64,000 nt of DNA from Microbacterium lacus. Lineage in GTDB: Bacteria > Actinomycetota > Actinomycetes > Actinomycetales > Microbacteriaceae. The translations under genes were made by a program, and so were the position numbers. The notes under the pieces were generated by a model. That model did not search any database. It worked only from the letters and a program-made list of their open reading frames with translations, and was not told the origin of the DNA. Of this stretch, positions 1 to 64,000 are shown in pieces. The stretch's first letter is position 1. The number at the start of each line of letters is the position of its first letter. Location of the stretch: assembly GCF_039531105.1 (NCBI RefSeq), contig NZ_BAAAPK010000001.1, positions 62,001-126,000 of the forward strand, written 5' to 3'.

Positions 1-1
1 C

Positions 2-322
2 TGGGCGGCGACGAACAAGGCGCGGCTGCTCATCCTGGAGGAGCAGGGCCTCATGACCGAGGCCGGCGTCCGCGCGGTCGAAGTGGCCAAGGCCAACGGC
101 GCGTGGAGCGTGCTCGACAACGCGGAGGCGCTGCGCGAGCCCGATGACCTCGCCGCCGCGCTGGACGCCGTGCCCGAGGCCCGCGAGAAGTGGGACGCGT
201 TTCCCCCGTCGGCGCGGAAGTTCGGCATCGGCAACGTGGACGCCGCCCGCCGACCCGAGACCCGGGCGAACCGGATCGCGAAGATCGTGGCGGACGCGGC
301 CGCCGGGAAGAGGCCGTTGTGA
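2..322 (+). CDS. YdeI/OmpD-associated (OmdA-like) protein, C-terminal part
   Basis: This is the last 106 residues of a gene that begins left of the window; the frame is open from base 2. The piece has the alternating helical pattern of the C-terminal region of YdeI/OmdA-family proteins: an NKARLLILEEQGLM segment, a region rich in Asp and Ala, and the FPPSARKFGIGNVDAARRPETR stretch with a closing IAKIV helix, where that family commonly has a motif on the pattern of FPPS..K...W...A.....R. Proteins of this family are small, cytoplasmic and of unclear biochemical role, some linked to bacteriocin tolerance. The stop codon overlaps the GTG of the next small gene, which suggests co-translation. The family assignment is fairly safe; the function is not known. 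Confidence 0.75.
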   Translation, partial: WAATNKARLLILEEQGLMTEAGVRAVEVAKANGAWSVLDNAEALREPDDLAAALDAVPEAREKWDAFPPSARKFGIGNVDAARRPETRANRIAKIVADAAAGKRPL

Positions 323-426
323 GTGCGTCCGATCAGACACTGCTGCTGGCGGCATCCGGCGTCGTCGTCCTGGGGACGCTGATCGTGTTCGTGTGGCAGT
401 TCTTCCGCAACCGCGACCGCGACTGA
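319..426 (+). CDS. Small single-pass membrane protein, 35 aa
   Basis: A GTG codon overlaps the stop of the upstream gene (GTGA arrangement) and opens a 35-residue frame. It has a short polar N-terminus, one hydrophobic helix of about 20 residues (LLLAASGVVVLGTLIVFVW) and a basic/acidic tail FFRNRDRD. The layout is that of a small membrane peptide with the charged end inside the cell. The overlap and the clean hydrophobic segment support it as real, but I recognise no family and the small size makes a chance frame possible. Confidence 0.5.
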   Translation: MSASDQTLLLAASGVVVLGTLIVFVWQFFRNRDRD

Positions 427-457
427 CCCCCCGCCCCGATCGATCCCCCTCCCCCGC

Positions 458-560
458 GAGATGGTGGGTTCTCCGCCGAGATGGTGGGTTTCCCCTCGAG
501 ATGGTGGGGCATTCTCGGCGCAGGACCCACCATCTCGGCAGAAGAGGCACCATCTCGGCG
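458..560. repeat. 20-bp-period inverted repeat array A
   Basis: Three forward units with the core GAGATGGTGGGTT start at 458, 478 and 498, exactly 20 bp apart. They are followed by two reverse-oriented units, CCCACCATCTCGGC, whose CATCTC cores lie at 531 and 551, again 20 bp apart. The halves face each other, so the transcript of either strand can fold into a long imperfect hairpin. It lies between the convergent ends of the 35-residue gene and pyrE. Similar arrays occur at 32036 and 34172. It is not CRISPR: there are no conserved repeats separated by unique spacers. Confidence 0.85.
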
Positions 561-596
561 GACCGGGGGAGAAGGCGCAGCAGGCGGCGGCGGGGG

Positions 597-1175
597 CTAC
601 TGGGGCTGCAGACCCAGATCATCCAGGTCGATCGCGGCGAGCCAGCGCAGGCCCTCGGCCTCGACGGCGGCCTGTGCGCCGGTCTTGCGATCCACGATGA
701 CCGCGACCGCGACCGGCTCGGCCCCTTCGCGACGCAGCGCCTCGACGGCCTTCAGTGCCGACTGACCCGTGGTCGAGGTGTCCTCGAGCACCACGACGCG
801 CTTGCCGGCGACATCCGCACCCTCGACCTGACGGCCACGACCGTGGTCCTTCGGCTCTTTGCGCACGACGAACGCGTCCAGCGGCTGATCCGTGCGCGCG
901 GATTCGTGCATCACGGCGTTCGCGATCGGATCCGCACCGAGGGTGAGCCCGCCGACCGCGACGATCCCGTCGACCTCGCGCACCAGATCGAGCATGATGC
1001 GCCCGATCGCCGGGGCCGCGCGGTGGTCGAGGGTCAGCTTGCGCATGTCGACGTAGTACGTCGCCTTCTTCCCGCTGGACAGCGTGAAGTCGCCGTGGAA
1101 CACCGCCTCGTCCTTGATCAGGGCGATCAGCGCCTGGCGATCGGCTTCGAGCTCGGCAGTGGAGGCGACGGTCAT
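597..1175 (-). CDS. pyrE: Orotate phosphoribosyltransferase
   Basis: The 192-residue protein transfers phosphoribose from PRPP to orotate to make OMP, the fifth step of pyrimidine synthesis, in the cytoplasm. The PRPP-binding loop is visible as VVVLEDTSTTGQS near residues 126-138. The family hallmarks FTLSSGKKATYYVDMRKL near residue 30 and the GGLTLGADPIA loop near residue 75 are also present. The length fits short bacterial PyrE. Position 1175 is supported by a TAGACT -10 hexamer six bases before the ATG, so the message should be leaderless. The other pyr genes are not in the window, so the gene stands alone here. Confidence 0.95.
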   Translation of the reverse strand: MTVASTAELEADRQALIALIKDEAVFHGDFTLSSGKKATYYVDMRKLTLDHRAAPAIGRIMLDLVREVDGIVAVGGLTLGADPIANAVMHESARTDQPLDAFVVRKEPKDHGRGRQVEGADVAGKRVVVLEDTSTTGQSALKAVEALRREGAEPVAVAVIVDRKTGAQAAVEAEGLRWLAAIDLDDLGLQPQ

Positions 1176-1181
1176 GCCCCG

Positions 1182-1187
1182 AGTCTA
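1182..1187 (-). promoter_or_regulatory. -10 hexamer of leaderless pyrE promoter
   Basis: Read on the minus strand the hexamer is TAGACT, with a six-base gap to the pyrE ATG at 1175. This spacing puts the transcript start on or next to the start codon. The same geometry recurs at many genes in the window. Confidence 0.6.
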
Positions 1188-1233
1188 TTGAGGGCGGATG
1201 CCGCTCCCCCGGCACCCGCCCTCACTCACGTCC

Positions 1234-2037
1234 CTACTGGTCGGCGAGGAAGCCGCCGATGAACGCCAGATCGTCCGCCCGGTCGATGCGGTATACACCG
1301 CCCGTGCCGGCGCACGTGCTGTTCTTGCCGAACGACGTGACGCCCGCGATCACGTTCGAGGACCCGAGGAAGTTCGGCCCGCCCGAGTCGCCCGAGCACG
1401 TCCCGCCGGTGTTGGCGTTGTTGGACAGGATGAGCGACCCGTCGCCGGTGTAGCCGGTGTTGATCGAGATGAGCTTCGGCGTCGAGACCATGCGGGTCTT
1501 CAGCGCACTGTTCTTGTACGCGGTCGCGTCGGGGAAGCTCTTCTGCAGCCCGTACCCGACCGCGGTGAAGGTCGCGTCCTTCTTCGTCTTGTTCGCGAAC
1601 TGATCGAGCTGGTCGAGCCCCGGCAGTGCTCCGTAGGTCGCCATCTGGACGGGCTCGTCGAGGACGACGACGCCCAGGTCGTACAGGTAGAACGCCGCGT
1701 CGTCGTACTGCGGGTGCGTGTACGGCGTGCCTCCGACCTGCCCGGTGAACGGATAGCCGTAGGTCGCCGGCGTCGGCTCGAGGTTGCTCTGGAACCAGAT
1801 CTCCACGTGATCCGCACCGAACGTGCAGTGACCGGCGGTGACGTACACGGTCGGCGAGATCAGCGTGCCGCTGCAGCGCCACATCGGGTTGCCCGCGTCA
1901 TCCTGCGCGACCATGAGGCCGACGTACGGGTGGGCTTCACCGTCTGGTGAGCCGTCGGTGATCGCGGAGGCGGGTGAGGCGGCCAGGACGACCAGGGCAA
2001 GGGCCGCGATGGTGGCGGCGAGCGCTTTGTGGCGCAT
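1234..2037 (-). CDS. Secreted trypsin-like serine protease (S1 family)
   Basis: The 267-residue protein starts with a signal peptide (MRHKALAATIAALALVVLAASPASA), probably cut after ASA, giving a mature N-terminus ITDG. The catalytic triad is visible: His in YVTAGHC, Asp in YDLGVVVLDEPV, and Ser in GTCSGDSGGPNF. Cysteine pairs are placed as in bacterial trypsin-like enzymes. An AAAGGGG ribosome site precedes the ATG. The enzyme is expected to act outside the cell. The neighbours (pyrE, xthA) are unrelated, so the gene is probably its own transcription unit. The substrate cannot be judged from sequence. Confidence 0.9.
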   Translation of the reverse strand: MRHKALAATIAALALVVLAASPASAITDGSPDGEAHPYVGLMVAQDDAGNPMWRCSGTLISPTVYVTAGHCTFGADHVEIWFQSNLEPTPATYGYPFTGQVGGTPYTHPQYDDAAFYLYDLGVVVLDEPVQMATYGALPGLDQLDQFANKTKKDATFTAVGYGLQKSFPDATAYKNSALKTRMVSTPKLISINTGYTGDGSLILSNNANTGGTCSGDSGGPNFLGSSNVIAGVTSFGKNSTCAGTGGVYRIDRADDLAFIGGFLADQ

Positions 2038-2128
2038 GTGGGGACCCCTTTCTGTGGGTTAGCCGCCATTCACCCACATGGCCCGGCCGGGGACAACCCC
2101 TTCCTGCAGAACCGTCGGCGGCGCGCCC

Positions 2129-2134
2129 TAGGCT
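2129..2134 (+). promoter_or_regulatory. -10 hexamer of leaderless xthA promoter
   Basis: TAGGCT lies seven bases before the ATG at 2142. No ribosome binding site fits in that gap, so a leaderless transcript is likely. This hexamer also supports 2142 as the start rather than an upstream in-frame ATG that would run through the promoter. Confidence 0.6.
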
Positions 2135-2141
2135 TGATCCC

Positions 2142-2987
2142 ATGCGACTTGCCACGTGGAACGTCAACTCCATCCGCGCCCGCGTCGAGCGCACCGTCGA
2201 GTTCGCGGTGCGCGAGCACATCGACGTGCTGGCGATGCAGGAGATCAAGTGCAAAGCCGAGCAGTTCCCCTTCGCCGCGTTCGAGGAGGCCGGCTTCCAC
2301 GTCGAGGCGCACGGCTTCTCGCAGTGGAACGGCGTCGCGATCGCGAGTCGCGAACCCCTCGCCGACGTGTCGTATGCCTTTCCGGGAATGCCGGGATTCG
2401 CGAAAGACCATGTGGGCGACGATGCCCCGCAGGAAGCCCGCGCGATCGGCGCCACGATCGGCGGCGTCCGCATCTGGAGCCTGTACGTCCCCAACGGGCG
2501 CGCTCTGGAGGACCCGCACTACTTCTACAAGCTCGACTGGCTCAGCGCCCTGCAGCAGCACGTCGGCGATGAGCTCCAGAGAACGCCGGATCTGCCGCTC
2601 GCCCTCGTCGGCGACTTCAACATCGCACCGACGGATGCCGACAACGGCGACCCCGCCGTCGTCCCGGGCTTTTCCACCCACGTGTCCGAACCCGAGCGGG
2701 CGGCGTTCGCCGCGCTCGAGTCCGCGGGGGTCACCGATGTCGTCCGTCCCCTCGTGCCGACCGGCTACACGTACTGGGACTACAAGCGCCTGCGCTTCCC
2801 CAAGAACGAGGGCATGCGGATCGACTTCATCCTCGGGTCCCACGCGCTGGCGAACGCGGTGACGGGCGCCGCGATCCACCGCGACGAGCGCAAGGGGGAG
2901 GCGCCGAGCGATCACGTGCCGGTCGTGGTCGACCTCGATTTCACGTCGGACGAGGACGACGACGATCGGCCGATGATCTTCGGCTGA
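2142..2987 (+). CDS. xthA: Exodeoxyribonuclease III (AP endonuclease)
   Basis: The 281-residue enzyme belongs to the ExoIII/APE1 endonuclease-exonuclease-phosphatase fold and cuts DNA at abasic sites during base-excision repair. Motifs in order are MRLATWNVNSIRAR at the N-terminus, the metal-binding Glu in LAMQEIKCK, YVPNGR in the middle, GDFNIAPTDAD, and SDHVPVVVDL at the end with the catalytic His. The start at 2142 gives the canonical N-terminus directly at the first beta strand. The frame is open further upstream, but that part crosses the intergenic region. An acidic tail (DEDDDD) is unusual but does not touch the fold. Confidence 0.95.
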   Translation: MRLATWNVNSIRARVERTVEFAVREHIDVLAMQEIKCKAEQFPFAAFEEAGFHVEAHGFSQWNGVAIASREPLADVSYAFPGMPGFAKDHVGDDAPQEARAIGATIGGVRIWSLYVPNGRALEDPHYFYKLDWLSALQQHVGDELQRTPDLPLALVGDFNIAPTDADNGDPAVVPGFSTHVSEPERAAFAALESAGVTDVVRPLVPTGYTYWDYKRLRFPKNEGMRIDFILGSHALANAVTGAAIHRDERKGEAPSDHVPVVVDLDFTSDEDDDDRPMIFG

Positions 2988-2999
2988 ACGGCTGAGCGG

Positions 3000-3611
3000 T
3001 CAGTCCGGCGACATCGTCCCCGTCGACGGGATGCCGGCGGGCGCATAGCGCAGCTGCACCGCGGTTCCGCCGGTGATCGGCGGCTCGATGAGCCGAAGGC
3101 GTGCCGGCACAGAGCCCTCGGGGAAGACCTTCTTGCCCTGACCGAGCACGATCGGGTACATCCACAGCCGCAGCTCGTCGTAGGCCTCGGCGGCGAGCAG
3201 CGACTGCACGAGATCGACACTGCCGATCACGTGGATGTCCTCGTGCTGCTCGCGCAGCGCCAGGACAGCCGCGACGGCATCCCCCTGGAGGAGCCGGGCT
3301 CCGTTCCATGCGAGCGCTGGCGTCCCGCGGGAGGCGACGTACTTCGGCACGGCGGCGAGTCGGGAGCCGATCGGGTTGTCCTGGTGCTGCGGCCAGTAAT
3401 CGGCGAACAGGTCGTACGTCCGGCGCCCGAGCACGAGTGCGTCCATGCCCGCGATGCCCGCCGCCACCTCGCGCCCGATGACGTCGTCGGGCAGCGGCGC
3501 CTGCCAGCCGCCGTACGGGAATCCGTTCGAGGGATCCTCGTCCGGTCCGCCGGGCGCCTGCGCGACGCCGTCCAGGGTGATGAAGAGATCGATCGTGATG
3601 CGACCGGTCAT
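3000..3611 (-). CDS. Dihydrofolate reductase-family (RibD C-terminal-like) protein
   Basis: The 203-residue protein has the RibD C-terminal/DHFR-like fold, which binds NADPH. Visible family features are ITIDLFITLDGVAQAPGG at the N-terminus, the LVLGRRTYDLFADYW motif near residue 60, IHVIGSVDLVQSLL, and LWMYPIVLGQGKKVFPEG. A strong ribosome site (AAGGAGG) seven bases upstream fixes the ATG at 3611. Such stand-alone proteins are common in actinobacteria and their substrate is usually unknown. It faces xthA tail to tail with a 12-bp gap. Confidence 0.85.
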   Translation of the reverse strand: MTGRITIDLFITLDGVAQAPGGPDEDPSNGFPYGGWQAPLPDDVIGREVAAGIAGMDALVLGRRTYDLFADYWPQHQDNPIGSRLAAVPKYVASRGTPALAWNGARLLQGDAVAAVLALREQHEDIHVIGSVDLVQSLLAAEAYDELRLWMYPIVLGQGKKVFPEGSVPARLRLIEPPITGGTAVQLRYAPAGIPSTGTMSPD

Positions 3612-3661
3612 GGTCGCCTCCTTTTTCAGACGTGCGCGGGGCCCTGTCTGCACCGACTTTC

Positions 3662-5014
3662 CTACTCCTCCCGCACGACCTCCGCATAGGGGATCAGGTA
3701 CTGCCGCTTGAGCCACTCGCCGAACTTGTTGACCTTCAGGCACCCCTCGGAGTCCTTGCACTTGATCACCGGGTCGTTCGCGGCGTAGATCGCGAACGTG
3801 TTCAGCTTGCGGGCGAGCTCGTCCCCGCTGAGGTTGACCGGGCGGCGGGCGACCGGGTACCCCTGCGCGAACTGCACGATCGCACCGTTGATCAGCCCCG
3901 CATCCACGGGCGCCGCGACGATGCGACCGACCGACCGGTGGTCCGGGTGGTCTCCGTCGGCACCCTCGGCGAACCCCGGAAGGTGGGAGATGACCTCAGT
4001 CGCACCGTAGCTGTTCACGAGCTCGGGGACCGTGCTCTGAAGCTGATCCAACGTCACGGTGTGCTCGCCGTCCAGCGTGTGCATCTCGGCGATGTCGCCC
4101 TCGACCAGCTTGGGGAGGCTCTCCCACCCCGTGTTCTTGTAGCCGCTCCCGGGCAGGCCTCCGTCCGGCAGCTCGAGGAAGATCAGCGAGATCCGGCTGT
4201 CCCCATCGGGCCGGCTCAGGATCACGGTGACACCGTTGCGCAGCTGCACGGTCTGATCCGTCCACAAGCCGGACTGCCCGCGGACGGAGTTGTACGCCCG
4301 ACGGATGCCGAGCTCGCGGTTGGAGGCGTACGTCGACCGCCCGTCACCCGCGTCGGATCCGGTGAAGAAGACGGTCCGCAGGCACTGGCCGTTGTCGAAC
4401 GCCTCCTGCAGAGCCGGGTTCGCGAAGATCAGATCGTCGTCGTAGTGCGCCCAGAACGACACGACCGTGCCCGCGGCGCACGGTGGGTCGATGAACTGCA
4501 GCGGCGACGAGAACACCGTCCCTTCCGGGTCGGTGCGCGCGGCATCCCTGCTCACCATCGCGGGCAGCTGATCGCACTGCCCCACAGAGGCGAAATAGGT
4601 CATCGCGTCGGCGGCCCACTGCGACAGGTCCGGCAGCGGCAGGCCGGGTGCAGCCGGGTCGGCCGCGGTGAGGCCTCCGCAGGTCTGAGCGAGCGCGATG
4701 ATCTGGTCGCCGGTGAGGTTGTTCCGCGACGGCACCGGGGCAGGTGTCGATGTCGGCTCCGGCGTCGGGCTCGGCGCGGCGACGGGAACCACCGAAGCAA
4801 GCGACGGCACCTCAGCCGAGGCGCTCGACATTCCGCCGCCGATGACCAGCACCAACGTCACGGCGGCGCACGTCGCCCCCCACTTCACACCTTCGCGAAG
4901 CACCACGCCCCCAAGCGCACTCACCCGATACCGACCCCACCGCGCATCCCCATGCGATGCAGCGAAGTTCCCCGCCAGCCAGAGTAACCCGTCCAAGCTG
5001 ATCAGCCCGTCCAC
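3662..5014 (-). CDS. Secreted or membrane-anchored PIG-L family deacetylase
   Basis: The protein is 450 residues from the first ATG. The zinc-binding PIG-L/LmbE motif is visible as SFWAHYDDDLIF, where AHxDDD is typical, and as the GDHPDHRSVGR segment about 170 residues later. These enzymes remove acyl groups from N-acetyl sugars. A hydrophobic stretch (ATCAAVTLVLVIGGGMSSASA) near residues 45-68 precedes a Pro/Thr-rich linker, so the catalytic part is probably outside the cell. Because 45 residues lie before the hydrophobic part, an alternative GTG start at 4888 would give a cleaner signal peptide. The gene is divergent from the histidine kinase gene. Confidence 0.8.
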   Translation of the reverse strand: MDGLISLDGLLWLAGNFAASHGDARWGRYRVSALGGVVLREGVKWGATCAAVTLVLVIGGGMSSASAEVPSLASVVPVAAPSPTPEPTSTPAPVPSRNNLTGDQIIALAQTCGGLTAADPAAPGLPLPDLSQWAADAMTYFASVGQCDQLPAMVSRDAARTDPEGTVFSSPLQFIDPPCAAGTVVSFWAHYDDDLIFANPALQEAFDNGQCLRTVFFTGSDAGDGRSTYASNRELGIRRAYNSVRGQSGLWTDQTVQLRNGVTVILSRPDGDSRISLIFLELPDGGLPGSGYKNTGWESLPKLVEGDIAEMHTLDGEHTVTLDQLQSTVPELVNSYGATEVISHLPGFAEGADGDHPDHRSVGRIVAAPVDAGLINGAIVQFAQGYPVARRPVNLSGDELARKLNTFAIYAANDPVIKCKDSEGCLKVNKFGEWLKRQYLIPYAEVVREE

Positions 5015-5023
5015 GCCGAGCCG

Positions 5024-5071
5024 GTCTCCGTCGCGCGGGGGATGCCGCTCCGCCGCCCTCCGCCGTAGCGT
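5024..5071 (+). promoter_or_regulatory. Promoter of two-component operon with shared 20-bp box
   Basis: A 20-bp box GTCTCCGTCGCGCGGGGGAT lies at 5024-5043 and a TAGCGT -10 hexamer at 5066-5071, six bases before the GTG start. A box differing at one base, with the same downstream CGTAGCGTGGA, precedes the ABC exporter operon at 7069. The shared sequence suggests a common regulator, most simply the response regulator encoded here. Confidence 0.6.
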
Positions 5072-5077
5072 GGACGG

Positions 5078-6349
5078 GTGGCAGTCGTCGATGCATCTCC
5101 CGTCCGCCCCGGCCCGACCGCCCGTGACCGCCGCGCCGACCTCGTGCTCGCGCTGGTCATCCTCGTCGGCGCGGTCCTCAGCGCGACGCTGAGCGCGATC
5201 GGAGGGATCTACGGCGACGAGCAGGGCTCGATGCAGCTCGCGCTGGTCTACGCGATCGTCCTCGCCGTTCCGCTGGCCTTCCGCCGGCGCTGGCCGGCGA
5301 CGGTGGCGGTCATCATCTCCGTGGCCTACTTCGCGGCGGTGACGCTGCGGATCCCCGAGGTGTACGTGGGCAACATCGCGATGTTCATCGCGCTGTACAC
5401 GGTCGGCGCATGGTCCACGGATCGGCGCCGCGCGGCGGTCGTGCGGATCGCGATCATCATCGGGATGTTCGCCTGGCTCGTGATCGTGATGTACCGCGAC
5501 GCACTCAGTTCCGCCGAGGAGGCGGAGGTGATCGCCGGAGCCTTCTCACCCGTTGTCGCGCAGGTGATGCTGACGATCCTCGTCAACGCCCTCTATTTCG
5601 GCGGCGCGTACTACTTCGGCGAACGGGCGTGGGCCTCGGCCGCCCAGCGCACCGCCCTGGAGGCGCGCACCGCCGAGCTCGAGGCCGAGCGCGAGCTCAC
5701 CGCCGCGCAGGCTGTGGCGCTCGACCGGGTCGGCATCGCCCGCGAGCTGCACGATGTCGTCGCCCATCACGTGTCGGTGATGGGGGTGCAGGCAGGGGCC
5801 GCGCGCGCGACGCTCGCGACCGATCCCGAGGCGAGCAGGAGGCTGCTCGCAGGGATCGAGACATCCGCCCGGGAGGCGATCGACGAGCTGCACCGGCTGC
5901 TGGACACGCTGCGCACCCCGGGCGCAGCGGAGGACGCGCCCGCCTCGACCCTCGGTCTCGACACGCTGCCGGCTCTCGTGGCCGCCTCCGACGCCGCAGG
6001 TCTGGAGACGACGTTCACGATCATCGGCGACCCGGTCCCGGTGCCTCCGGTCACCGCGGTCAACCTCTATCGGATCGCCCAGGAGGCGCTCACGAACGCC
6101 CGCCGCCACGGCGGCCCGGGCACGACCGCGGACGTGCGGCTCCGCTACACCGACGACGGCCACGTCGAGCTCGAAGTGGTCAACACGGGCCGCGCCGTAC
6201 AGGAGCCCCGACCGGGACTCGGCCAGCTCGGCATGCGCGAGCGTGCCGCGGCGTCGGGTGCCCGGATCGAGATCGGGCCGCGCGATCGGGGCGGCTTCCG
6301 GGTCAGGGTGACCGTGCCGCTGCACTTCGACGCGGCGGCGGTGTCATGA
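5078..6349 (+). CDS. NarL-type sensor histidine kinase
   Basis: The 423-residue kinase begins with hydrophobic segments over about residues 20-185, likely five or six helices, with no large extracellular domain. This suits a sensor of membrane events. A coiled stretch rich in Glu/Ala follows, then the HisKA_3 motif GIARELHDVVAHHVSVM with the phosphorylated His near residue 225. The ATPase domain shows YRIAQEALTNARRHG (N box) and GLGQLGMRERAAASGARIEIG. It phosphorylates the response regulator, whose ATG overlaps its stop (ATGA). GTG at 5078 is chosen because the -10 hexamer lies six bases before it. Confidence 0.92.
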   Translation: MAVVDASPVRPGPTARDRRADLVLALVILVGAVLSATLSAIGGIYGDEQGSMQLALVYAIVLAVPLAFRRRWPATVAVIISVAYFAAVTLRIPEVYVGNIAMFIALYTVGAWSTDRRRAAVVRIAIIIGMFAWLVIVMYRDALSSAEEAEVIAGAFSPVVAQVMLTILVNALYFGGAYYFGERAWASAAQRTALEARTAELEAERELTAAQAVALDRVGIARELHDVVAHHVSVMGVQAGAARATLATDPEASRRLLAGIETSAREAIDELHRLLDTLRTPGAAEDAPASTLGLDTLPALVAASDAAGLETTFTIIGDPVPVPPVTAVNLYRIAQEALTNARRHGGPGTTADVRLRYTDDGHVELEVVNTGRAVQEPRPGLGQLGMRERAAASGARIEIGPRDRGGFRVRVTVPLHFDAAAVS

Positions 6350-7002
6350 TCCGCGTGCTCCTGGTCGACGATCACGCCGTGATGCGCGCCGGATTCCGCA
6401 CGATCCTCGAGGCGGCGGACGGCATCACCGTGGTCGGCGAAGCCGCCGACGGGCAGCAGGCGATCGCGGCGGCTTCCGCGGTGCGCCCGGACGTGATCTG
6501 CATGGACGTCCAGATGCCCGTCCTGAACGGGCTCGAGGCCACTCGCCGCATCGTGGCCGATCCGGCGGTCGCGGCGGCGGTGATCGTCATCACCACGTTC
6601 GACCGCGACGAGTACCTGTTCGAAGCCCTCGAGGCGGGCGCAAGCGGCTTCCTCCTCAAGAACGCCGGGGCAGACGAGCTGGTCGGGGCCGTGCGCGTGG
6701 TGGCGGCCGGCGACGCGCTGCTCGCCCCCGAGGTCACCCGGCGCGTGATCGAGCGCTTCGGCGCGGCATCCGCTGCCCCGGCCCCACCGGCGGAGGCCTT
6801 GCCGGCCGCGGCGCTGCTGACCGAGCGCGAGGCGGAAGTGCTCCGCCTCGTCGCCCAGGCGCGCAGCAACGCCGAGATCGCCCGTGAGCTCTACATCGGC
6901 GAGGCGACCGTGAAAACGCACGTGTCGAACGTGCTGCAGAAGCTCGGCGCGCGCGATCGGGTGCACGCCGCGGTGCTGGCGCACCAGCACGGGCTCGCCT
7001 GA
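6346..7002 (+). CDS. LuxR/NarL-type response regulator
   Basis: The 218-residue protein has an N-terminal receiver domain (MIRVLLVDDHAVMRAGF; phosphoacceptor Asp in VICMDVQMPVLNG; switch Thr in VITTFDRD; Lys in GFLLKNAG). It has a C-terminal LuxR-type helix-turn-helix: LTEREAEVLRLVAQARSNAEIARELYIGEATVKTHV. The linker is rich in Ala and Pro. It overlaps the kinase gene by four bases. It probably binds the 20-bp box found before its own operon and before the ABC exporter 67 bp downstream; this is inferred from the shared promoter sequence. Confidence 0.93.
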   Translation: MIRVLLVDDHAVMRAGFRTILEAADGITVVGEAADGQQAIAAASAVRPDVICMDVQMPVLNGLEATRRIVADPAVAAAVIVITTFDRDEYLFEALEAGASGFLLKNAGADELVGAVRVVAAGDALLAPEVTRRVIERFGAASAAPAPPAEALPAAALLTEREAEVLRLVAQARSNAEIARELYIGEATVKTHVSNVLQKLGARDRVHAAVLAHQHGLA

Positions 7003-7015
7003 ATCTCCCCCTCGC

Positions 7016-7062
7016 GTCTCCGCCGCGCGGGGGATCCGCCTGCCCCCCGGGGTTCGTAGCGT
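7016..7062 (+). promoter_or_regulatory. ABC exporter promoter with the shared 20-bp box
   Basis: The box GTCTCCGCCGCGCGGGGGAT (7016-7035) matches the one at 5024-5043 in 19 of 20 positions. TAGCGT at 7057-7062 lies six bases before the ATG at 7069, inside a conserved CGTAGCGTGGA. The start is leaderless. The box-to-hexamer distance is 21 bp here and 22 bp at the kinase operon. Confidence 0.6.
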
Positions 7063-7068
7063 GGAGCC

Positions 7069-7953
7069 ATGCTGCAACTGCGAAATCTCGACAAGAGCTA
7101 CGGCGCGCACCGGGTGCTCTCCGACGTGAGCTTCGACGTCCCCGCCGGGCGTCTGACCGGCTTCGTCGGAGGCAACGGTGCGGGCAAGACCACCACGATG
7201 CGCATCGTGCTCGGCGTCCTCGCCGCCGACGGGGGGACCGTGACGCTCGGCGGCGGACCGCTGGGGGCGGAGGACCGCCGCCGCTTCGGCTACATGCCGG
7301 AGGAGCGGGGCCTGTACCCCAAGATGAAGGTCCTCGACCAGATCGTCTACCTCGCTCGGCTGCACGGCTACTCGCGAAGCGCCGCGACGGATGCCGCCAC
7401 GTCACTGCTGGAACGACTGGGGCTCGGCGAGCGGCTGGGCGACAACGTCGAGACGCTCTCGCTCGGCAATCAGCAGCGTGCGCAGATCGCCGCCGCCCTC
7501 GTGCACGACCCCGAAGTCCTCATCCTCGACGAGCCCTTCTCGGGGCTGGACCCGATCGCGGTGGACGTCGTGGCGGGCGTGCTGCAGGAGCGCGCCGCCG
7601 CCGGCACCGCCGTCCTGTTCTCCTCCCACCAGCTCGACCTCGTGGAGCGGCTGTGCGATGACCTCGTGATCATCGCCGACGGCACGATCCGCGCCTCCGG
7701 CGACCGTGAGACGCTCCGGCGCCAGCACTCGGCCCAGCGGTACGAACTCGTCTCCACCGGTGACGCCGGGTGGCTGCGGACCGAGCCCGGCGTCGAGATC
7801 GTCGACTTCGACGGTGGATACGCCGTCTTCGATGTCGACACCCATCAGACCGCTCAGCGGGTCCTCAAAGAGGCGGTCGCCCGCGGCGACGTCGGCAGCT
7901 TCGCCCCGCAGCATCCCACCCTCGCCCAGATCTTCCGAGAGGTCATCTCATGA
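7069..7953 (+). CDS. ABC transporter ATP-binding subunit (NatA-like)
   Basis: This 294-residue ATPase drives the permease encoded by the next gene. Walker A is GGNGAGKTT near residue 38, the signature is ETLSLGNQQRAQIAAAL, and Walker B is EVLILDEPFSGLDP followed by an H-loop in LFSSHQLDLVERL. The DUF4162-like C-terminal part (YELVSTGDAGWL onward) is typical of NatA/CcmA-like drug or sodium exporters. It overlaps the permease by four bases (ATGA). The shared promoter box suggests induction by the adjacent two-component system, a common arrangement for peptide or envelope-stress exporters. Confidence 0.92.
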   Translation: MLQLRNLDKSYGAHRVLSDVSFDVPAGRLTGFVGGNGAGKTTTMRIVLGVLAADGGTVTLGGGPLGAEDRRRFGYMPEERGLYPKMKVLDQIVYLARLHGYSRSAATDAATSLLERLGLGERLGDNVETLSLGNQQRAQIAAALVHDPEVLILDEPFSGLDPIAVDVVAGVLQERAAAGTAVLFSSHQLDLVERLCDDLVIIADGTIRASGDRETLRRQHSAQRYELVSTGDAGWLRTEPGVEIVDFDGGYAVFDVDTHQTAQRVLKEAVARGDVGSFAPQHPTLAQIFREVIS

Positions 7954-9065
7954 GCACCCTCCCCCGCACGATCGACCGTCCCGCCGCGCCGAGCGAGGCC
8001 GCGGCCGTCTGGCTCGTCGCCGAGCGCGAGATCGCGTCGAAGCTGCGCAGCAAGGCGTTCCTCATCTCCACCGCGATCCTGTTCGTCCTCGCCCTCGCCG
8101 GTCTCGTGTTCGGCGGCCTCGCCGCGCAGAACCAGTCCGGCACCACCATCGCGGTGACCGCGGATGCGGTGTCCCTCGTTCCGCAGAGCGACGCGCTCGA
8201 GGTCACCGAGGTCGCGGACCGTGCAGCGGCGGAGGCGCTCGTCTCCGACGGCACCGTGGACGCCGCCGTCGTCGGCGATCCGAACGCCGAGCCGTTCGGA
8301 TTCACGATCCTCGCGGAGTCCTCCGCGCCGACGACGCTGCTCCTGCAGTTCGCCGAGGTGCCCGAGGTCGAGCTCCTGCAGCCCGCCGCGACCGACGAGG
8401 CCCTGCGCTTCATCGTGGCGATCGGCTTCGGCATCGTGTTCCTGATGGCGGCGAGTCTGTTCGGGTCCACGATCGCCCAGAGCGTCGTGGAGGAGAAGCA
8501 GACCCGGGTGGTCGAGATCCTGATCTCCGCCATCCGTGCGCGGAGCCTGCTGGCGGGCAAGGTCATCGGCAACACGGTGCTCGCCATGGCGCAGATCCTC
8601 GTGCTCGCGGCGATCGCCGTCGTGGGTCTCACGGTCATCGGGCAGACAGAGCTCCTGGGATTGCTGGGCGCGCCCATCCTGTGGTTCGCGGTGTTCTTCC
8701 TGTTCGGGTTCGTGCTGCTGGCCGCACTCTTCGCCGCGGCCGCCGCCATGGTCTCGCGCCAGGAGGACATCGGATCGACGACCTTCCCGCTGACGCTGCT
8801 CATCATGGCGCCGTACTTCCTGGTGATCTTCTTCAACGACAACCCGGTCGTGCTCACGATCATGTCCTACGTGCCGTTCTCGGCGCCGGTCGGGATGCCG
8901 ATGCGCCTCTTCCTGGGCGAGGCGCAGTGGTGGGAGCCGCTGATCGCACTCGCGATCCTCATCGCCACGTGCATCGGGGCGATCCTGGTCGGCGCGAAGA
9001 TCTACCAGAACTCGCTTCTGCGGATGGGAGCGCGCGTCAAGCTCGGCGAAGCACTGCGGGGGTGA
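7950..9065 (+). CDS. ABC-2 type permease (NatB-like)
   Basis: The 371-residue membrane subunit has one hydrophobic helix near residues 33-56 (LISTAILFVLALAGLVFGG). An extracytoplasmic domain of about 100 residues follows, then five further helices from about residue 155 onward. This is the NatB/ABC-2 layout. A VEEKQTRVVEILISAIRARSLLAGKVIG segment, characteristic of NatB-like permeases, is clear. It probably exports a peptide, drug or ion with the ATPase upstream; the substrate is unknown. A perfect 38-bp palindrome just after the stop closes the operon. Confidence 0.9.
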   Translation: MSTLPRTIDRPAAPSEAAAVWLVAEREIASKLRSKAFLISTAILFVLALAGLVFGGLAAQNQSGTTIAVTADAVSLVPQSDALEVTEVADRAAAEALVSDGTVDAAVVGDPNAEPFGFTILAESSAPTTLLLQFAEVPEVELLQPAATDEALRFIVAIGFGIVFLMAASLFGSTIAQSVVEEKQTRVVEILISAIRARSLLAGKVIGNTVLAMAQILVLAAIAVVGLTVIGQTELLGLLGAPILWFAVFFLFGFVLLAALFAAAAAMVSRQEDIGSTTFPLTLLIMAPYFLVIFFNDNPVVLTIMSYVPFSAPVGMPMRLFLGEAQWWEPLIALAILIATCIGAILVGAKIYQNSLLRMGARVKLGEALRG

Positions 9066-9066
9066 C

Positions 9067-9104
9067 CCTGTGGATGCCGCGACCCGGGTCGCGGCATCCA
9101 CAGG
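9067..9104 (+). terminator. Perfect 38-bp palindrome, operon terminator
   Basis: Two 19-base arms (CCTGTGGATGCCGCGACCC and its exact complement) meet with no spacer two bases after the ABC permease stop. The stem is very stable but has no T-run, as is usual for high-GC actinobacteria. It can act on both strands. Confidence 0.75.
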
Positions 9105-9194
9105 TCTCGCGGGAATACATACGACTGAATGCGGTTTGATCACCTGGGCCAACGGCGACCCGACTCCCATCAGATCCCCGCGAAAGAGGTCGCC

Positions 9195-9779
9195 ATGTCC
9201 ACTCCCGTCCTGAACCGCACCGCCGCCACCGACGCCCCGGTGCTGGAGATCCTCGCCGATCGCTGGAGCCCGCGCGCGTACGCCGTGGACGACGAGGTCG
9301 ACGAGCAGCAGCTCGCGAGCGCCCTCGAGGCCGCGCGCTGGGCCCCCTCCGCGAACAACACCCAGCCGTGGCGATTCGTCGTCGCCCGTCGCGGCAGCGC
9401 CGAGCACGCACGCATCCACGACGCGCTCATGGGATTCAACCAGGCGTGGGCGGGCAACGCCGCCGTGCTGATCGTCGCGGTCGCCGAGACCACCTCCCCC
9501 GACGGCTCGCCTCTGCCCTGGGCCGTCTACGACCTCGGCCAGGCCGTCGCGCACCTGTCGGTGCAGGCCCACCACGACGGGCTGTACGTGCACCAGATGG
9601 GCGGCTTCGACCGCGACGCGCTGCGCGACGCGTTCGGCATCGAGGAGCGCTTCGAGCCGGTCACCGTCGTCGCGCTCGGTCCGATCGGCGACGCCGCCGA
9701 CCTGCCCGAGGCACTGCAGGAGCGTGAGGCCGCTCCCCGCGTGCGCCGCCCGCTCGCGGAGTCGCTGATCGCGTCCTGA
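9195..9779 (+). CDS. Nitroreductase-family FMN oxidoreductase
   Basis: The 194-residue protein belongs to the nitroreductase superfamily, FMN enzymes that reduce nitro groups or quinones with NAD(P)H. Characteristic parts are RWSPRAYAVDDEV near residue 20, ARWAPSANNTQPWRFV near residue 47 (FMN contacts), and DLGQAVAHLSVQAHHDGLYVHQMGGFD in the middle. AAAGAGGTCGCC before the ATG at 9195 serves as ribosome site, and the family N-terminus starts just after it. The gene converges on the VOC gene, and their stops share one hairpin. Confidence 0.9.
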   Translation: MSTPVLNRTAATDAPVLEILADRWSPRAYAVDDEVDEQQLASALEAARWAPSANNTQPWRFVVARRGSAEHARIHDALMGFNQAWAGNAAVLIVAVAETTSPDGSPLPWAVYDLGQAVAHLSVQAHHDGLYVHQMGGFDRDALRDAFGIEERFEPVTVVALGPIGDAADLPEALQEREAAPRVRRPLAESLIAS

Positions 9780-9796
9780 GCCGGCGGGCTCAGGAC
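9773..9796. terminator. Bidirectional hairpin over two convergent stops
   Basis: Arms GTCCTGAGCC and GGCTCAGGAC pair perfectly over ten bases around a GGCG loop. The left arm contains the nitroreductase stop and the right arm contains the stop of the VOC gene on the other strand. It can end both transcripts. Confidence 0.65.
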
Positions 9797-10167
9797 GGCC
9801 GCAGCACCGACAGCACGTTGCCGGCCGGGTCGCGGAACCACGCGATCTCGGGGCCGTTTCCGCGAAGGATCCCCTTGGCATCGCCGCCGAAATCGCCGTC
9901 GTAGATCTTGGTGGCGACGCCGCGCGCGTTGAGCTCATCCACCGCCGCGTCGATGTCGTCGACCGGGAAGTTCAGGATGGTGAAGACCGCCGGCTCGTGA
10001 TCGGGCTTCGGGTAGATGATCACCCGGGAGCCCGTGCCGAGGGTCACTTCGAGGATGCCCATGTCGTTCTTCTCGACGGGAAGGCCGAGGGTCTGTCCGT
10101 AGAACGTCGCGGCCGCGTCGAGGTCATCCACGGAGAAGCCGCTGAACGCGGCGGAGTGCGTGAACAT
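9790..10167 (-). CDS. VOC (glyoxalase/bleomycin-resistance) superfamily protein
   Basis: This 125-residue protein has the paired beta-alpha-beta-beta-beta modules of the vicinal-oxygen-chelate fold: [26 protein letters not shown] at the start and [18 protein letters not shown] then [15 protein letters not shown] at the end. The Glu/His metal set is only partly seen, so enzymatic activity is uncertain. Position 10167 is the first Met before the fold. It stands between a nitroreductase and an ArsR-type regulator, with no clear pathway link. Confidence 0.85.
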
Positions 10168-10235
10168 GAATGGGCCTCCGGATCGATGAGGGGTCCTCTC
10201 AGCATCCGCCTCGCCGCCCGCCGTGTCCACCCCAG

Positions 10236-10751
10236 TCAGGAGCGGGGCGCGGGGGGATTCAGATCGGGGTGCAGCGCGATGAAGAGTGAGTAGGGGCTCC
10301 CGTCCGGGTCCGGGCCCCGCTCCTTGAACTCCTGCGCGAGGGCGAACAGCCGCTCCTCGAGCTCGGCCTTGTGCTCGTCGCTCAGCTTGAGGCCGAGCCA
10401 CGTCGTGTCCACCTCGTCCGGAGGAACCCCGGCGATCTGCTGCAGGAAGGTCTCGACCAGCACGGCCGATGCTCCCGGCAGCGGCGAGCGCCACGACGCC
10501 CCCGTCGCCCGGTACGGCACTTCGCGCGCGCCCTGTGCGCCGCTGCGCTCCGGCTCGGCGACGAGGAAGCCCGTCTGCACGAGAGTCCGGACGTGGTGCA
10601 GCATCGTGCCCGGATTGAGCCCGAGGAGTTCGGCGAGCTCCTTGTTCGTGCGCGACTCGAACGCGCACAGACGCAGCACCCGCAAGCGCGTCGCCGAGCT
10701 GAGCGCTCGGATCCGCGCCTGGGCGGCCGGGTCGGACTCCGAGTCGCTCAC
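10236..10751 (-). CDS. ArsR-like winged-helix transcriptional regulator
   Basis: The 171-residue protein opens with a winged helix: [52 protein letters not shown], the ArsR pattern. A C-terminal part of about 90 residues of unknown role ends in [15 protein letters not shown]. No metal-binding Cys pair is visible. GTG at 10751 has a TAGACT hexamer six bases upstream. It diverges from an MFS exporter, and an 11-bp inverted repeat lies between them, so it most likely represses both genes. Confidence 0.88.
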
Positions 10752-10757
10752 ATCGGG

Positions 10758-10803
10758 AGTCTATCGGCGACTGATTGACAATTCCCAATCAGTCGCTCAC
10801 ACT
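10758..10803. promoter_or_regulatory. Divergent promoters with 11-bp inverted-repeat operator
   Basis: GCGACTGATTG (10767-10777) and its exact complement CAATCAGTCGC (10786-10796) are separated by eight bases. On the plus strand TTGACA (10775-10780) and CACACT (10798-10803) are 17 bp apart, and the ATG of the MFS gene follows after six bases. On the minus strand TAGACT (10758-10763) serves the regulator. The operator covers the plus-strand -35 and the spacer, so binding would block transcription. Confidence 0.75.
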
Positions 10804-10809
10804 GGGCAG

Positions 10810-12201
10810 ATGCCTCCCTCCGACGACGCGGATGCCGAGATCCTGGCCGAAGCCCGCGCCGAGTCGAGCCTGCACACGTCGACCTCCGGAGCGGATGACG
10901 CCGTCGAGGCCGACCAGGCGGCATCCAGGCAGCCCGCGCCCGCGCCGAAGGGATCGCTCTGGCGCGACCGCAACTTCCTCACGATGTGGACAGGGCAGGC
11001 CTTCAGCCAGTTCGGCGCGCAGGTCACCGAGCTCGCGATCCCCGTCCTCGCGGTGCTGCTGCTGAACGCGAGCGAGTTCGAGGTCGGCGTGCTGACCGCG
11101 GCGAACGTCGCCGCGTTCCTGATCGTCGGGCTCCCCGCCGGCGCCTGGATCGACCGCATGCGCAAGCGCCACGTCATGATCTGGGCGGACGCGGTCCGCG
11201 CGCTCGCCCTCGGCACGGTGCCGCTGCTGTGGCTGCTCGGGATGCTGCACATCTGGCAACTGGTCGTGGTGGCCCTGATCATGGGCATCGCCACGGTGTT
11301 CTTCGATGTGTCGTATCAGAGCATCATCCCCTCCCTCGTGCGCCCGAACCAGATCGCCGAGGCGAACGGAAAGCTGGAGTCGACCCAGCAGATCGCGGGC
11401 CTGACCGGACCCGCCGTCGGCGGATGGCTGATCGGGGCGATCACCGCGCCGATCGCGATCCTCGCGACGGTCGGCACGTACGTCATCTCCTTCATCGCGC
11501 TGCTGTTCACCCGCGACCACGAAGAGCGCCGCGCACCCGAGGACCACCGGCCGATCATGACCGAGATCGGCGAGGGCCTGCGCTGGGTGTTCGGCAACCC
11601 CCTGCTGCGTCGCATCGTCGCGACGACCGGTTTCGCCAACCTGTTCGGGACGATCTCGATGACCCTCCTGCCGATCTACCTCCTGCGCGTGCTCGAGCTG
11701 AGCCCCGCGCAGATGGGCGTGATCTTCTCCCTCGGAGCGGTGGGGGGCCTCCTCGGCGCGATCGCCACGCCCCGGATCGTGAAGCGGTTCGGCGAGGCGC
11801 GCACCCTCCCGCTCAGCGTGATCGGGTTCAGCCTGACGCCGCTCCTCCTGCCGGTCGCGACCCTCGTGCCGCAGATCGCGTTCCCGTTCCTGGTGGTGCA
11901 GTCCATGCTGATGAGCTTCACGGTGCTGCTGTACAACATCACGCAGGTGACCTTCCGGCAGCGCATCACCCCGCCCCGGCTCCTCGGTCGCATGAACGCC
12001 TCGATCCGGTTCTGCGTGTGGGGCGTCATGCCGATCGCGGCGCTCGGCGCGGGTGCGCTCGGCACGTGGCTGGGCGTCGTCCCGACGCTCTGGATCGCCG
12101 CGATCCTGGAGCTGTTCGCGGGCCTGTTCGTCATCATCGGGCCCTTCTGGCGCATGCGCGACCTGCCCGACCCCGAACCGGTCGCCGCCGGGTCCGCGTA
12201 A
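10810..12201 (+). CDS. MFS transporter (DHA3-like efflux)
   Basis: The 463-residue protein has a hydrophilic N-terminus of about 55 residues followed by twelve predicted helices. The first is FLTMWTGQAFSQFGAQVTELAIPVLAVLLL, and GLPAGAWIDRMRKR fits the loop 2-3 motif of MFS antiporters. The N-terminal WRDRNFLTMWTGQAFSQFG pattern is typical of the enterobactin/macrolide-like DHA3 group, so drug or metabolite export is likely. The start at 10810 agrees with the promoter geometry (leaderless). Regulation by the divergent ArsR-like protein is strongly suggested by the operator. Confidence 0.9.
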   Translation: MPPSDDADAEILAEARAESSLHTSTSGADDAVEADQAASRQPAPAPKGSLWRDRNFLTMWTGQAFSQFGAQVTELAIPVLAVLLLNASEFEVGVLTAANVAAFLIVGLPAGAWIDRMRKRHVMIWADAVRALALGTVPLLWLLGMLHIWQLVVVALIMGIATVFFDVSYQSIIPSLVRPNQIAEANGKLESTQQIAGLTGPAVGGWLIGAITAPIAILATVGTYVISFIALLFTRDHEERRAPEDHRPIMTEIGEGLRWVFGNPLLRRIVATTGFANLFGTISMTLLPIYLLRVLELSPAQMGVIFSLGAVGGLLGAIATPRIVKRFGEARTLPLSVIGFSLTPLLLPVATLVPQIAFPFLVVQSMLMSFTVLLYNITQVTFRQRITPPRLLGRMNASIRFCVWGVMPIAALGAGALGTWLGVVPTLWIAAILELFAGLFVIIGPFWRMRDLPDPEPVAAGSA

Positions 12202-12251
12202 CAGAGTTCTTCGGCGGCGCAAGTACCGCGCCGTCGGGGCGCGCGCAGGCT

Positions 12252-12257
12252 TATCGT
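12252..12257 (+). promoter_or_regulatory. -10 hexamer of type III PKS operon
   Basis: TATCGT lies five bases before the ATG of the polyketide synthase gene, so the operon is probably read as a leaderless message. No regulator is encoded beside it. Confidence 0.5.
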
Positions 12258-12262
12258 GAAGC

Positions 12263-13396
12263 ATGACCGCACGCATCATGTCGATCGGAACCGCCGTCCC
12301 GCCGACCGTGATCACCCAGGAGCGCATCCGCGACTTCTTCGCGGCGCAGCCCGGGATCGATCGGCTCACGCAGCGGCTCATCCGCGCGAGCTTCGACGCG
12401 TCCGACATCCGTCGCCGCCATACAGTCATCCCCGAACTCGGCGAAGGCGGGGGCGACGGCATGTTCGTGGACCCCTCCAGCGCGCTGCGCGCCCCCGGAA
12501 CGGCGCTCCGCAACGCCGAGTACATCCGTCACGCGCCCGAGCTCTCGCGGCAGGCGGCGATGTTCGCGCTCGCGGAAGCCGGAGTGGCGGCATCCGAGAT
12601 CACGCACGTCGTCACCGTGTCGTGCACCGGATGCTTCGCCCCCGGCCCCGACTTCCGCCTCGTGCGCGACCTCGGACTCTCCCCCTCGGTCGAGCGCTAC
12701 CACCTCGGTTTCATCGGGTGCGCTGCGGCTTTCCCGGGGTTGCGCGCCGCCGAGCGGTTCTGTGCGGCACAGCCCGAAGCGGTGGTCCTGGTCGTGTGCA
12801 CCGAGTTGTGCAGCCTGCACATCCGCCCGAGCACCTCGCCCGATCAGATCGTGTCCTCGTCGGTGTTCGCCGACGGGTCGGCCGCGGCCGTCGTGACCGC
12901 CCGACCGTCCGAGCGGGCGGGCCTGGACCTCGGCCGCTTCGCCACGACGCTCACCTCCGAGGGTGAGACCGACATGGCCTGGACGATCGGCGACGACGGG
13001 TTCGAGATGGTGCTGACCGCCGAAGTGCCGCGCATCATCGGACGGGAGATCAGCGGCGCCGTCGAACGGTTCCTCGACGGCGAGAAGCCGGACGCGTGGG
13101 CCGTGCATCCCGGCGGGCGCAGCATCCTGGATCGTGTGGAGTCGGGTCTGGGCCTCGCCCCGGACGCGCTGTCGGCATCGCGGGCCGTGCTGCGCGAATA
13201 CGGCAACATGTCCAGCGCGACCGTGCTGTTCATCCTCCGTGACATGCTGCACGACGAGTCCGTCGCCGACGGGGCATCCATCGCCGGGCTCGCGTTCGGA
13301 CCCGGCCTCACCGTCGAGACCGTGCTCCTGACCAAGCGGGCCCCCCTCCGGCAGGACGCCCCCCGCACCGACCAGCGCCTGGCAGTCGCCGGGTGA
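12263..13396 (+). CDS. Type III polyketide synthase
   Basis: The 377-residue protein is a chalcone/stilbene-synthase-type homodimeric ketosynthase that extends an acyl-CoA starter with malonyl-CoA. The catalytic triad can be placed: Cys153 in HLGFIGCAAAFPGLR, His282 in WAVHPGGRSILD and Asn315 in EYGNMSSATVLF. The GLAFGPGLTVETVLL loop near the C-terminus is also conserved. It leads a tight operon with a methyltransferase (overlap 4 bp) and a flavin oxygenase. This order resembles srsABC, which makes methylated and oxidised alkylresorcinols in Streptomyces griseus. The product here cannot be read from sequence; alkylresorcinol or pyrone are both possible. Confidence 0.92.
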   Translation: MTARIMSIGTAVPPTVITQERIRDFFAAQPGIDRLTQRLIRASFDASDIRRRHTVIPELGEGGGDGMFVDPSSALRAPGTALRNAEYIRHAPELSRQAAMFALAEAGVAASEITHVVTVSCTGCFAPGPDFRLVRDLGLSPSVERYHLGFIGCAAAFPGLRAAERFCAAQPEAVVLVVCTELCSLHIRPSTSPDQIVSSSVFADGSAAAVVTARPSERAGLDLGRFATTLTSEGETDMAWTIGDDGFEMVLTAEVPRIIGREISGAVERFLDGEKPDAWAVHPGGRSILDRVESGLGLAPDALSASRAVLREYGNMSSATVLFILRDMLHDESVADGASIAGLAFGPGLTVETVLLTKRAPLRQDAPRTDQRLAVAG

Positions 13397-14091
13397 GCCT
13401 CGCCGCGCGCGACCTCGCCCTGCGCGAGCTCATGGACGATCCGGCGTGCGATCCGGACCGGCTGCGCGCGACCCTGCAGCGTTTCGACACGGTCAACCGC
13501 CTGGTCTCGGGGTGGGGCCGGGTCTATCGGCGCCGCATCCGCCCGTTCCTCGCCTCGCTCGATCGACCGGCGCGCGTCCTCGACCTCGGTTGCGGCGGCG
13601 GCGACGTCGTCGCGCGCCTCGCCGCAGCCGCCGCGCGCGACGGCCTGCGGGCGGAGTGGGTGGGCGCCGACCCCGACCCCCGCGCGATCGAAGTGGCCTC
13701 GGCGCGCGCCGGGGGCGCGGTGCGCGTCGAGACCGCGCACAGCGGCGACCTTCTCGCGCGGGGCGAGAGATACGACCTCGTCGTCTCCAATCACGTCCTG
13801 CACCACCTCGCCGGGTCTGAGCGCGATGGGTTCGTCGAAGACTCCCGGCGCCTCTCCCGCGGACTCGTGCTGCACGGCGACATCGAGCGGGGCCGCGCGG
13901 CGTACGGGCTGTACGCGATCGGGATCACCCCGCTCGCACCGGGGACCTTCCTGCGCACCGACGGGTTGCGCTCCATCCGCCGCAGCTACCGCCGCGATGA
14001 GCTCGCCGCGGCGCTCGGCGCACCCTGGCGGGTCGAGCGTCCCGCCCCGTTCCGCCTGCTCGCGACCGCCCGGGGCACCGCCGATGACTGA
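13393..14091 (+). CDS. Class I SAM-dependent methyltransferase
   Basis: The 232-residue protein shows motif I of class I methyltransferases (RVLDLGCGGGDVVARLA, near residue 58), an acidic residue after the next strand (WVGADPDPRAIEVA), and post-motif LVVSNHVLHHLAG. It overlaps the polyketide synthase stop and the next gene, so translation is coupled. In srsABC-type operons the methyltransferase modifies the phenolic ring; that role is inferred here from position. Confidence 0.88.
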   Translation: MSLAARDLALRELMDDPACDPDRLRATLQRFDTVNRLVSGWGRVYRRRIRPFLASLDRPARVLDLGCGGGDVVARLAAAAARDGLRAEWVGADPDPRAIEVASARAGGAVRVETAHSGDLLARGERYDLVVSNHVLHHLAGSERDGFVEDSRRLSRGLVLHGDIERGRAAYGLYAIGITPLAPGTFLRTDGLRSIRRSYRRDELAAALGAPWRVERPAPFRLLATARGTADD

Positions 14092-15247
14092 CGTGATCGT
14101 CGTCGGGGCGGGCCCGGTCGGCACGGTCCTCGCGGGCGAGCTCGGGCGGCGGGGCGTGACGGTGCGGGTGCTGGAGCGACGAGTGACCGCGGGCGGCGGA
14201 ACACGGGCGATCGGCCTCCACGCCCCGGTGCTCGCGGCGCTGGAGGAATCGGGGATCACCGAGCAGCTGCTCGCGCGGGCGCTGCGCGTTCCGCGCGGGA
14301 TCGCGCGCGCCGGCGATCGGGTCCTCGGGGAGGTCCGCTTCGACACGATCTCGGCGCGGTTCCCGTTCGTCGCGACCCTGCCCCAGTCCGAGACCGAGGA
14401 CGTTCTCGCGGGGGCGTCGATCGCCCCCGAACGCGGGGTCCAGGTGACGGCGGTGCGCCCGCGCGCGGGTGCGGTCACGGTGACCGCAGTGCACCGCGCC
14501 GGGCCCGCGGACGGCGCGATCGAGGAGCTCACCGCCCCGATCGTCGTGCTCGCCGGCGGCTGGAGCGCCCGCGCCCTCGCCTACCGCGACGGACGCGTGC
14601 CCGCGAAGGTCTACCCCGACCGGTACCTCATGTCCGACATCCCGGTCCCCGACCGCCCCGATGCCCATACGGCCGTCGTGAACCTGTCCCGCGGCGGCGT
14701 GCTGGAGTCCTTCCCGATGCCGGGATCCGTGCGTCGCGTGGTCGCCTGGGACGCCGACGCCGATCCCGCGGTCGATTCGCCCGAGGTTCGGATGCAGCGG
14801 CTTCGCGCGGCTCTGCGGGCCCGCGGCGAGGGGGCGGTCGCCGATGCCGTGCAGACCGCCACGGCCTTCGGCATCCGACGCGTGTGCGCCCCCGAGCTGC
14901 GCCGGGGCCGCCTGTTCGTGATCGGCGATGCCGCGCACGAGGTCAGCCCGATCGGCGGGCAGGGCATGAACCTCGGCCTGCTCGATGCCGTCGGCCTCGC
15001 ACCCCTCCTCGCACGCTGGGTGCGCACCGGCGCGGCACCGGACGCGGAGCTCGCGGCCTGGGAGCGGCGGCGCGTGGCATCGGCCCGGCGCGCGGGAGCC
15101 CTCGCGGCGGTCAACACCCTGCTCGGGCGGCCGCGCGGCGCAGCGGGCGATCTCGTCCGACGCAGCCTGGTGCGCGGGATGCTGGCCCCGCCGCTGGGCC
15201 GCGGCTTCGCGTGGGCCTACGCGATGGGGTTGGATGCCGGTGCGTGA
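14084..15247 (+). CDS. FAD-dependent monooxygenase (aromatic hydroxylase type)
   Basis: The 387-residue flavoprotein opens with MTDVIVVGAGPVGTVLAGELGRRG, the Rossmann GxGxxG for FAD. It also has GRLFVIGDAAHEVSPIGGQGMNLGLLDAVGLAPLL, the FAD-ribityl motif (GD) and surrounding helix of the UbiH/PHBH group. Such enzymes hydroxylate aromatic rings. It is the third gene of the polyketide operon and overlaps the methyltransferase by eight bases, so it probably oxidises the phenolic product to a quinol or quinone. Confidence 0.9.
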   Translation: MTDVIVVGAGPVGTVLAGELGRRGVTVRVLERRVTAGGGTRAIGLHAPVLAALEESGITEQLLARALRVPRGIARAGDRVLGEVRFDTISARFPFVATLPQSETEDVLAGASIAPERGVQVTAVRPRAGAVTVTAVHRAGPADGAIEELTAPIVVLAGGWSARALAYRDGRVPAKVYPDRYLMSDIPVPDRPDAHTAVVNLSRGGVLESFPMPGSVRRVVAWDADADPAVDSPEVRMQRLRAALRARGEGAVADAVQTATAFGIRRVCAPELRRGRLFVIGDAAHEVSPIGGQGMNLGLLDAVGLAPLLARWVRTGAAPDAELAAWERRRVASARRAGALAAVNTLLGRPRGAAGDLVRRSLVRGMLAPPLGRGFAWAYAMGLDAGA

Positions 15248-15256
15248 GCCTCACGC
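15242..15256. terminator. Palindrome over convergent stops of PKS and UbiA operons
   Basis: GCGTGAG and CTCACGC pair around a single C. The sequence holds the TGA of the flavin oxygenase and the stop of the prenyltransferase on the other strand. It is short, so termination may be weak. Confidence 0.4.
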
Positions 15257-16105
15257 GGCGAGCGCCTGCCCCGTCGCCGCGAGCTGAACGCACAGCAGAA
15301 GCGCCGCGAGCATCACGAGCCGGAACACCCACCGGCCGGGCGGCCGGGCGAGCGCGAGCACCAGGCCCGTCACGGCGATCAGCACGATCGCCGCGAACAC
15401 GGTGATCGCGAGGGCGGAGGGAGCGGCACCCGGCCCGATCAGCACCGCGACGGCCCCGATCGCGAGCGCGGAGGCGGCGAGCACCGCCGAAATCCGCCCG
15501 CCGAGGCGGTGCGGCAGGCCTCGCACCCCGGTGCGCGCGTCGTCCTCCAGGTCGGGCAGGACGTTCGTGAGGTGGATCGCCACCCCGAGCGCCGCACCCG
15601 CGACCCACGCCCAGCCCGCCGCGAGAGCGGGCGGCTGGGCGGACAGTGTCACGAGGGAGGGCAGCAGCCCGAAGCTCACGACGAAGGGAACGACCGAGAG
15701 GGCGGTCTTCTTGAGCCCGGCGTTGTAGGCCCACGCCGAGGCGAGGGCGACGAGGTGCGCGAGGGCCATCCGCCAGCCGAGAACGAGCGAGAGGGCCAGG
15801 CCCACGACAAGACACACGGATGCCGCCGCCCACGCGACGCGCACCGACACGTCGCCCCGGGCGATGGGCTTGTCCCGGCGCGCGTTCGCGATGTCGCGCG
15901 GTGCGTCGATGGCGTCGTTCGAGATCCCGACCGAGAGCTGGCCTGCCAGGATGGCGAGGCCGAGCACGACGATGCGCCAGGGCTCGAGGCCCGTGGCGAG
16001 GCCGAGGACGACCGCGACCGTGGTGACCACGACGCTCGGTCCCGGATGCGTGGAGCGCCAGAGGGCGCCGATGACCGAGGGCTGCCGCCCGGGCGCGGTG
16101 CTCAC
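15251..16105 (-). CDS. UbiA-family prenyltransferase
   Basis: The 284-residue integral membrane enzyme has about eight hydrophobic helices and the two Asp-rich motifs of UbiA: ISNDAIDAPRDIANARRDKPIARG near residue 60 and TNVLPDLEDDARTGVRG near residue 180. These bind the prenyl diphosphate through Mg2+. UbiA enzymes attach prenyl chains to aromatic acceptors or quinones. The GTG at 16105 overlaps the upstream gene (GTGA). It faces the polyketide operon tail to tail, and I infer that it may prenylate that product; a housekeeping quinone role remains possible, though no other menaquinone genes are here. Confidence 0.85.
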   Translation of the reverse strand: MSTAPGRQPSVIGALWRSTHPGPSVVVTTVAVVLGLATGLEPWRIVVLGLAILAGQLSVGISNDAIDAPRDIANARRDKPIARGDVSVRVAWAAASVCLVVGLALSLVLGWRMALAHLVALASAWAYNAGLKKTALSVVPFVVSFGLLPSLVTLSAQPPALAAGWAWVAGAALGVAIHLTNVLPDLEDDARTGVRGLPHRLGGRISAVLAASALAIGAVAVLIGPGAAPSALAITVFAAIVLIAVTGLVLALARPPGRWVFRLVMLAALLLCVQLAATGQALAA

Positions 16106-16572
16106 GCGTCGAACGGGCGCCGCCAGCGGACGATCCCGACGACGGCGAGCACGAAGGTCGCGAGGTAGGCCAGGCCGATCACGGCGCCGGCGACCGAGCA
16201 GATCGCTGTCGACGCGTCCTGGCTGATCGCCCCGCCGGTCCAGACGGTCAGCGCGGAGTCGAGCGGAGGGCCGTCGCCCGCGTCCGAGACCGTGAGCCCG
16301 GCGACGATGAACGCCGCCCACATCACGAAGCTGGCGATGTCGTACCCGAGCCGGGTGGCCTTGCCGCGCCGAACCGTCCGATCGAAGAGCGTGAGGATCG
16401 GCGGGATCATCAGCACGGCGATCACGAACAGGCCGTAGACGACGCCGAGCACGGAGAGCCAGCCGAGCTGGGCGCCGACCAGGCCGCGCCCGATGAAGAA
16501 GAAGGCCGGCAGCAGCACGGCGGCGACCCATTGCGCGATGAAGACGAAACGGCCGGTGGATGCGATGCGCAT
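16102..16572 (-). CDS. Four-helix membrane protein coupled to UbiA
   Basis: This 156-residue protein has four hydrophobic segments: FIAQWVAAVLLPAFFFIG, LGVVYGLFVIAVLMIPPIL, IASFVMWAAFIVAGL and SVAGAVIGLAYLATFVLAVVGIV. It ends in a basic tail RWRRPFDA. Its stop overlaps the UbiA start, so the two are probably made together. A TACGGT hexamer six bases before the ATG supports the start and makes this the first gene of the operon. I recognise no family; it could be a partner or stabiliser of the prenyltransferase. Confidence 0.7.
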   Translation of the reverse strand: MRIASTGRFVFIAQWVAAVLLPAFFFIGRGLVGAQLGWLSVLGVVYGLFVIAVLMIPPILTLFDRTVRRGKATRLGYDIASFVMWAAFIVAGLTVSDAGDGPPLDSALTVWTGGAISQDASTAICSVAGAVIGLAYLATFVLAVVGIVRWRRPFDA

Positions 16573-16578
16573 CCCCCG

Positions 16579-16584
16579 ACCGTA
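16579..16584 (-). promoter_or_regulatory. -10 hexamer of UbiA operon
   Basis: On the minus strand TACGGT lies six bases before the ATG at 16572, the leaderless geometry seen widely in this window. Confidence 0.5.
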
Positions 16585-16604
16585 CCCGCCCCTGCTGTCG
16601 CAGG

Positions 16605-18809
<2,205 letters not shown>

Positions 18810-18847
18810 GGTGTCTCCTGAAGTCTGTGGTGAGGCTCTCTTCAAAA

Positions 18848-18895
18848 CTTGAGCCTTCTGCACTCAACTTTAGCAGAGCGCCGGCCCCCCGGCAA
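18848..18895 (-). promoter_or_regulatory. clpB promoter with HAIR (HspR) operator
   Basis: CTTGAGC-N7-ACTCAAC at 18848-18868 matches the known HAIR consensus CTTGAGT-N7-ACTCAAG except at the two outer bases. On the minus strand TTGCCG (18890-18895) and TAAAGT (18867-18872) are 17 bp apart. The operator touches the -10, so HspR binding would block clpB. The hspR gene is at 34945-35409. Confidence 0.8.
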
Positions 18896-18909
18896 TGGGT
18901 CGGTGCTGA

Positions 18910-18982
18910 CCGCGAGACTGCACCGGAACGCCGAGACTCAGGGGAATCCCCTCAGACTCGGCGCGCGGGTGCAGTCTCGCGG
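18910..18982. repeat. 73-bp nested palindrome
   Basis: The outer arms CCGCGAGACTGCACC and GGTGCAGTCTCGCGG pair perfectly. An inner near-perfect stem, around CGCCGAGACTCAGGGG and CCCCTCAGACTCGGCG, meets at AAT. It lies downstream of the SulP gene and upstream of the clpB promoter, on the same strand direction. It can serve as terminator for the sulfate transporter gene, but its size and double-stem form resemble a REP-type element. Confidence 0.7.
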
Positions 18983-19002
18983 GGCCAGGGGGTCGGTGGG
19001 AG

Positions 19003-20673
19003 TCAGGACCGGGTGCGGGACAGCGCGTCGGCGTAGGCCTGACGGACGGTCTCGCCGACCCACTCGGTGCTGCGGTACACGTTCGCCGCGCCGAGCTCGT
19101 CGCGCAGCCCGCTCGCGACCACCTGGTCGTACACGAGCTTCTCGCTGATCACGAGCACCAGCGCGCCCTCCACCGCCCGCAGTTCCCCCGCGAAGCGTCG
19201 CAGCACGTCGATGAGCGATAGGCCGATCTGATCGGTGCCGCGGAGCCGGATGATGACCGTCGCTCCGCGCGAGCCCTCGTCCACGGTGGGGAGCTGCGAA
19301 TCGAACACGGGAGCGCTCGCGAAGAACAGACTCCCGTACGGCTGCAGCACCACGACCTGACCGGCCTCGATCCGCGCCGGCGGCGCGCTCTCGCGCATGC
19401 GCCCCTGCTCGAGCACGTGCACCTGCCGTACCCGCACGCGGTTGGACTGCTGGGCGACGAACAGGATGATCCCGAGCCCCACCCCGACGAGCACCGCGTA
19501 CTGCAACGGGATCACGAGGGTGAGCCCGAAGGTGACCGCCATGATCGCGGTGGGAAGGGGTCCGCTCTTGACGACCGAGTAGATCCGGCTCGGCTTGACC
19601 GCCCCGATGCCGACGACGATCAGCAGACCTGCAAGGGCCGGCATCGCGATGTAGCTGACGAGATCGGAGGCGAAGAAGACCACGAGCGTCATGACGATGC
19701 CGGCGAACACGAAAGCGAGGCGGGTCTTCGCCCCCGCTTGGACGATGAGCGACGAACCCGACATCGACCCGCCCACCGGCATCCCCTGGAAGATCCCCGC
19801 CACGAGATTGCCGGCACCCTGCCCCACGAAGTCGCGCGACGAGTCCGCGGGGCGCCCGTCGGCGGTCGGGAGCCCTGCCGAGACCGCGGCGCCCTGCACG
19901 AGCCCGACGAAGGCGAGCGAGAGCGCCGGCAGCAGCAGGAACAGCACGTCGTCGAGGTTCGGCAGCACGGGCGCCGGCAGGCCGTTGGGCACGTCCACGA
20001 TATCGTCGAGGAGCACGACGGGCTCGGCCACCCACACGTTCAGCAAGGCCGCGAATCCGGATCCGATCACGACCGCGATCACGAGACCGAGCGATCCCAC
20101 CGGGGTGAGGCGGAACAGGTAGATCAGTCCGATCGCGACCAGCCCGACCGCGACGGCGGCGGCGCTCCACTGCGGGATGTGCAGGAGCAGATCGACGAGC
20201 TTGAACAGGCGGTTCGACCCCTCCGAGGCGAAGCCGGTGAAGTTCGACAGCTGGCCGAGCACGATGTTCACGCCGACCGCGGTGACGAATCCGGTCATGA
20301 CCGGGGTCGGGACGAAGCGGACGAGCCGCCCGCCGCCGAAGAGCCCGGCGATGATCATCACGATCCCCGTCATGATCGCGAGCGTGTACAGCGCCCGGTC
20401 GGGGTCAGCGCGGCTCTGCAGGTCGGAGTCCGAGACGATGAGCGCCATCGCGCCGGTCGCCTGCACCGCCATGAACGTGCTGCTGGTGAAGAACGCCGCA
20501 CCGATCATCCCGAACAGGTAGGCGTAGAGACCGGCGAGCGGGTTGATGCCGGCGAGAAGCCCCGCCGCGAGCCCGTCGGGGACCGCCTCGACGCCCAGCA
20601 CGAGTCCGGAGACGGCATCCTTGCCGATCGTCCTGCGGGAGAAGAGCCTCCCGAACCCCACGCGCACGCTCAC
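19003..20673 (-). CDS. SulP-family anion transporter with STAS domain
   Basis: The 556-residue protein has a transmembrane part of ten or more helices over about residues 15-400, with the SulP signature region DAVSGLVLGVEAVPDGLAAGLLAGINPLAGLYAYLFG at the start. A cytoplasmic STAS domain at about residues 435-545 is seen in GATVIIRLRGTDQIGLSLIDVLRRFAGELRAV. Substrates in the family are sulfate, bicarbonate or dicarboxylates. A TAGCGT hexamer directly abuts the first GTG (20673) and lies six bases before a second GTG at 20667, so the true start may be 20667. No sulfate-assimilation genes flank it. Confidence 0.9.
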   Translation of the reverse strand: MSVRVGFGRLFSRRTIGKDAVSGLVLGVEAVPDGLAAGLLAGINPLAGLYAYLFGMIGAAFFTSSTFMAVQATGAMALIVSDSDLQSRADPDRALYTLAIMTGIVMIIAGLFGGGRLVRFVPTPVMTGFVTAVGVNIVLGQLSNFTGFASEGSNRLFKLVDLLLHIPQWSAAAVAVGLVAIGLIYLFRLTPVGSLGLVIAVVIGSGFAALLNVWVAEPVVLLDDIVDVPNGLPAPVLPNLDDVLFLLLPALSLAFVGLVQGAAVSAGLPTADGRPADSSRDFVGQGAGNLVAGIFQGMPVGGSMSGSSLIVQAGAKTRLAFVFAGIVMTLVVFFASDLVSYIAMPALAGLLIVVGIGAVKPSRIYSVVKSGPLPTAIMAVTFGLTLVIPLQYAVLVGVGLGIILFVAQQSNRVRVRQVHVLEQGRMRESAPPARIEAGQVVVLQPYGSLFFASAPVFDSQLPTVDEGSRGATVIIRLRGTDQIGLSLIDVLRRFAGELRAVEGALVLVISEKLVYDQVVASGLRDELGAANVYRSTEWVGETVRQAYADALSRTRS

Positions 20674-20727
20674 ACGCTATCGGCGACGTTCTGCCCGCGC
20701 CTCGCCCGGATCAGGTGAGACGTCGGC

Positions 20728-21738
20728 TCACGCGGCCGACCCGGCGAGCTCCTCCGCGCGCCGCTCGAGCGCAGACCCGCCCGTTCCGATCTCGCAGCAG
20801 AACGTGTTGCGGTATGCGGTCGGGGTCGTGCCGAGCACGCGGGTGAAGTTCTGACGCAGAACGGATGCCGACCCGAAACCGCATTCCTCGGCGATGCGGT
20901 CCAGCCCGTAGTCCGTCTGTTCCAGGAGTCGCTGCGCGTGGATGATCCGCTGGCGTCCGAGCCAGGACGCGGGGGTGGTCCCGTAGTCGGCCTTGAAGCG
21001 GCGGGCGAACGTGCGCGCCGACATGTGCGCCTTCGCGGCGAGCTGGTCGACCGTGAGGTCCGCACGCAGGTTCTCCAGCATCCAATCGGTGACGGGCGCG
21101 AGCGACAGGCTCGAGACCTCCGGCAGGGGGCGCTGGATGTACTGCGCCTGCCCGCCGTCGCGCTGCGGCGGCACGACCATTCGACGGGCGATCGTGTTCG
21201 TCATCTCCGCGCCGAGCTCCTGCCGCAGCAGGTGCAGGCAGGCGTCCAGTCCCGCCGCGGTGCCGGCGCTCGTGATGATGCGACCGTCCTGGACGTACAG
21301 CACGTCGGGGTCGACCTCGATCGCCGGATACATGCGGGCCATCGTGTCGGCGTACATCCAGTGGGTGGTCGCCTTGCGGCCGTCCAGGACGCCGGACTGC
21401 GCGAGGATGAACGATCCGCTGCACACGCTCAGCAGCCACGCACCGCGCGCGGCGGCGTCGCGGACGACGTCGAGCACGCGGGGGTCGGTGTTGTCCCACC
21501 ACTCGCGCGGAGTCGGCGAGACGACCACGAGGTCTGCCGTGTACGCGAAGGACAGGTCGTCGTCGACGTTGAGTGAGAAGCCGAGCTTCGAGGTGACGAC
21601 GCCGGGCGTCGGCGTCACGACCTTGAAGTCGAAGTTCGGGATGCCGTCATCCGAGCGATCGAGGCCGAACGCCTCGCACGCGACCCCGAATTCGAACGGC
21701 GCGAAACCGTCTTGGACGATGACGGCGACGGTCTTCAT
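20728..21738 (-). CDS. GlxA-like transcriptional regulator (DJ-1/PfpI plus AraC)
   Basis: The 336-residue protein has an N-terminal DJ-1/PfpI-like ligand domain (VAVIVQDGFAPFEFGVACEAFG; LLSVCSGSFILAQSGVLDGRKAT with a nucleophile-elbow Cys; VDPDVLYVQDGRIITSAG). A C-terminal AraC helix-turn-helix pair follows: VDQLAAKAHMSARTFARRFKADYGTTPASWLGRQRI and YGLDRIAEECGFGSASVLRQNFTRVLGTTP. GGGAG before the ATG is the ribosome site. The gene diverges from a very small membrane-peptide gene, with a 7-bp inverted repeat between. Ligand unknown. Confidence 0.92.
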   Translation of the reverse strand: MKTVAVIVQDGFAPFEFGVACEAFGLDRSDDGIPNFDFKVVTPTPGVVTSKLGFSLNVDDDLSFAYTADLVVVSPTPREWWDNTDPRVLDVVRDAAARGAWLLSVCSGSFILAQSGVLDGRKATTHWMYADTMARMYPAIEVDPDVLYVQDGRIITSAGTAAGLDACLHLLRQELGAEMTNTIARRMVVPPQRDGGQAQYIQRPLPEVSSLSLAPVTDWMLENLRADLTVDQLAAKAHMSARTFARRFKADYGTTPASWLGRQRIIHAQRLLEQTDYGLDRIAEECGFGSASVLRQNFTRVLGTTPTAYRNTFCCEIGTGGSALERRAEELAGSAA

Positions 21739-21782
21739 GGTGACTCCCGGGCGTTGGCAGTATTCGAACGATAGGTGTCCAT

Positions 21783-21800
21783 CCTGCCACTATTGGCAGG
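21783..21800. promoter_or_regulatory. Inverted repeat between GlxA-like gene and small ORF
   Basis: CCTGCCA and TGGCAGG pair around CTAT. A further TTGGCAG copy is seen about 40 bp nearer the regulator gene. Placement between two divergent starts fits an operator for the GlxA-like regulator; this is inferred. Confidence 0.5.
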
Positions 21801-21826
21801 ATCAGGTCAAGCGTAGCGTTTCTGCC

Positions 21827-21943
21827 ATGTTGATGATGATTGCTCTTGCAGCCCTGTCCGCCTACGCGATCGGCGCCTCGATCGTCTCTCTTCGCAACGA
21901 CGGCTACCGTCGGATGCCGACCGACCGCACCCGCCTGCCCTGA
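21827..21943 (+). CDS. Small membrane peptide, 38 aa
   Basis: The 38-residue frame starts MLMMIALAALSAYAIGASIVSL, a single hydrophobic helix, and ends in a basic, polar tail RNDGYRRMPTDRTRLP. A TAGCGT hexamer (21814-21819) is seven bases before the ATG, as at other leaderless genes here, which supports expression. It diverges from the GlxA-like regulator and is probably under its control. No family recognised. Confidence 0.55.
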   Translation: MLMMIALAALSAYAIGASIVSLRNDGYRRMPTDRTRLP

Positions 21944-22048
21944 CCGTCGCGCGCCGCGCGTGCCGAACGACTGCTGGTCGGGACGCGTGATGTCCTGGCA
22001 CCCCGCTCCGCGGCGACTTCTGCCCCAGCCGGCAGTGATTCGGGCCGA

Positions 22049-23257
22049 TCAGCCCGCGATCACCCGCTCGTAGATCTCGACCATGGCCGCCGTCCGCGAG
22101 GACTGCCGGAAGCGCTCGCGGATCGACGGGTCAGGCGCGGGGGCCGCATCGGCGGAGATGGCGGCTGCCGCGACGCGCAGGGTGTCGGCGAGCGCGGAGA
22201 CCGAGCCGTCGGCGACCGACCAGAACCCTGCCCCGAGCTCGTCGGCGATGTCGGGGTCGCTGATCACGGCGGGCGTGCCGAGCGCGGCGGCTTCGAACAC
22301 GGTCATGCCCTGCGTCTCGAAGCCGATCGAGGTCTGCACGACCGCGTCGGCGGCGGCGATCCGGCGCAGCGTCTGTGCGTACGGCAAGCGCCCCGCGAAC
22401 GAGACCGTGCCGGCCAGATCGTGGCGCTGCACGAGGCGGCGCGCCGCCTTCTCCTGACCTCCTCCGCCGATGATCTCGACGTCGGCGTCGATGCGGGCTT
22501 GCGCGAGGGCCTCGAGGAAGGGCAGCAGCCTCTTCTCCGGGCTCATCCGTCCCAGCCACACGAAGCGCGGGCGTCCGGGCAGCCGCTCGGCCGCGTCGCC
22601 GAGCGCGGCATCCAGCACATCGTCGTCGATGCCGTTCCACACGTCGATCACGCGCTCCCCGACGAGGGAGAGCGCGCCGTGCTCGTCGAGCCGGCGCGCG
22701 AAGTGCGCGGAGGGCGCCGTGACCGCGTGCGAGCGCGCGGCGAAGCGCCGGAGATACGCCCAGCCGTCGCCGCCGTCCTGGACGCGGCCCGGGACGTCAC
22801 GCAGCGCGCGTCGCTGCCAGCGGTTCAGAGCGCGGAGCACGAGACGGGGGAAGGGGGCGGTGGCGTGGATGCCGACATCCACGCGGTTGTGCATCGTGTG
22901 GACGACCGGCAGCCCGTGCCGGGCCGCGAACCGGTGCCCGGTGAACGCGCCCCAGAAGTCCGCCTGCACATGCAGGACATCCACGGGTGGCAGGCCGCGC
23001 AGCGCGGCATCCACGAATCCGTCGGTGCGGGAGCCCGGCCACGACAGCGAATACTCACGGTCGGGGGTGATCGCGATCGAGGGGGTGTCCACGTAGGCCG
23101 GGTCCGGGGAGAATCCGGCCCGGGGCCCGTGCATCTTCGGCGCCACGATCGTCACGGTGTGCCCGGCGCGCTCGAGGAACCGCCGCTGCAGGCGCATGGA
23201 GACCTGCGCCCCGCCGAGCGATTCGACGTGCTGGTCGCCGAACATCACGACGTGCAT
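22049..23257 (-). CDS. GT4-type glycosyltransferase
   Basis: The 402-residue protein has the GT-B fold of family 4: a glycine-rich N-terminal part (MFGDQHVESLGGAQVSMRLQRR) and a C-terminal donor domain (RFVWLGRMSPEKRLLPFLEAL). The E-rich donor motif FETQGMTVFEAAALGTPAVI carries the two Glu eight residues apart (E..........E). It follows a second GT4 gene by five bases on the same strand, so the two likely act in one glycolipid or polysaccharide pathway. Donor and acceptor are not known. Confidence 0.88.
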   Translation of the reverse strand: MHVVMFGDQHVESLGGAQVSMRLQRRFLERAGHTVTIVAPKMHGPRAGFSPDPAYVDTPSIAITPDREYSLSWPGSRTDGFVDAALRGLPPVDVLHVQADFWGAFTGHRFAARHGLPVVHTMHNRVDVGIHATAPFPRLVLRALNRWQRRALRDVPGRVQDGGDGWAYLRRFAARSHAVTAPSAHFARRLDEHGALSLVGERVIDVWNGIDDDVLDAALGDAAERLPGRPRFVWLGRMSPEKRLLPFLEALAQARIDADVEIIGGGGQEKAARRLVQRHDLAGTVSFAGRLPYAQTLRRIAAADAVVQTSIGFETQGMTVFEAAALGTPAVISDPDIADELGAGFWSVADGSVSALADTLRVAAAAISADAAPAPDPSIRERFRQSSRTAAMVEIYERVIAG

Positions 23258-23262
23258 CGGGC

Positions 23263-24525
23263 CTACGCCGGGAGCGGTTCGGCGCGGTAGAGCGCCTCGA
23301 ACGTGTCGAGCGTGCGGTTGATGTCGTGGATCGCAACGCCGTCCAGCGACGCCTGCTGCATACGGAGCCGCTCCGCCGGGGCCGCCGTGAGCACGTCGGT
23401 CAGGCGCGCGGCGAGCTCTTCGTCGTTGCCGGGCTCGAACAGGTAACCGTTCTCACCGTCGTGGACCAGGTGCGGCAGCGCGACCGCGTTCGCTGCGACG
23501 ATCGGAAGCCCGGATGCCATGGCCTCCATCGTCGCGATCGACTGCAGCTCGGCGATCGAGGCGATCGCGAACAGGCTCGCCTGGCTGTACAGCGTGCGCA
23601 GCTCCTCTTCGGGCGCGTGCCCGTGGAAGGTGACGCGCTCATCGAGCCCGAGCGAGTGTCGGAGCTGCTCGAGGTTCTTGCGCTGATCCCCACCGCCGAC
23701 GAGGTCGACGTGGACGTCGAGCGCCGGATCGAGCCGGGCGACGGCCTTCAGCAGGACGTCGATGTGCTTCTCCGTCGTCAGGCGTCCGACGAACAGGATG
23801 CGGTTCTGCGCGCGGGGCGTGAGATCGGGCCGATAGTTGGACCTGTCGATACCGCAGCTGATCGGGATGACGTCCGCGATCTCGATCGTGGACTCCAGGA
23901 AGTCCGCGGCGCGGCGCGTGGGCGTCGTCACGGCGCGGGTCAGATCGAACGTCCGCTTCGCGTCGGCCCACGCGAGCTTCACCACGACGCGGTTCAGCGC
24001 GTCGGGGAGCGTCGTGAAGTCGAGGATGTTCTCGGCCATCACGTGGTTCGTCGCGACGATCGGGATGCCGCGCTTGGACGCTTCGCGGGACAGGCCGCGT
24101 CCGATCACGATGTGCGACTGGATGTGCACGACGTCCGGCTGCACCTCGTCGAGGACCTTGCGCGAATAGTGCTTGGCCATCCACGGGAAGACGAAGGTCA
24201 GCCAGTCGTGGGGCAGATAGCGGTGCGACGGGATGCGGTGCATCGTCATGGGCTGCCCCTCGATGACCTCGACCCGCGTGCCGTGGTCGTGGCGCCGCGC
24301 GGCGGGGGCCATCACGTGCACGTTGTGCCCGCGGGCGACGAGCCCGGCGGCGAGGCGCTCGGCGAAGCGGGCCGCGCCGTTCACATGCGGGGAGAACGTG
24401 TCGGCACCGATCAGGATCGTGAGGGGTCGGCGTTCGTCGGGGCCGGCGGGGCGGGGATCGTCGGGCGTCTCGGACGGGGTCACGGGATGCGGGTTGCCAA
24501 TCTCTGCGGCGGGGGCGGGTCGCAC
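23263..24525 (-). CDS. GT4-type glycosyltransferase (second of the pair)
   Basis: The 420-residue protein opens, after a Pro-rich N-terminus of about 35 residues, with LTILIGADTFSPHVNGAARFAERLAAGL, the typical GT4 start. The donor domain follows: RILFVGRLTTEKHIDVLLKAVARL, HGHAPEEELRTLYSQAS and AELQSIATMEAMASGLPIVA with the ExxxxxxxE spacing. This resembles mannosyltransferases of actinobacterial glycolipid synthesis. GTG at 24525 is the first start; the conserved fold begins near residue 34, so a shorter form is possible. A TACAGT -10 is seen at 24548-24553 on this strand. Confidence 0.87.
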   Translation of the reverse strand: MRPAPAAEIGNPHPVTPSETPDDPRPAGPDERRPLTILIGADTFSPHVNGAARFAERLAAGLVARGHNVHVMAPAARRHDHGTRVEVIEGQPMTMHRIPSHRYLPHDWLTFVFPWMAKHYSRKVLDEVQPDVVHIQSHIVIGRGLSREASKRGIPIVATNHVMAENILDFTTLPDALNRVVVKLAWADAKRTFDLTRAVTTPTRRAADFLESTIEIADVIPISCGIDRSNYRPDLTPRAQNRILFVGRLTTEKHIDVLLKAVARLDPALDVHVDLVGGGDQRKNLEQLRHSLGLDERVTFHGHAPEEELRTLYSQASLFAIASIAELQSIATMEAMASGLPIVAANAVALPHLVHDGENGYLFEPGNDEELAARLTDVLTAAPAERLRMQQASLDGVAIHDINRTLDTFEALYRAEPLPA

Positions 24526-24709
24526 GAGGGGGTGCCGGTGCCCCTCAACTGTACCTGAGCGCCCTTTCCGGCCCCTGGACGCGGGCCGGACCCCCGCATG
24601 AAACGCCGGGGCGATATCGACCCGTTGCCGCGCACCGAGCGCCGCATGACGCGATTTCTCCCCGGCCCTTCACCGCAGCACGCGCAGACGGGCCGCACGC
24701 GCTCCCCGT

Positions 24710-24715
24710 TACCCT
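24710..24715 (+). promoter_or_regulatory. -10 hexamer of leaderless FGE gene
   Basis: TACCCT is six bases before the ATG at 24722. The stretch 24526-24709 before it holds no convincing gene. Confidence 0.5.
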
Positions 24716-24721
24716 GGCTGC

Positions 24722-25645
24722 ATGCCCGCAGAGCGCCCCGCCGACGACATGGTGCGCATTCCCGGGGGCGCCTTCCTGATGGGGTCGGAGGACTTCTACC
24801 CCGACGAGCGGCCCGTGCACGAGCGCGACGTCGCCGCATTCGACCTCGACCGGCATCCCGTCACGAACGAGGAGTTCGCCGCCTTCGTCACCGACACGGG
24901 GTACGTGACGATCGCCGAGCGCGGACTCGATGCGGCGGAGTTCCCGAACCTGTCTCCCGCCGAGCTCGCGCCCGGATCCATGGTCTTCACGCCCACCCCC
25001 GGACCGGTCGACCTGTCCGACTGGCGCGCCTGGTGGCGCTGGCAGCCGGGCGCCTCATGGCGCCACCCCCAGGGACCCGGCTCGGGCATCGATGAGCGGC
25101 TGCGGCATCCGGTGGTCCATGTGGCGTTCGCGGATGCCGAGGCCTACGCCGCCTGGGCGGGCAAGCGGCTGCCGACCGAGGTCGAGCACGAGTTCGCCGC
25201 GCAGGGCGGTGCGTCGGGGACGCGGTACGCGTGGGGCGATGACCCCTTCCCGGGCGGAATCCCGCAGGCGCACACGTGGATCGGGCACTTCCCGTACGAC
25301 GCGCGAGGGGACTTCGGCGGAGGGACCGCGCCGGTCGGGACGTATCCGCCGAACGCGTACGGCGCGGTCGACCTCATCGGCAACGTGTGGGAGTGGACGA
25401 GCGACTACTACACCCCGCGGCACCTGCGCCTGTCCGACCGCCCCGTGGATGCCGGCAGGCGGACGAACCTGCTCGCGACGGCGAGCGCCGAGCCCGGGTT
25501 CCGCACGCCGCGGCGCGTGCTCAAGGGCGGATCGCAGCTGTGCGCGATGGAGTACTGCGTGCGATTCCGGCCCGCGGCCCGCTCCCCGCAAGCGGAGGAC
25601 ACCGGGATGTCGCACATCGGCTTCCGCTGCGCGCGGGACGTCTGA
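24722..25645 (+). CDS. Formylglycine-generating enzyme (SUMF1/FGE)
   Basis: The 307-residue protein oxidises a Cys in sulfatases to formylglycine, which switches the sulfatase on. Family motifs are MVRIPGGAFLMGSEDFYPDERPVHE at the start, HPVVHVAFADAEAYAAWAGKRLPTEVEHEFA in the middle, NVWEWTSDYY, and RVLKGGSQLCAMEYCVRFRPAARS at the end. Both Cys274 and Cys279, the metal-binding active-site pair of true FGE, are present, so this is the active enzyme and not one of the many SUMF-like relatives. An arylsulfatase with the target motif lies 2.7 kb downstream. Confidence 0.94.
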   Translation: MPAERPADDMVRIPGGAFLMGSEDFYPDERPVHERDVAAFDLDRHPVTNEEFAAFVTDTGYVTIAERGLDAAEFPNLSPAELAPGSMVFTPTPGPVDLSDWRAWWRWQPGASWRHPQGPGSGIDERLRHPVVHVAFADAEAYAAWAGKRLPTEVEHEFAAQGGASGTRYAWGDDPFPGGIPQAHTWIGHFPYDARGDFGGGTAPVGTYPPNAYGAVDLIGNVWEWTSDYYTPRHLRLSDRPVDAGRRTNLLATASAEPGFRTPRRVLKGGSQLCAMEYCVRFRPAARSPQAEDTGMSHIGFRCARDV

Positions 25646-25675
25646 CTCCCCCAGCGTCTGCATAGGGGTCTCACC

Positions 25676-25681
25676 TACTCT
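25676..25681 (+). promoter_or_regulatory. -10 hexamer of the 25688 gene
   Basis: TACTCT lies six bases before the ATG at 25688. A GGAG in the gap is too close to the ATG to act as a normal ribosome site, so leaderless reading is likely. Confidence 0.5.
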
Positions 25682-25687
25682 GGAGGC

Positions 25688-26278
25688 ATGGCCCGACTGC
25701 AGGCAGACGCCGACAAGACCCGCTGGGTGGCGGTCACCGATTCGTTCGGTTTCGGCGGGCGGCGCCATCGCAAAGCCGCGATCCGGATGCTCCTGACACA
25801 GGCGAATCAGGCCCTCGGCGTGCAGTCCCGCCCGGGTGGGGGACTCGCGGCGTGGGCGATGAGCCAGGCGACGCCGTTCCTCATGCGCCGCGCCGCCGGG
25901 CGCGTCCTCGTCTGGGTGTGGAAGGCCGATCCCGAGCTTCTCGTGGTGATGGCGCAGGTGCAGGAAGCGACCGCGCAGCTGCGCGCCGCCCGGGCGAGCA
26001 TGCCGATGGAGTACGACGACACCGAGACGTTCCGCGGGACCTACCTCGGCGTCGGCGAGAAACTCGCGATGCCGCTGCCGAAAGATCCGCGCACCCCGCC
26101 GTTCGCGACCTACACGTGGGACACCGGCACCCGCTTCGTGACCGTGACGGCGGTGTGCAGCGACCGTGAGCGGTTCGGCACGGTGATCGGAGCAGTGGAC
26201 GAGCTCGCCCGGAGCCTTCGGATCAGCGACGACGTCGCACTCGGCGAGACCCCCGACGTCCTGCGCATCGAGCCCTAG
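25688..26278 (+). CDS. Hypothetical protein, 196 aa
   Basis: The protein is soluble with no signal peptide or long hydrophobic segment. It has a basic patch (GFGGRRHRKAAIR) near residue 22, a hydrophobic helix around GLAAWAMSQATPFLMRRAAGRVLVWVWK, and a region rich in Glu/Thr. It ends in ERFGTVIGAVDELARSLRI. I do not recognise a family. It sits between the formylglycine enzyme and the LuxR/MalT-like regulator on the same strand, but has its own promoter. Function unknown. Confidence 0.7.
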   Translation: MARLQADADKTRWVAVTDSFGFGGRRHRKAAIRMLLTQANQALGVQSRPGGGLAAWAMSQATPFLMRRAAGRVLVWVWKADPELLVVMAQVQEATAQLRAARASMPMEYDDTETFRGTYLGVGEKLAMPLPKDPRTPPFATYTWDTGTRFVTVTAVCSDRERFGTVIGAVDELARSLRISDDVALGETPDVLRIEP

Positions 26279-26288
26279 CAGCACCGGC

Positions 26289-26294
26289 TAATGT
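26289..26294 (+). promoter_or_regulatory. -10 hexamer of the LuxR/MalT-like gene
   Basis: TAATGT here should start transcription near 26301. That is downstream of the first in-frame ATG at 26295, so the ATG at 26352, preceded by GGGGGAAAGGG, is the better start. Confidence 0.5.
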
Positions 26295-26351
26295 ATGCCT
26301 GCGGCCATCGACGCCGCAGGTGACGTGCGCTTCCGGGGGAAAGGGACCGCC

Positions 26352-28364
26352 ATGCTCCGCTCCATGGTCGAGCGACCGCTGAACGAGGTTCTCGTGGGCC
26401 GCGACGGCTTCGTCGCCCTGATCGCCACCGCCGGTGCGGGCAAGACCACTCTGCTGCGTCAGTGGGAGGCCGCCGACTCCCGCCCGTTCATCCGGCTGGC
26501 CGCGGCGGACGCTTCTGACGCGGTCGCGATCGTCACGGGGGCGACCGGGCCCGTCGTCGTCGTGCTGGACGACGTGCACCGGCATCCCGACGGCGGCGCG
26601 TTCGTGGTCCGCTCCCTCGCCGAGCTCACGCTGCAGCCCGGGATCGCCGTCGTCGTCTCGGGTCGGGCCGTTGACCGGCGCGCGCTGACGGCGATGCGGC
26701 TCCGGCCCGACCTGGTCGACCTCTCCGACGCCGACCTCGCCCTCGACGAACGCGCCGCGCGCGAGGTACTGGGCGGGCACGTGGGCGAAGAGGAGCTTCG
26801 TCGTGTCCTGCGCCGCACGCGCGGCTGGGCGGCGGGACTCCAGCTGGCGCGCGTGGCGCTCGGCCGTCGCAGCGGCGACGAGGACCCCGAGTTCACCGGG
26901 GCGGATCGCGTGGTCCGCGATTACCTGCAGTCCGAGGTCCTGGACGACCTGGGCGACGAGCTCACGGGCTTCCTGCTGCACTGCGCACCGTTCGACGAGC
27001 TCAGCGGTCCGCTGTGCGACGCCGTGCGCGGGTCGAGCGATTCGCAGGAGCTCCTGGAGCGACTCGAGCGCGAGCACCTCTTCGTGAGCGCCCTGGACCG
27101 CGAGGGACGCAGGTTCGGCTGGCTCCCCCTCGCGCGCGAAGCGCTCGCGGCCGAGCTGGACCGCCGTGACCCCACCGAGGCGAAGCGCCTGCGCACGGTC
27201 GGCGCCGACTGGCTCGCCGCCCACGGCGACGCCCGGACCGCCCTCGCGCTGCGCCTGGCGAACGGCGACCGGGAGCAGGCACTGCACTTGCTCTCGGAGG
27301 TCGTCCTCCCGATGTTCTACGCCGGACAGCTCGAGGAGATCGTCGGGATCATCCACGCCATCGGCCCCGACATCGCCATCACGCACGGCTACTTGGCCAC
27401 GATGTTCGCGTACGCCGGCATGATGACCGGCGACGAGGTGTGCGCACGGCGGTGGACCAAGGCGGCGGGCGACTTCTACCAGGTCCACTCGTTCGGCGAC
27501 GGCGACGAGCAGGTCGCCTTCCTCGCGCTGCGCGCCCACCTGTGCGCAGACGGCGTGCAGCGGATGCGGCGCGATGCGGAGGCCGCGCGGGTCAGGGTGA
27601 AGGAATCCAGCCCCTGGCGCGCGCCCGTCCTCATGATGAGCGGCATCGCGGCGGGGCTGTGCGGCGATGCCCGGGCCGCCCACCGGCTCCTCGAGGAGGC
27701 CGCGCACGTGAGCGCCGAGCTGCGCGCGACGCCGGCCCTGATGCTCGCGCTGTCGGAGCGCCTCGAACTGCATTCCGGACGCGTGAGCGCCGACGCCATC
27801 GCGCACGCCGTCGATGCGGCGGAGGGCGGCCCGTTCACCCACTATCCGCACGCCGCTCTCGGGTACGCGCTGCGCGCGGAGGCGGCGGCGATCGCCGGGG
27901 ACAAGGATGCCGCGCACCGCGATCTGCTGCGCGCCCACGGCTATCGCGCCGCGCTCGGCCGCGAGCTGCCGTGGCTCGCGGTCCAGGTGCGGCTGCGGAT
28001 CGCGCGGGCGACCGCGTCGCTCGGGGATCCGGCGGGAGCCCGCCTCGTGCTCGCCGAAGCGGAGGAGATCCTCGCCGGGCTCGCCGAGACCGGCATCCTG
28101 AAGAAGCAGGCCGCCGACCTCGCGGCCGCTCTGCGCCCCCTCGGGGGCGCCGACGCTGTCGGCGCGAGCCTGCTCACGAGCGCCGAGCTGCGCCTCCTGC
28201 CCCTGCTGCCCAGCCACTTGTCGTTCGAGGAGATCGGCGACCGCCTGCACCTGTCGCGCAACACGATCAAGACGCAGGCGCGGTCGGTCTACCGCAAGCT
28301 CGGGGTGTCCTCGCGGTCCGAGGCGGTCCAGCACGCGACCCAGCTCGGCCTCGTCAGCGCGTGA
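26352..28364 (+). CDS. LuxR-family regulator with P-loop ATPase (MalT/LAL-like)
   Basis: The protein is 670 residues from the chosen ATG, which has a GGGGGAAAGGGA ribosome site; the ATG at 26295 would lie before the transcript start. The Walker A is ATAGAGKTTLL near residue 30, with Walker B VVVVLDDVHRHPDG. A helical TPR-like middle follows, then a C-terminal LuxR helix-turn-helix LSFEEIGDRLHLSRNTIKTQARSVYRKLGVSSRSEAV. Such STAND regulators sense a small ligand with their helical repeats. It is placed between the formylglycine enzyme and the sulfatase, so it may control sulfated-substrate use; this is inferred. Confidence 0.9.
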   Translation: MLRSMVERPLNEVLVGRDGFVALIATAGAGKTTLLRQWEAADSRPFIRLAAADASDAVAIVTGATGPVVVVLDDVHRHPDGGAFVVRSLAELTLQPGIAVVVSGRAVDRRALTAMRLRPDLVDLSDADLALDERAAREVLGGHVGEEELRRVLRRTRGWAAGLQLARVALGRRSGDEDPEFTGADRVVRDYLQSEVLDDLGDELTGFLLHCAPFDELSGPLCDAVRGSSDSQELLERLEREHLFVSALDREGRRFGWLPLAREALAAELDRRDPTEAKRLRTVGADWLAAHGDARTALALRLANGDREQALHLLSEVVLPMFYAGQLEEIVGIIHAIGPDIAITHGYLATMFAYAGMMTGDEVCARRWTKAAGDFYQVHSFGDGDEQVAFLALRAHLCADGVQRMRRDAEAARVRVKESSPWRAPVLMMSGIAAGLCGDARAAHRLLEEAAHVSAELRATPALMLALSERLELHSGRVSADAIAHAVDAAEGGPFTHYPHAALGYALRAEAAAIAGDKDAAHRDLLRAHGYRAALGRELPWLAVQVRLRIARATASLGDPAGARLVLAEAEEILAGLAETGILKKQAADLAAALRPLGGADAVGASLLTSAELRLLPLLPSHLSFEEIGDRLHLSRNTIKTQARSVYRKLGVSSRSEAVQHATQLGLVSA

Positions 28365-28373
28365 GCCTGGAGG

Positions 28374-30797
28374 TCACGACTCGATGTGCCGGGCGTGCTG
28401 CCCGGCGACCTCCGCGTGGTGCAGCGCCGCTTCCTCGCGGCGGCCGGGCTGTCGGACGTCGAAGTCCACGCGGTGGATCCCGCCCGCGAACGCGAACGGA
28501 GCGCGGTCCGCGTAGACCGGATCGACGACCTCGCCGTTGTCGCGGCCGATGTCCATGCCGGAGTATCCGTTGAACATGATCGGCACGGTGTGCTCCAGAC
28601 GCCCTTCGCCGACGAGCTCGTCACCGATCCACAGGGTCAGCGCACCCGCCGGCGCCATGACGGCGGCATCCGCTTCGAAATCGAGCCGGACGGTGACCTC
28701 GCCCGTCGGCAACGGACGATCGGCCTGCTGGTGGTACACCTCGACGCCCATGAAGCTGTAGGTGTGGCGGAGCACGCCGCCGTCGACGAACAGGCTGAAG
28801 CCGCCGAGGTGGTCGAACGCCGCCACGATCACCCCATCCGCGCCCTCGGGCGGAACGGTGAGCTCGGCCGTGATCGAGTACGAGCGGTTCATGATCGGCG
28901 GCATGATGCCCGCCGGCGAGTTCTGCACGTCCGCGCCCCAGTACGTCCAGCGGGTCTGCTCGCGCAGCGGGGGGACGATGCCGAAGAACGCCGACATCCC
29001 TCCGAGGAGCGGCAGCACCTTGTTGTCCTCCGCCTCCTGCCACCACAGGTCGGCGAGCTCCTTCACCTTCTCGGGGTGCTCGGCGGCGACATTGCGTGCC
29101 TGCGAGAAGTCCTCCGGCAGGTGGTACAGCTCCCATTCGAGCGCGTCGGGGTCGAACACCCCGGGAGCGAACCGCCGGATCGTGTTCGGCGTCGCATCCC
29201 ACGGGATGCGCGGCAGCATGCAGGACGCCCACCAGCCGTCCTTGTACATGCCGCGGTTGCCGTAGATCTCGAAGTACTGCTGCCGATGGTGCTCGGGCGC
29301 GTCGGCGGACGCGAACGACGCGGCGAAGCTGGATCCGTCCATCGGCACCTGCGGGATCCCGTCGACCGTTTCGGGCACCGGGATGCCGGCCGCATCGAGC
29401 ACGGTCGGCCCGATGTCGTTGACATGGGCGAAATGCCCGCGCACCGCCCCCGCGTCCGTGATGCGCTCCGGCCAGCGCACGACCATCGGGTTGCGCGTGC
29501 CGCCCAGGTGGGAGGCGACCTGCTTGCCCCACTGGAACGGGGTGTTCCCCGCCCAGGCCCACGCCGCCGAGCAGTGCGGCGCGGTGTCCGGACCGCCCCA
29601 GGCGTCCAGGCCCCCGTACGCGTCGATCAGCGCACGCTGCTGGTCACCCGTGAGCGGGATGCCGTTCTGCATCGTGAGCTCGTTGAACGAGCCCGTGAGG
29701 GTTCCCTCGAGCGACGCGCCGTTGTCGCCCCAGATGTAGATCACGAGCGTGTCGTCCCACTCGCCCATGCGCTCGATCTCGTCGAACAGGCGCCCGACGT
29801 TGTGGTCGGCGTTCTCCTGGTAGCCCGCGTACACCTCCATCTGGCGGGCGTAGAGGCGCCGCTCGTCGTCGGTGAGCGAGTCCCAGGCCGGGAACGCGTC
29901 GTCGCGCGGGGTGAGCTCGGCGTCGGCGGGCACAACGCCCAGCTCCTTCTGCCGGGCGAACGTGCGCTCGCGGTACACGTCCCAGCCGTCGTCGAACATG
30001 CCCTTGTACGCCGCCGACCACTCCTCCGGGACGTGGTGCGGCGCGTGCGCGCAGCCGGTGGCGTAGTACATGAACCACGGCTTGTCGGCCTTGTGCGCTC
30101 GCGTGCCGTGCAGCCACGCGATCGCCCGGTCGGTCAGGGCGTCGGGAAGGTAGAAGTCCCGGTCGGTCGGACCGCCGTAGGCCTGGTCGACCGCGTCGTT
30201 CTCGTAGATCATCGGGTCGTACTGGCCGGACTCGCCGGAGAGGAATCCCCAGAAGTAGTCGAAGCCCCAGCCGCTCGGCCAGCGGTCGAACGGGCCCGCG
30301 GGGCCCTGGGCACGGCTCGGGGTCAGGTGCCACTTGCCGATCGCCGCCGTGGAGTAGCCGTTCTGCTGCAGGATCTTCGGGAACGGCGCGCAGTCCTTCG
30401 GCACGACGCCCGAATACCCCGGGAACGGTCCGGACAGTTCGCCGACCGAGCCGAAGCCGACGCGGTGGTGGTTGCGGCCGGTCAGCAACGACGCGCGCGT
30501 GGGCGAGCACAGCGCGGCGGTGTGCAGACCGGTGTAACGCAGTCCGCCGTCCGCGAGCTTCGTGAGGTTCGGCGTGGCGATCGGCCCGCCGAACGTCGAC
30601 GCCTGGCCGTAGCCGGCGTCGTCGATCAGCACGACGAGCACGTTCGGCGCACCGGCGGGCGGCTGCACGTCCTGCACGATTGCCCAGTCGGGAACGGAGG
30701 CATCGAGAGTGCGGCCCATCTTGCCGGCGAAGACCGCGTCGCGGATCGGCAGGTGCGTCCGGTCGACGTCGGGGGTGGGAGCGGAGGTGTCAGCCAT
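28374..30797 (-). CDS. Arylsulfatase with formylglycine motif
   Basis: The 807-residue enzyme hydrolyses sulfate esters. The metal-binding Asp pair is in NVLVVLIDDAGYGQ (Asp59-60), and the modification motif is LCSPTRASLLTGR with Cys97 (C-x-P-x-R), the target of the formylglycine enzyme. Other family parts are GKWHLTPSRAQGPAGPFDRWPSGWGFDYFWGF and IYIWGDNGASLEGTLTGSFNE. A beta-rich C-terminal domain follows. There is no signal peptide, so it probably acts inside the cell, which is uncommon for long arylsulfatases. It is convergent with the LuxR-type gene and five bases from the next AI-2E gene. Confidence 0.93.
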   Translation of the reverse strand: MADTSAPTPDVDRTHLPIRDAVFAGKMGRTLDASVPDWAIVQDVQPPAGAPNVLVVLIDDAGYGQASTFGGPIATPNLTKLADGGLRYTGLHTAALCSPTRASLLTGRNHHRVGFGSVGELSGPFPGYSGVVPKDCAPFPKILQQNGYSTAAIGKWHLTPSRAQGPAGPFDRWPSGWGFDYFWGFLSGESGQYDPMIYENDAVDQAYGGPTDRDFYLPDALTDRAIAWLHGTRAHKADKPWFMYYATGCAHAPHHVPEEWSAAYKGMFDDGWDVYRERTFARQKELGVVPADAELTPRDDAFPAWDSLTDDERRLYARQMEVYAGYQENADHNVGRLFDEIERMGEWDDTLVIYIWGDNGASLEGTLTGSFNELTMQNGIPLTGDQQRALIDAYGGLDAWGGPDTAPHCSAAWAWAGNTPFQWGKQVASHLGGTRNPMVVRWPERITDAGAVRGHFAHVNDIGPTVLDAAGIPVPETVDGIPQVPMDGSSFAASFASADAPEHHRQQYFEIYGNRGMYKDGWWASCMLPRIPWDATPNTIRRFAPGVFDPDALEWELYHLPEDFSQARNVAAEHPEKVKELADLWWQEAEDNKVLPLLGGMSAFFGIVPPLREQTRWTYWGADVQNSPAGIMPPIMNRSYSITAELTVPPEGADGVIVAAFDHLGGFSLFVDGGVLRHTYSFMGVEVYHQQADRPLPTGEVTVRLDFEADAAVMAPAGALTLWIGDELVGEGRLEHTVPIMFNGYSGMDIGRDNGEVVDPVYADRAPFAFAGGIHRVDFDVRQPGRREEAALHHAEVAGQHARHIES

Positions 30798-30802
30798 GTC
30801 GG

Positions 30803-31975
30803 TCAGCTTCCTGCGAGGGGGTCGGGTGCGGCATCACCCGGCGGAGGTGAAGCGAGGGTCTTCGCATCCTGCCGCGGGACGACGATCTCGCGGAGGATCA
30901 GCAGCAGCGATGCCATGACCGGCAGCGCGACGAGCACGCCGATCACCCCGGCGAGTGTGCCGCCCACCATCGCGCCGATCAGGACGAGGGCGGCGGGGAT
31001 CGCGACGGCGCGCGTCATGACGCGTGGCGTGATGACGTAGGACTCGATCTGGATGTAGATCAGGTAGGCGATGCCGAAGATGAGCGCCTGGGTGGGACTG
31101 GAGATCAGGGCGATGAGCGTGCCGAACACCCAGAAGATCACGGAGCCGAACAGCGGGATCAGGGTGAGCACGAACGCGATGAAGGCCATCAGTGCGGGGT
31201 ACGGCAAACCGATGAGCAGGTGCAGGACGAACACGACGCCGGCGTTGATCAGTGCGAGCGTCACCGAGCCGAGCAGCGAACTGCCCACCGACGCGGTGAC
31301 CCGCTCGGTCATGTCGCTCAGGCGGGGGCGGCTGTAGGCCGGAGCGAGGCTGTAGAGCGCCTGCTTCATTCCCGTGAGGGAGGCGAGGAAGTACAGCGTG
31401 AGCGCGACGATGATGAACCCCGCCGAGATCGCCGCGACGACGCCGACGCCCACGGCGAGCGCTCCCCCGCTGATCGCCGCGATCGTCTCGGGCTGCCGCA
31501 GGGCTGCGGCGACCTCGGCGGAGGCCACGGCGATCGCATCCTGCAGGTCGGGTGGCAGCGCCAGGAACCAGGCGGACTGCTGCGCCTGCATCAGCGCCTC
31601 GGGGAACGAGCGGACGAACTCGACGACCTGGGCGAGGATCGGCGGCAGCACGAACACGAAGAATGCCGCGATGAGGAGCGCGAACGCGACGAAGACGATC
31701 AGGATGCCGGTCCCCCGCTTCACGCCGCGCCGCTCCAGCACCCGCACGATCGGGTCGAGGCCGAGCGAGACGAACAGCGCGAGCACGATGTAGAACAGGA
31801 TCGTCGTGATGGAGGCGATCGCCGACCCGAGGATGAGCCCGCCGAGCACCCCGAGCGTGGCGATGAAGGCGACGACGAGCGGTCGGTCCACGAGGGCGCG
31901 GATCCCCCGCCGCTCGGGGACGGCGAGGGCGGCATCCGCGACGGGCACGGGCGGGCGGTCGGCAGGGTCGGACAT
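30803..31975 (-). CDS. AI-2E family permease
   Basis: The 390-residue membrane protein has about eight helices, with VALTLYFLASLTGMKQALYSLAPAYSRPRLSDM and GLPYPALMAFIAFVLTLIPLFGSVIFWV as the conserved AI-2E core (TLIPLFG is typical). Some members export autoinducer-2, others exchange Na+ and H+; the name does not prove a role. A TAGCCT hexamer (31982-31987) lies six bases before the ATG. It is downstream of a second AI-2E gene, with the 20-bp repeat array between them. Confidence 0.88.
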   Translation of the reverse strand: MSDPADRPPVPVADAALAVPERRGIRALVDRPLVVAFIATLGVLGGLILGSAIASITTILFYIVLALFVSLGLDPIVRVLERRGVKRGTGILIVFVAFALLIAAFFVFVLPPILAQVVEFVRSFPEALMQAQQSAWFLALPPDLQDAIAVASAEVAAALRQPETIAAISGGALAVGVGVVAAISAGFIIVALTLYFLASLTGMKQALYSLAPAYSRPRLSDMTERVTASVGSSLLGSVTLALINAGVVFVLHLLIGLPYPALMAFIAFVLTLIPLFGSVIFWVFGTLIALISSPTQALIFGIAYLIYIQIESYVITPRVMTRAVAIPAALVLIGAMVGGTLAGVIGVLVALPVMASLLLILREIVVPRQDAKTLASPPPGDAAPDPLAGS

Positions 31976-31981
31976 GGCGCC

Positions 31982-31987
31982 AGGCTA
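31982..31987 (-). promoter_or_regulatory. -10 hexamer of AI-2E permease gene
   Basis: TAGCCT on the minus strand is six bases before the ATG at 31975. The repeat array B begins about 50 bp upstream. Confidence 0.5.
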
Positions 31988-32035
31988 GGCGTGCGCCCCG
32001 CTCCGGTGCCTCATGCCGGAGGGGTGAACCCCGCC

Positions 32036-32245
32036 CGCCGAGATCGTGCTTCCTCCGCCGAGATGGTGGGTTCTCCGCCGAGATGGTGGGTTTTCCGCCG
32101 AGATTGTGCCCACAGTCTCGGAAAAGGAACCACCACCTCGGCAAAGGAACCACCACCTCGGCAGAAGAACCACCATCTCGGCAAAGGAACCACCACCTCG
32201 GCAGAGGAACCACCACCTCGGCAGAAGACCACCACCTCGGCGGGC
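32036..32245. repeat. 20-bp-period inverted repeat array B
   Basis: About ten 20-bp units run without spacers. The first three read CCGAGATGGTGGGTT or close variants. The fourth is a hairpin centre (CCGAGA..TGTG / CACA.TCTCGG, 32098-32121). The last six read in reverse as AACCACCACCTCGGC with variants. The two halves face each other. It lies in the 283-bp gap between two tandem AI-2E permease genes, upstream of the second gene's promoter. Units differ at a few fixed positions, so they seem to have spread by copying. Confidence 0.9.
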
Positions 32246-32258
32246 GGAAGAAACCGGG

Positions 32259-33329
32259 TCAGGAGGGCGGCGCATCCCCGGACAGCCATCGCAGCCACCG
32301 CGCGCCCGGGTCGCCCTCCAGCACGAGGGCGCGCACGAGCAGGGTGAGCGGGATCGAGAGGATCGCCCCGAGCGGCCCGATGACGAACGTCCAGAAGATC
32401 ACCGAGAAGAAACTCAGCGTCAGGCTGAGGCTCACCGCGTCGCTGACGAACTTCGGCTGGACGAGCACCTGCAGCGTCACGTTCACGACGCAGTAGATCG
32501 CGATCACGGCGAGCGCGAGCGGCCAGCCGCCCACCACGAGCGCCAGCAGGGCGGGCGGAATGAGGCCGATCACGAATCCGATGTTCGGGATGAAGTTCGT
32601 CACGAACGCGAGGATCGCCCAGACCGCCGGCGCCGGTACCCCGAGCGCCCAGAGCGCCAGTCCGTCGATGATCGCGACGACCGCACCGAAGCTCGCGTTG
32701 ACGACGTAATACCGTCGCACCCCGGTGTTGAACGCGCGGAACCGCTTCACGGTCGGCCGCGCCGCTGCGCCGAAGACCGTCTCGGCGCGGCTGTAGCGCG
32801 CACCGTCCGCGGCCATGAAGATCACGTATGCCAGCACGAAGAAGAGGGCCGTCAGGATGCCGAGCGCCGTTCCGCCGAGAGAGGCGATGAAGTTCACGAT
32901 CGTGGCCGGCTGCAGAGCGGATGCCGCGGCATCCGACGCCTGTTGATCCAGGCCCAGCGACCCCAACCACGTCACGACCGCCTGCGCGGTCGCCTGCAGT
33001 TCGTCGGCGTAGTCGGCCACGAGGCGCACGAACTGGGTCCCCGCGAAGAACAGCAGCACGCCGAGCACGCCGAGGATGAGGTACGCGACGACGATCACGC
33101 CCGTCGTCGCCACCCAGCTCGGCCATCCCCATCTCTCGAGCGGATGCCGAACGGGATGGCAGATGATCACGATGACCGCCGCGAGCACGAGCGGCCCGAC
33201 GAGCTCGCGGGCGAAGAACAGGCCGGCGAGCGCGATGACCGTCGCCGCCAGCCCGATCAGTACGCGGAGCGTCGGCGAGAGGACCGGCGGGGAGGGAACG
33301 GCGGGTGCCGGGCGCCCGAAGAGACTCAC
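32259..33329 (-). CDS. AI-2E family permease (second copy)
   Basis: The 356-residue protein has the same fold: FVTNFIPNIGFVIGLIPPALLALVVGGWPLALAVIAIY and NVTLQVLVQPKFVSDAVSLSLTLSFFSVIFWTFVIGPLGAILSIPLTLLVRALV. It differs enough from the next copy that recent duplication is unlikely. The GTG start overlaps the K+ channel stop (GTGA), so channel and permease are co-translated. Possible roles are ion or signal export. Confidence 0.88.
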   Translation of the reverse strand: MSLFGRPAPAVPSPPVLSPTLRVLIGLAATVIALAGLFFARELVGPLVLAAVIVIICHPVRHPLERWGWPSWVATTGVIVVAYLILGVLGVLLFFAGTQFVRLVADYADELQATAQAVVTWLGSLGLDQQASDAAASALQPATIVNFIASLGGTALGILTALFFVLAYVIFMAADGARYSRAETVFGAAARPTVKRFRAFNTGVRRYYVVNASFGAVVAIIDGLALWALGVPAPAVWAILAFVTNFIPNIGFVIGLIPPALLALVVGGWPLALAVIAIYCVVNVTLQVLVQPKFVSDAVSLSLTLSFFSVIFWTFVIGPLGAILSIPLTLLVRALVLEGDPGARWLRWLSGDAPPS

Positions 33330-34111
33330 GGCTGGTCCTGCCCGCTGTCGCCGGAGCGTTCGCGGGCGACCCGCGCGGCCGCTGCCTGCAGCTGCACCGT
33401 CAGCGCCTTCACATCCGCGCGACTCGCGGGCATCTCATCCTCGTGGCCGCGCGAGGCCCGCTCGACCACCCACGACGAGATCGTCGCGACGACCAGGCCC
33501 ACGAGCACGACACCGCCGACCATCAGGACGACCGCGGCGCAGCGTCCGGAGATCGTGACGGGCACGAGGTCCCCGTATCCGACGGTGGTCACCGTACAGA
33601 AGGCCCACCACACGGCATCCCCGAACGAGTCGATCGTCGCCCCCGGTGCGCCGCGCTCGGCCTGCAGCACGAGGAGCGAGATGTACCAGACGAGCAGCAG
33701 CGCCGAGCCGACACCGTAGGTCAGCAGGCGCGCGCGGATGGAGTTGCCGGCGGTCCGCGTGAATTGCGGCAGCCGCGTGACCGCGTCCAGCAGCCGCACC
33801 GGGCGCAGCGCCGGGATGAGCGCCAGCAGGAGCTCGAACTTGTGGGCGCGGAACCAGACCCGGCGCGGATCGGACAGCCGGAGCTTGACGAGATACTCGC
33901 CGATGAACATGAGCCAGATCATGGCGATGATCGCCGTCGTGAGGATCGACCAATCGCCCTGCACCTCGCCGACGACGTGCACCGTGTAGGTCACGAGGAA
34001 CACCGCGGCAGCGACCGCGAGCGGCCAGTAGGTGATCCGCGACCAGCGCTGGGTGGCCTCGGTCTCCCCCTTGGCCGGATCAGGCGCCTTCACGGCGTTC
34101 GCGATGGTCAC
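33326..34111 (-). CDS. Potassium channel family protein
   Basis: The 261-residue protein has the pore signature CTVTTVGYGDLVPVT near residue 185. Ion-transport helices surround it, with a basic segment LRPVRLLDAVTRL that resembles an S4 helix. A C-terminal coiled region follows (ADVKALTVQLQAAAARVARE). It probably lets K+ through as a tetramer. A TAGAGT hexamer (34118-34123) six bases before the GTG gives it its own leaderless promoter. Its stop overlaps the following AI-2E gene. Confidence 0.92.
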   Translation of the reverse strand: MTIANAVKAPDPAKGETEATQRWSRITYWPLAVAAAVFLVTYTVHVVGEVQGDWSILTTAIIAMIWLMFIGEYLVKLRLSDPRRVWFRAHKFELLLALIPALRPVRLLDAVTRLPQFTRTAGNSIRARLLTYGVGSALLLVWYISLLVLQAERGAPGATIDSFGDAVWWAFCTVTTVGYGDLVPVTISGRCAAVVLMVGGVVLVGLVVATISSWVVERASRGHEDEMPASRADVKALTVQLQAAAARVARERSGDSGQDQP

Positions 34112-34117
34112 GACTGC

Positions 34118-34123
34118 ACTCTA
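34118..34123 (-). promoter_or_regulatory. -10 hexamer of K+ channel operon
   Basis: TAGAGT on the minus strand, six bases before the GTG at 34111. Repeat array C begins about 50 bp further upstream of it. Confidence 0.5.
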
Positions 34124-34171
34124 GGGGCGGCGTTCGACAGGGCGGTTGCGACCCGCTGGGGCTCGGGCGAC

Positions 34172-34252
34172 GGGCCACCATCTCGGCGAAAGACCCACCA
34201 CCTCGGCGAAAGACCCACCACCTCGGCGGAGGACCCACCACCTCGGCGGAGG
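34172..34252. repeat. 20-bp-period repeat array C
   Basis: Four units in a single orientation have the cores CCACCATCTCGGCG then CCCACCACCTCGGCG. CCACCA starts at 34175, 34195, 34215 and 34235, exactly 20 bp apart. No forward-facing half is present, unlike arrays A and B. It lies between the end of the ThuA-like gene and the K+ channel promoter. Same family as 458-560 and 32036-32245. Confidence 0.88.
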
Positions 34253-34270
34253 GAAGGGGCGCGGACGCGG

Positions 34271-34945
34271 TCAGCGGGCGGGGCGGGCGGCCCAGAGGAT
34301 GCCGCGCTCGATCACCGTGCGCACCGTCGGGTGCGCGAGCACATCGAGATCGTGGCCGGGCGTGCAGACGACGATGCGGCCGGCACCCCACTCCCGCGTC
34401 CAGATCGCCGGGACCGTCACCGCCCGCTGCCACGGCTCGCCCGCGCGCGCCGGATGCGTCGTCGTCGCGAGCACATCGTTGAGGTCGTCGGTCAGCACCC
34501 AGTACTGCTCGGTGCGCAGCGTGAAGTCCGCCAGCCCGCCGGTGATCGGATGCCGCCGTCCGAGCTCCGTGAAGGCGATCTCGTGCGACACCGCGTACTC
34601 ACCGTCCAGGCCGGGGTGCGCCGCGAACTGCCCGCCGACGAGCTGGAGATAGTCCGCCGATTCGCGGAACGAGTCGGCGATGCCGCCGTGCCAGCCGGTG
34701 AACCCGGTTCCGGACGCGACGGCGGTGCGGAGCCCCGCGACCTGTTCGCGCGTGATCGAGGACATCGTGACGCACTGCACGATCAGATCGGCATCCGCCA
34801 TCACAGCCGTGTCCGCGTAGACCTCCGTCGACTCCTCCACCCGTACGGCGAACCCGTCCTCCCGCAGGAACGGCACGAACATCTCGGTCGCCTCGGCAGG
34901 CTGATGGCCTTCCCATCCGCCGCGCACGACGAGCGCGCGCCGCAT
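34271..34945 (-). CDS. ThuA-like domain protein
   Basis: The 224-residue protein has the ThuA (trehalose-utilisation type) fold, a glutamine-amidotransferase-like domain: ALVVRGGWEGHQPAEATEMFVPFL at the start, LRTAVASGTGFTGWHGGIADSFRESADYLQLVGGQFAAHPG in the middle, and PAIWTREWGAGRIVVCTPGHDLDVL near the end. Members act in sugar metabolism but most are uncharacterised. The ATG shares one base with the hspR stop (TGATG), so it is read with the heat-shock operon, an odd partner that has no known link to chaperones. Confidence 0.85.
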   Translation of the reverse strand: MRRALVVRGGWEGHQPAEATEMFVPFLREDGFAVRVEESTEVYADTAVMADADLIVQCVTMSSITREQVAGLRTAVASGTGFTGWHGGIADSFRESADYLQLVGGQFAAHPGLDGEYAVSHEIAFTELGRRHPITGGLADFTLRTEQYWVLTDDLNDVLATTTHPARAGEPWQRAVTVPAIWTREWGAGRIVVCTPGHDLDVLAHPTVRTVIERGILWAARPAR

Positions 34946-35409
34946 CAGCCCTCCGCGCCGTCCGCCGGATCCTGCTCGAGCGCGAGCCGCGGGCGCCAGA
35001 TGACGATGTCGGTCGCGCGCCGCACGCGGCGACCCTGCTTCAAGGTGATGACCGATCCTGTCGCACCGGCGGCGAACACCCGCGCACCTGGTCGGTTCTC
35101 GAGCTCGGCGCGCATGCGCGCCTCGAGGTCGCGGACCCGGACGCGCAGTTCCTGCACGTGGTTCTCGAGCTCGATGATCCGCGCGATCGCGGGCAGGCTC
35201 ATGCCGTCCGAGGACAGCCGGGCGACTTCGCGCAGCTGCTCGACGTGACGCGTCGAGTAGCGGCGCGAGCCGCCCTGGGTGCGGGCGGGGACGACGAGCC
35301 CCAGCCGGTCGTACTGGCGGAGGGTCTGCGGATGCATCCCGGCGAGTTCGGCGGCGACGGCGATCGCGAAGATCGGCGCATCCTCATCGATCTCTCGTTC
35401 CTGCGGCAT
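34945..35409 (-). CDS. hspR: Heat-shock repressor HspR (MerR family)
   Basis: The 154-residue protein has the MerR winged helix: PIFAIAVAAELAGMHPQTLRQYDRLGLVVPARTQGGSRRYS. A coiled segment follows (IIELENHVQELRVRVRDLEARMRAEL), then a C-terminal part ending in a basic patch (LKQGRRVRRATDIVIWRP). HspR binds the HAIR sequence with DnaK as corepressor and represses dnaK and clpB. It is the fourth gene of dnaK-grpE-dnaJ-hspR. HAIR-like sites at 18848, 38992 and 39045 in this window fit autoregulation and control of clpB. Confidence 0.94.
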   Translation of the reverse strand: MPQEREIDEDAPIFAIAVAAELAGMHPQTLRQYDRLGLVVPARTQGGSRRYSTRHVEQLREVARLSSDGMSLPAIARIIELENHVQELRVRVRDLEARMRAELENRPGARVFAAGATGSVITLKQGRRVRRATDIVIWRPRLALEQDPADGAEG

Positions 35410-35449
35410 CCCGTGTCACCTCCTCGCGCCGGCGTCTGCCAGCATCATG

Positions 35450-36442
35450 TCATCCGCGCGCTTTGCTCATCAGGTCGGCGCGGGGGTTCTCCTTGGGCTC
35501 GAGGTCGTGGAAGCGCTGGAGCGCTTCGCGAGCCGCCTCGTCGAGGTGCGACGGGACCGCGACCTGCACTTCGGCGAGCAGGTCGCCGGTGCCCTTCGCG
35601 GTCTCGACGCCCCGCCCCTTCACGCGCAGAACGCGGCCGGATGGCGTGCCCGGAGCGACGCGCAGCTTCACCGGGTCGCCGCCGAGCGTCGGGACCTCGA
35701 TCGTGGCGCCGAGGGCCGCCTCGGTGAAGGTCACGGGGACGGTCACGCGCAGGTTCAACCCGTCGCGGGTGAACACCGGATGCGGCCGCACCGCGACCTG
35801 GACGACGATGTCGCCGGATTCCCCGCCGTCGGGCGAGGGGCGACCCCGGCCGCGCAGGCGGATCTTCTGCCCATCGGAGACCCCGGCCGGGATCTTCACC
35901 TTGAACGGAGCACCGTCCTCGCCCTGGAGCGTGATCGTCTCGCCGCGCGTGGCGGTGAGGAAGTCGATCGTGGTGCGCGCGGTCACGTCGGCGCCGCGCT
36001 GCGGACCGCCGTACCCACGGAATCCGCCGGTGGACTGACCGAACCGGCCCGAGCCGAAGCCGCCCCCCTGGGTCTGGTTGAACATGCTGAAGATGTCGTC
36101 GAAGTCCTGCGGGGACTGCTGGCGACCGCCGCGACCCTGGCCGAACATGCTGAAGACGTCCTCGAACCCGCCGGGCTGGTCGCCCGCCGTGAAGCGCGGA
36201 GCACCCGCGCCCATCGCGCGGATCTGGTCGTACTCCTTGCGCTGCTCGGCGTCGGAGAGCACCGAGTACGCCTCGCTGATCTCCTTGAACTTCGCCTCCG
36301 CCTTCGCATCGCCCTGATTGGAGTCCGGGTGATACGTGCGCGCGAGCTTGCGATAGGTCTTCTTCAGATCGGCGTCACTGATGCTCTTGTCGACGCCGAG
36401 GGTCTTGTAGAAGTCCTTGTCGAACCAGTCCTGACTGGCCAT
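35450..36442 (-). CDS. dnaJ: DnaJ/CbpA-type co-chaperone
   Basis: The 330-residue protein has an N-terminal J domain with YRKLARTYHPDSNQGDAKAEAKFKEISEAYSVLSD (HPD motif near residue 37), a Gly/Phe-rich region (about residues 75-140), and the C-terminal substrate-binding domains. The Cys-rich zinc finger (CxxCxGxG four times) of classical DnaJ is absent. It is thus a CbpA-like form, in the place where the classical protein usually sits in the operon. It stimulates DnaK's ATPase. It lies 15 bp after grpE. Confidence 0.93.
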   Translation of the reverse strand: MASQDWFDKDFYKTLGVDKSISDADLKKTYRKLARTYHPDSNQGDAKAEAKFKEISEAYSVLSDAEQRKEYDQIRAMGAGAPRFTAGDQPGGFEDVFSMFGQGRGGRQQSPQDFDDIFSMFNQTQGGGFGSGRFGQSTGGFRGYGGPQRGADVTARTTIDFLTATRGETITLQGEDGAPFKVKIPAGVSDGQKIRLRGRGRPSPDGGESGDIVVQVAVRPHPVFTRDGLNLRVTVPVTFTEAALGATIEVPTLGGDPVKLRVAPGTPSGRVLRVKGRGVETAKGTGDLLAEVQVAVPSHLDEAAREALQRFHDLEPKENPRADLMSKARG

Positions 36443-36457
36443 ACGGTGCTCCCTCGG

Positions 36458-37045
36458 TTATTCGGCCGGCACCGCGACGACGACCTTGGCCGGACGCAGC
36501 TCGACCGACCCCAGCCGGTAGCCGACCTCGACGACCTCGAGGATCGTCGGCTCGGTCACGCCGGGGGTGGGCGCTTGGAAGATCGCCTCGTGCTGCTGCG
36601 GGTCGAACGCCTCCCCGGCCTCGCCGTAGGAGGTCACACCGAGTCGCTCGGCGACGCCGCGCACCTTGTCGCCGATCGCGGCGAAGGCGGTGCCCTCGAC
36701 GAGATCGCCGTGCTTCGTGGCGCGGTCGAGGTCGTCGAGCACCGGAAGCAGACCCTTGACGGCCTCGCCCTTGGCCCGCTCGATCTCGCGCTCGCGCTGC
36801 TCCTCCGTGCGGCGACGGTAGTTCGCATACTCGGCCTGCAGGCGCTTCAGGTCGACCAGGAGGGCGGACTCGAGGTCGGCGATCACGGCGTCCTCCGCCG
36901 CGGCGTCGGCGTTCTGTGCCGCGCCGAGGATGTCGTCGACGGTCAGCTCGTCCTGCGACTCGGGGTCGGAGACCTGCGCCTCCGACCCCTCGTCGTCCGG
37001 TCGAACCTCGTCGCCCTGCGGGTCTTCGAAGTTCTTCTCCGTCAT
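36458..37045 (-). CDS. grpE: Nucleotide exchange factor GrpE
   Basis: The 195-residue protein has an acidic N-terminus, a long helix with AEYANYRRRTEEQREREIERAKGEAVKGLLPVLDDLDRA, and the C-terminal beta domain ending in LEVVEVGYRLGSVELRPAKVVVA. GrpE makes DnaK release ADP. It begins four bases after the dnaK stop, so translation is tightly linked. Confidence 0.95.
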   Translation of the reverse strand: MTEKNFEDPQGDEVRPDDEGSEAQVSDPESQDELTVDDILGAAQNADAAAEDAVIADLESALLVDLKRLQAEYANYRRRTEEQREREIERAKGEAVKGLLPVLDDLDRATKHGDLVEGTAFAAIGDKVRGVAERLGVTSYGEAGEAFDPQQHEAIFQAPTPGVTEPTILEVVEVGYRLGSVELRPAKVVVAVPAE

Positions 37046-37049
37046 GGTC

Positions 37050-38921
37050 CTACTTCTTCTCGTTCTCGTCCTCGTCGTCGACGACCTCGGCGTCGATCAC
37101 GTCCTCCTCGGGGTTGGGGACGTTGCCGGCACCGGGCTCGTTCGCGGCCGGGTCGGGCGTCTCGCCCGCGGCCTGCGACGACTGGTAGATCGCCTCGCCG
37201 AGCTGGGACTGGCTCTGGTTGAGCTTGTCGTACGCGGTCTTCACCGCGTCGTCGTCCTCGCCCGCGAGCGCGGCCTTCAGGGCGTCGACATCGGCCTGCA
37301 CCGAGTTCTTGACCTCTTCGGGCAGCTTGTCCTCGTTCTCCTTGATCAGCTTGTCGATCGAGTAGGAGAGCGTCTCGGCCTGGTTGCGGACCTCGGCGGA
37401 CTCGCGGCGCTTCTTGTCCTCGGCGGCGTGCTCCTCCGCCTCGCGGACCATGCGCTCGATGTCCTCCTTCGGCAGCGACGAGCCGCCGGTGATGGTCATC
37501 GACTGCTCCTTGCCGGTGCCCTTGTCCTTCGCGGAGACGTGCACGATGCCGTTCGCGTCGATGTCGAACGTGACCTCGACCTGCGGGATGCCGCGCGGAG
37601 CCGGCGCGATGCCGGTCAGCTCGAACGTGCCCAGCGGCTTGTTGTCGCGCGTGAAGTCGCGCTCGCCCTGGAAGACCTGGATCGCGACCGACGGCTGGTT
37701 GTCGTCGGCGGTGGTGAAGGTCTCGCTGCGCTTGGTCGGGATGGCCGTGTTGCGCTCGATGAGCTTGGTCATGATGCCGCCCTTGGTCTCGATGCCGAGG
37801 CTCAGGGGGGTGACGTCGATCAGCAGGACGTCCTTGCGCTCGCCCTTGAGGACACCGGCCTGGAGGGCTGCGCCCACCGCGACGACCTCATCCGGGTTGA
37901 CGCCCTTGTTCGCCTCCTTGCCGGCCTCCTTCTTCACCAGCTCGGCGACGGCGGGCATGCGGGTGGAACCACCCACGAGCACGACGTGGTCGATGTCGGC
38001 GACCTTGATGCCGGCCTCGCGGATCACGTCTTCGAACGGCTTCTTCGTGCGGTCCAGCAGGTCCTTCGTCAGGTCCTCGAACTTCGCGCGGGTCACGGTC
38101 TCGGACAGCGACACCGGGCCGCTGTCGGTCAGCGACAGGTACGGAAGGTTGACGCTGGTCGACATGGAGCTGGAGAGCTCCTTCTTCGCCTGCTCCGCGG
38201 CCTCCTTGAGGCGCTGCAGCGCGATCTTGTCGCCCGAGACGTCGACGCCCGTCGTGTCCTTGAACTGCTTGATGAAGTAGTCCACCAGACGCTGGTCCCA
38301 GTCGTCGCCACCGAGGCGGTTGTCACCGGCGGTGGAGCGCACCTGGATCGTCGAGAAGTCGTCGTCCTTGCCCACTTCGAGCAGCGACACGTCGAACGTT
38401 CCGCCACCGAGGTCGAAGACGAGGATGAGCTCGTCCTCCTTGCCCTTGTCCAGGCCGTACGCGAGGGCCGCGGCGGTGGGCTCGTTGATGATGCGGAGCA
38501 CGTTCAGGCCCGCGATCTCGCCGGCCTCCTTCGTGGCCTGACGCTCGGCGTCGTTGAAGTACGCGGGGACCGTGATGACGGCATCCGTCACCGAGTCACC
38601 GAGGTACTCCTCGGCGTCGCGCTTGAGCTTGCCGAGGATGCGGGCCGAGATCTCCTGCGGCGTCCACTTCTTGCCGTCGACGTCGAAGGACCACGTGGTG
38701 CCCATGTGGCGCTTGACGGACGAGATCGTGCGATCGACGTTCGTGACGGCCTGGCGCTTGGCGGTCTCGCCGACGAGCACTTCGCCGTCCTTCGTGAAGG
38801 CGACCACCGACGGCGTCGTGCGGAAGCCCTCGGCGTTCGCGATCACCTTGGGCTCGCCGCCCTCGAGGACGCTGACGACGGAGTTCGTGGTTCCGAGGTC
38901 GATTCCAACAGCACGGGGCAT
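37050..38921 (-). CDS. dnaK: Molecular chaperone DnaK (Hsp70)
   Basis: The 623-residue protein has an ATPase domain with the three Hsp70 signatures: [30 protein letters not shown], and [16 protein letters not shown]. The substrate-binding domain begins near residue 360 ([17 protein letters not shown]), and the tail ends [17 protein letters not shown]. The ATG at 38921 has an AAGGAGAG site; an upstream in-frame ATG would start 30 residues earlier across the HAIR operator. It is the first gene of the operon and HspR's partner. Confidence 0.98.
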
Positions 38922-38991
38922 GTGTTCTCTCCTTGTGTCAGGGGTCTGCGACCCCGGGGTTCGTGGTGAAGTCCGCTCGCGGATCCGACAG

Positions 38992-39065
38992 GTTGAGCCG
39001 CGATGACTCAACCCTACCGAGGGTCGCCGAACGTGTCAAATGAACTTGATATGACTGGACTCAAG
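38992..39065 (-). promoter_or_regulatory. dnaK promoter flanked by two HAIR operators
   Basis: HAIR-like GTTGAGC-N7-ACTCAAC at 38992-39012 and CTTGATA-N7-ACTCAAG at 39045-39065 lie 53 bp apart. On the minus strand TTGACA (39034-39039) and TAGGGT (39011-39016) are 17 bp apart. One operator is just upstream of the -35 and the other overlaps the -10 and start. This is a tight double-site version of the HspR circuit. It also covers the start region of the divergent GNAT gene. Confidence 0.85.
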
Positions 39066-39080
39066 TCCCAGGATGGCGGT

Positions 39081-39638
39081 ATGGGACTCCCCTGGAACTT
39101 CGCTCCGCTGCACGGCGACCGCGTGCACCTGGATCTGCCGCGCCCCGATGACCTCGACGCGCTGTTCGCGATCCAGTCCGATCCCGAGGTGTGCCGGTAC
39201 CTGCTCTACGAGCCGCGGAGCCGGGAGAAGGTGCAGGAGGTGCTCGCCCGTGATTCCGCGGGGACCCGATTGGCCGAGGCGGGCGATTTCGTCCAGCCGG
39301 CGATCCGGGATGCCGAGGGCCGACTGATCGGCACGATCTACTTCAAGATCACGAGCACCGAGGATGCGACCGCCGAGATCGGATGGCTTCTCGCCCCGTC
39401 CGCACAGGGTCACGGGTACGCGCGCGAGGCTGCGGCGCTCATGCTCGACCTGGCGTTCGGCGAGCTCGGCCTGCACCGCGTGTACGCCGAGCTGGATCCG
39501 CGGAATGCGGCATCCGTCGCCCTCTGCCTGCGCCTGGGGATGCGTCACGAGGCGCACTTCCGCGAGCACATGTGGTTCAAGGGCGCGTGGGCCGACACCG
39601 GCATCTACGCGGTCCTGGCCTCCGAGTGGCGCGGCTGA
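39081..39638 (+). CDS. GNAT acetyltransferase (RimJ/RimL-like)
   Basis: The 185-residue protein shows LPRPDDLDALFAIQSDPEVCRYLLYEPRSREK at the start, IGWLLAPSAQGHGYAREAAALMLDLAFGELGLHRVYAELDPRNAASVALCLRLGMRHEAHFREHMW, and the acetyl-CoA loop QGHGYARE. It moves an acetyl group to a protein or small amine. The ATG at 39081 is chosen because earlier in-frame starts (39003, 39051) lie in the dnaK HAIR region. It converges on the GntR gene, and their stops share one hairpin. Confidence 0.9.
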   Translation: MGLPWNFAPLHGDRVHLDLPRPDDLDALFAIQSDPEVCRYLLYEPRSREKVQEVLARDSAGTRLAEAGDFVQPAIRDAEGRLIGTIYFKITSTEDATAEIGWLLAPSAQGHGYAREAAALMLDLAFGELGLHRVYAELDPRNAASVALCLRLGMRHEAHFREHMWFKGAWADTGIYAVLASEWRG

Positions 39639-39648
39639 GATCAGCCGC
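39631..39648. terminator. Hairpin over convergent GNAT and GntR stops
   Basis: GCGGCTGA and TCAGCCGC pair perfectly around GA. Both stop codons, one per strand, lie inside it. A similar arrangement is seen at 9773 and 15242. Confidence 0.5.
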
Positions 39649-40324
39649 CGACGCCGGGCGCGAACGCCTCGGGGCCGGGCTCCCCACCCAGTCGCTCGGC
39701 GAGCTTCTCGCGGGCTCGGCCGATGTGGGTCGCCAGGAGCACCGCCGCCTCCTCGCCCCGACCCGCCTCGATCAGCCGCAGGAGTTCGTCGTGCTCGCCC
39801 GCGATCACCTCGGTCGACAGCAGAGCCGCGCCCTGGATCTGAGACATGCAGAACACGACCTCGGAGGCGAGAGCGTCGTACAGCCGGCTCGTGCGCTCAC
39901 TGCCGAGCGCATCGACGAGGCTCCGGTGGAAGCGCATGTCCGGCTCGATGATCTCGCGCGGCGAGGCGTTGACGAGCGCGGCGATGTCGCGGTTGGCCTC
40001 CCGGGCCCCCTCCGGCACGCGTCCCTCGCGGGCGAGGGTGCGCACGACCTCGGACTCCACCACGTGACGCGTGCGGTAGATGTCGCGGGCGTCAGCCGGA
40101 GTGAGCCGCACGACGCGCGCGGTCTTGTGGGCGCTGCGCTCGAAGAGCCTCTCTCGGACGAGGTTCTCGATCGCCGCCTTCGCTGTCGGGCGGGCGACTT
40201 CGTACTCGTCGGCGACCTCGACCTCCGCGAGCGGTGTTCCGGGCTCGAGCTCTCCGGCGAGCACGCGCCGGCGGAGGTCCTCGGTCACGGCGTCGATGAT
40301 CGAGACGACGGCGATTCTGGGCAT
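39641..40324 (-). CDS. FadR/GntR-family regulator (LldR-like)
   Basis: The 227-residue protein has the GntR winged helix (TEDLRRRVLAGELEPGTPLAEVEVADEYEVARPTAKAAIENLVRERLF) and an FCD ligand-binding helical domain with RHVVESEVVRTL and EPDMRFHRSLVDALG, where the metal-binding D....H pattern is seen. It diverges from the lactate permease and dehydrogenase genes, so by position it should be their regulator. An 11-bp palindrome lies over that promoter. An upstream ATG exists, but it would run through the promoter region. Confidence 0.9.
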   Translation of the reverse strand: MPRIAVVSIIDAVTEDLRRRVLAGELEPGTPLAEVEVADEYEVARPTAKAAIENLVRERLFERSAHKTARVVRLTPADARDIYRTRHVVESEVVRTLAREGRVPEGAREANRDIAALVNASPREIIEPDMRFHRSLVDALGSERTSRLYDALASEVVFCMSQIQGAALLSTEVIAGEHDELLRLIEAGRGEEAAVLLATHIGRAREKLAERLGGEPGPEAFAPGVGG

Positions 40325-40405
40325 TCGCACTCCTGAGTCGGCGGACCGATTCTGGAGCGAACACCGATCCGAAGCCCATTCTACGACGAATGAGAGACAT
40401 GAAGT

Positions 40406-40435
40406 CTTGACAAGCAGGTGCACTTGTCTGACAAT
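40406..40435 (+). promoter_or_regulatory. Lactate operon promoter with two short operators
   Basis: TTGACA (40407-40412) and GACAAT (40430-40435) are 17 bp apart, a strong promoter. CTTGACAAG (40406-40414) overlaps the -35, and TTGTCTGACAA (40424-40434), a perfect palindrome around a central T, overlaps the -10. The two sites are 18 bp apart. GntR/FadR dimers bind such short palindromes, so this is a good candidate operator. Confidence 0.7.
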
Positions 40436-40508
40436 CTATCAATACCGCGATGGTCGCGGCGGCGAGCGCATCATCGCGCGTGCCGACTCGAAGCCGAGTG
40501 GAGTGGCC

Positions 40509-42194
40509 GTGTTCCAACAGATCCTGGATCCCGTATTCGGGTCGCTCGTGATGTCCGCCCTCGTCGCGGTGATCCCCCTGGCGACCCTGTTCGTCCTGCT
40601 CGGCGTGTTCCGGGTGAAAGCGTGGAAGGCGTCCCTGATCGGCCTGGCGATGTCGATCCTGCTCGCGGTGCTCGTGTGGCGGATGCCGCCTATCCAGACT
40701 CTCAGCGCGACGTTCGAGGGCGCGCTGTACGGCATCGTGCCGATCCTCTGGATCCTGGTCAACGCGTTGTGGCTGTACCGGCTCACCGTCGTCACCGGGT
40801 GGTTCGAGGTCCTGGGCGAACGCATCCGCGCGATCAGCGACGACCAGCGCATCCTCGCGATCCTCATCGCGTTCTGCTTCGGCGCACTGCTGGAGTCCCT
40901 CGCCGGCTTCGGGGCTCCGGTCGCGATCTCGATCGCGATGCTGATCGCCGCCGGGATGAAGCCGGTGAAGGCCGCTGTCGTCTCCCTCCTGGCCAACACC
41001 GCTCCGGTGGCGTTCGGCGCGATGGCCGCGCCGATCATCGCGCTGTCCGGCGTGACGGGCATCGACATCCACCTGCTCTCGCAGATGGCGGGTCGGCAGA
41101 CGCCGTTCCTCGCGATGTTCGTCCCCCTCATCCTCGTCTTCATCGTGGACGGCAGGCGAGGCGTCCGTCAGACATGGCCGGTCGCCGTCGTCGCCGGTCT
41201 CGCCTTCGCGATCTCGCAGTTCATCACCTCGAACTTCATCGCCGTGGAGATCACCGATGTCGTCGCCTCCGTCGTGACGGTGATCGCGGTCCTGCTGATG
41301 CTGCGCGTCTGGAAGCCCTCGCACACCGTCGTCTTCGAGCGGGCCGCCGACGAGGCCGACGCGGTGGGCTCAGCATCCGTCTCGGGAACCACCACCTCGG
41401 TCCAGGTGATCGCCGGCCGCAAGATCGACCAGTCCACTCGGACGAAGGCGAATCTGACGTGGAACGCCGTCATGCCCTATGTCGTCATCATCGTGATCTT
41501 CTCGATCTCCCAGATCCCGATCGTGAAGGACTTCCTCGCCCACGCCACGACGGTGACCTTCCCGTGGCCGGGCCTGGAGATCACGGATGCCGCAGGCAAC
41601 CCGGTGGGAACCGCCTACAAGCTCAACATCCTCGGCACCGGCGGCACGCTCCTGCTCATCTCGGGCATCATCGTCGCCCTGCTGTACCGACTCTCCGCCC
41701 GGGAGGCCGTTCGCGCCTACGGCGCGACCCTCCACCAGCTGCGCTTCACGATCGTCACCGTCACCGCGGTGCTCGCGCTCGCCTATGTGATGAACCTGTC
41801 CGGGCAGACCCAGAGCCTCGGGGCCGCCCTCGCCGCCACCGGCGCGTTCTTCGCGGTCCTCTCGCCGATGATCGGCTGGCTGGGCGTCGCGATCACGGGA
41901 TCGGACACCTCCTCCAATGCGCTGTTCGGCCTCCTGCAGGCCACGACCGCCGAGCAGGTCGGCATCAACCCGATCCTGACCGCCGCCGCCAACTCCTCGG
42001 CGGGCGTGCTCGGCAAGATGCTCTCGCCGCAGAACCTGGCGGTGGCCGCCGCCGCCGCGGGAATGGCGGGCAAGGAGGGCGACCTCTTCCGCCGCCTCAT
42101 CTGGTGGAGCCTGGGCCTGCTGGCCGTCTTCACCGCCTTCATCTATCTGCAGTCCACGCCGATCCTCGGCTGGATGGTCCCGGTCGCGCCGTGA
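40509..42194 (+). CDS. lctP: Lactate permease (LctP family)
   Basis: The 561-residue protein has about twelve hydrophobic helices with LctP hallmarks: LLESLAGFGAPVAISIAMLIAAG, SLLANTAPVAFGAMAAPIIALSGVTGIDI, and LGVAITGSDTSSNALFGLLQATTAEQVGINPILTAAANSSAGVLGKMLSPQNLAVAA. It imports lactate (or glycolate) with protons. GTG at 40509 has GGAG five bases before it; GTG at 40503 is an alternative. It overlaps the dehydrogenase (GTGA) and is probably repressed by the divergent FadR-type regulator until lactate is present. Confidence 0.93.
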   Translation: MFQQILDPVFGSLVMSALVAVIPLATLFVLLGVFRVKAWKASLIGLAMSILLAVLVWRMPPIQTLSATFEGALYGIVPILWILVNALWLYRLTVVTGWFEVLGERIRAISDDQRILAILIAFCFGALLESLAGFGAPVAISIAMLIAAGMKPVKAAVVSLLANTAPVAFGAMAAPIIALSGVTGIDIHLLSQMAGRQTPFLAMFVPLILVFIVDGRRGVRQTWPVAVVAGLAFAISQFITSNFIAVEITDVVASVVTVIAVLLMLRVWKPSHTVVFERAADEADAVGSASVSGTTTSVQVIAGRKIDQSTRTKANLTWNAVMPYVVIIVIFSISQIPIVKDFLAHATTVTFPWPGLEITDAAGNPVGTAYKLNILGTGGTLLLISGIIVALLYRLSAREAVRAYGATLHQLRFTIVTVTAVLALAYVMNLSGQTQSLGAALAATGAFFAVLSPMIGWLGVAITGSDTSSNALFGLLQATTAEQVGINPILTAAANSSAGVLGKMLSPQNLAVAAAAAGMAGKEGDLFRRLIWWSLGLLAVFTAFIYLQSTPILGWMVPVAP

Positions 42195-45049
42195 GCCTGC
42201 GGTCGACCCGGCGGCCGAGTGTCCAGGACACGCTGCTCGCCCGGCATGAGTCACGGCGCGTCGGGGACACTCAACCTCCGGCGAACCTCAGCACCCGCGC
42301 GATCGACAGGGTCGCGTACGCGTCCGACGCCTCGCACTACCTGCTCACGCCGGATGCGGTGATCATCGCAGCGGACCCCGCAGCCGTCGCGGACGTCTTC
42401 CGATGGGCGAGCGATACCGGCACCCCGGTGACGTTCCGCTCCGGAGGCACGAGCTTGTCGGGGCAGGCGAGCACAGATCGGGTTCTGGTCGACACGCGGA
42501 AGGCGTTCCGGCGGATCGACGTGCTCGACGGCGGCACCCGGGTTCGCGCGCAGCCGGGCGCGACCGTCCGACAGGTCAATGCCCGCCTCGCCCCCACGGG
42601 CCACCGCCTCGGCCCCGACCCGGCGAGCGAAGTGGCCTGCACGATCGGCGGCGTCGTGGCCAACAACTCCAGCGGTATGGCCTGCGGCATCGTGGAGAAC
42701 ACGTACCGCACTCTCGAGTCGCTCGTCTTCGTGCTGCCCTCGGGGACGATCGTCGACACGAGTCATCCGGACGCGAACGCGCGGCTGCGGGACGCCGAGC
42801 CCGAGCTCTTCGAGGGACTCCTGCGCCTGCAGCGCAGGGTGACGCGGAACCCGGCATCGGTGCAGGCGATTCGCCGACTGTTCTCGATGAAGAACACCAT
42901 GGGGTACGCCGTCAACGCGTTCCTGGATTTCGAGAGCCCGGTCCAGATCCTCAGCCATCTGATCGTCGGCAGCGAGGGAACGCTCGCGTTCGTGGCGGAG
43001 GCGACCTACCGCACGGTGCCGATCAAGCCGAAGGTCGCGACGACGCTCGCGGTCTTCGCCGACCTGGATGACGCAGCCCGGGCACTCCCCGCGCTCGTCT
43101 CGTCGCGCGCGGCGACGCTCGAGCTCATGGATGCCGCGAGTCTCCGCGTCGGTCAGGGTCTCGCCGACGCGCCCCCGCAGATCCGTGGGTTCGAGGTCGC
43201 CTCCGAGGCCGCGCTGCTGATCGAATACCAGGCCGCGGAGCAAGGCGAGCTCGACGAGCTCGTCGCGCGCGGTGCGGATCTGCTCTCCGAGCTGCCACTG
43301 CGCACCCCCGCCGACCTGTCGCAGGATGCCGCGGAGCGCGCACTCGCGTGGAAGCTGCGCAAAGGTCTGTACACCTCGGTTGCCGGCGCCCGCCCGAGCG
43401 GCACCACGGCGCTCCTCGAGGACATCGTCGTACCGGTCCCGGCGCTCGCGCCGACGTGTGCCTCGCTGCAGGAGCTTTTCGCCGAGTACCGGTACGGCGA
43501 CAGCGTGATCTTCGGCCACGCTAAGGACGGCAACATCCACTTCATGCTCACCGACCGGTTCGAGGGCGACGAGGCGATGGGGCGGTTCTCCGGGTTCACC
43601 GAGGCGATGGTGGACCTGGTGCTGGAGGCGGGCGGAAACCTCAAGGCCGAACACGGCACGGGCCGGGCGATGGCCCCGTACGTGCGACGGCAGTACGGCG
43701 ACGAGCTCTTCGAGGTCATGCGCGAGATCAAGCGGCTGTGCGACCCGCGCGGCATCCTGAACCCCGGCGTGATCATCGAGGAGGACCCGGCGGCGCACCT
43801 GCAGAACTTCAAGCAGCCGCAGCCGATCGAGGCGGAGGCCGATCGGTGCGTGGAGTGCGGGTATTGCGAACCGGCCTGTCCTTCGAAGGATCTGACCCTC
43901 ACCCCGCGGCAGCGCATCGTCGTGCGGCGGGGGATGCAGCGCGCCCGGGCGGCCGGAGACGAGGCCCTCGCGCGCGACCTCGAGGGCGACTACGACTACG
44001 AGGGCGTGGACACGTGCGCGGTGGACGGCATGTGCCAGACCGCCTGCCCCGTGCTCATCAACACCGGCGCGCTCGTGAAGAGACTGCGCCGCGAGAATCA
44101 GAACCCCGTGCTCGCGGCCGGGTGGGGCGCGGCCGCGAAGGCCTGGGGTCCGGTCACCCGCGCGGGATCCATGGCTCTCACCGGGGCCGATCGGATGCCG
44201 GTCGGTGCGGTCCGCGCGGCGACGAGCCTCGGCCGCGGGGTGCTCGGGGCGGACACCGTCCCCGCGTATTCACGCGACCTGCCGCCCGGAGGCCCCGCGC
44301 GACGCCCGCGGGCCGGACTGATCGGCTCGGGGGGTGCCGGGCCGATCGCGGTGTTCATCCCCGCGTGCGTCAACAGCATGTTCGGGCCCGCCGCTGGCGG
44401 CATCGGTGTGACCGAGGCGTTCGTGCGGCTGATCGAGCGTGCGGGCGTGCGGGTGATCGTGCCGGAGGGTGTCGAGGCCCTCTGCTGCAGCACGCCGTGG
44501 ACGTCGAAGGGATACACCGGCGGGCGGGAGACGATGGCGCGCCGCGTGATCGCCGCGGTGACGGCCGCGTCGGACGGCGGGCGGCTGCCGATCGTCAGCG
44601 ACGCCGCCAGCTGCACGGAGGGGTTCACGCACATCTTCGAGGATGCGGACCTCGACCTTCCGACCGAGGACGCCGTCGCCTTCATCGCGCGAACGGTGCT
44701 TCCTTCCCTCGGGTCGGTGAAGCCGATCGTGGACTCGCTCGTGCTTCATCCGACGTGCTCGTCCACGCAGATGGGCCTTGACCCCGCCCTGGCGACGATC
44801 GGCGCGGCCGTGGCGACGCGGACCACGGTGCCGGATGCGTGGGGGTGCTGCGGCTTCGCCGGCGACCGTGGGATGCTGCACCCCGAGCTGACGGCATCGG
44901 CCACGGCCGCCGAGGCAGCCGAAGTGCGGGAGCTCGCCGGCGACGCCCATGCGTCGTGCAATCGGACGTGTGAGATCGGGATGACGCGGGCGACCGGCGA
45001 AGACTACCGCCACGTCCTCGAGCTGCTCGAGGAGGCGACCCGCCCCTGA
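42191..45049 (+). CDS. FAD and Fe-S lactate dehydrogenase (D-lactate type)
   Basis: The 952-residue protein joins an FAD-binding domain (VTFRSGGTSLSGQA; ASEVACTIGGVVANNSSGMACG) with a ferredoxin-like pair of 4Fe-4S sites (CVECGYCEPACPS and CAVDGMCQTACPV). Two CCG cysteine-rich motifs follow (ALCCSTPWTSKG and WGCCGFAGDRG). This is the fused Dld/GlpC-like form of membrane-linked D-lactate dehydrogenases, which give electrons to quinone. GTG at 42191 overlaps the permease stop, so import and oxidation are co-translated. Confidence 0.92.
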   Translation: MSLRSTRRPSVQDTLLARHESRRVGDTQPPANLSTRAIDRVAYASDASHYLLTPDAVIIAADPAAVADVFRWASDTGTPVTFRSGGTSLSGQASTDRVLVDTRKAFRRIDVLDGGTRVRAQPGATVRQVNARLAPTGHRLGPDPASEVACTIGGVVANNSSGMACGIVENTYRTLESLVFVLPSGTIVDTSHPDANARLRDAEPELFEGLLRLQRRVTRNPASVQAIRRLFSMKNTMGYAVNAFLDFESPVQILSHLIVGSEGTLAFVAEATYRTVPIKPKVATTLAVFADLDDAARALPALVSSRAATLELMDAASLRVGQGLADAPPQIRGFEVASEAALLIEYQAAEQGELDELVARGADLLSELPLRTPADLSQDAAERALAWKLRKGLYTSVAGARPSGTTALLEDIVVPVPALAPTCASLQELFAEYRYGDSVIFGHAKDGNIHFMLTDRFEGDEAMGRFSGFTEAMVDLVLEAGGNLKAEHGTGRAMAPYVRRQYGDELFEVMREIKRLCDPRGILNPGVIIEEDPAAHLQNFKQPQPIEAEADRCVECGYCEPACPSKDLTLTPRQRIVVRRGMQRARAAGDEALARDLEGDYDYEGVDTCAVDGMCQTACPVLINTGALVKRLRRENQNPVLAAGWGAAAKAWGPVTRAGSMALTGADRMPVGAVRAATSLGRGVLGADTVPAYSRDLPPGGPARRPRAGLIGSGGAGPIAVFIPACVNSMFGPAAGGIGVTEAFVRLIERAGVRVIVPEGVEALCCSTPWTSKGYTGGRETMARRVIAAVTAASDGGRLPIVSDAASCTEGFTHIFEDADLDLPTEDAVAFIARTVLPSLGSVKPIVDSLVLHPTCSSTQMGLDPALATIGAAVATRTTVPDAWGCCGFAGDRGMLHPELTASATAAEAAEVRELAGDAHASCNRTCEIGMTRATGEDYRHVLELLEEATRP

Positions 45050-45056
45050 CCACGCC

Positions 45057-46250
45057 TCAGGCGGCCTGACGCGCTCGGCGCTGCTGCTGGCGTCCCTTCG
45101 CCCAGCGCTTGAACGCCTTCGTGTCGGGCACGCGGGCAAGGATCGGACCGACGACGATCGTGATGAGCACGTACGCGGTCGCGAGTGCGGCGAGCGCAGG
45201 ATTCACGCCCGCCGCGACCGCGAGCCCCGCGATCACGATCGAGAACTCCCCGCGCGGCGTGAGCGCGAAGCCGGCGCGCCAGCGCCCCGCCTCCGCGATC
45301 CCCGCCCGGCGCGCGGCGCGGTATCCGGTCGCCACCTTCGTCGCCATCGTGACCACGGCCAACACGATCGCCGGGCCCAGCATCGGCAGGAGATCCGCCG
45401 GGTCGGTGGACAGACCGAAGAAGAGGAAGAACACCGATGCGAACAGATCACGCAGTGGCGTGAGGAGCCGTGCCGCGTGCTCGGCGACCGGACCCGAGAT
45501 CGCGATGCCCACCAGGAACGCCCCGACCGCGGACGAGACCTTGACCTCGGCCGCGAGTCCCGCGACCAGCAGCGTCAGACCCATCACCGTGAGCAGCAGA
45601 ACCTCCGCGCTGCGCGACCACACCAGCCGCGACACGACCGCGCCGTGCCGGAGCGCCAGGTAGAGGATCACGAGCACCGACGCGAGGGCGATCAGCACCG
45701 TCGCAAGGCCGGCGCCGAGGTCCATCCCGACCAGCAGCGCGGTGAGGATCGGCAGGTAGAACGCCATCGCGAGGTCTTCGATCACGAGGATCGACAGGAT
45801 CGTCGGGGTCTCGCGGTTCGTGAGGCGCCCGAGATCCTGCAGAAGCTTGGCGATCACGCCCGAGGAGGAGACCCAGGTGATGCCGCCGAGAGCGATCGCG
45901 GCGACCCACCCCCACCCGAGGAGCAGCCCGAGCAGGACGCCGGGCGTCGCGTTCAGCACCATGTCGAGCAGTCCGGCGACCTTCGACGCCTTCAGGTTGC
46001 TGACGAGCTCACCCGCGCTGTACTCGAGTCCGAGCATGAGCAGCAGGAGGATGATCCCGATCTCGGCGCCCACCGAGATGAACTCCTCGCCCGCGTTGAT
46101 GGGGAGGAACCCGCCGTCCCCGAACACGAGTCCGAGGAGCAGCACGAGCGGGATCGACGAGATGCCGAGCCGGCCGGCGAGGCGGCCGAGCAGGCCGATG
46201 CCCAGGAGAAGCGCGCCGATCTCGATGAGGACGAGCGCGCCGTGTTCCAT
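45057..46250 (-). CDS. CPA2-type cation/proton antiporter (KhtU-like)
   Basis: The 397-residue protein has about twelve helices: SIPLVLLLGLVFGDGGFLPINAGEEF, GIILLLLMLGLEYSAGELV, and GFALTPRGEFSIVIAGLAVAAGVNP (KefB/KefC/KhtU-type). It swaps K+ or Na+ for H+. The gene starts eight bases after the TrkA-C protein, the same order as khtT-khtU. KhtT-type proteins gate KhtU, so they likely form one system that protects from high pH or aldehydes. Confidence 0.9.
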   Translation of the reverse strand: MEHGALVLIEIGALLLGIGLLGRLAGRLGISSIPLVLLLGLVFGDGGFLPINAGEEFISVGAEIGIILLLLMLGLEYSAGELVSNLKASKVAGLLDMVLNATPGVLLGLLLGWGWVAAIALGGITWVSSSGVIAKLLQDLGRLTNRETPTILSILVIEDLAMAFYLPILTALLVGMDLGAGLATVLIALASVLVILYLALRHGAVVSRLVWSRSAEVLLLTVMGLTLLVAGLAAEVKVSSAVGAFLVGIAISGPVAEHAARLLTPLRDLFASVFFLFFGLSTDPADLLPMLGPAIVLAVVTMATKVATGYRAARRAGIAEAGRWRAGFALTPRGEFSIVIAGLAVAAGVNPALAALATAYVLITIVVGPILARVPDTKAFKRWAKGRQQQRRARQAA

Positions 46251-46257
46251 GGTCCGG

Positions 46258-46746
46258 TCAGCCCGTCGCGATGATGCGCACGAGGAGGTCGAGGCCCTCG
46301 CGGGTTCCGACGGCGACGAGCGTGTCCCCGCTGGCCAGCTTGTCGGCGGGTTCGGGCGCGGGCAGGACGCCGCTCTCGCGCACGATCGCGACGATCGAGC
46401 AGCGGGTGCGGGTGCGGGCCTTCGTGTCTCCGAGCGGGCGGCCGACGAACGGCGAGTCCGCGCGCACCGGGATCTGCTCGGTGTACAGCCCGGAGAGCTG
46501 GTCGCGGAGCCCCGCGAGCTGGGTGAGGATCAGTGATCCGCCGAGCACCTCCGACAGCGCGGTGGCTTCGTCGTCGGTGAGGGAGATCGTCTCGGCCGCG
46601 CGGTCCGGGTCGTCCTCGTCGGCGAGCGCGAGCTCTCGGCCGCCGTCGCGGAAGTTGACGACGGAAAGACGGCGTCCCTCATCGGTGAGGATGTCGTGCC
46701 GCACTCCGATTCCGGGCAGGTCGGCACGCTCGACGTGGGCGGGCAT
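46258..46746 (-). CDS. TrkA-C domain protein (KhtT-like gating subunit)
   Basis: The 162-residue protein has a KhtT-like N-terminal part (VERADLPGIGVRHDILTDEGRRLSVV) and a TrkA-C (RCK-C) domain at the end (YTEQIPVRADSPFVGRPLGDTKARTRTRCSIVAIVRESGVLPAPEPADKLASGDTLVAVG). RCK-C binds ligands such as c-di-AMP or nucleotides. It should gate the antiporter encoded next. A possible -10, CATGAT, lies six bases before the ATG. Confidence 0.88.
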   Translation of the reverse strand: MPAHVERADLPGIGVRHDILTDEGRRLSVVNFRDGGRELALADEDDPDRAAETISLTDDEATALSEVLGGSLILTQLAGLRDQLSGLYTEQIPVRADSPFVGRPLGDTKARTRTRCSIVAIVRESGVLPAPEPADKLASGDTLVAVGTREGLDLLVRIIATG

Positions 46747-46886
46747 GCGTCCATCATGGCACCGGATGCCGCGGCATCCGTCACGGCATGATGCAGCCGT
46801 CCCCCCGGCTGTAGCCTGGCCCCGACACACCGCATCGTCGCGGCCGGGTGAGCTGACGCACCCGCCGTTCACCGAAGGGCTCCAGC

Positions 46887-48269
46887 ATGGCCGACATGAA
46901 CGAACCGGACGTCCCTCGCATGAAGCCCGATCTGCCGCAGTTCGCGGGGGTGACGCCCACCGACGCGCTGGCGACGGCGATCGGGGCGGAAGGACCGGCG
47001 ACGACCCGCAAGCGCATCGTGCTCGCGTGGGGGCTCTGGGACTGGGGATCCGCGGCCTTCAACGCCGTCGTCACCACGTTCGTCTTCACGGTCTACCTCA
47101 CCGGATCGAGCTTCGGACCGGAGGGCACGGTCGAGGCCCAGCTCGGCTGGGCACTCGCGGCCGCCGGCCTGTTGATCGCCCTCCTCGCCCCCGTCACCGG
47201 CCAGCGTTCGGACACGTCGGGCCGTCGCAAGTTCTGGCTCGCGGTGAACACGTACGTCGTCGTGGCACTCACCGCGGCGATGTTCTTCGTGCAGCCCGAC
47301 CCGTCCTTCCTCTGGCTGGGACTGTTGCTGGTGGCGGCCGGCAACGTGTTCTTCGAGTTCGCCGGGGTCAACTACAACGCGATGCTCTCCCAGGTCTCGA
47401 CGCCGCGCTCGATCGGGCGGGTGAGCGGTTTCGGGTGGGGCATGGGCTACATCGGCGGCATCGTGCTGCTGCTCATCGTCTATTTCGGCTTCATCCAGGG
47501 GCTGTTCGGCGTGCCCGACGAGGACGGGCTGCCCGTCCGGGTCGCGATGATCGTCTCCGCGATCTGGTTCGGGCTGTTCGCCCTGCCGGTGCTGTTCGCC
47601 GTCCCCGAGTACCGCGGAACCGGAGCGAAGCGCGAGAAGGTCGGCTTCTTCGCCTCTTATGCCCGCCTCGGACGCGACATCGCGCGGCTGTGGCGCGAAG
47701 CGCGACACACCGTGTGGTTCCTGCTCGCGAGCGCGGTCTTCCGCGATGGGCTCGCGGGCGTCTTCACGTTCGGGGGCGTTCTCGCGGCATCCGTCTTCGG
47801 GTTCTCCCCCGGCGAGGTGATCATCTTCGCGATCGCCGCGAACGTCGTCGCCGGCGTCTCCACGATCGCCGTCGGCGCCCTGGATGACCGGCTGGGTGCC
47901 AAGCCCGTGATCGTCGCGGCGCTCATCGGACTCATCGTGTCGGGGCTCCTGGTGTTCTTCCTCCACGACGGCGGGCAGATCGTGTTCTGGACCGCGGGGC
48001 TCGCGCTGTGCCTGTTCGTGGGCCCCGCGCAGTCCGCCTCGCGCACGTTCCTCGCCCGGATCATCCCGCCGGGGCGCGAGGGCGAGGTGTTCGGGCTCTA
48101 CGCGACGACAGGCCGCGCCGTGTCGTTCCTCGCGCCGACGATGTTCGCGATCTTCGTCACGATCGGCGGCGCGGCGTACTTCGGCATCCTGGGGATCGTC
48201 CTCGTGCTCGCCGTCGGTCTCGCGCTGCTCATCCCGGTCAAGGCCGTGCAGGAGCGCCTGCGGTCCTGA
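46887..48269 (+). CDS. UMF1-family MFS transporter
   Basis: The 460-residue protein has a soluble N-terminus, then KRIVLAWGLWDWGSAAFNAVVTTFVFTVYLT, the signature of the UMF1/Atg22-like group. About twelve helices follow: GRVSGFGWGMGYIGGIVLLLIVYFGFI, FGFSPGEVIIFAIAANVVAGVSTIAVGALDDRLGAKPVIVAAL, and a GLYATTGRAVSFLAPTMFAIFVTIGG region. The substrate is not known. The ATG at 46887 is the first Met; the start of membrane helices lies at about residue 50. It converges on the MarR-like gene with a 6-bp gap. Confidence 0.88.
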   Translation: MADMNEPDVPRMKPDLPQFAGVTPTDALATAIGAEGPATTRKRIVLAWGLWDWGSAAFNAVVTTFVFTVYLTGSSFGPEGTVEAQLGWALAAAGLLIALLAPVTGQRSDTSGRRKFWLAVNTYVVVALTAAMFFVQPDPSFLWLGLLLVAAGNVFFEFAGVNYNAMLSQVSTPRSIGRVSGFGWGMGYIGGIVLLLIVYFGFIQGLFGVPDEDGLPVRVAMIVSAIWFGLFALPVLFAVPEYRGTGAKREKVGFFASYARLGRDIARLWREARHTVWFLLASAVFRDGLAGVFTFGGVLAASVFGFSPGEVIIFAIAANVVAGVSTIAVGALDDRLGAKPVIVAALIGLIVSGLLVFFLHDGGQIVFWTAGLALCLFVGPAQSASRTFLARIIPPGREGEVFGLYATTGRAVSFLAPTMFAIFVTIGGAAYFGILGIVLVLAVGLALLIPVKAVQERLRS

Positions 48270-48275
48270 GCGCGG

Positions 48276-48803
48276 CTAGGCGGGCCAGGCGTCGGCGAGC
48301 TTCGTGAGGAGCCGCGCGAGCTCGGCGCGCTCGGCATCCGTGAACGAGTTCAGCGCCGCGTCGATCGCGGTGCGCCGCTCGCCGCGGAATCCCCGCACGA
48401 GCCTCAGCCCCTCGTCGGTGAGCGCGACACGGGTGCGCCGGGCATCGTCGGGGTCGGCCTCCCGTCGCACGAGTCCCATCTCGACCGCCTGCTGCACGAG
48501 ACGCGACGCCCGGGGCTGATCCACCCCGACGGCGTCGCCGATCTCACTGACGGAAAGGGGGCCGGATGCCGCGGCCAGCGCCTCGAGCAGGCGCAATCGC
48601 GCCGGTCCCCCCAGTCGCGGTCCCGCGACCCACGGGGGCGGACCACCCATGCCCCCGCCCATCCCGCCGCGCTGCCAGCCGGGGTGGTGATGCGGATGGC
48701 CGCCGCCGTGACCGCCCTCCCACGGCGGCCTCGGCATCCGTCGCCCGCGCAGGCGCGCAAGGGCGTTGGCGATCGCGTCGGCCGAGTCCGCAGCTGAGGT
48801 CAT
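48276..48803 (-). CDS. MarR-family regulator with His/Gly-rich N-terminus
   Basis: The 175-residue protein has a MarR winged helix: RLRLLEALAAASGPLSVSEIGDAVGVDQPRASRLVQQAVEMGLVRREADPDDARRTRVALTDEGLRLV. An unusual N-terminal segment of about 40 residues is rich in His, Gly and Pro (GGHGGGHPHHHPGWQRGGMGGGMGGPP). His-rich tails often bind metals such as Ni, Zn or Cu. It is divergent from a second MarR-like gene whose His-rich part is at the other end; they share an operator region. Confidence 0.88.
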   Translation of the reverse strand: MTSAADSADAIANALARLRGRRMPRPPWEGGHGGGHPHHHPGWQRGGMGGGMGGPPPWVAGPRLGGPARLRLLEALAAASGPLSVSEIGDAVGVDQPRASRLVQQAVEMGLVRREADPDDARRTRVALTDEGLRLVRGFRGERRTAIDAALNSFTDAERAELARLLTKLADAWPA

Positions 48804-48814
48804 GCATCGAATTT

Positions 48815-48877
48815 ACATGTGAGTTGACATGTTCTTCCATTCCATGTCACACTACATATACATGCGTTATGACATGT
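48815..48877. promoter_or_regulatory. Repeated ACATGT half-sites between two MarR-like genes
   Basis: ACATGT occurs at 48815-48820, 48827-48832 and 48872-48877, with a CATGT at 48843. The first two are 12 bp apart. TGACATGT occurs twice. The region is AT-rich compared with its surroundings and sits between divergent starts. It is a likely operator for one or both MarR-like proteins. Confidence 0.6.
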
Positions 48878-48916
48878 ACCTGCGGCGGGTCCACGCCGCC
48901 CGACAAAAGGATTCAC

Positions 48917-49600
48917 ATGAACACCGATGACAACGACTATGAAAACGACTCCTCCGGCGAAGGCGCCTCGACCGGGCGGCGACCGCTCGGCTTCTGGCTG
49001 CGCACCGTCGACGCCCTGATCACCCACGAGTTCTCCGCCGCATTCGACGGCGCCGGCATCGACCGGCGCGACTGGATGCTGCTGAATGCGCTCTCGGGCG
49101 AGGTCGAGCTTCCGGCGTTCGCCGAGCGGTTCGTCCGCCGCGGAAAGCGCTTGCGCCGCCTGGAAGAGCGCGGCTGGGCTGTGGAGAACGGCGACGGCAC
49201 CTGGGCGCTCACCGATGAGGGGCGCGCCGCCCGAGACGAGCTCAGCGAGGTGGTGGACGGTATCCGTTCCCGCGTCGCCGGCGCGGTCTCACCCGAGGAG
49301 TACGCCACCACGATGGCCTCGCTCGAAGCGATCGCCCGCGAGCTGGGCTGGGAAGAAGGCCGGCGCATGCCGCGCGGAGGCTTCGGCCGACGCGGCGGGT
49401 TCGGACCCGGCTTCGGCCCGCGGGGCGGATCCGGACACGGCGGTGGCTTCGGACCCGGTTTCGCGCCCGATCCCCACCACTGTGCGCACGCGCACGCCGG
49501 CCACGGCGCCCCCGGCCACCGCCGCCCCCACCACCACGGGGAGCGCGCCTACGAGCGCGGCTTCGACGCCGGTTTCGCCCGCGGTCGCACCGCCGGCTGA
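48917..49600 (+). CDS. MarR-like protein with His/Gly-rich C-terminus
   Basis: The 227-residue protein has a winged-helix-like core near residues 30-110: DALITHEFSAAFDGAGIDRRDWMLLNALSGEVELPAFAERFVRRGKRLRRLEERGWAV, TWALTDEGRAARDELSEVVDGI. It has a C-terminal tail of about 75 residues that is very rich in Gly, His and Phe (GFGPGFGPRGGSG; DPHHCAHAHAGHGAPGHRRPHHH). The tail is likely disordered and metal-binding. The start at 48917 follows an AAAAGG ribosome site. It is divergent from the His-rich MarR gene. Confidence 0.85.
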   Translation: MNTDDNDYENDSSGEGASTGRRPLGFWLRTVDALITHEFSAAFDGAGIDRRDWMLLNALSGEVELPAFAERFVRRGKRLRRLEERGWAVENGDGTWALTDEGRAARDELSEVVDGIRSRVAGAVSPEEYATTMASLEAIARELGWEEGRRMPRGGFGRRGGFGPGFGPRGGSGHGGGFGPGFAPDPHHCAHAHAGHGAPGHRRPHHHGERAYERGFDAGFARGRTAG

Positions 49601-49608
49601 CCCCACTC

Positions 49609-49670
49609 CCTCGCGAGAGGGCACGAATGCAGCGCGCCGCGGCGACCCTGCAGAACTGCCCTCTCAGAGG
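49609..49670. repeat. Palindromic repeat copy 1
   Basis: Arms CCTCGCGAGAGGGC and GCCCTCTCAGAGG enclose the core CCGCGGCGACCCTGCAGAAC, which is found without change in copy 2 at 50814-50881. It sits between the ends of the convergent MarR-like and TetR genes. It may act as a two-way terminator. Confidence 0.8.
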
Positions 49671-49685
49671 CGGCAGTCGACGGCG

Positions 49686-50294
49686 TCAGCGCAGCAGCTG
49701 CGCGACGAGCGTGTCGGCCAGCCAGCCCTCGAACCGCGCGGGAGTCCAGCCGGCATCGACGACGAGCGCTGCGTAGACGCCGGTCGCCGCGTACGCCCGG
49801 AAGAGCGCCTGCGCATCCGCGAGGGGCACTGCGAGATCCGGCTCCGCAGAGGCGATGAGCTGATCCATCACCCGGTTCCGGCCGCGCAACTTCGCGGCGA
49901 GCAGCCCGCGGGTATCCTCATCCTCGTCGCTGGCCGCATCGAGCACGCGGACCACATCGAAGTCCGTCGCATAGAGACCCACGAGCCATGCCGCGGCTCC
50001 GCGGACGCGCTGTTCTCCATCGTCCAGATCGAGCACCGCGCGGGCGCGCTCCCGCGCTCCCGCCCGCTCGAGCCACCGCTCGCAGATGACCGAGAGGATC
50101 TCTCGCTTCGCGCGAAAAGCCGCGTACACCGTGCGCGGCGCGACGCCCGCCTCGCGGGCGATGCCGTCCATGCTCGTCGAGCCGTAGCCGTCGCGAGCGA
50201 ACAGGCGCTGTGCAGCATCGGCGATCCGGACACGGGTCGCCTCCGCCTGCTCCTGCCGGTAGGTGGAGCGGGGGACCTTGACGGGCGCGGTCAT
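49686..50294 (-). CDS. TetR-family regulator
   Basis: The 202-residue protein has the TetR helix-turn-helix (EQAEATRVRIADAAQRLFARDGYGSTSMDGIAREAGVAPRTVYAAFRAKREIL) followed by a helical ligand domain. The ATG at 50294 is followed by MTAPVKVPRSTYRQEQA. It is divergent from a SnoaL-like gene across paired palindromes, so it probably controls that gene and itself. Confidence 0.9.
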   Translation of the reverse strand: MTAPVKVPRSTYRQEQAEATRVRIADAAQRLFARDGYGSTSMDGIAREAGVAPRTVYAAFRAKREILSVICERWLERAGARERARAVLDLDDGEQRVRGAAAWLVGLYATDFDVVRVLDAASDEDEDTRGLLAAKLRGRNRVMDQLIASAEPDLAVPLADAQALFRAYAATGVYAALVVDAGWTPARFEGWLADTLVAQLLR

Positions 50295-50312
50295 GAGGTT
50301 CAGACTAGCCAC

Positions 50313-50345
50313 TGCATCCAATGCAGTATTGCTGCATTGAATGCA
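50313..50345. promoter_or_regulatory. Paired palindromic operators, TetR type
   Basis: TGCATCCAATGCA (50313-50325) and TGCATTGAATGCA (50333-50345) are 20 bp apart, two helical turns, and are near-complements of each other. Each is a near-palindrome of TGCAT arms. They lie between the TetR and SnoaL starts. Confidence 0.75.
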
Positions 50346-50367
50346 TGACTGCTGAGAAGGAGTGACC

Positions 50368-50802
50368 ATGAAGACCATCTCCCCCGCTGCGCACGTCGTC
50401 GAGCGGATGCTGCACGAGGGGTTCGCCGCGGGTGACACCGACATCGTCGACGAGCTGTGCGCCCCGGACCTCATCGAGCACCAGTTCGGCTTGACGGGCG
50501 AGGGGCCGGCCGCGATCGAGAAGGTCAAGCGCGGCATTCGGACGGTCCACGGAGCGTTCCCCGATCTGCGCTTCACCGTCGCGGACATCGCCGAAGACGG
50601 CGAGACGGTCTGGGTCCGCGCCGAAGCGACCGGAACCCACACGGGACCCTTCCTCGGCCCCCCGACGGGCCGCGAGGTTCGCTTCACCGTGATCGACGTC
50701 GCGACCGTCCGTGACGGACGCATCGTCGAGCATTGGGGCGTGCCGGATCGGTTCGCGATCCTGGCGCAGACCGGCGGTCTCGAGCGTCTGGGCGCCGGCT
50801 GA
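50368..50802 (+). CDS. SnoaL-like / ester cyclase family protein
   Basis: The 144-residue protein has the SnoaL-like alpha+beta fold: SPAAHVVERMLHEGFAAGDTDIVDELCAPDLIEHQFG, PDLRFTVADIAEDGETVWVRAEATGTHTGPFLGPPTGREVRFTVIDVATVRDGRIVEHWGVPDRFAILAQ. The His/Asp set of polyketide cyclases is plausible but not certain. AAGGAG five bases before the ATG at 50368 sets the start. It is likely under TetR control. Confidence 0.88.
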   Translation: MKTISPAAHVVERMLHEGFAAGDTDIVDELCAPDLIEHQFGLTGEGPAAIEKVKRGIRTVHGAFPDLRFTVADIAEDGETVWVRAEATGTHTGPFLGPPTGREVRFTVIDVATVRDGRIVEHWGVPDRFAILAQTGGLERLGAG

Positions 50803-50813
50803 ACCGACCTGCC

Positions 50814-50881
50814 CCTCGCGAGAGGGCGCGAATTCAGGGCAGCATGCCGCGGCGACCCTGCAGAACCGCCCTCTCGCGAGG
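50814..50881. repeat. Palindromic repeat copy 2
   Basis: Arms CCTCGCGAGAGGGCG and CGCCCTCTCGCGAGG pair perfectly over 15 bp. The core holds the same 20-base stretch as copy 1 at 49609-49670. The two copies lie in the same orientation on either side of the TetR/SnoaL pair. It is between the convergent ends of the SnoaL gene and the PotC-like permease gene. Confidence 0.85.
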
Positions 50882-50887
50882 CAGCGG

Positions 50888-51688
50888 TCAGCGCCGGGTC
50901 TGCTCCGATCCGGACAAGCGCTGGGCGAGATAGATCGGGATGATGGAGACGAGCACGAGCACGACCGCGATCACCGACACGATCGGAGCCTGAGCGGGCC
51001 GGAACATGTTGTTCAGGATGAAGATCGGCAGTGTCGTGACCCCGGATCCGGCGGTGAAGGTCGTCACGATGATCTCGTCGAAGCTCAGGGCGAAGGCGAG
51101 CAGACCACCGGCCAGCAGCGCGGAGCGCAGCTGCGGGAACGTCACGAGGCGGAACGTGGTCCAGATCCCCGCCCCGAGATCGGCGGAGGCCTCCTCGAGC
51201 GACGTGCCGGTGCGGCGCAGGCGCGCGATCACGTTGTTGAACACCGTGACGATGCAGAAGGTCGCGTGGGCGATCACCACGGTCCAGATCGACAGCGGTA
51301 CACCCATGATCGTGCGGAAGAAGTTGTTCAGCGCGATACCCGTGATGATTCCGGGCAGGGCGATCGGAAGGATCACCAGCAGGCTGATCGCATCGCGCCC
51401 GAAGAACTCGAAGCGCTGCAGCGCGATCGAGATCAGCGTCCCGAGCACGAGCGAGATGAGCGTCGCGACGACCGCGACCTGCACGCTCGTGAGCACCGCC
51501 TCCCGCGCCCCAGCGCTCTGGAACGCCTTCGCCCACCACTCCAGGGTGAATCCGGGCGGCGGCCATGTGAGCGAGGTCGAGGTCGAGAACGAGTTGATGA
51601 GCACGACACCGAGCGGTACGTAGACCGCCACGAGGATCAGCCCCGTGACGGCCCCCAGCACGATCCGTGCGGTTCTTCCGAGTCGCAT
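50888..51688 (-). CDS. ABC transporter permease (PotC-like)
   Basis: The 266-residue protein has six helices and the EAA motif EEASADLGAGIWTTFRLVTFPQLRSALLAG, typical of PotC. It pairs with the upstream permease to make the channel of a polyamine-type importer. It begins nine bases after that gene. The substrate (spermidine, putrescine or a related compound) cannot be read from the sequence. Confidence 0.9.
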   Translation of the reverse strand: MRLGRTARIVLGAVTGLILVAVYVPLGVVLINSFSTSTSLTWPPPGFTLEWWAKAFQSAGAREAVLTSVQVAVVATLISLVLGTLISIALQRFEFFGRDAISLLVILPIALPGIITGIALNNFFRTIMGVPLSIWTVVIAHATFCIVTVFNNVIARLRRTGTSLEEASADLGAGIWTTFRLVTFPQLRSALLAGGLLAFALSFDEIIVTTFTAGSGVTTLPIFILNNMFRPAQAPIVSVIAVVLVLVSIIPIYLAQRLSGSEQTRR

Positions 51689-51697
51689 GCGTTCGTC

Positions 51698-52621
51698 CTA
51701 GAGGTTGTTCAGGGCGCCCGTGCGGCGCACGATCGCGAGGTAGCCGAAGATGATCACGATCGGGATGAGCGCGATCGCCGCCGCGAGCGGCAGATTGTTG
51801 GCCGCGCCGACGTTCGTGTAGACGAGGTTGCCGAGCATCTGATTCGCGCCGCCCACGATGTTGACCGTGATGTAGTCGCCGAGCGACAGCGAGAAGCTGA
51901 AGATCGTGCCGGCGATGATCGCGGGGAAGACGAGCGGAAGCACGACGCTCCCGAGCGTCCGCCATGTCTTGCCGCCGAGGTCGGCGGATGCTTCGAGCAG
52001 CGAGTCCGGAACCCGCTCGAGTCCCGCGTAGATCGGCAGGATCACGTACGGCAGCCAGAGGTAGGACAGCGTGATGATCGTGGCGGTGAGGCCGTAACCG
52101 GGCGTGTGCAGACCCAGGGGGGCCAGCATCCATTCGAGGATGCCGTCCTGCGAGAGCACGGAACGCCACGCGTACGCCTTCACGAGATAGCTCGCCCACA
52201 GCGGCATGAGCACCGCGATCAGCAGGATCCGCTGCGCCCGCGGCGAGGCGACCTTGGCCATGTAGAACGCGATCGGCAGCGCCAGGAGCACGTCGATCAG
52301 GGTCACGAGCAGCGCGACGCCGAGCGTGCGCAGTGTGACCGTCTGGTAGAGCGCGCCGGTGAGGACCGTGATGATGTTGTCCAGCGTCCACTCGGTGACG
52401 ATCTCGCCCGTGAAGGCGTCGACCTTCCAGAACGCCGTCACCAGCAGCAGCACGAGCGCGACGATGTAGACCACGCCGAGCCAGAACAGCGGCGCCGACA
52501 GCAGCAGCGCCAGGCGCGTCCGCGGGTGGGCGGTGAGGAAGGACGAGAGCCGGCGCGGCGGGGTGTCGCGCGGCGGGGGCACGGCGCGCGGCGCTCGCTC
52601 TGCCACGGGGGTGGAAGTCAT
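51698..52621 (-). CDS. ABC transporter permease (PotB-like)
   Basis: The 307-residue protein has six helices after a polar N-terminus of about 35 residues. The EAA motif is LLEASADLGGKTWRTLGSVVLPLVFPAIIAG. The ATG at 52621 gives the expected N-terminus; the frame is open upstream but has no sensible sequence there. It lies 64 bp after the binding-protein gene. Confidence 0.9.
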   Translation of the reverse strand: MTSTPVAERAPRAVPPPRDTPPRRLSSFLTAHPRTRLALLLSAPLFWLGVVYIVALVLLLVTAFWKVDAFTGEIVTEWTLDNIITVLTGALYQTVTLRTLGVALLVTLIDVLLALPIAFYMAKVASPRAQRILLIAVLMPLWASYLVKAYAWRSVLSQDGILEWMLAPLGLHTPGYGLTATIITLSYLWLPYVILPIYAGLERVPDSLLEASADLGGKTWRTLGSVVLPLVFPAIIAGTIFSFSLSLGDYITVNIVGGANQMLGNLVYTNVGAANNLPLAAAIALIPIVIIFGYLAIVRRTGALNNL

Positions 52622-52685
52622 GTGTGCTCCGGGAGGGAACCGGGGGCGGCGGTTCGGGTCCGCCGCCCCCGGTGGCGGGAAGGGG

Positions 52686-53867
52686 TCAGCCCTTGATCTC
52701 GGACCAGGCTTCGGTCCAGGTGGAGTAGTCGACGCACTCCACGTCGGTGCGACCGTCGACGCACTCCGCGATCGGCGTGGTCCAATACCAGATCTGCGAC
52801 GCGTACTCGGCGTCACCGGCGTGGTACGCCTCGCAGTCGTCACGGAAGTTGCACGCCTCCTGGCTGGAGGGCGCCTCGCCGAAGTAGGCCGTGGCCGCCG
52901 CATTCGTCTCGGGGCTCGCGATCCAATCCAGCCACGCGTACGCGCAGTTCGGGCTCTTGGCCGCCGACGCGATCATCCAGGTGTCGGACCAGCCGGTCGC
53001 ACCCTCTTCGGGCAGCACCACAGCGGTCGGCGCGCTCTCGCCTTCCAGGACGTTCTGGATGACCTGCCACGTGGTGCCCGCGACCGAGTCGCCGGTCTCG
53101 AACGCCGAGATCTCCTTCAGGTAGTCCGACCAGTACTCGCTGATGTGCGGGCGCTGCGCCTTCAGGAGGTCGACCGCCGCCTGGAACTGCTCCTCGTCCA
53201 GCGCGTACGGGTTCTCGATGCCGAGTTCGGGCTGGTGGGTCATCAGGTAGACCGCCGCGTCGGCGATGTAGATCGGCGAGTCGTACGCGGTGACCTTGCC
53301 GGTGTACTCCGACGCCTTGTCGAACACGATGTCCCAGGACGTGGGGGCCGGGGTGACGACCTCCGTGTTGTACAGGAGCAGGTTCGCGCCGTAGCCGTGG
53401 GGGACGCCGTACGAGACGCCGTCGACCGAGTTCCACGCCTGGTCCTTCAGGAAGTCGAAGATGCCGGCGTAGCTCGGGATCAGGTCGGTGTTCACCGGGG
53501 CGACGTCGCCGCCGGCGATCAGGCGCAGCGTCGCGTCGCCCGATGCCGCCACCACGTCGTAGTCGCCTGTCTTCATGAGGCTGACCGCTTCGTCGGAGGT
53601 GCCGTACGTCTTGGATTCGACCATGCATCCGGTCTGCTCCTCGAAGCCGGACACCCAGTCCACGGCGGGGTCGTTGCTGCCGTCCTCGACGTAGCCGGGC
53701 CACGCCAGGATCGAGACCGTGCCCTCCATCTCGCCGAGCTCGTCGGCGGCCTCGGTCGGACCGGCGCTGCCGCCCGAGCTCGTACCGCAGGCGGTGAGCG
53801 CGACGACCGCGCCGATCGCCAGGGTGGCGACGGCCGCGCCGCGCGCTCCCCGTGTGATGTGCCTCAT
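52686..53867 (-). CDS. Polyamine-type substrate-binding lipoprotein (PotD-like)
   Basis: The 393-residue protein has a lipoprotein signal peptide with lipobox LTAC (near residue 27), then a periplasmic-binding fold: EGTVSILAWPGYVEDG, VNTDLIPSYAGIFDFLKDQAWNSVDGVSYGVPHGYGANLLLYNTEVV, ASPETNAAATAYFGEAPSSQEACNF. It fits PotD-like proteins. It is anchored outside the membrane and delivers its ligand to the permeases. Confidence 0.92.
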   Translation of the reverse strand: MRHITRGARGAAVATLAIGAVVALTACGTSSGGSAGPTEAADELGEMEGTVSILAWPGYVEDGSNDPAVDWVSGFEEQTGCMVESKTYGTSDEAVSLMKTGDYDVVAASGDATLRLIAGGDVAPVNTDLIPSYAGIFDFLKDQAWNSVDGVSYGVPHGYGANLLLYNTEVVTPAPTSWDIVFDKASEYTGKVTAYDSPIYIADAAVYLMTHQPELGIENPYALDEEQFQAAVDLLKAQRPHISEYWSDYLKEISAFETGDSVAGTTWQVIQNVLEGESAPTAVVLPEEGATGWSDTWMIASAAKSPNCAYAWLDWIASPETNAAATAYFGEAPSSQEACNFRDDCEAYHAGDAEYASQIWYWTTPIAECVDGRTDVECVDYSTWTEAWSEIKG

Positions 53868-53923
53868 AGTTCTTCCTCTCGGTGCTGCGAGCCGGGGCGG
53901 ACGCCTCGGCGGATGATCCCGGG

Positions 53924-54997
53924 TCAGGTTCCCGGGGGGATCAGGGCGACGACGTCCTCGTCGTGCCAGCTCACGTGGACGCGGTCGCCGCGATCCGTCT
54001 CCTCCGACCGCGAGCGGTCGTTCCGTTCGAGCACGGTCACACGGAGTCCGGCATCCAGATCGATCACCCGACGGATGCCGCTGCCGACGTAGATCGTCTC
54101 GACGACGGTTCCCGGAGCCGAGCGCAGGCCGTCACCCATGCGCGGCTCGGAGGAGAGCGAGAGCTTCTCGGGACGGATCGTGTGCTCGCCCTCCCGGCCG
54201 ATCAGGCTGCCGGAGCGCTCGGCGTCGAACAGGTTCGACGTGCCGACGAAGTCCGCAACGAAGCGCGAGGCCGGGCGCTCGTAGAGATCACGCGGGCTGC
54301 CGAGCTGTTCGATGCGCCCCGCGTTGAACACCGCGATCCGATCCGAGAGCGTGAGGGCCTCCTCCTGATCGTGCGTGACGAAGATGAATGTGATGCCGAG
54401 GTCGCGTTGGATCTGCTTGAGCTCGACCTGCATCTGCTCGCGCAGCTTGAGGTCGAGGGCACCCAGCGGCTCGTCCAGCAGCAGGACTTTGGGCTGCACG
54501 ACCGTGGCCCTGGCCAGTGCGACGCGCTGCCGCTGCCCCCCGGACAGCTGCGAGGGCTTCCGATCGGCCATGTTCTCCAGCCGCACGCCCGCGAGGGCCT
54601 TCGCTGCGCGCTCCCGGCGCTCCTTGCGACCCACTCCTCGCACGCGCAGGCCGTACGCCACGTTGTCGAGCACGCTCATGTGCGGGAAGAGCGCGTAGTC
54701 CTGGAAGACCGTGTTCACGTCGCGGTCGAACGGCGCCTTGCCGGTGACGTCCTGTCCGAACAGCTCGATCGTGCCGGATGTCGGCCGCTCGAAACCGGCG
54801 ATGAGCCGGAGCACCGTGGTCTTGCCCGAACCCGACGGGCCGAGCATCGAGAAGAACTCGCCGGGAGCGATCTCGAGGTCGACGTGATCGACGGCCGTGA
54901 TCGCGCCGTGCACCGCGCTGAACTGCTTCGTCAGCCCGCGCAAGCGGATGGCCGGCGCGGCGGCGTCCGTGCGCGTGTTCGCTGTCTGATCCGTCAT
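53924..54997 (-). CDS. ABC transporter ATP-binding protein (PotA-like)
   Basis: The 357-residue ATPase has Walker A MLGPSGSGKTTVLRLIAG, signature LSGGQRQRVALARA, Walker B VLLLDEPLGALDLKLREQMQ, the H-loop (VTHDQEEALTLSDRIAVF) and a TOBE-like C-terminal domain. The ATG at 54997 follows an AAGGGG ribosome site. It is first in the operon potA-D-B-C-like order and diverges from the GntR regulator. Confidence 0.93.
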   Translation of the reverse strand: MTDQTANTRTDAAAPAIRLRGLTKQFSAVHGAITAVDHVDLEIAPGEFFSMLGPSGSGKTTVLRLIAGFERPTSGTIELFGQDVTGKAPFDRDVNTVFQDYALFPHMSVLDNVAYGLRVRGVGRKERRERAAKALAGVRLENMADRKPSQLSGGQRQRVALARATVVQPKVLLLDEPLGALDLKLREQMQVELKQIQRDLGITFIFVTHDQEEALTLSDRIAVFNAGRIEQLGSPRDLYERPASRFVADFVGTSNLFDAERSGSLIGREGEHTIRPEKLSLSSEPRMGDGLRSAPGTVVETIYVGSGIRRVIDLDAGLRVTVLERNDRSRSEETDRGDRVHVSWHDEDVVALIPPGT

Positions 54998-55029
54998 GAC
55001 GATCCCCTTCGACGTCGGTGCTACTAAAT

Positions 55030-55045
55030 CATATGGATCCATATG
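55030..55045. promoter_or_regulatory. 16-bp perfect palindrome between PotA-like and GntR genes
   Basis: CATATGGATCCATATG is a perfect palindrome in an AT-rich stretch between divergent starts. A GntR-family dimer could bind it. It is about 33 bp from the PotA-like ATG and about 80 bp from the GntR ATG. Confidence 0.65.
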
Positions 55046-55122
55046 TCTAACAGTGGGTCTGCGTGTTACGGTCGTGTCACGGATGCCGGGTCCACTGTCT
55101 GACGCGAGGGAGCGCCGCACGC

Positions 55123-55899
55123 ATGCCGAACCCGACGGGCCACCAGGACGCCGCCCGCTCCGTCGTGTTCGCTCCCCTGGACGGCTCCGGCAGAGCCGAG
55201 CTCGTGGAGCAGCGACTGACGGACGCGATCGTGTCCGGCGTGCTCCGCGACGGCGAACGCCTGCCGAGTGAGTCAGAGCTGTCGCGCAGTCTCGGCGTCG
55301 CCGTCGTCACCGCCCGCGAAGCGCTGGAGGGCATGCGTGATCGCGGTCTCGTGCGCACCCGCCGGGGACGCGACGGCGGCAGCTTCGTCACGTACGACCG
55401 GGATGCCGCGGCCCGACTGCTCGAGTCGCGTCTGCGCGGGCACTCCCGCATCGAGCTGCGCGATCTCGCTCTGCACGTCGGGGCGATCGCGGGAACGGCC
55501 GCGGAAGTCGCCGCTGACCGCGCGAGCGCGGACGACATCGAGTCGCTCCTGTCCGTCCACGAGGGCGCGGACTCCTCCACAGCCGGCGGTGCCCGGCGCG
55601 CGCTCGGGCGCTTCCGCCTCGAAGTGGCCGCGATCAGCCAGTCACCCCGGCTCGTGCGCGAAGAAGTGCGGCTGCAGAGCGAAGCAGGTCCCCTGCTCTG
55701 GCTGTGCCTGCGCGAGCGGGAGTACCGTGACCTCAGCATCGCCGGCAGGCTCGAGGTGATCGACGCGATCCGCGCCGCCGACCCGGGCGCCGCCCGCGCA
55801 GCGACGATCGCGCAGACGACGGCCGCCCTTGAGTGGCTGGTCGATGAGAAGGTGCGGCTCGAGGCGTCGGCGGACCGCACCGCGAAGGAGGACCCGTGA
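55123..55899 (+). CDS. GntR/FadR-family regulator
   Basis: The 258-residue protein has the GntR winged helix (EQRLTDAIVSGVLRDGERLPSESELSRSLGVAVVTAREALEGMRDRGLVRTRRGRDGGSFV) and a helical FCD-like domain. It overlaps the next gene, a Cache-domain protein, by four bases (GTGA). It diverges from the polyamine-type ABC operon, so it should control it. The ligand is unknown. Confidence 0.9.
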   Translation: MPNPTGHQDAARSVVFAPLDGSGRAELVEQRLTDAIVSGVLRDGERLPSESELSRSLGVAVVTAREALEGMRDRGLVRTRRGRDGGSFVTYDRDAAARLLESRLRGHSRIELRDLALHVGAIAGTAAEVAADRASADDIESLLSVHEGADSSTAGGARRALGRFRLEVAAISQSPRLVREEVRLQSEAGPLLWLCLREREYRDLSIAGRLEVIDAIRAADPGAARAATIAQTTAALEWLVDEKVRLEASADRTAKEDP

Positions 55900-56654
55900 C
55901 CACGACCGCAGCGCTCACTCCCGTGCAGATCGCCGATCGGGTGGCGAGCACGATCGACGAGCTGTTCGCACGCGTCGACCGCTGGCGTGACACGCTCGAG
56001 GAGCACCTCACCGCCGATCCGTCCCCGAGCGCGGCCGAGCTGGACCCGATCGTGCAGTCCTTCGCCGAACCCGCGCTCGCCGCGGACGGACTCGTCACCG
56101 GCAGCGGTTTCGTCGCCGCGCCGGGATTGCTCTCCGACGCGCACTGGCACCTGGCGTGGTGGCTGGGCGGAGTGCTCGGCATCCGGCGTCTCGCGACGAT
56201 CGACGACCCTTCGAACGACCAGTTCCGCGATTACACGAGCCTGGAGTGGTGGCGGCTGCCCGCACGCACCGGGACGAGGCATGTCACCGGCCCGTACGTG
56301 GACTACGTGTGCACGGACGACTACACGGTGACGATCACGACACCGGTCTCGGTCGGGGGGAGGCTGCTCGGCGTGGTGGGGATGGACATGCTCGTGGACC
56401 GTCTGGAGCGGGAGCTGCTGCCGCTCCTGCGGTCCTCCGCAACGCCGGTCGCGGTCGTGAACGCCTCGGGCCGGGTGGTGACGGCGACGGACACGCGGCT
56501 CGAGCCGGGCTCGATCCTGCGCCGGGAGGGACTCGTCGACGCGCTGGAGCCCTTACGCGCACCCGTGCCGGCGGCGGTGCAGGCGCACCTGGCGGACGGT
56601 GCGGAGGTCATCGCGTGCGGCGACACGTCGCTCGCTCTGGTGGTGGGCCCCTGA
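55896..56654 (+). CDS. Soluble Cache (PDC)-domain protein
   Basis: The 252-residue protein starts with a helix (VASTIDELFARVDRWRDTLEEHL). A PDC/Cache fold follows: GLVTGSGFVAAPG, YTSLEWWRLPARTGTRHVTGPYVDYVCTDDYTVTITTPVSVGGRLLGVVGMDMLVDRLE, ATPVAVVNASGRVVTA. There is no signal peptide or membrane helix, so the domain is cytoplasmic, whereas most Cache domains sense ligands outside. It is co-translated with the GntR regulator and beside a polyamine-type importer. It may bind the imported compound and talk to the regulator; this is inferred. Confidence 0.8.
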   Translation: MTTTAALTPVQIADRVASTIDELFARVDRWRDTLEEHLTADPSPSAAELDPIVQSFAEPALAADGLVTGSGFVAAPGLLSDAHWHLAWWLGGVLGIRRLATIDDPSNDQFRDYTSLEWWRLPARTGTRHVTGPYVDYVCTDDYTVTITTPVSVGGRLLGVVGMDMLVDRLERELLPLLRSSATPVAVVNASGRVVTATDTRLEPGSILRREGLVDALEPLRAPVPAAVQAHLADGAEVIACGDTSLALVVGP

Positions 56655-56688
56655 CCGCCCCGTCCCCTCGCGACGCAGCAGGGTCACG

Positions 56689-57093
56689 TCACGGGGTGAG
56701 CGTGATGCGGATGCCGACCGCGGCGTCCTGCCCGCCCCGGCGCACCGCGCGGCGGACGAAGAGCCTCCCGAGCCAGCCGTACTTGCGGCCGAGGGCGTCC
56801 TGCACGTGGATCGTGCCCGCCGTGTCGAGGAGCTCCGCCCGACCGGACACCGTCGCGCCGGTGACCTTGCCGCGCATGGTGCACGGCGCGACGGTCACCT
56901 CGCCCGAGCGGCGGATGCGCTTGACCTTGCCGCTCTCGCGCGCGGTCCACACCAGCAGCGCGCCCGCATCCTCGACCGACCACACCGGCGTCGGCACGGC
57001 TGTCCCATCGCGCTTGAACGTCGTCAGCTGCACGTACTTCGCTTCACGCACCGCGCGGAGCGCATCCGCCTCAGGCACCCGGGGCCCCGGCAT
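56689..57093 (-). CDS. PPOX-class F420-dependent oxidoreductase
   Basis: The 134-residue protein has the split beta-barrel fold of FMN/F420 PPOX proteins: [66 protein letters not shown]. In actinobacteria such proteins mostly use F420. The ATG at 57093 overlaps the end of dcd by 23 bp; a downstream start is possible. Substrate unknown. Confidence 0.85.
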
Positions 57094-57676
57094 CCGTCGT
57101 GCCGACGTCGGTCCGGTGGAAATTCTGGAACGAGCGCGACGCCGTCGGCCCGCGCTGCCCCTGATAGCGGTTGCCGTAGGGACCGGATCCGTAGGGGTTC
57201 TCGGTCGGCGAAGACAGCCGGAAGAAGCACAGCTGACCGATCTTCATGCCGGGCCAGAGCTTGATCGGCAGCGTCGCGACGTTCGAGAGCTCGAGGGTCA
57301 CGTGACCCGAGAAGCCGGGGTCGATGAACCCCGCGGTCGAGTGGGTGAGCAGCCCGAGGCGCCCGAGCGAGGACTTGCCCTCCAGCCGCGCCGCGATGTC
57401 ATCGGGGAGGGTGATGAGCTCGAACGTGCTGCCGAGCACGAACTCCCCCGGGTGCAGGATGAACGGCTCGTTCGCGGGCGTCTCGATGAGGTGCGTGAGC
57501 TCGGGCTGATCCTCGGCCGGGTCGATGAAGGGGTACTTGTGGTTGTCGAACAGCCGGAAGTACCGGTCGAGCCGGACGTCCACGCTCGACGGCTGCACCA
57601 TCGCCGGGTCCCACGGGTCCAATCCGATGCGATTCGCAGTGATTTCGGCCCGGATGTCGCGGTCTGAGAGCAGCAC
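57071..57676 (-). CDS. dcd: dCTP deaminase
   Basis: The 201-residue protein makes dUTP from dCTP for thymidylate synthesis. Family motifs are [61 protein letters not shown] and [22 protein letters not shown]. The lysine-free SSLGRLGL motif and AGFIDPGF are as in actinobacterial enzymes, some of which also split dUTP (bifunctional). GTG at 57676 has a TAGGCT hexamer six bases before it. Confidence 0.95.
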
Positions 57677-57682
57677 GCGACC

Positions 57683-57688
57683 AGCCTA
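57683..57688 (-). promoter_or_regulatory. -10 hexamer of leaderless dcd promoter
   Basis: TAGGCT on the minus strand, six bases before the GTG at 57676. Confidence 0.55.
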
Positions 57689-57704
57689 GGCGGCATCGCT
57701 GCGC

Positions 57705-57795
57705 ACAACTCCTGCATTTCGGGCGCGCGGGCGCCGGCGACCCCCGGGATTCCGCGGCAGTCGCCGCCCGCCGCCTCCCAGATGCACGAGTTATG
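57705..57795. repeat. Imperfect 90-bp palindrome
   Basis: The outer arms ACAACTCCTGCATTTCGGG and CCCAGATGCACGAGTTATG pair with a few mismatches. An inner stem GGCGAC/GTCGCC lies at 57735-57765. It fills the gap between the dcd promoter and the LtrA stop, and its right arm contains the LtrA stop codon. It may end LtrA transcription. Confidence 0.6.
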
Positions 57796-59008
57796 AGCGG
57801 CGCATCGCCTCGGCCCGTCGGTGCAGCGCGCTCTCGGTCAGCGCGATCGCGCCGGTGAGGGTGACGGCGATCACCAGCGCGGCGAGCGGCGGCACGACGG
57901 CGAGCACCGGGAGCGCCGCGAGCAGCACCACGGCTTCGACCGCCCGCATGATCGGGCGGCGCACGCCCACGAGCAGGGCGAAGACGACCGTTCCCCCGGC
58001 GAACATCGCGATGCCCGCCCCGAGCGCCGTGGCTCCGAACCAGCCGAACGGCTCGGCGTCGCCGACGTGCTTCATCGCGTCCTCGATACCGAGCGCGGTC
58101 ACGATGATGCCCGCGATGATCACGAAGTGCGCGTACGAATATGCGTCCGCGCCGAGCCTCGCGCGCGCGTACTCGTCGCGTGCGGTCAGCGCATGCTCTC
58201 CCGCGGCGGCAAGGCGGGCGAAGTAGGACCACCACAGCAGCACCGACAAGACGACGGATGCCGCCGCCCCGAGCATGATGAACGGGTCGACCGGCTCGCG
58301 CGCGACTCCGACGCCGATCGCGACGATCGATTCGCCGAGGGCGAGGATCACCACGAGACCGTGGCGCTCTGCCCAGTGCTCGGCGGAGGGCAGTCGCCAG
58401 CCGCGGCCGAGCGCCGACCCGACCCACGTGGCGCCGAGGTCGTAGATCATGCCGGCGAGCCAGAGCCAGAGCTGGGCCTGCCCTCCGAGGAGTGCGCCGA
58501 CGAAGATGAGCGTCACCGCGGGAATCAGAGCGATCAGGAAGATCAGCAGCTGCCGGCGCACCCCGCTGTCCTCGCGCGCGACCACGAGGTACAACGTCAC
58601 GTGGATGATCCGCACGGCCGCATAGGCGGTGGCGAAGACGATGGGCCCGTTCCAGCCGCCCTCGAGGTCCTCGTACGCCTCCGGAATCGTGAGTGCGGCG
58701 ATGAAGACCGCGATCATCGCGAGCGTCATGACCGTGCGCAGGAACGGCTGATCGGCCGAGGCCTGGTTCGAGATCCAGCTGTAGCCGACCCAGGTCCACC
58801 ACATGAGCGACAGGATGATGAGCGCTTGGAGGATGCCGATCGCGCTGTGCGTCTCGGCCATGAGGCGCGACACCTGGGTGAAGGCGAAGACGTAGACCAG
58901 GTCGAAGAACAGCTCGAACGTCGTCACGCGGCTCGCGGACTGGGACGTCGCCGGGGGACGGATCGGGATGCGGCGCGAGGGGGCGCCGTCGCCTTCAGGG
59001 CGGCTCAC
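57791..59008 (-). CDS. Low-temperature-requirement protein A (LtrA) family
   Basis: The 405-residue membrane protein has about twelve helices and LtrA motifs: TTFELFFDLVYVFAFTQVSRLMAETH, LSLMWWTWVGYSWISNQA, and WAERHGLVVILALGESIVAIGVG. LtrA was named from Listeria growth at low temperature; the molecular role is unknown. GTG at 59008 has a TACACT hexamer six bases before it. Confidence 0.9.
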   Translation of the reverse strand: MSRPEGDGAPSRRIPIRPPATSQSASRVTTFELFFDLVYVFAFTQVSRLMAETHSAIGILQALIILSLMWWTWVGYSWISNQASADQPFLRTVMTLAMIAVFIAALTIPEAYEDLEGGWNGPIVFATAYAAVRIIHVTLYLVVAREDSGVRRQLLIFLIALIPAVTLIFVGALLGGQAQLWLWLAGMIYDLGATWVGSALGRGWRLPSAEHWAERHGLVVILALGESIVAIGVGVAREPVDPFIMLGAAASVVLSVLLWWSYFARLAAAGEHALTARDEYARARLGADAYSYAHFVIIAGIIVTALGIEDAMKHVGDAEPFGWFGATALGAGIAMFAGGTVVFALLVGVRRPIMRAVEAVVLLAALPVLAVVPPLAALVIAVTLTGAIALTESALHRRAEAMRRS

Positions 59009-59014
59009 ACGGTC

Positions 59015-59020
59015 AGTGTA
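59015..59020 (-). promoter_or_regulatory. -10 hexamer of leaderless LtrA promoter
   Basis: TACACT on the minus strand, six bases before the GTG at 59008. It lies 64 bp from the start of the tRNA gene on the other strand. Confidence 0.55.
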
Positions 59021-59084
59021 GGGCCGCCCCGGTAGGCGGTGGCGGGTTGTTGTTATGCTGGTCTGAACGCCTCCGGGTGTTTCC

Positions 59085-59158
59085 GGGGATGTAGTTCAAT
59101 GGCAGAACTTCAGCTTCCCAAGCTGATAGCGCGGGTTCGATTCCCGTCATCCCCTCCA
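59085..59158 (+). tRNA. tRNA-Gly (anticodon CCC)
   Basis: The acceptor arms GGGGATG (59085-59091) and CATCCCC (59148-59154) pair perfectly. The D-arm is GTTC/GAAC, the anticodon arm is TCAGC-TTCCCAA-GCTGA with anticodon CCC, and the T-arm is GCGGG-TTCGATT-CCCGT. The discriminator T is followed by an encoded CCA (59156-59158). It is followed at once by an integrase gene, as expected of an integration site. Its 3' half is the likely attachment core. Confidence 0.97.
59131..59158 (+). other. Putative attL core in the tRNA 3' end
   Basis: Tyrosine integrases often recombine in the 3' half of tRNAs, which stays intact because the element brings a copy. The T-arm and acceptor end lie here, with the integrase gene 112 bp downstream. 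The right-hand copy (attR) should lie beyond the window. The exact crossover is not visible. Confidence 0.45.
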
Positions 59159-59159
59159 C

Positions 59160-59185
59160 AAAACCCCCGGTTTTCCGGGGGTTTT
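59160..59185 (+). terminator. Rho-independent terminator after tRNA-Gly
   Basis: AAAACCCCCGG and CCGGGGGTTTT pair around a TTTT loop, followed by more T. This is the most classical terminator in the window and works for the tRNA on the plus strand. Confidence 0.85.
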
Positions 59186-59225
59186 CTCGTTTCCGGCAAC
59201 ACGTCACGCCATGTCGCGCCACAGC

Positions 59226-59264
59226 TATGTGTACACCTATGTGTACACCGCGCAGGCGTAGTCT
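59226..59264 (+). promoter_or_regulatory. Tandem 12-bp repeats and leaderless -10 before integrase
   Basis: TATGTGTACACC is repeated exactly at 59226-59237 and 59238-59249, each with the palindrome GTGTACAC. TAGTCT at 59259-59264 lies six bases before the integrase ATG. The repeats sit where a -35 or an operator would be, so they may bind a repressor or an excisionase, or serve as arm sites for the integrase. Confidence 0.65.
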
Positions 59265-59270
59265 GTAGCG

Positions 59271-60479
59271 ATGCCGAAGGCTCGTGAGCATGGCCAGGGG
59301 GCGCTCTACTGGGTTCCGTCGCGGAAAATGTGGCGCGCAGTCATCGATATCGGCTTCGATCCGGCCACCGGAAGGCGGCTACAGAAGGCCCGGATGTCGA
59401 AAACGAAGGATGGGGCCGTCAAGAAGCTGAATCAGATGCTTCGGGAGAAGGAGTCGCTCGGAATCGTTCTCGATCGCTCCGTACGCGTAGGCGAACTAGC
59501 CAACGCCTGGCTTGAGGATGTCGGGCAGCGCGGGCGCCCGCGCACAATCGCCAATTACCGGTCGCACGTGAAGGCCAACATCAACCCGACCCTCGGGAAC
59601 CGAATCGCCGCTGACCTCACGCCGGCGGACATCCGGCGCATGCACGCGGCGATGCGCCGGCGCGGCGTCGAAGACGCGACCGTCGCCGGCGCACATCGCA
59701 CCCTCGTCACCCTGCTGGAGCACGCCAGAGCCGAACGGATAATTGCTGACAACATCGCAGCCCTCAATCCGCCCCGGAGGACGCGCGCATCGAAGTCCCG
59801 ATCCTCGCTCTCCCGTGCCGAAGCGAAGTCTCTGCTCGAACTGGGCGACGCCCGGTGGACGACGGCCCTGCTCACCGGGCTGCGCAGCGGAGAGGCACGT
59901 GCACTCCGATGGTCAGAGCTTGATCTAGACGCCGGAGTCGCGAAAGTCTCGTGGTCGCTGACCGACGCGGAGTACGCGCACGGCTGCGCCGGAACGTGCG
60001 GGCGAAAGATTCCTGGCGCGTGCCCGGAGCGTCAACTCGTGCTGGCTCCCGACTTGGAATTCGAACACCTTGAAGGTCGCCACGTCATCGTGCGTCCGAA
60101 GAACAGCTCCGCGCGCGAAGTCCCTCTTACCGCAGATATGCGACGGCAGCTCGAGCAATTGCACTCCGCCCGGAGCGGGCCAAACAATCATGACTTGGTT
60201 TGGCCGCGTGAAAACGGAAGCCCCAAGACGAATGCAGACGACAACATTGACCTGCGCTCGGCACTCGCGCGAGCCGGAGTCGACCGCCCCACCGCCACCA
60301 CACATTGGCTCCGTCACTCCTATGTGACGCTTTCGGAGCACGCGGGAATTCCCTGGGCTGCGTTCTCGGGCGTGAGCGGCCACAGCACTCCGGAAGCCTC
60401 CGATCCGTATCGCCATGTTCTCACCACAGAAGGCCGGCAGGCCGTTGAGAGCCTGGCAGCGTGGCTCGACGCGGACTGA
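59271..60479 (+). CDS. Tyrosine-type site-specific integrase
   Basis: The 402-residue recombinase has an N-terminal arm-type binding domain, a core-binding SAM-like domain near residues 65-155 (RVGELANAWLEDVGQRGRPRTIANYRSHVKANINPTLGNR), and a catalytic domain. The catalytic Arg is in LLTGLRSGEARALRW, the H-x-x-R box is THWLRHSYV, and the Tyr lies in EASDPYRHVL. It inserts the element into the tRNA-Gly just upstream. Codon and base use shift toward lower GC after this point. Confidence 0.93.
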   Translation: MPKAREHGQGALYWVPSRKMWRAVIDIGFDPATGRRLQKARMSKTKDGAVKKLNQMLREKESLGIVLDRSVRVGELANAWLEDVGQRGRPRTIANYRSHVKANINPTLGNRIAADLTPADIRRMHAAMRRRGVEDATVAGAHRTLVTLLEHARAERIIADNIAALNPPRRTRASKSRSSLSRAEAKSLLELGDARWTTALLTGLRSGEARALRWSELDLDAGVAKVSWSLTDAEYAHGCAGTCGRKIPGACPERQLVLAPDLEFEHLEGRHVIVRPKNSSAREVPLTADMRRQLEQLHSARSGPNNHDLVWPRENGSPKTNADDNIDLRSALARAGVDRPTATTHWLRHSYVTLSEHAGIPWAAFSGVSGHSTPEASDPYRHVLTTEGRQAVESLAAWLDAD

Positions 60480-61194
60480 GGACCAACCAGCTGACTGAAC
60501 ATCTTGAGGTCACGGGATCGACGCCCGTCGGAGCCACTGGGACCCTTGTGTGACTTCTACACACGGGGGTTTCTTCATGCCCTGATCAACAGCCATTTCC
60601 CGAGACGCGAGACTCATCGCCCACGCGCAGTCGCGATGCGGTCAGTGGCCTTTCCTGCGCGAAAGCAGAATCTTGTGCCGGGATTGTGCCGGGGGCTCAA
60701 CGCAACCGGACCGTTCGCAGACGCGAATGCTCGTTGGCGCCGACCTACGAAGGTCCCCGGAGCAGCGTTACACCGCTGAACATTTCGACTGCCGGGCTTC
60801 GGCGGCCCGGTTATGGGCGGCAATCCTGAGACGTACCGTCACGGCATGAGCCTGGTGGAGCGATCAGATAGCCGCTGCGGACTCGCGTGTGCTTTCAGGC
60901 CACCGTGAGCAGCGACGAGCAGGCTGACGAGTGGCGTCCGCGCAGCGCGGGCGGCCGCTCGTCAGCTGGGAAGATCAATTGAGACGGCTTAGCACTGTTA
61001 CTCGGTGATGGCATCCCGACGCGACTGGCCGGCAAGCGAACTCGAGCAGCAGCTTCAGGACGCGGAGATGGATATGTCGTCAGTCGGATCGGGGCGGGAC
61101 TCTTCGCCAAGGTTGTTTGATCCGCGGTCAAGTCTGCCGACAATCGCGCGGCGGGTTGTCCCGCAGCTCTGTGTCGAGCTGTGAGCGCTGTCGG
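60480..61194. other. Gene-poor stretch after integrase
   Basis: No convincing gene is seen over 715 bases. A tRNA-like 3' piece is at 60500-60538, and a weak hairpin with CCC..TGTGTG and CACACGGGGG arms followed by TTTCTT is near 60541-60577; it may end integrase transcription. The remainder has several short open frames with no start signal or family. GC content is lower than in the chromosome to the left. Confidence 0.6.
60500..60538 (+). other. tRNA-like 3' fragment after integrase gene
   Basis: A T-arm-like ACGGG-ATCGACG-CCCGT stem-loop is followed by CGGAGCC A, like an acceptor 3' strand, and is preceded by CTTGAGGTC, as in many tRNAs between the anticodon stem and T-arm. A possible 5' acceptor partner, GGCTCGA, lies 73 bases before the end inside the integrase gene, but no proper anticodon arm can be drawn. 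It may be a decayed tRNA fragment or chance. Confidence 0.35.
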
Positions 61195-61512
61195 TTAGAA
61201 CTCGCCGATCGCGAGTCCGAGTCGCAGGTAGAGGTCCGTGATGGCTTCGTCGTTTGCCCGGTACTTGACCCAAATACCGCGCCGCTCGCCCATGTTAGGG
61301 GGGTCAGCGATAACGAGGCCGGCTCGTTCGAGATCCGAAAGGTAGGCGTGAATCGTTGTTGACCGGACGCCGAGAGCCTCGGAAATGGAGGCCGAAGTCG
61401 CGTCTGGATTGGCGCGCAGGAAGCGGAGAACGCTGGTCCGGATGAGGTTTCCGAGGAGAGCGACCGGCTCTTGGGCCTCCTCGGACCCATTGGGTTGAGC
61501 GACTCTGGGCAT
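61195..61512 (-). CDS. Winged-helix (ArsR-like) regulator
   Basis: The protein is about 105 residues with a compact winged helix: LGNLIRTSVLRFLRANPDATSASISEALGVRSTTIHAYLSDLERAGLVIADPPNMGERRGIWVKYRAN. It lies between the integrase and a block of membrane and secreted genes on the opposite strand, so it may control the element. The ATG at 61512 is preceded by GGGGG; one at 61521 is an alternative. Confidence 0.8.
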   Translation of the reverse strand: MPRVAQPNGSEEAQEPVALLGNLIRTSVLRFLRANPDATSASISEALGVRSTTIHAYLSDLERAGLVIADPPNMGERRGIWVKYRANDEAITDLYLRLGLAIGEF

Positions 61513-61606
61513 GGCCCCCATTGTGGCAGTCGGACTTTAGAGCGTCGAGACAGCCAATCTTGTTTAGCCGTTTACTCCTCTCCAATATTCCTATAGCGTT
61601 TTCTTC

Positions 61607-61900
61607 ATGAGCATGGCGGTGGTGCAGAGAACGGCTGGTTCTGCCGGTCGCGGGCGCGCGCTGTCCTCCGAAGTTCCTACAGACAACGCCCCCCTTTCGG
61701 GCGTAATGAGATCTCTGGCACAGTCGGGCCGAGCCACGTTTCCCCCCGCACGTCGAGCGCAACGGATTATCCACAGTCTTGCGGTCGAACCTTTTGGGTT
61801 GGCCGAGTTCGTGCTTAGGATGCCCGGACAGCGACCTTCGATCGTGCTCGCCCGCTCTTGGAATGTCGCCGCCCTGTTGCAGCGGGAAGGCGCACAATGA
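61607..61900 (+). CDS. Hypothetical protein, 97 aa
   Basis: The frame encodes 97 residues, rich in Arg, Ser and Ala, with no signal peptide and no family I know. Its stop overlaps the start of the next gene (ATGA), which supports it. There is no ribosome site before the ATG; a CTATAG sequence 10 bases upstream could be a -10. Its codon bias is weak, so it may be a chance frame. Confidence 0.4.
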   Translation: MSMAVVQRTAGSAGRGRALSSEVPTDNAPLSGVMRSLAQSGRATFPPARRAQRIIHSLAVEPFGLAEFVLRMPGQRPSIVLARSWNVAALLQREGAQ

Positions 61901-62640
61901 TGTCGACACCGGGGTCGAACCGCAGTGGAATCGCGTGGGCGATCGCGGGCGGTGTCGTCTTGATTGCCGGGATCGTCGCCATCATCGTCGCCGCCCTGAC
62001 GTCGCAGAGCTCACCACAGGAGGCACCGACACAGAGCTGGGGAGGGAGTTCCTCCACGCCCGCCGCTACCTCCGAAAGCCCCGTCGCAGAGGGCACTATG
62101 GTCGACGCCTCCGTACGGGAACGTGGGTGGATCGCGGAGCCGATCACCTCCGACGCGCAGACGTACATGGTGGCAGCGCTGCAAGCGGCATCCACGTTCG
62201 ACACAACGAAGGCGCCTCGCGAGGACTGGCTGGGCTACCTCGATAACTGGTTCACCCCCGACACCAGATACACGGCCGGGGCTGATCAGCTCGCCGCGAT
62301 GGAAGCCTCGCAGGTTGAGCTTCGCCAGGGCGTTGTTCTGCCCAAGGAGCAATGGGACGACCTGGCTCGTGAGGACGGGAGGGTGACCGCCAGTGTCGGC
62401 GAGATCGCGCTTGTACCTGTGACAGAGGATCCGTCGGGCGACATGTCGATCGGGACCGCGGACGTCACGCTCACGTTCACCCGCTCTGACGGTGCGGACG
62501 GTGAGGTTTCGTACGAGGAGCAGGTCCGGGTCAGCGTGCAGGTGCTCTGCGGCCCGGGCTCGGTCCCCACCTCGGGGACTAGGCAACGGTCCGGGGATTG
62601 CAAGGTGGTGCGGTACTTCACGGAGCCGTTGGAGCCCTGA
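61897..62640 (+). CDS. Membrane-anchored extracytoplasmic protein
   Basis: The 247-residue protein has one N-terminal helix (IAWAIAGGVVLIAGIVAIIVAAL, residues 12-34), then a Ser/Thr/Pro-rich linker (QSSPQEAPTQSWGGSSSTPAATSESP). A globular outside domain of about 180 residues follows, with two Cys near the end (VLCGPG; SGDCKVV). The layout resembles TcpC/VirB8-like conjugation proteins, but I cannot confirm the fold. It starts a run of plus-strand genes that end one after another with 1-20-bp gaps. Confidence 0.7.
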   Translation: MMSTPGSNRSGIAWAIAGGVVLIAGIVAIIVAALTSQSSPQEAPTQSWGGSSSTPAATSESPVAEGTMVDASVRERGWIAEPITSDAQTYMVAALQAASTFDTTKAPREDWLGYLDNWFTPDTRYTAGADQLAAMEASQVELRQGVVLPKEQWDDLAREDGRVTASVGEIALVPVTEDPSGDMSIGTADVTLTFTRSDGADGEVSYEEQVRVSVQVLCGPGSVPTSGTRQRSGDCKVVRYFTEPLEP

Positions 62641-62641
62641 G

Positions 62642-63259
62642 ATGGGTGCCCCGGTCGCCGCCACCGCCGCTCTCGTCAAGACGAGAACGGGCCGGAAGAT
62701 TGCGACCGGCGCTCTTGCCTTTGTGCTCCTCATCAACGCGCTGATTCTCACGCCGCTCATCGCGATCCCCCTCGCGGTTGCCGGCAGTGCAACGGCGAAT
62801 GCTGTGTCATCGCCTGCCGGCGGTGGTCCCGTCGTGAGCGGCGAATGGGGATACCCGCTCTCTGGTGATTTTTCCAAGGGACGCGGATACGGATACAACC
62901 CCGTCGAGGGCTGCGGGTTCTGCTCAACCGACCACAAGGGCTACGACATGGCCCAAGGCTGCGGCGCAACCATCTACGCCGTCGGCCCCGGAACAGTCCT
63001 CACCGCCGGCGCCTACCAGGGATACGGGAACACGGTCCGCATCGACCACGGCAACAACCTGACCAGTCTCTACGGACACATGGAATGGGGCTCCCTCCGC
63101 GTCGCGGAAGGACAGTCCGTCACCGCAGGAACGCCGATCGGCGCGGAAGGTAACACCGGCAATTCCTTCGGCTGCCACTTGCATTTCGAACTTCGCGACT
63201 CCGGCACACCGATAGATCCGCAGCCCTTCATGGCCGCCCGCGGCCTCCCCCTGAAGTAG
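62642..63259 (+). CDS. M23 (lysostaphin-type) metallopeptidase
   Basis: The 205-residue protein has one N-terminal helix (TGALAFVLLINALILTPLIAIPLAVAGSAT), then an M23 domain. The zinc ligands are in DHKGYDMAQGCGATIYAVGPGTVL (H...D) and GNSFGCHLHFEL (HxH). YGHMEWGSLRVAEGQSVTAGTPIGAEGNTG is a clear family stretch. It cuts peptidoglycan cross-links. In conjugative elements such enzymes open the wall for the transfer channel. It begins one base after the previous stop. Confidence 0.88.
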   Translation: MGAPVAATAALVKTRTGRKIATGALAFVLLINALILTPLIAIPLAVAGSATANAVSSPAGGGPVVSGEWGYPLSGDFSKGRGYGYNPVEGCGFCSTDHKGYDMAQGCGATIYAVGPGTVLTAGAYQGYGNTVRIDHGNNLTSLYGHMEWGSLRVAEGQSVTAGTPIGAEGNTGNSFGCHLHFELRDSGTPIDPQPFMAARGLPLK

Positions 63260-63279
63260 TCACCCATAAGGAGCGCACC

Positions 63280-63576
63280 ATGCCCACACGCCCATCCCCC
63301 ACGGACGTCACCATCCCCGACATCCAACCGGACTTCAGCGCCCCATTCTTTGCCGGCTTCCAAACCGTCGCGTCCTACATCCTCGCCGGCGCACTGCTCG
63401 TCGTCCTGATCATGCTCATCATCGCCGGCGCCGCCCTCGCCTTCCGCGGATTAGCCTCCGACCGCATACGCACGTGGGCGGGTGAGAACATCCTCTGGAT
63501 CTTCATCGCCGCCGCCGTCCTCGGTGCCGCATCCGGCCTCTTCGGCTGGTTCGTCAACTTCGACTTCGGCTTCTAA
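63280..63576 (+). CDS. Small two-helix membrane protein
   Basis: The 98-residue protein has two helices (SYILAGALLVVLIMLIIAGAALAF and NILWIFIAAAVLGAASGLFGWFV) and a short polar N-terminus. This size and shape resemble VirB2/TrbC or DUF6112-like pilin-like proteins of conjugative elements. An AAGGAG site is 9 bases before the ATG. I cannot prove the family from sequence alone. Confidence 0.65.
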   Translation: MPTRPSPTDVTIPDIQPDFSAPFFAGFQTVASYILAGALLVVLIMLIIAGAALAFRGLASDRIRTWAGENILWIFIAAAVLGAASGLFGWFVNFDFGF

Positions 63577-64000
63577 TGCCCACGTTCCGCGCTCTCATCC
63601 TTGGCACCCTCATCGGCGCCGCCATCGCCATCAGCACAATCGCGCCGGCATCTGCAGCGGAGCCGGCCGGGGCCGTCAGAAACGAGTCGATTAACGCGGC
63701 AGCAGTAGAGGTCGCGGGCGCAACCTGGTCCGCACCCGCCTACCCCGTGGACTGCGAGGAAGTAGACCGGCAGATCTCCTGCACTCCGGTCGACGCGACG
63801 AGTGTCACGGCGCAGCGGTGCTTTACGGGAGTCGTCCTGAACGGAGGGCCATCGATCATCTGCACGACGTACGAGGGGCACATTAATGCGATCCAGGCAG
63901 CCGGGGGACGAGAGCTCCTCGTGAAGTACGGGTGCAGTCTCGGCGACGCGGTGTGCGTCACGTTCGAGAGCGCGGGGCGCGGATTGGCGATGTCAGCGAC
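63576..64000 (+). CDS. Secreted protein, cut by window end
   Basis: The ATG shares one base with the upstream stop (TAATG). A signal peptide is clear: MPTFRALILGTLIGAAIA, then SAAEPAG after ISTIAPASA. The rest has several Cys (VDCEEVDRQISC, QRCFTGVVLNGGPSIICTTYEG) that could form disulfides outside the cell. The frame stays open to base 64000. I recognise no family; it belongs to the same operon. Confidence 0.7.
   Translation, partial: MPTFRALILGTLIGAAIAISTIAPASAAEPAGAVRNESINAAAVEVAGATWSAPAYPVDCEEVDRQISCTPVDATSVTAQRCFTGVVLNGGPSIICTTYEGHINAIQAAGGRELLVKYGCSLGDAVCVTFESAGRGLAMSA

Follow-up and report, generated by a model that had tools for sequence, protein, structure and literature searches.

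Between two transporter genes of one family, a 64,000-nucleotide stretch of Microbacterium DNA (the window, meaning the whole stretch that was analysed) contains an array of short repeats that run in opposite directions from a palindromic centre. This arrangement raises the question of what such an array is: a feature of these two genes, a very long hairpin, or one member of a larger family.

The array between two AI-2E transporter genes

About ten 20-nt units occupy positions 32035-32241 of the window: four reversed ones and six to seven forward ones, which meet at a palindromic centre (32099-32120). The features of the array, its neighbours and the two related arrays in the window are as follows.

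32035..32108, minus strand: left arm, four reversed 20-nt units with four reversed cores in phase (TRF 32035-32109, 3.8 copies)
32099..32120, no strand: apex, CGAGATTGTG-CC-CACAGTCTCG, an inverted pair of cores with a 2-nt gap, read from the sequence
32111..32241, plus strand: right arm, six to seven forward 20-nt units of core CACCAYCTCG plus spacer (TRF 32117-32241, 6.3 copies)
32259..33329, minus strand: AI-2E family transporter gene (Pfam PF01594, E 4.3e-45), stop codon 19 nt from the array
30803..31975, minus strand: second AI-2E family transporter gene (Pfam PF01594, E 1.2e-45), start 63 nt beyond the array
452..560, no strand: second array of the 20-nt family, 3 reversed and 2-3 forward units, between convergent genes (TRF)
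34175..34248, plus strand: third array of the 20-nt family, with 4 forward units in a single arm (TRF)

These features bear out a preliminary description of this DNA, in which about ten 20-bp units were seen in two opposite blocks, with a self-complementary centre at 32098-32121 and an AI-2E transporter gene on either side. In the right arm, six units are in strict phase and the final unit is one base short. A repeat search finds inverted arms at 32037-32108 and 32151-32222, which are 72 nt long and 81% complementary. A TANNNT hexamer, TAGCCT, is located 6 nt upstream of the ATG of the AI-2E gene at 30803..31975 and, judged by its letters, would be compatible with a leaderless promoter. The third array is placed 25 nt past the stop codon of a ThuA-like gene on the minus strand (34271-34945).

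An Rfam scan of the window at the gathering score reports only a tRNA at 59085-59155 and nothing at the array. A plasmid or phage origin of the array was considered and rejected, with no match in either collection at distant sensitivity. Other tandem repeats in the window, at 49379-49441 and 37719-37794, have periods of 30 and 33 nt, and their sequence is unrelated to that of the 20-nt unit.

Number, plan and placement of the arrays in the genome

The preliminary description had noted the array between the two AI-2E genes. The repeat is not peculiar to this place: the genome of this Microbacterium has at least 37 such arrays of 20-nt units, three of which are inside the window. A two-unit pattern allowing up to 2 mismatches gives 70 + 62 matches in the 3.54-Mb genome compared to 0 + 0 for a backward control. 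The 34 arrays analysed here come from fetched stretches and the window, and the extra three are at C1:26154, C1:1134551 and C1:2420312. Short detections inside genes, six in this genome (termed G000) and three in another, G121, lacked the unit on inspection and are left out of the context counts; after removal of the six, all 34 analysed arrays are intergenic.

The full plan, which consists of reversed units, one clear apex and forward units, is present in 30 of the 34 arrays. The apex is formed by a 10-nt core, a gap that is usually 2 nt, and the inverted core. Among the 30 clear cases, the gap measures 2 nt in 26 and 1 nt in 4; these counts leave out the best-fit apexes of unclear arrays, in which ties lean to a 2-nt gap. 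Four arrays have no clear apex: the window array at 34176 and L110:1994 are one-armed, and the apex is more mismatched in L096 and L101.

Each unit combines the 10-nt core CACCAYCTCG with a less conserved 10-nt spacer, with the consensus GCGGAAAACC or GCGGGAAACC. Array detection required most of CAC and CTCG, which leaves the middle three core positions as the fair test of conservation. These positions carry 1.7, 1.4 and 1.0 bits, compared to 0.4-1.1 bits at spacer positions (244 units, this genome). Isolated copies of the core are few: in an 800-kb sample, 11 of 12 clusters are multi-unit arrays, and the one two-core cluster outside arrays is chance-like. The two 400-kb halves of this sample hold 53 and 14 exact core matches, array units included.

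The arrays are concentrated at the 3′ ends of genes. With contexts taken from a simple purpose-written gene caller, 33 of the 34 arrays lie behind a stop codon and one lies between divergent genes (18 tandem, 15 convergent, 1 divergent). The divergent share is 36% among intergenic regions of at least 50 nt in the 800-kb sample (738 called genes), which gives P = 5e-6 for at most one divergent case in 34, or 2e-3 when all intergenic regions are counted. For tandem contexts, the median distance is 28.5 nt from the stop codon to the array and 98 nt from the array to the next start codon. The contexts in G121 agree with placement in the 3′ flank (8 tandem and 3 convergent, n=11). Six contexts in two further genomes, G294 and G255, which are outside the 34, are contrary to this rule (3 divergent, 2 tandem, 1 convergent); at one G294 locus, L123, the detection picked up a simple run adjacent to the array.

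Variation between strains and species

Between strains, arrays gain and lose whole units at compared sites that stay occupied, which shows local expansion. Sites occupied here also have arrays in the metagenome assembly Microbacterium sp. BWSM_6 and in G193, a genome catalogued under the same species. Among 17 same-site pairs (16 from BWSM_6 and 1 from G193), 4 are equal within 1 nt and 13 differ in length, and array lengths in the metagenome assembly could be off. Eight of the 13 differences are multiples of 20 within 1 nt, with a range of -100 to +120 nt; the remaining five (+35, +36, +54, -113 and +169) result partly from differences at the outer edges. The flanks are mostly 96-99.9% identical, the lowest being 89%. 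At 32035-32241 itself, the 4 + 6-7 units found here compare with about 6 + 5 in the other assembly. Copy number among strains, which the preliminary description had put forward as a check, is thus variable, and its suggestion of recent expansion by unit copying is supported by the 13 of 17 same-site arrays that differ in length within one species.

The 17 pairs belong to 19 matched sites; L097, matched by one flank only, and L110:6268, split over two contigs, are omitted. The 15 BWSM_6 loci and one G193 locus contain 20 array clusters, every one of which is matched by an array here; two of the clusters are halves of one site. These loci were picked for holding arrays, and the absence of private arrays covers them rather than the whole genome. 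An exact pattern with a nearly fixed spacer had no match in the named genomes, and a looser pattern gave 15 stretches, all from BWSM_6, in a collection that may omit the window's own genome.

Across the genus, 7 of 366 Microbacterium genomes are carriers, with many matches or repeated 20-nt units (G000, G193, G121, G294, G255, G003 and G253), and the others have one or two chance-like matches, as in controls. With a stricter three-unit pattern, only this genome is found among 398 genomes of the family from 85 genera, a sample without the other carriers. The plan is present with partly different cores in four other Microbacterium species. A fifth, G253, may carry it as the weakest case, with three matches at two places among the matches listed and the core CACCAACTCG.

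The core is CACCTTCTCG in G003 and mostly CACATGCTCG in G294, and the single array in G255 has the cores CACATGCTCG and CACAAGCTCG (CACAWGCTCG). Most units in G121 have CACCATCTCG or CACCGTCTCG. The contrast between core and spacer is weaker in G121, where the middle core positions carry 2.0, 0.7 and 1.2 bits compared to 0.5-1.5 in the spacer (60 units); the corresponding values in G294 are 1.2, 0.9 and 1.2 compared to 0.2-1.3 (31 units). The apex gap is 2 nt in all 9 clear G121 cases, and 0, 1 and 0 nt in the three clear cases from G294 and G255. In the G294 loci L121-L124, the arms bear the unlike cores CACATGCTCG and GACATGGTCG, which differ only by C/G exchanges. Ten G294 matches among the matches listed fall within 70 kb of one contig.

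Homology of the flanks indicates that some sites are common to species. Three of five G003 arrays (L156, L168 and L127, the last with only about 11 nt of array on its contig), which have a different core, occupy sites where this genome also has an array, and so do 4 of 11 G121 arrays; these fractions are not rates, as the compared stretches are enriched for arrays. Two G121 arrays, of 6 that can be judged, match sites without an array here, and L164 (G003) and L120 (G121) have weak, perhaps paralogous matches to such sites. The other arrays are unmatched in the stretches compared. At one G121 site compared for an empty site, the flank beyond the gene is not homologous. Agreement of array sites between species within about 100 nt is improbable by chance.

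Three of the five G003 arrays (L161, L164 and L127) run off a contig end, and L168 runs into an N gap. Because G003 contigs end inside arrays, short-read assemblies may undercount them, and short-read surveys may miss them.

In a DnaK tree of 30 genomes, in which the forks are mostly weak, G003, G255 and G253 are nearer this genome and G121 and G294 are elsewhere. The carriers do not form one clade: the carrier label requires 4 changes, a number as low in 4 of 500 shuffles, helped by the identical G000/G193 pair. Near dnaK, a TRF scan for arrays with diverged cores in other species covered 20 genomes, including 4 carriers, in 20 stretches of 12-20 kb; G121 alone showed a 20-nt array with this plan. 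The same scan also listed other repeats of 16-24 nt. A 192-nt stretch that is 93-100% identical between species flanks arrays in G121 and G294 (L115, L123 and L203), and may be a piece of an rRNA operon.

Folding, recognition and relation to known repeats

The very long hairpin proposed in the preliminary description can form. On the strand of the upstream gene, the RNA of the window array folds at -151.4 kcal/mol compared to -102.1 +/- 5.4 for 200 dinucleotide shuffles (z = -9.15), none of which is as good, and the array folds strongly as DNA also. It is not, however, the feature that is conserved. With three units per arm in 25 arrays of this genome, native arms pair at -68.2 kcal/mol compared to -75.4 for arms mixed between arrays, and 99.9% of 5000 permuted pairings equal or exceed the native one in stability (99.6% with two units, 27 arrays). 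Native arms pair worse because CC tends to precede the core in one arm and GG in the other: among 39 arrays of this genome and G121, there are 15 GG/CC, 8 CC/GG, 13 CC/CC, 1 GG/GG and 2 other (Fisher P = 0.03). The frequency of C/G differences is 0.130 between native arms and 0.103 between permuted arms in this genome (P = 0.00035), with little excess in G121 (0.072 compared to 0.069).

These pairing tests weigh against the hairpin as the selected form. As arms pair worse within an array than between arrays, it is not a perfect long hairpin that is being preserved. SbcCD-type nucleases attack perfect long palindromes. Either such palindromes get removed, or the arrays stem from a founder with two unlike arms.

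The reading that we prefer, at roughly even odds of being right, is that the arrays are a lineage-specific family of 3′-flank repeats with a putative function, which undergo local expansion while sequence-specific recognition probably keeps their core uniform. The arms would lengthen and shorten by replication slippage or unequal recombination. Recognition is suggested because the core is uniform in a genome and changed between species; it would be read by a cell component, most likely a putative DNA- or RNA-binding protein, and a change of this reading partner would shift the core together genome-wide. If transcribed, an array would form a segmented, imperfect stem at the mRNA 3′ end, a possible obstacle to exonucleases or to read-through on either of the two strands. 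If the core is indeed read by a partner, this would be a natural example, in a Gram-positive bacterium, of a short word that changes in concert across a genome. A more elaborate picture, put forward tentatively, is that of a bipolar chromosomal satellite in which copies of a species-specific 10-bp word are laid out in both directions from a palindromic site of nucleation at the 3′ ends of genes; a change in the specificity of the putative partner would drag dozens of arrays to the new word, and the sites would persist across species.

Several other explanations account for part of these observations. A role as 3′-end RNA elements is attributed elsewhere to REP/BIME elements and paired DUS, and here a long segmented stem might end or protect the mRNAs of both neighbours. 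The short distance to the stop codon in tandem cases, the 15 of 34 convergent contexts and the strong fold of the window array speak for this possibility, which nevertheless appears somewhat less than even. Native arms pair worse than chimeric arms, C/G differences between arms are in excess in this genome, and 21 tandem arrays show no folding advantage of the sense over the antisense strand (p = 0.32). An intrinsic terminator has a GC-rich stem and a U-tract behind the stop codon; the window array has the position, but no U-tract follows its stem on reading the sequence, and a terminator scan of 31900-32400 gives two weak sites, both inside the array. Arms need not pair if the array is instead a chromosomal binding array, on which a putative protein would nucleate at the inverted pair of the apex and spread over cores about two helical turns apart. 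The better conserved core, the single apex with its outward polarity and regular gap in this genome and G121, and the different G003 core at shared sites are consistent with such a protein. So is the distribution around dnaA (C1:345573), which places the origin, GC skew having given no origin mark: of two equal 400-kb samples, the one from the origin side holds 10 arrays and the one from the far side holds 1. This enrichment is suggestive, as the comparison was planned after the listing had been seen. With copy number not conserved and the apex gap different in G294 and G255, we regard a binding array as rather unlikely.

Similarly doubtful is a neutral or selfish satellite that originates from short palindromes, grows by slippage and survives only where it is harmless, behind genes and not in promoters. 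Copy number that varies freely between strains, the patchy distribution among Microbacterium and family genomes, and the avoidance of divergent regions in this genome all fit such DNA, but a core better conserved than its spacer does not, and sites common to species despite a shifted core are unexpected if the DNA drifts freely. Mobilisation of a REP/BIME family by a RAYT transposase is very improbable. The arrays are palindromic, intergenic, multi-copy and contain inverted pairs, as would be expected; however, the RAYT-type transposase domain (Y1_Tnp, PF01797) is present in 0 of 11 Microbacterium genomes (7 carriers and 4 others), with 5 of 14 control genomes positive, which disfavours a RAYT/REP origin, and none of the 20 array clusters in the sister assemblies is private.

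Compared with known systems, the arrays belong with dispersed intergenic palindromic repeats, as a new, lineage-specific form that lacks a REP transposase in the 11 genomes searched. No description of them was found in openly licensed PMC papers, and the papers among the matches listed for a 12-mer and its complement as text looked unrelated in the portions available. REP/BIME elements, in the available parts of the sources, are short intergenic palindromic repeats with many copies, inverted pairs and, in some genomes, tandem reiteration (PMC2817692, PMC3116915, PMC3733652). The arrays share the intergenic location, palindromy, multiple copies and inverted pairs, but have one apex each rather than repeated alternation, and their unit is not itself a hairpin. 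Most REPs, though not all, bear a GTAG or CGTC tag according to the available part of one source (PMC3733652), whereas the unit consensus here, GCGGAAAACCCACCATCTCG, has neither tag and by eye is not self-complementary.

DUS are 10-12 nt long. In Neisseriaceae, an excerpt describes a DUS word that is uniform per genome, with dialects between species and inverted pairs associated with terminators (PMC3630211). The word in the arrays is likewise short, uniform within a genome and different between species. However, it occurs in arrays of 20-nt period, and the 800 kb sampled shows a single two-core cluster outside them instead of the single copies, spread genome-wide and many in genes, that characterise DUS. 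PIT/BoxC and TMECO intrastrand-triplex repeats are also dispersed and intergenic, some in inverted pairs, and the source mentions a bias towards the origin side in E. coli MG1655 which it did not see in other strains or bacteria (PMC4666352); the sequence plan of the arrays is different. The tandem units and whole-unit length changes between strains resemble those of a VNTR or minisatellite, and the arrays are usable as ready strain markers. They differ from a VNTR in having two opposite arms, one apex, a genome-wide 3′-flank family, and unequal conservation of core and spacer.

The backward control pattern (GCTCNNNCAC x3, 20-nt spacing) gives 2 + 6 matches in G739 and one in G612 (genus g90), with 0 in nearly all others; these matches may reflect a further repeat of 20-nt period, in a different genus.
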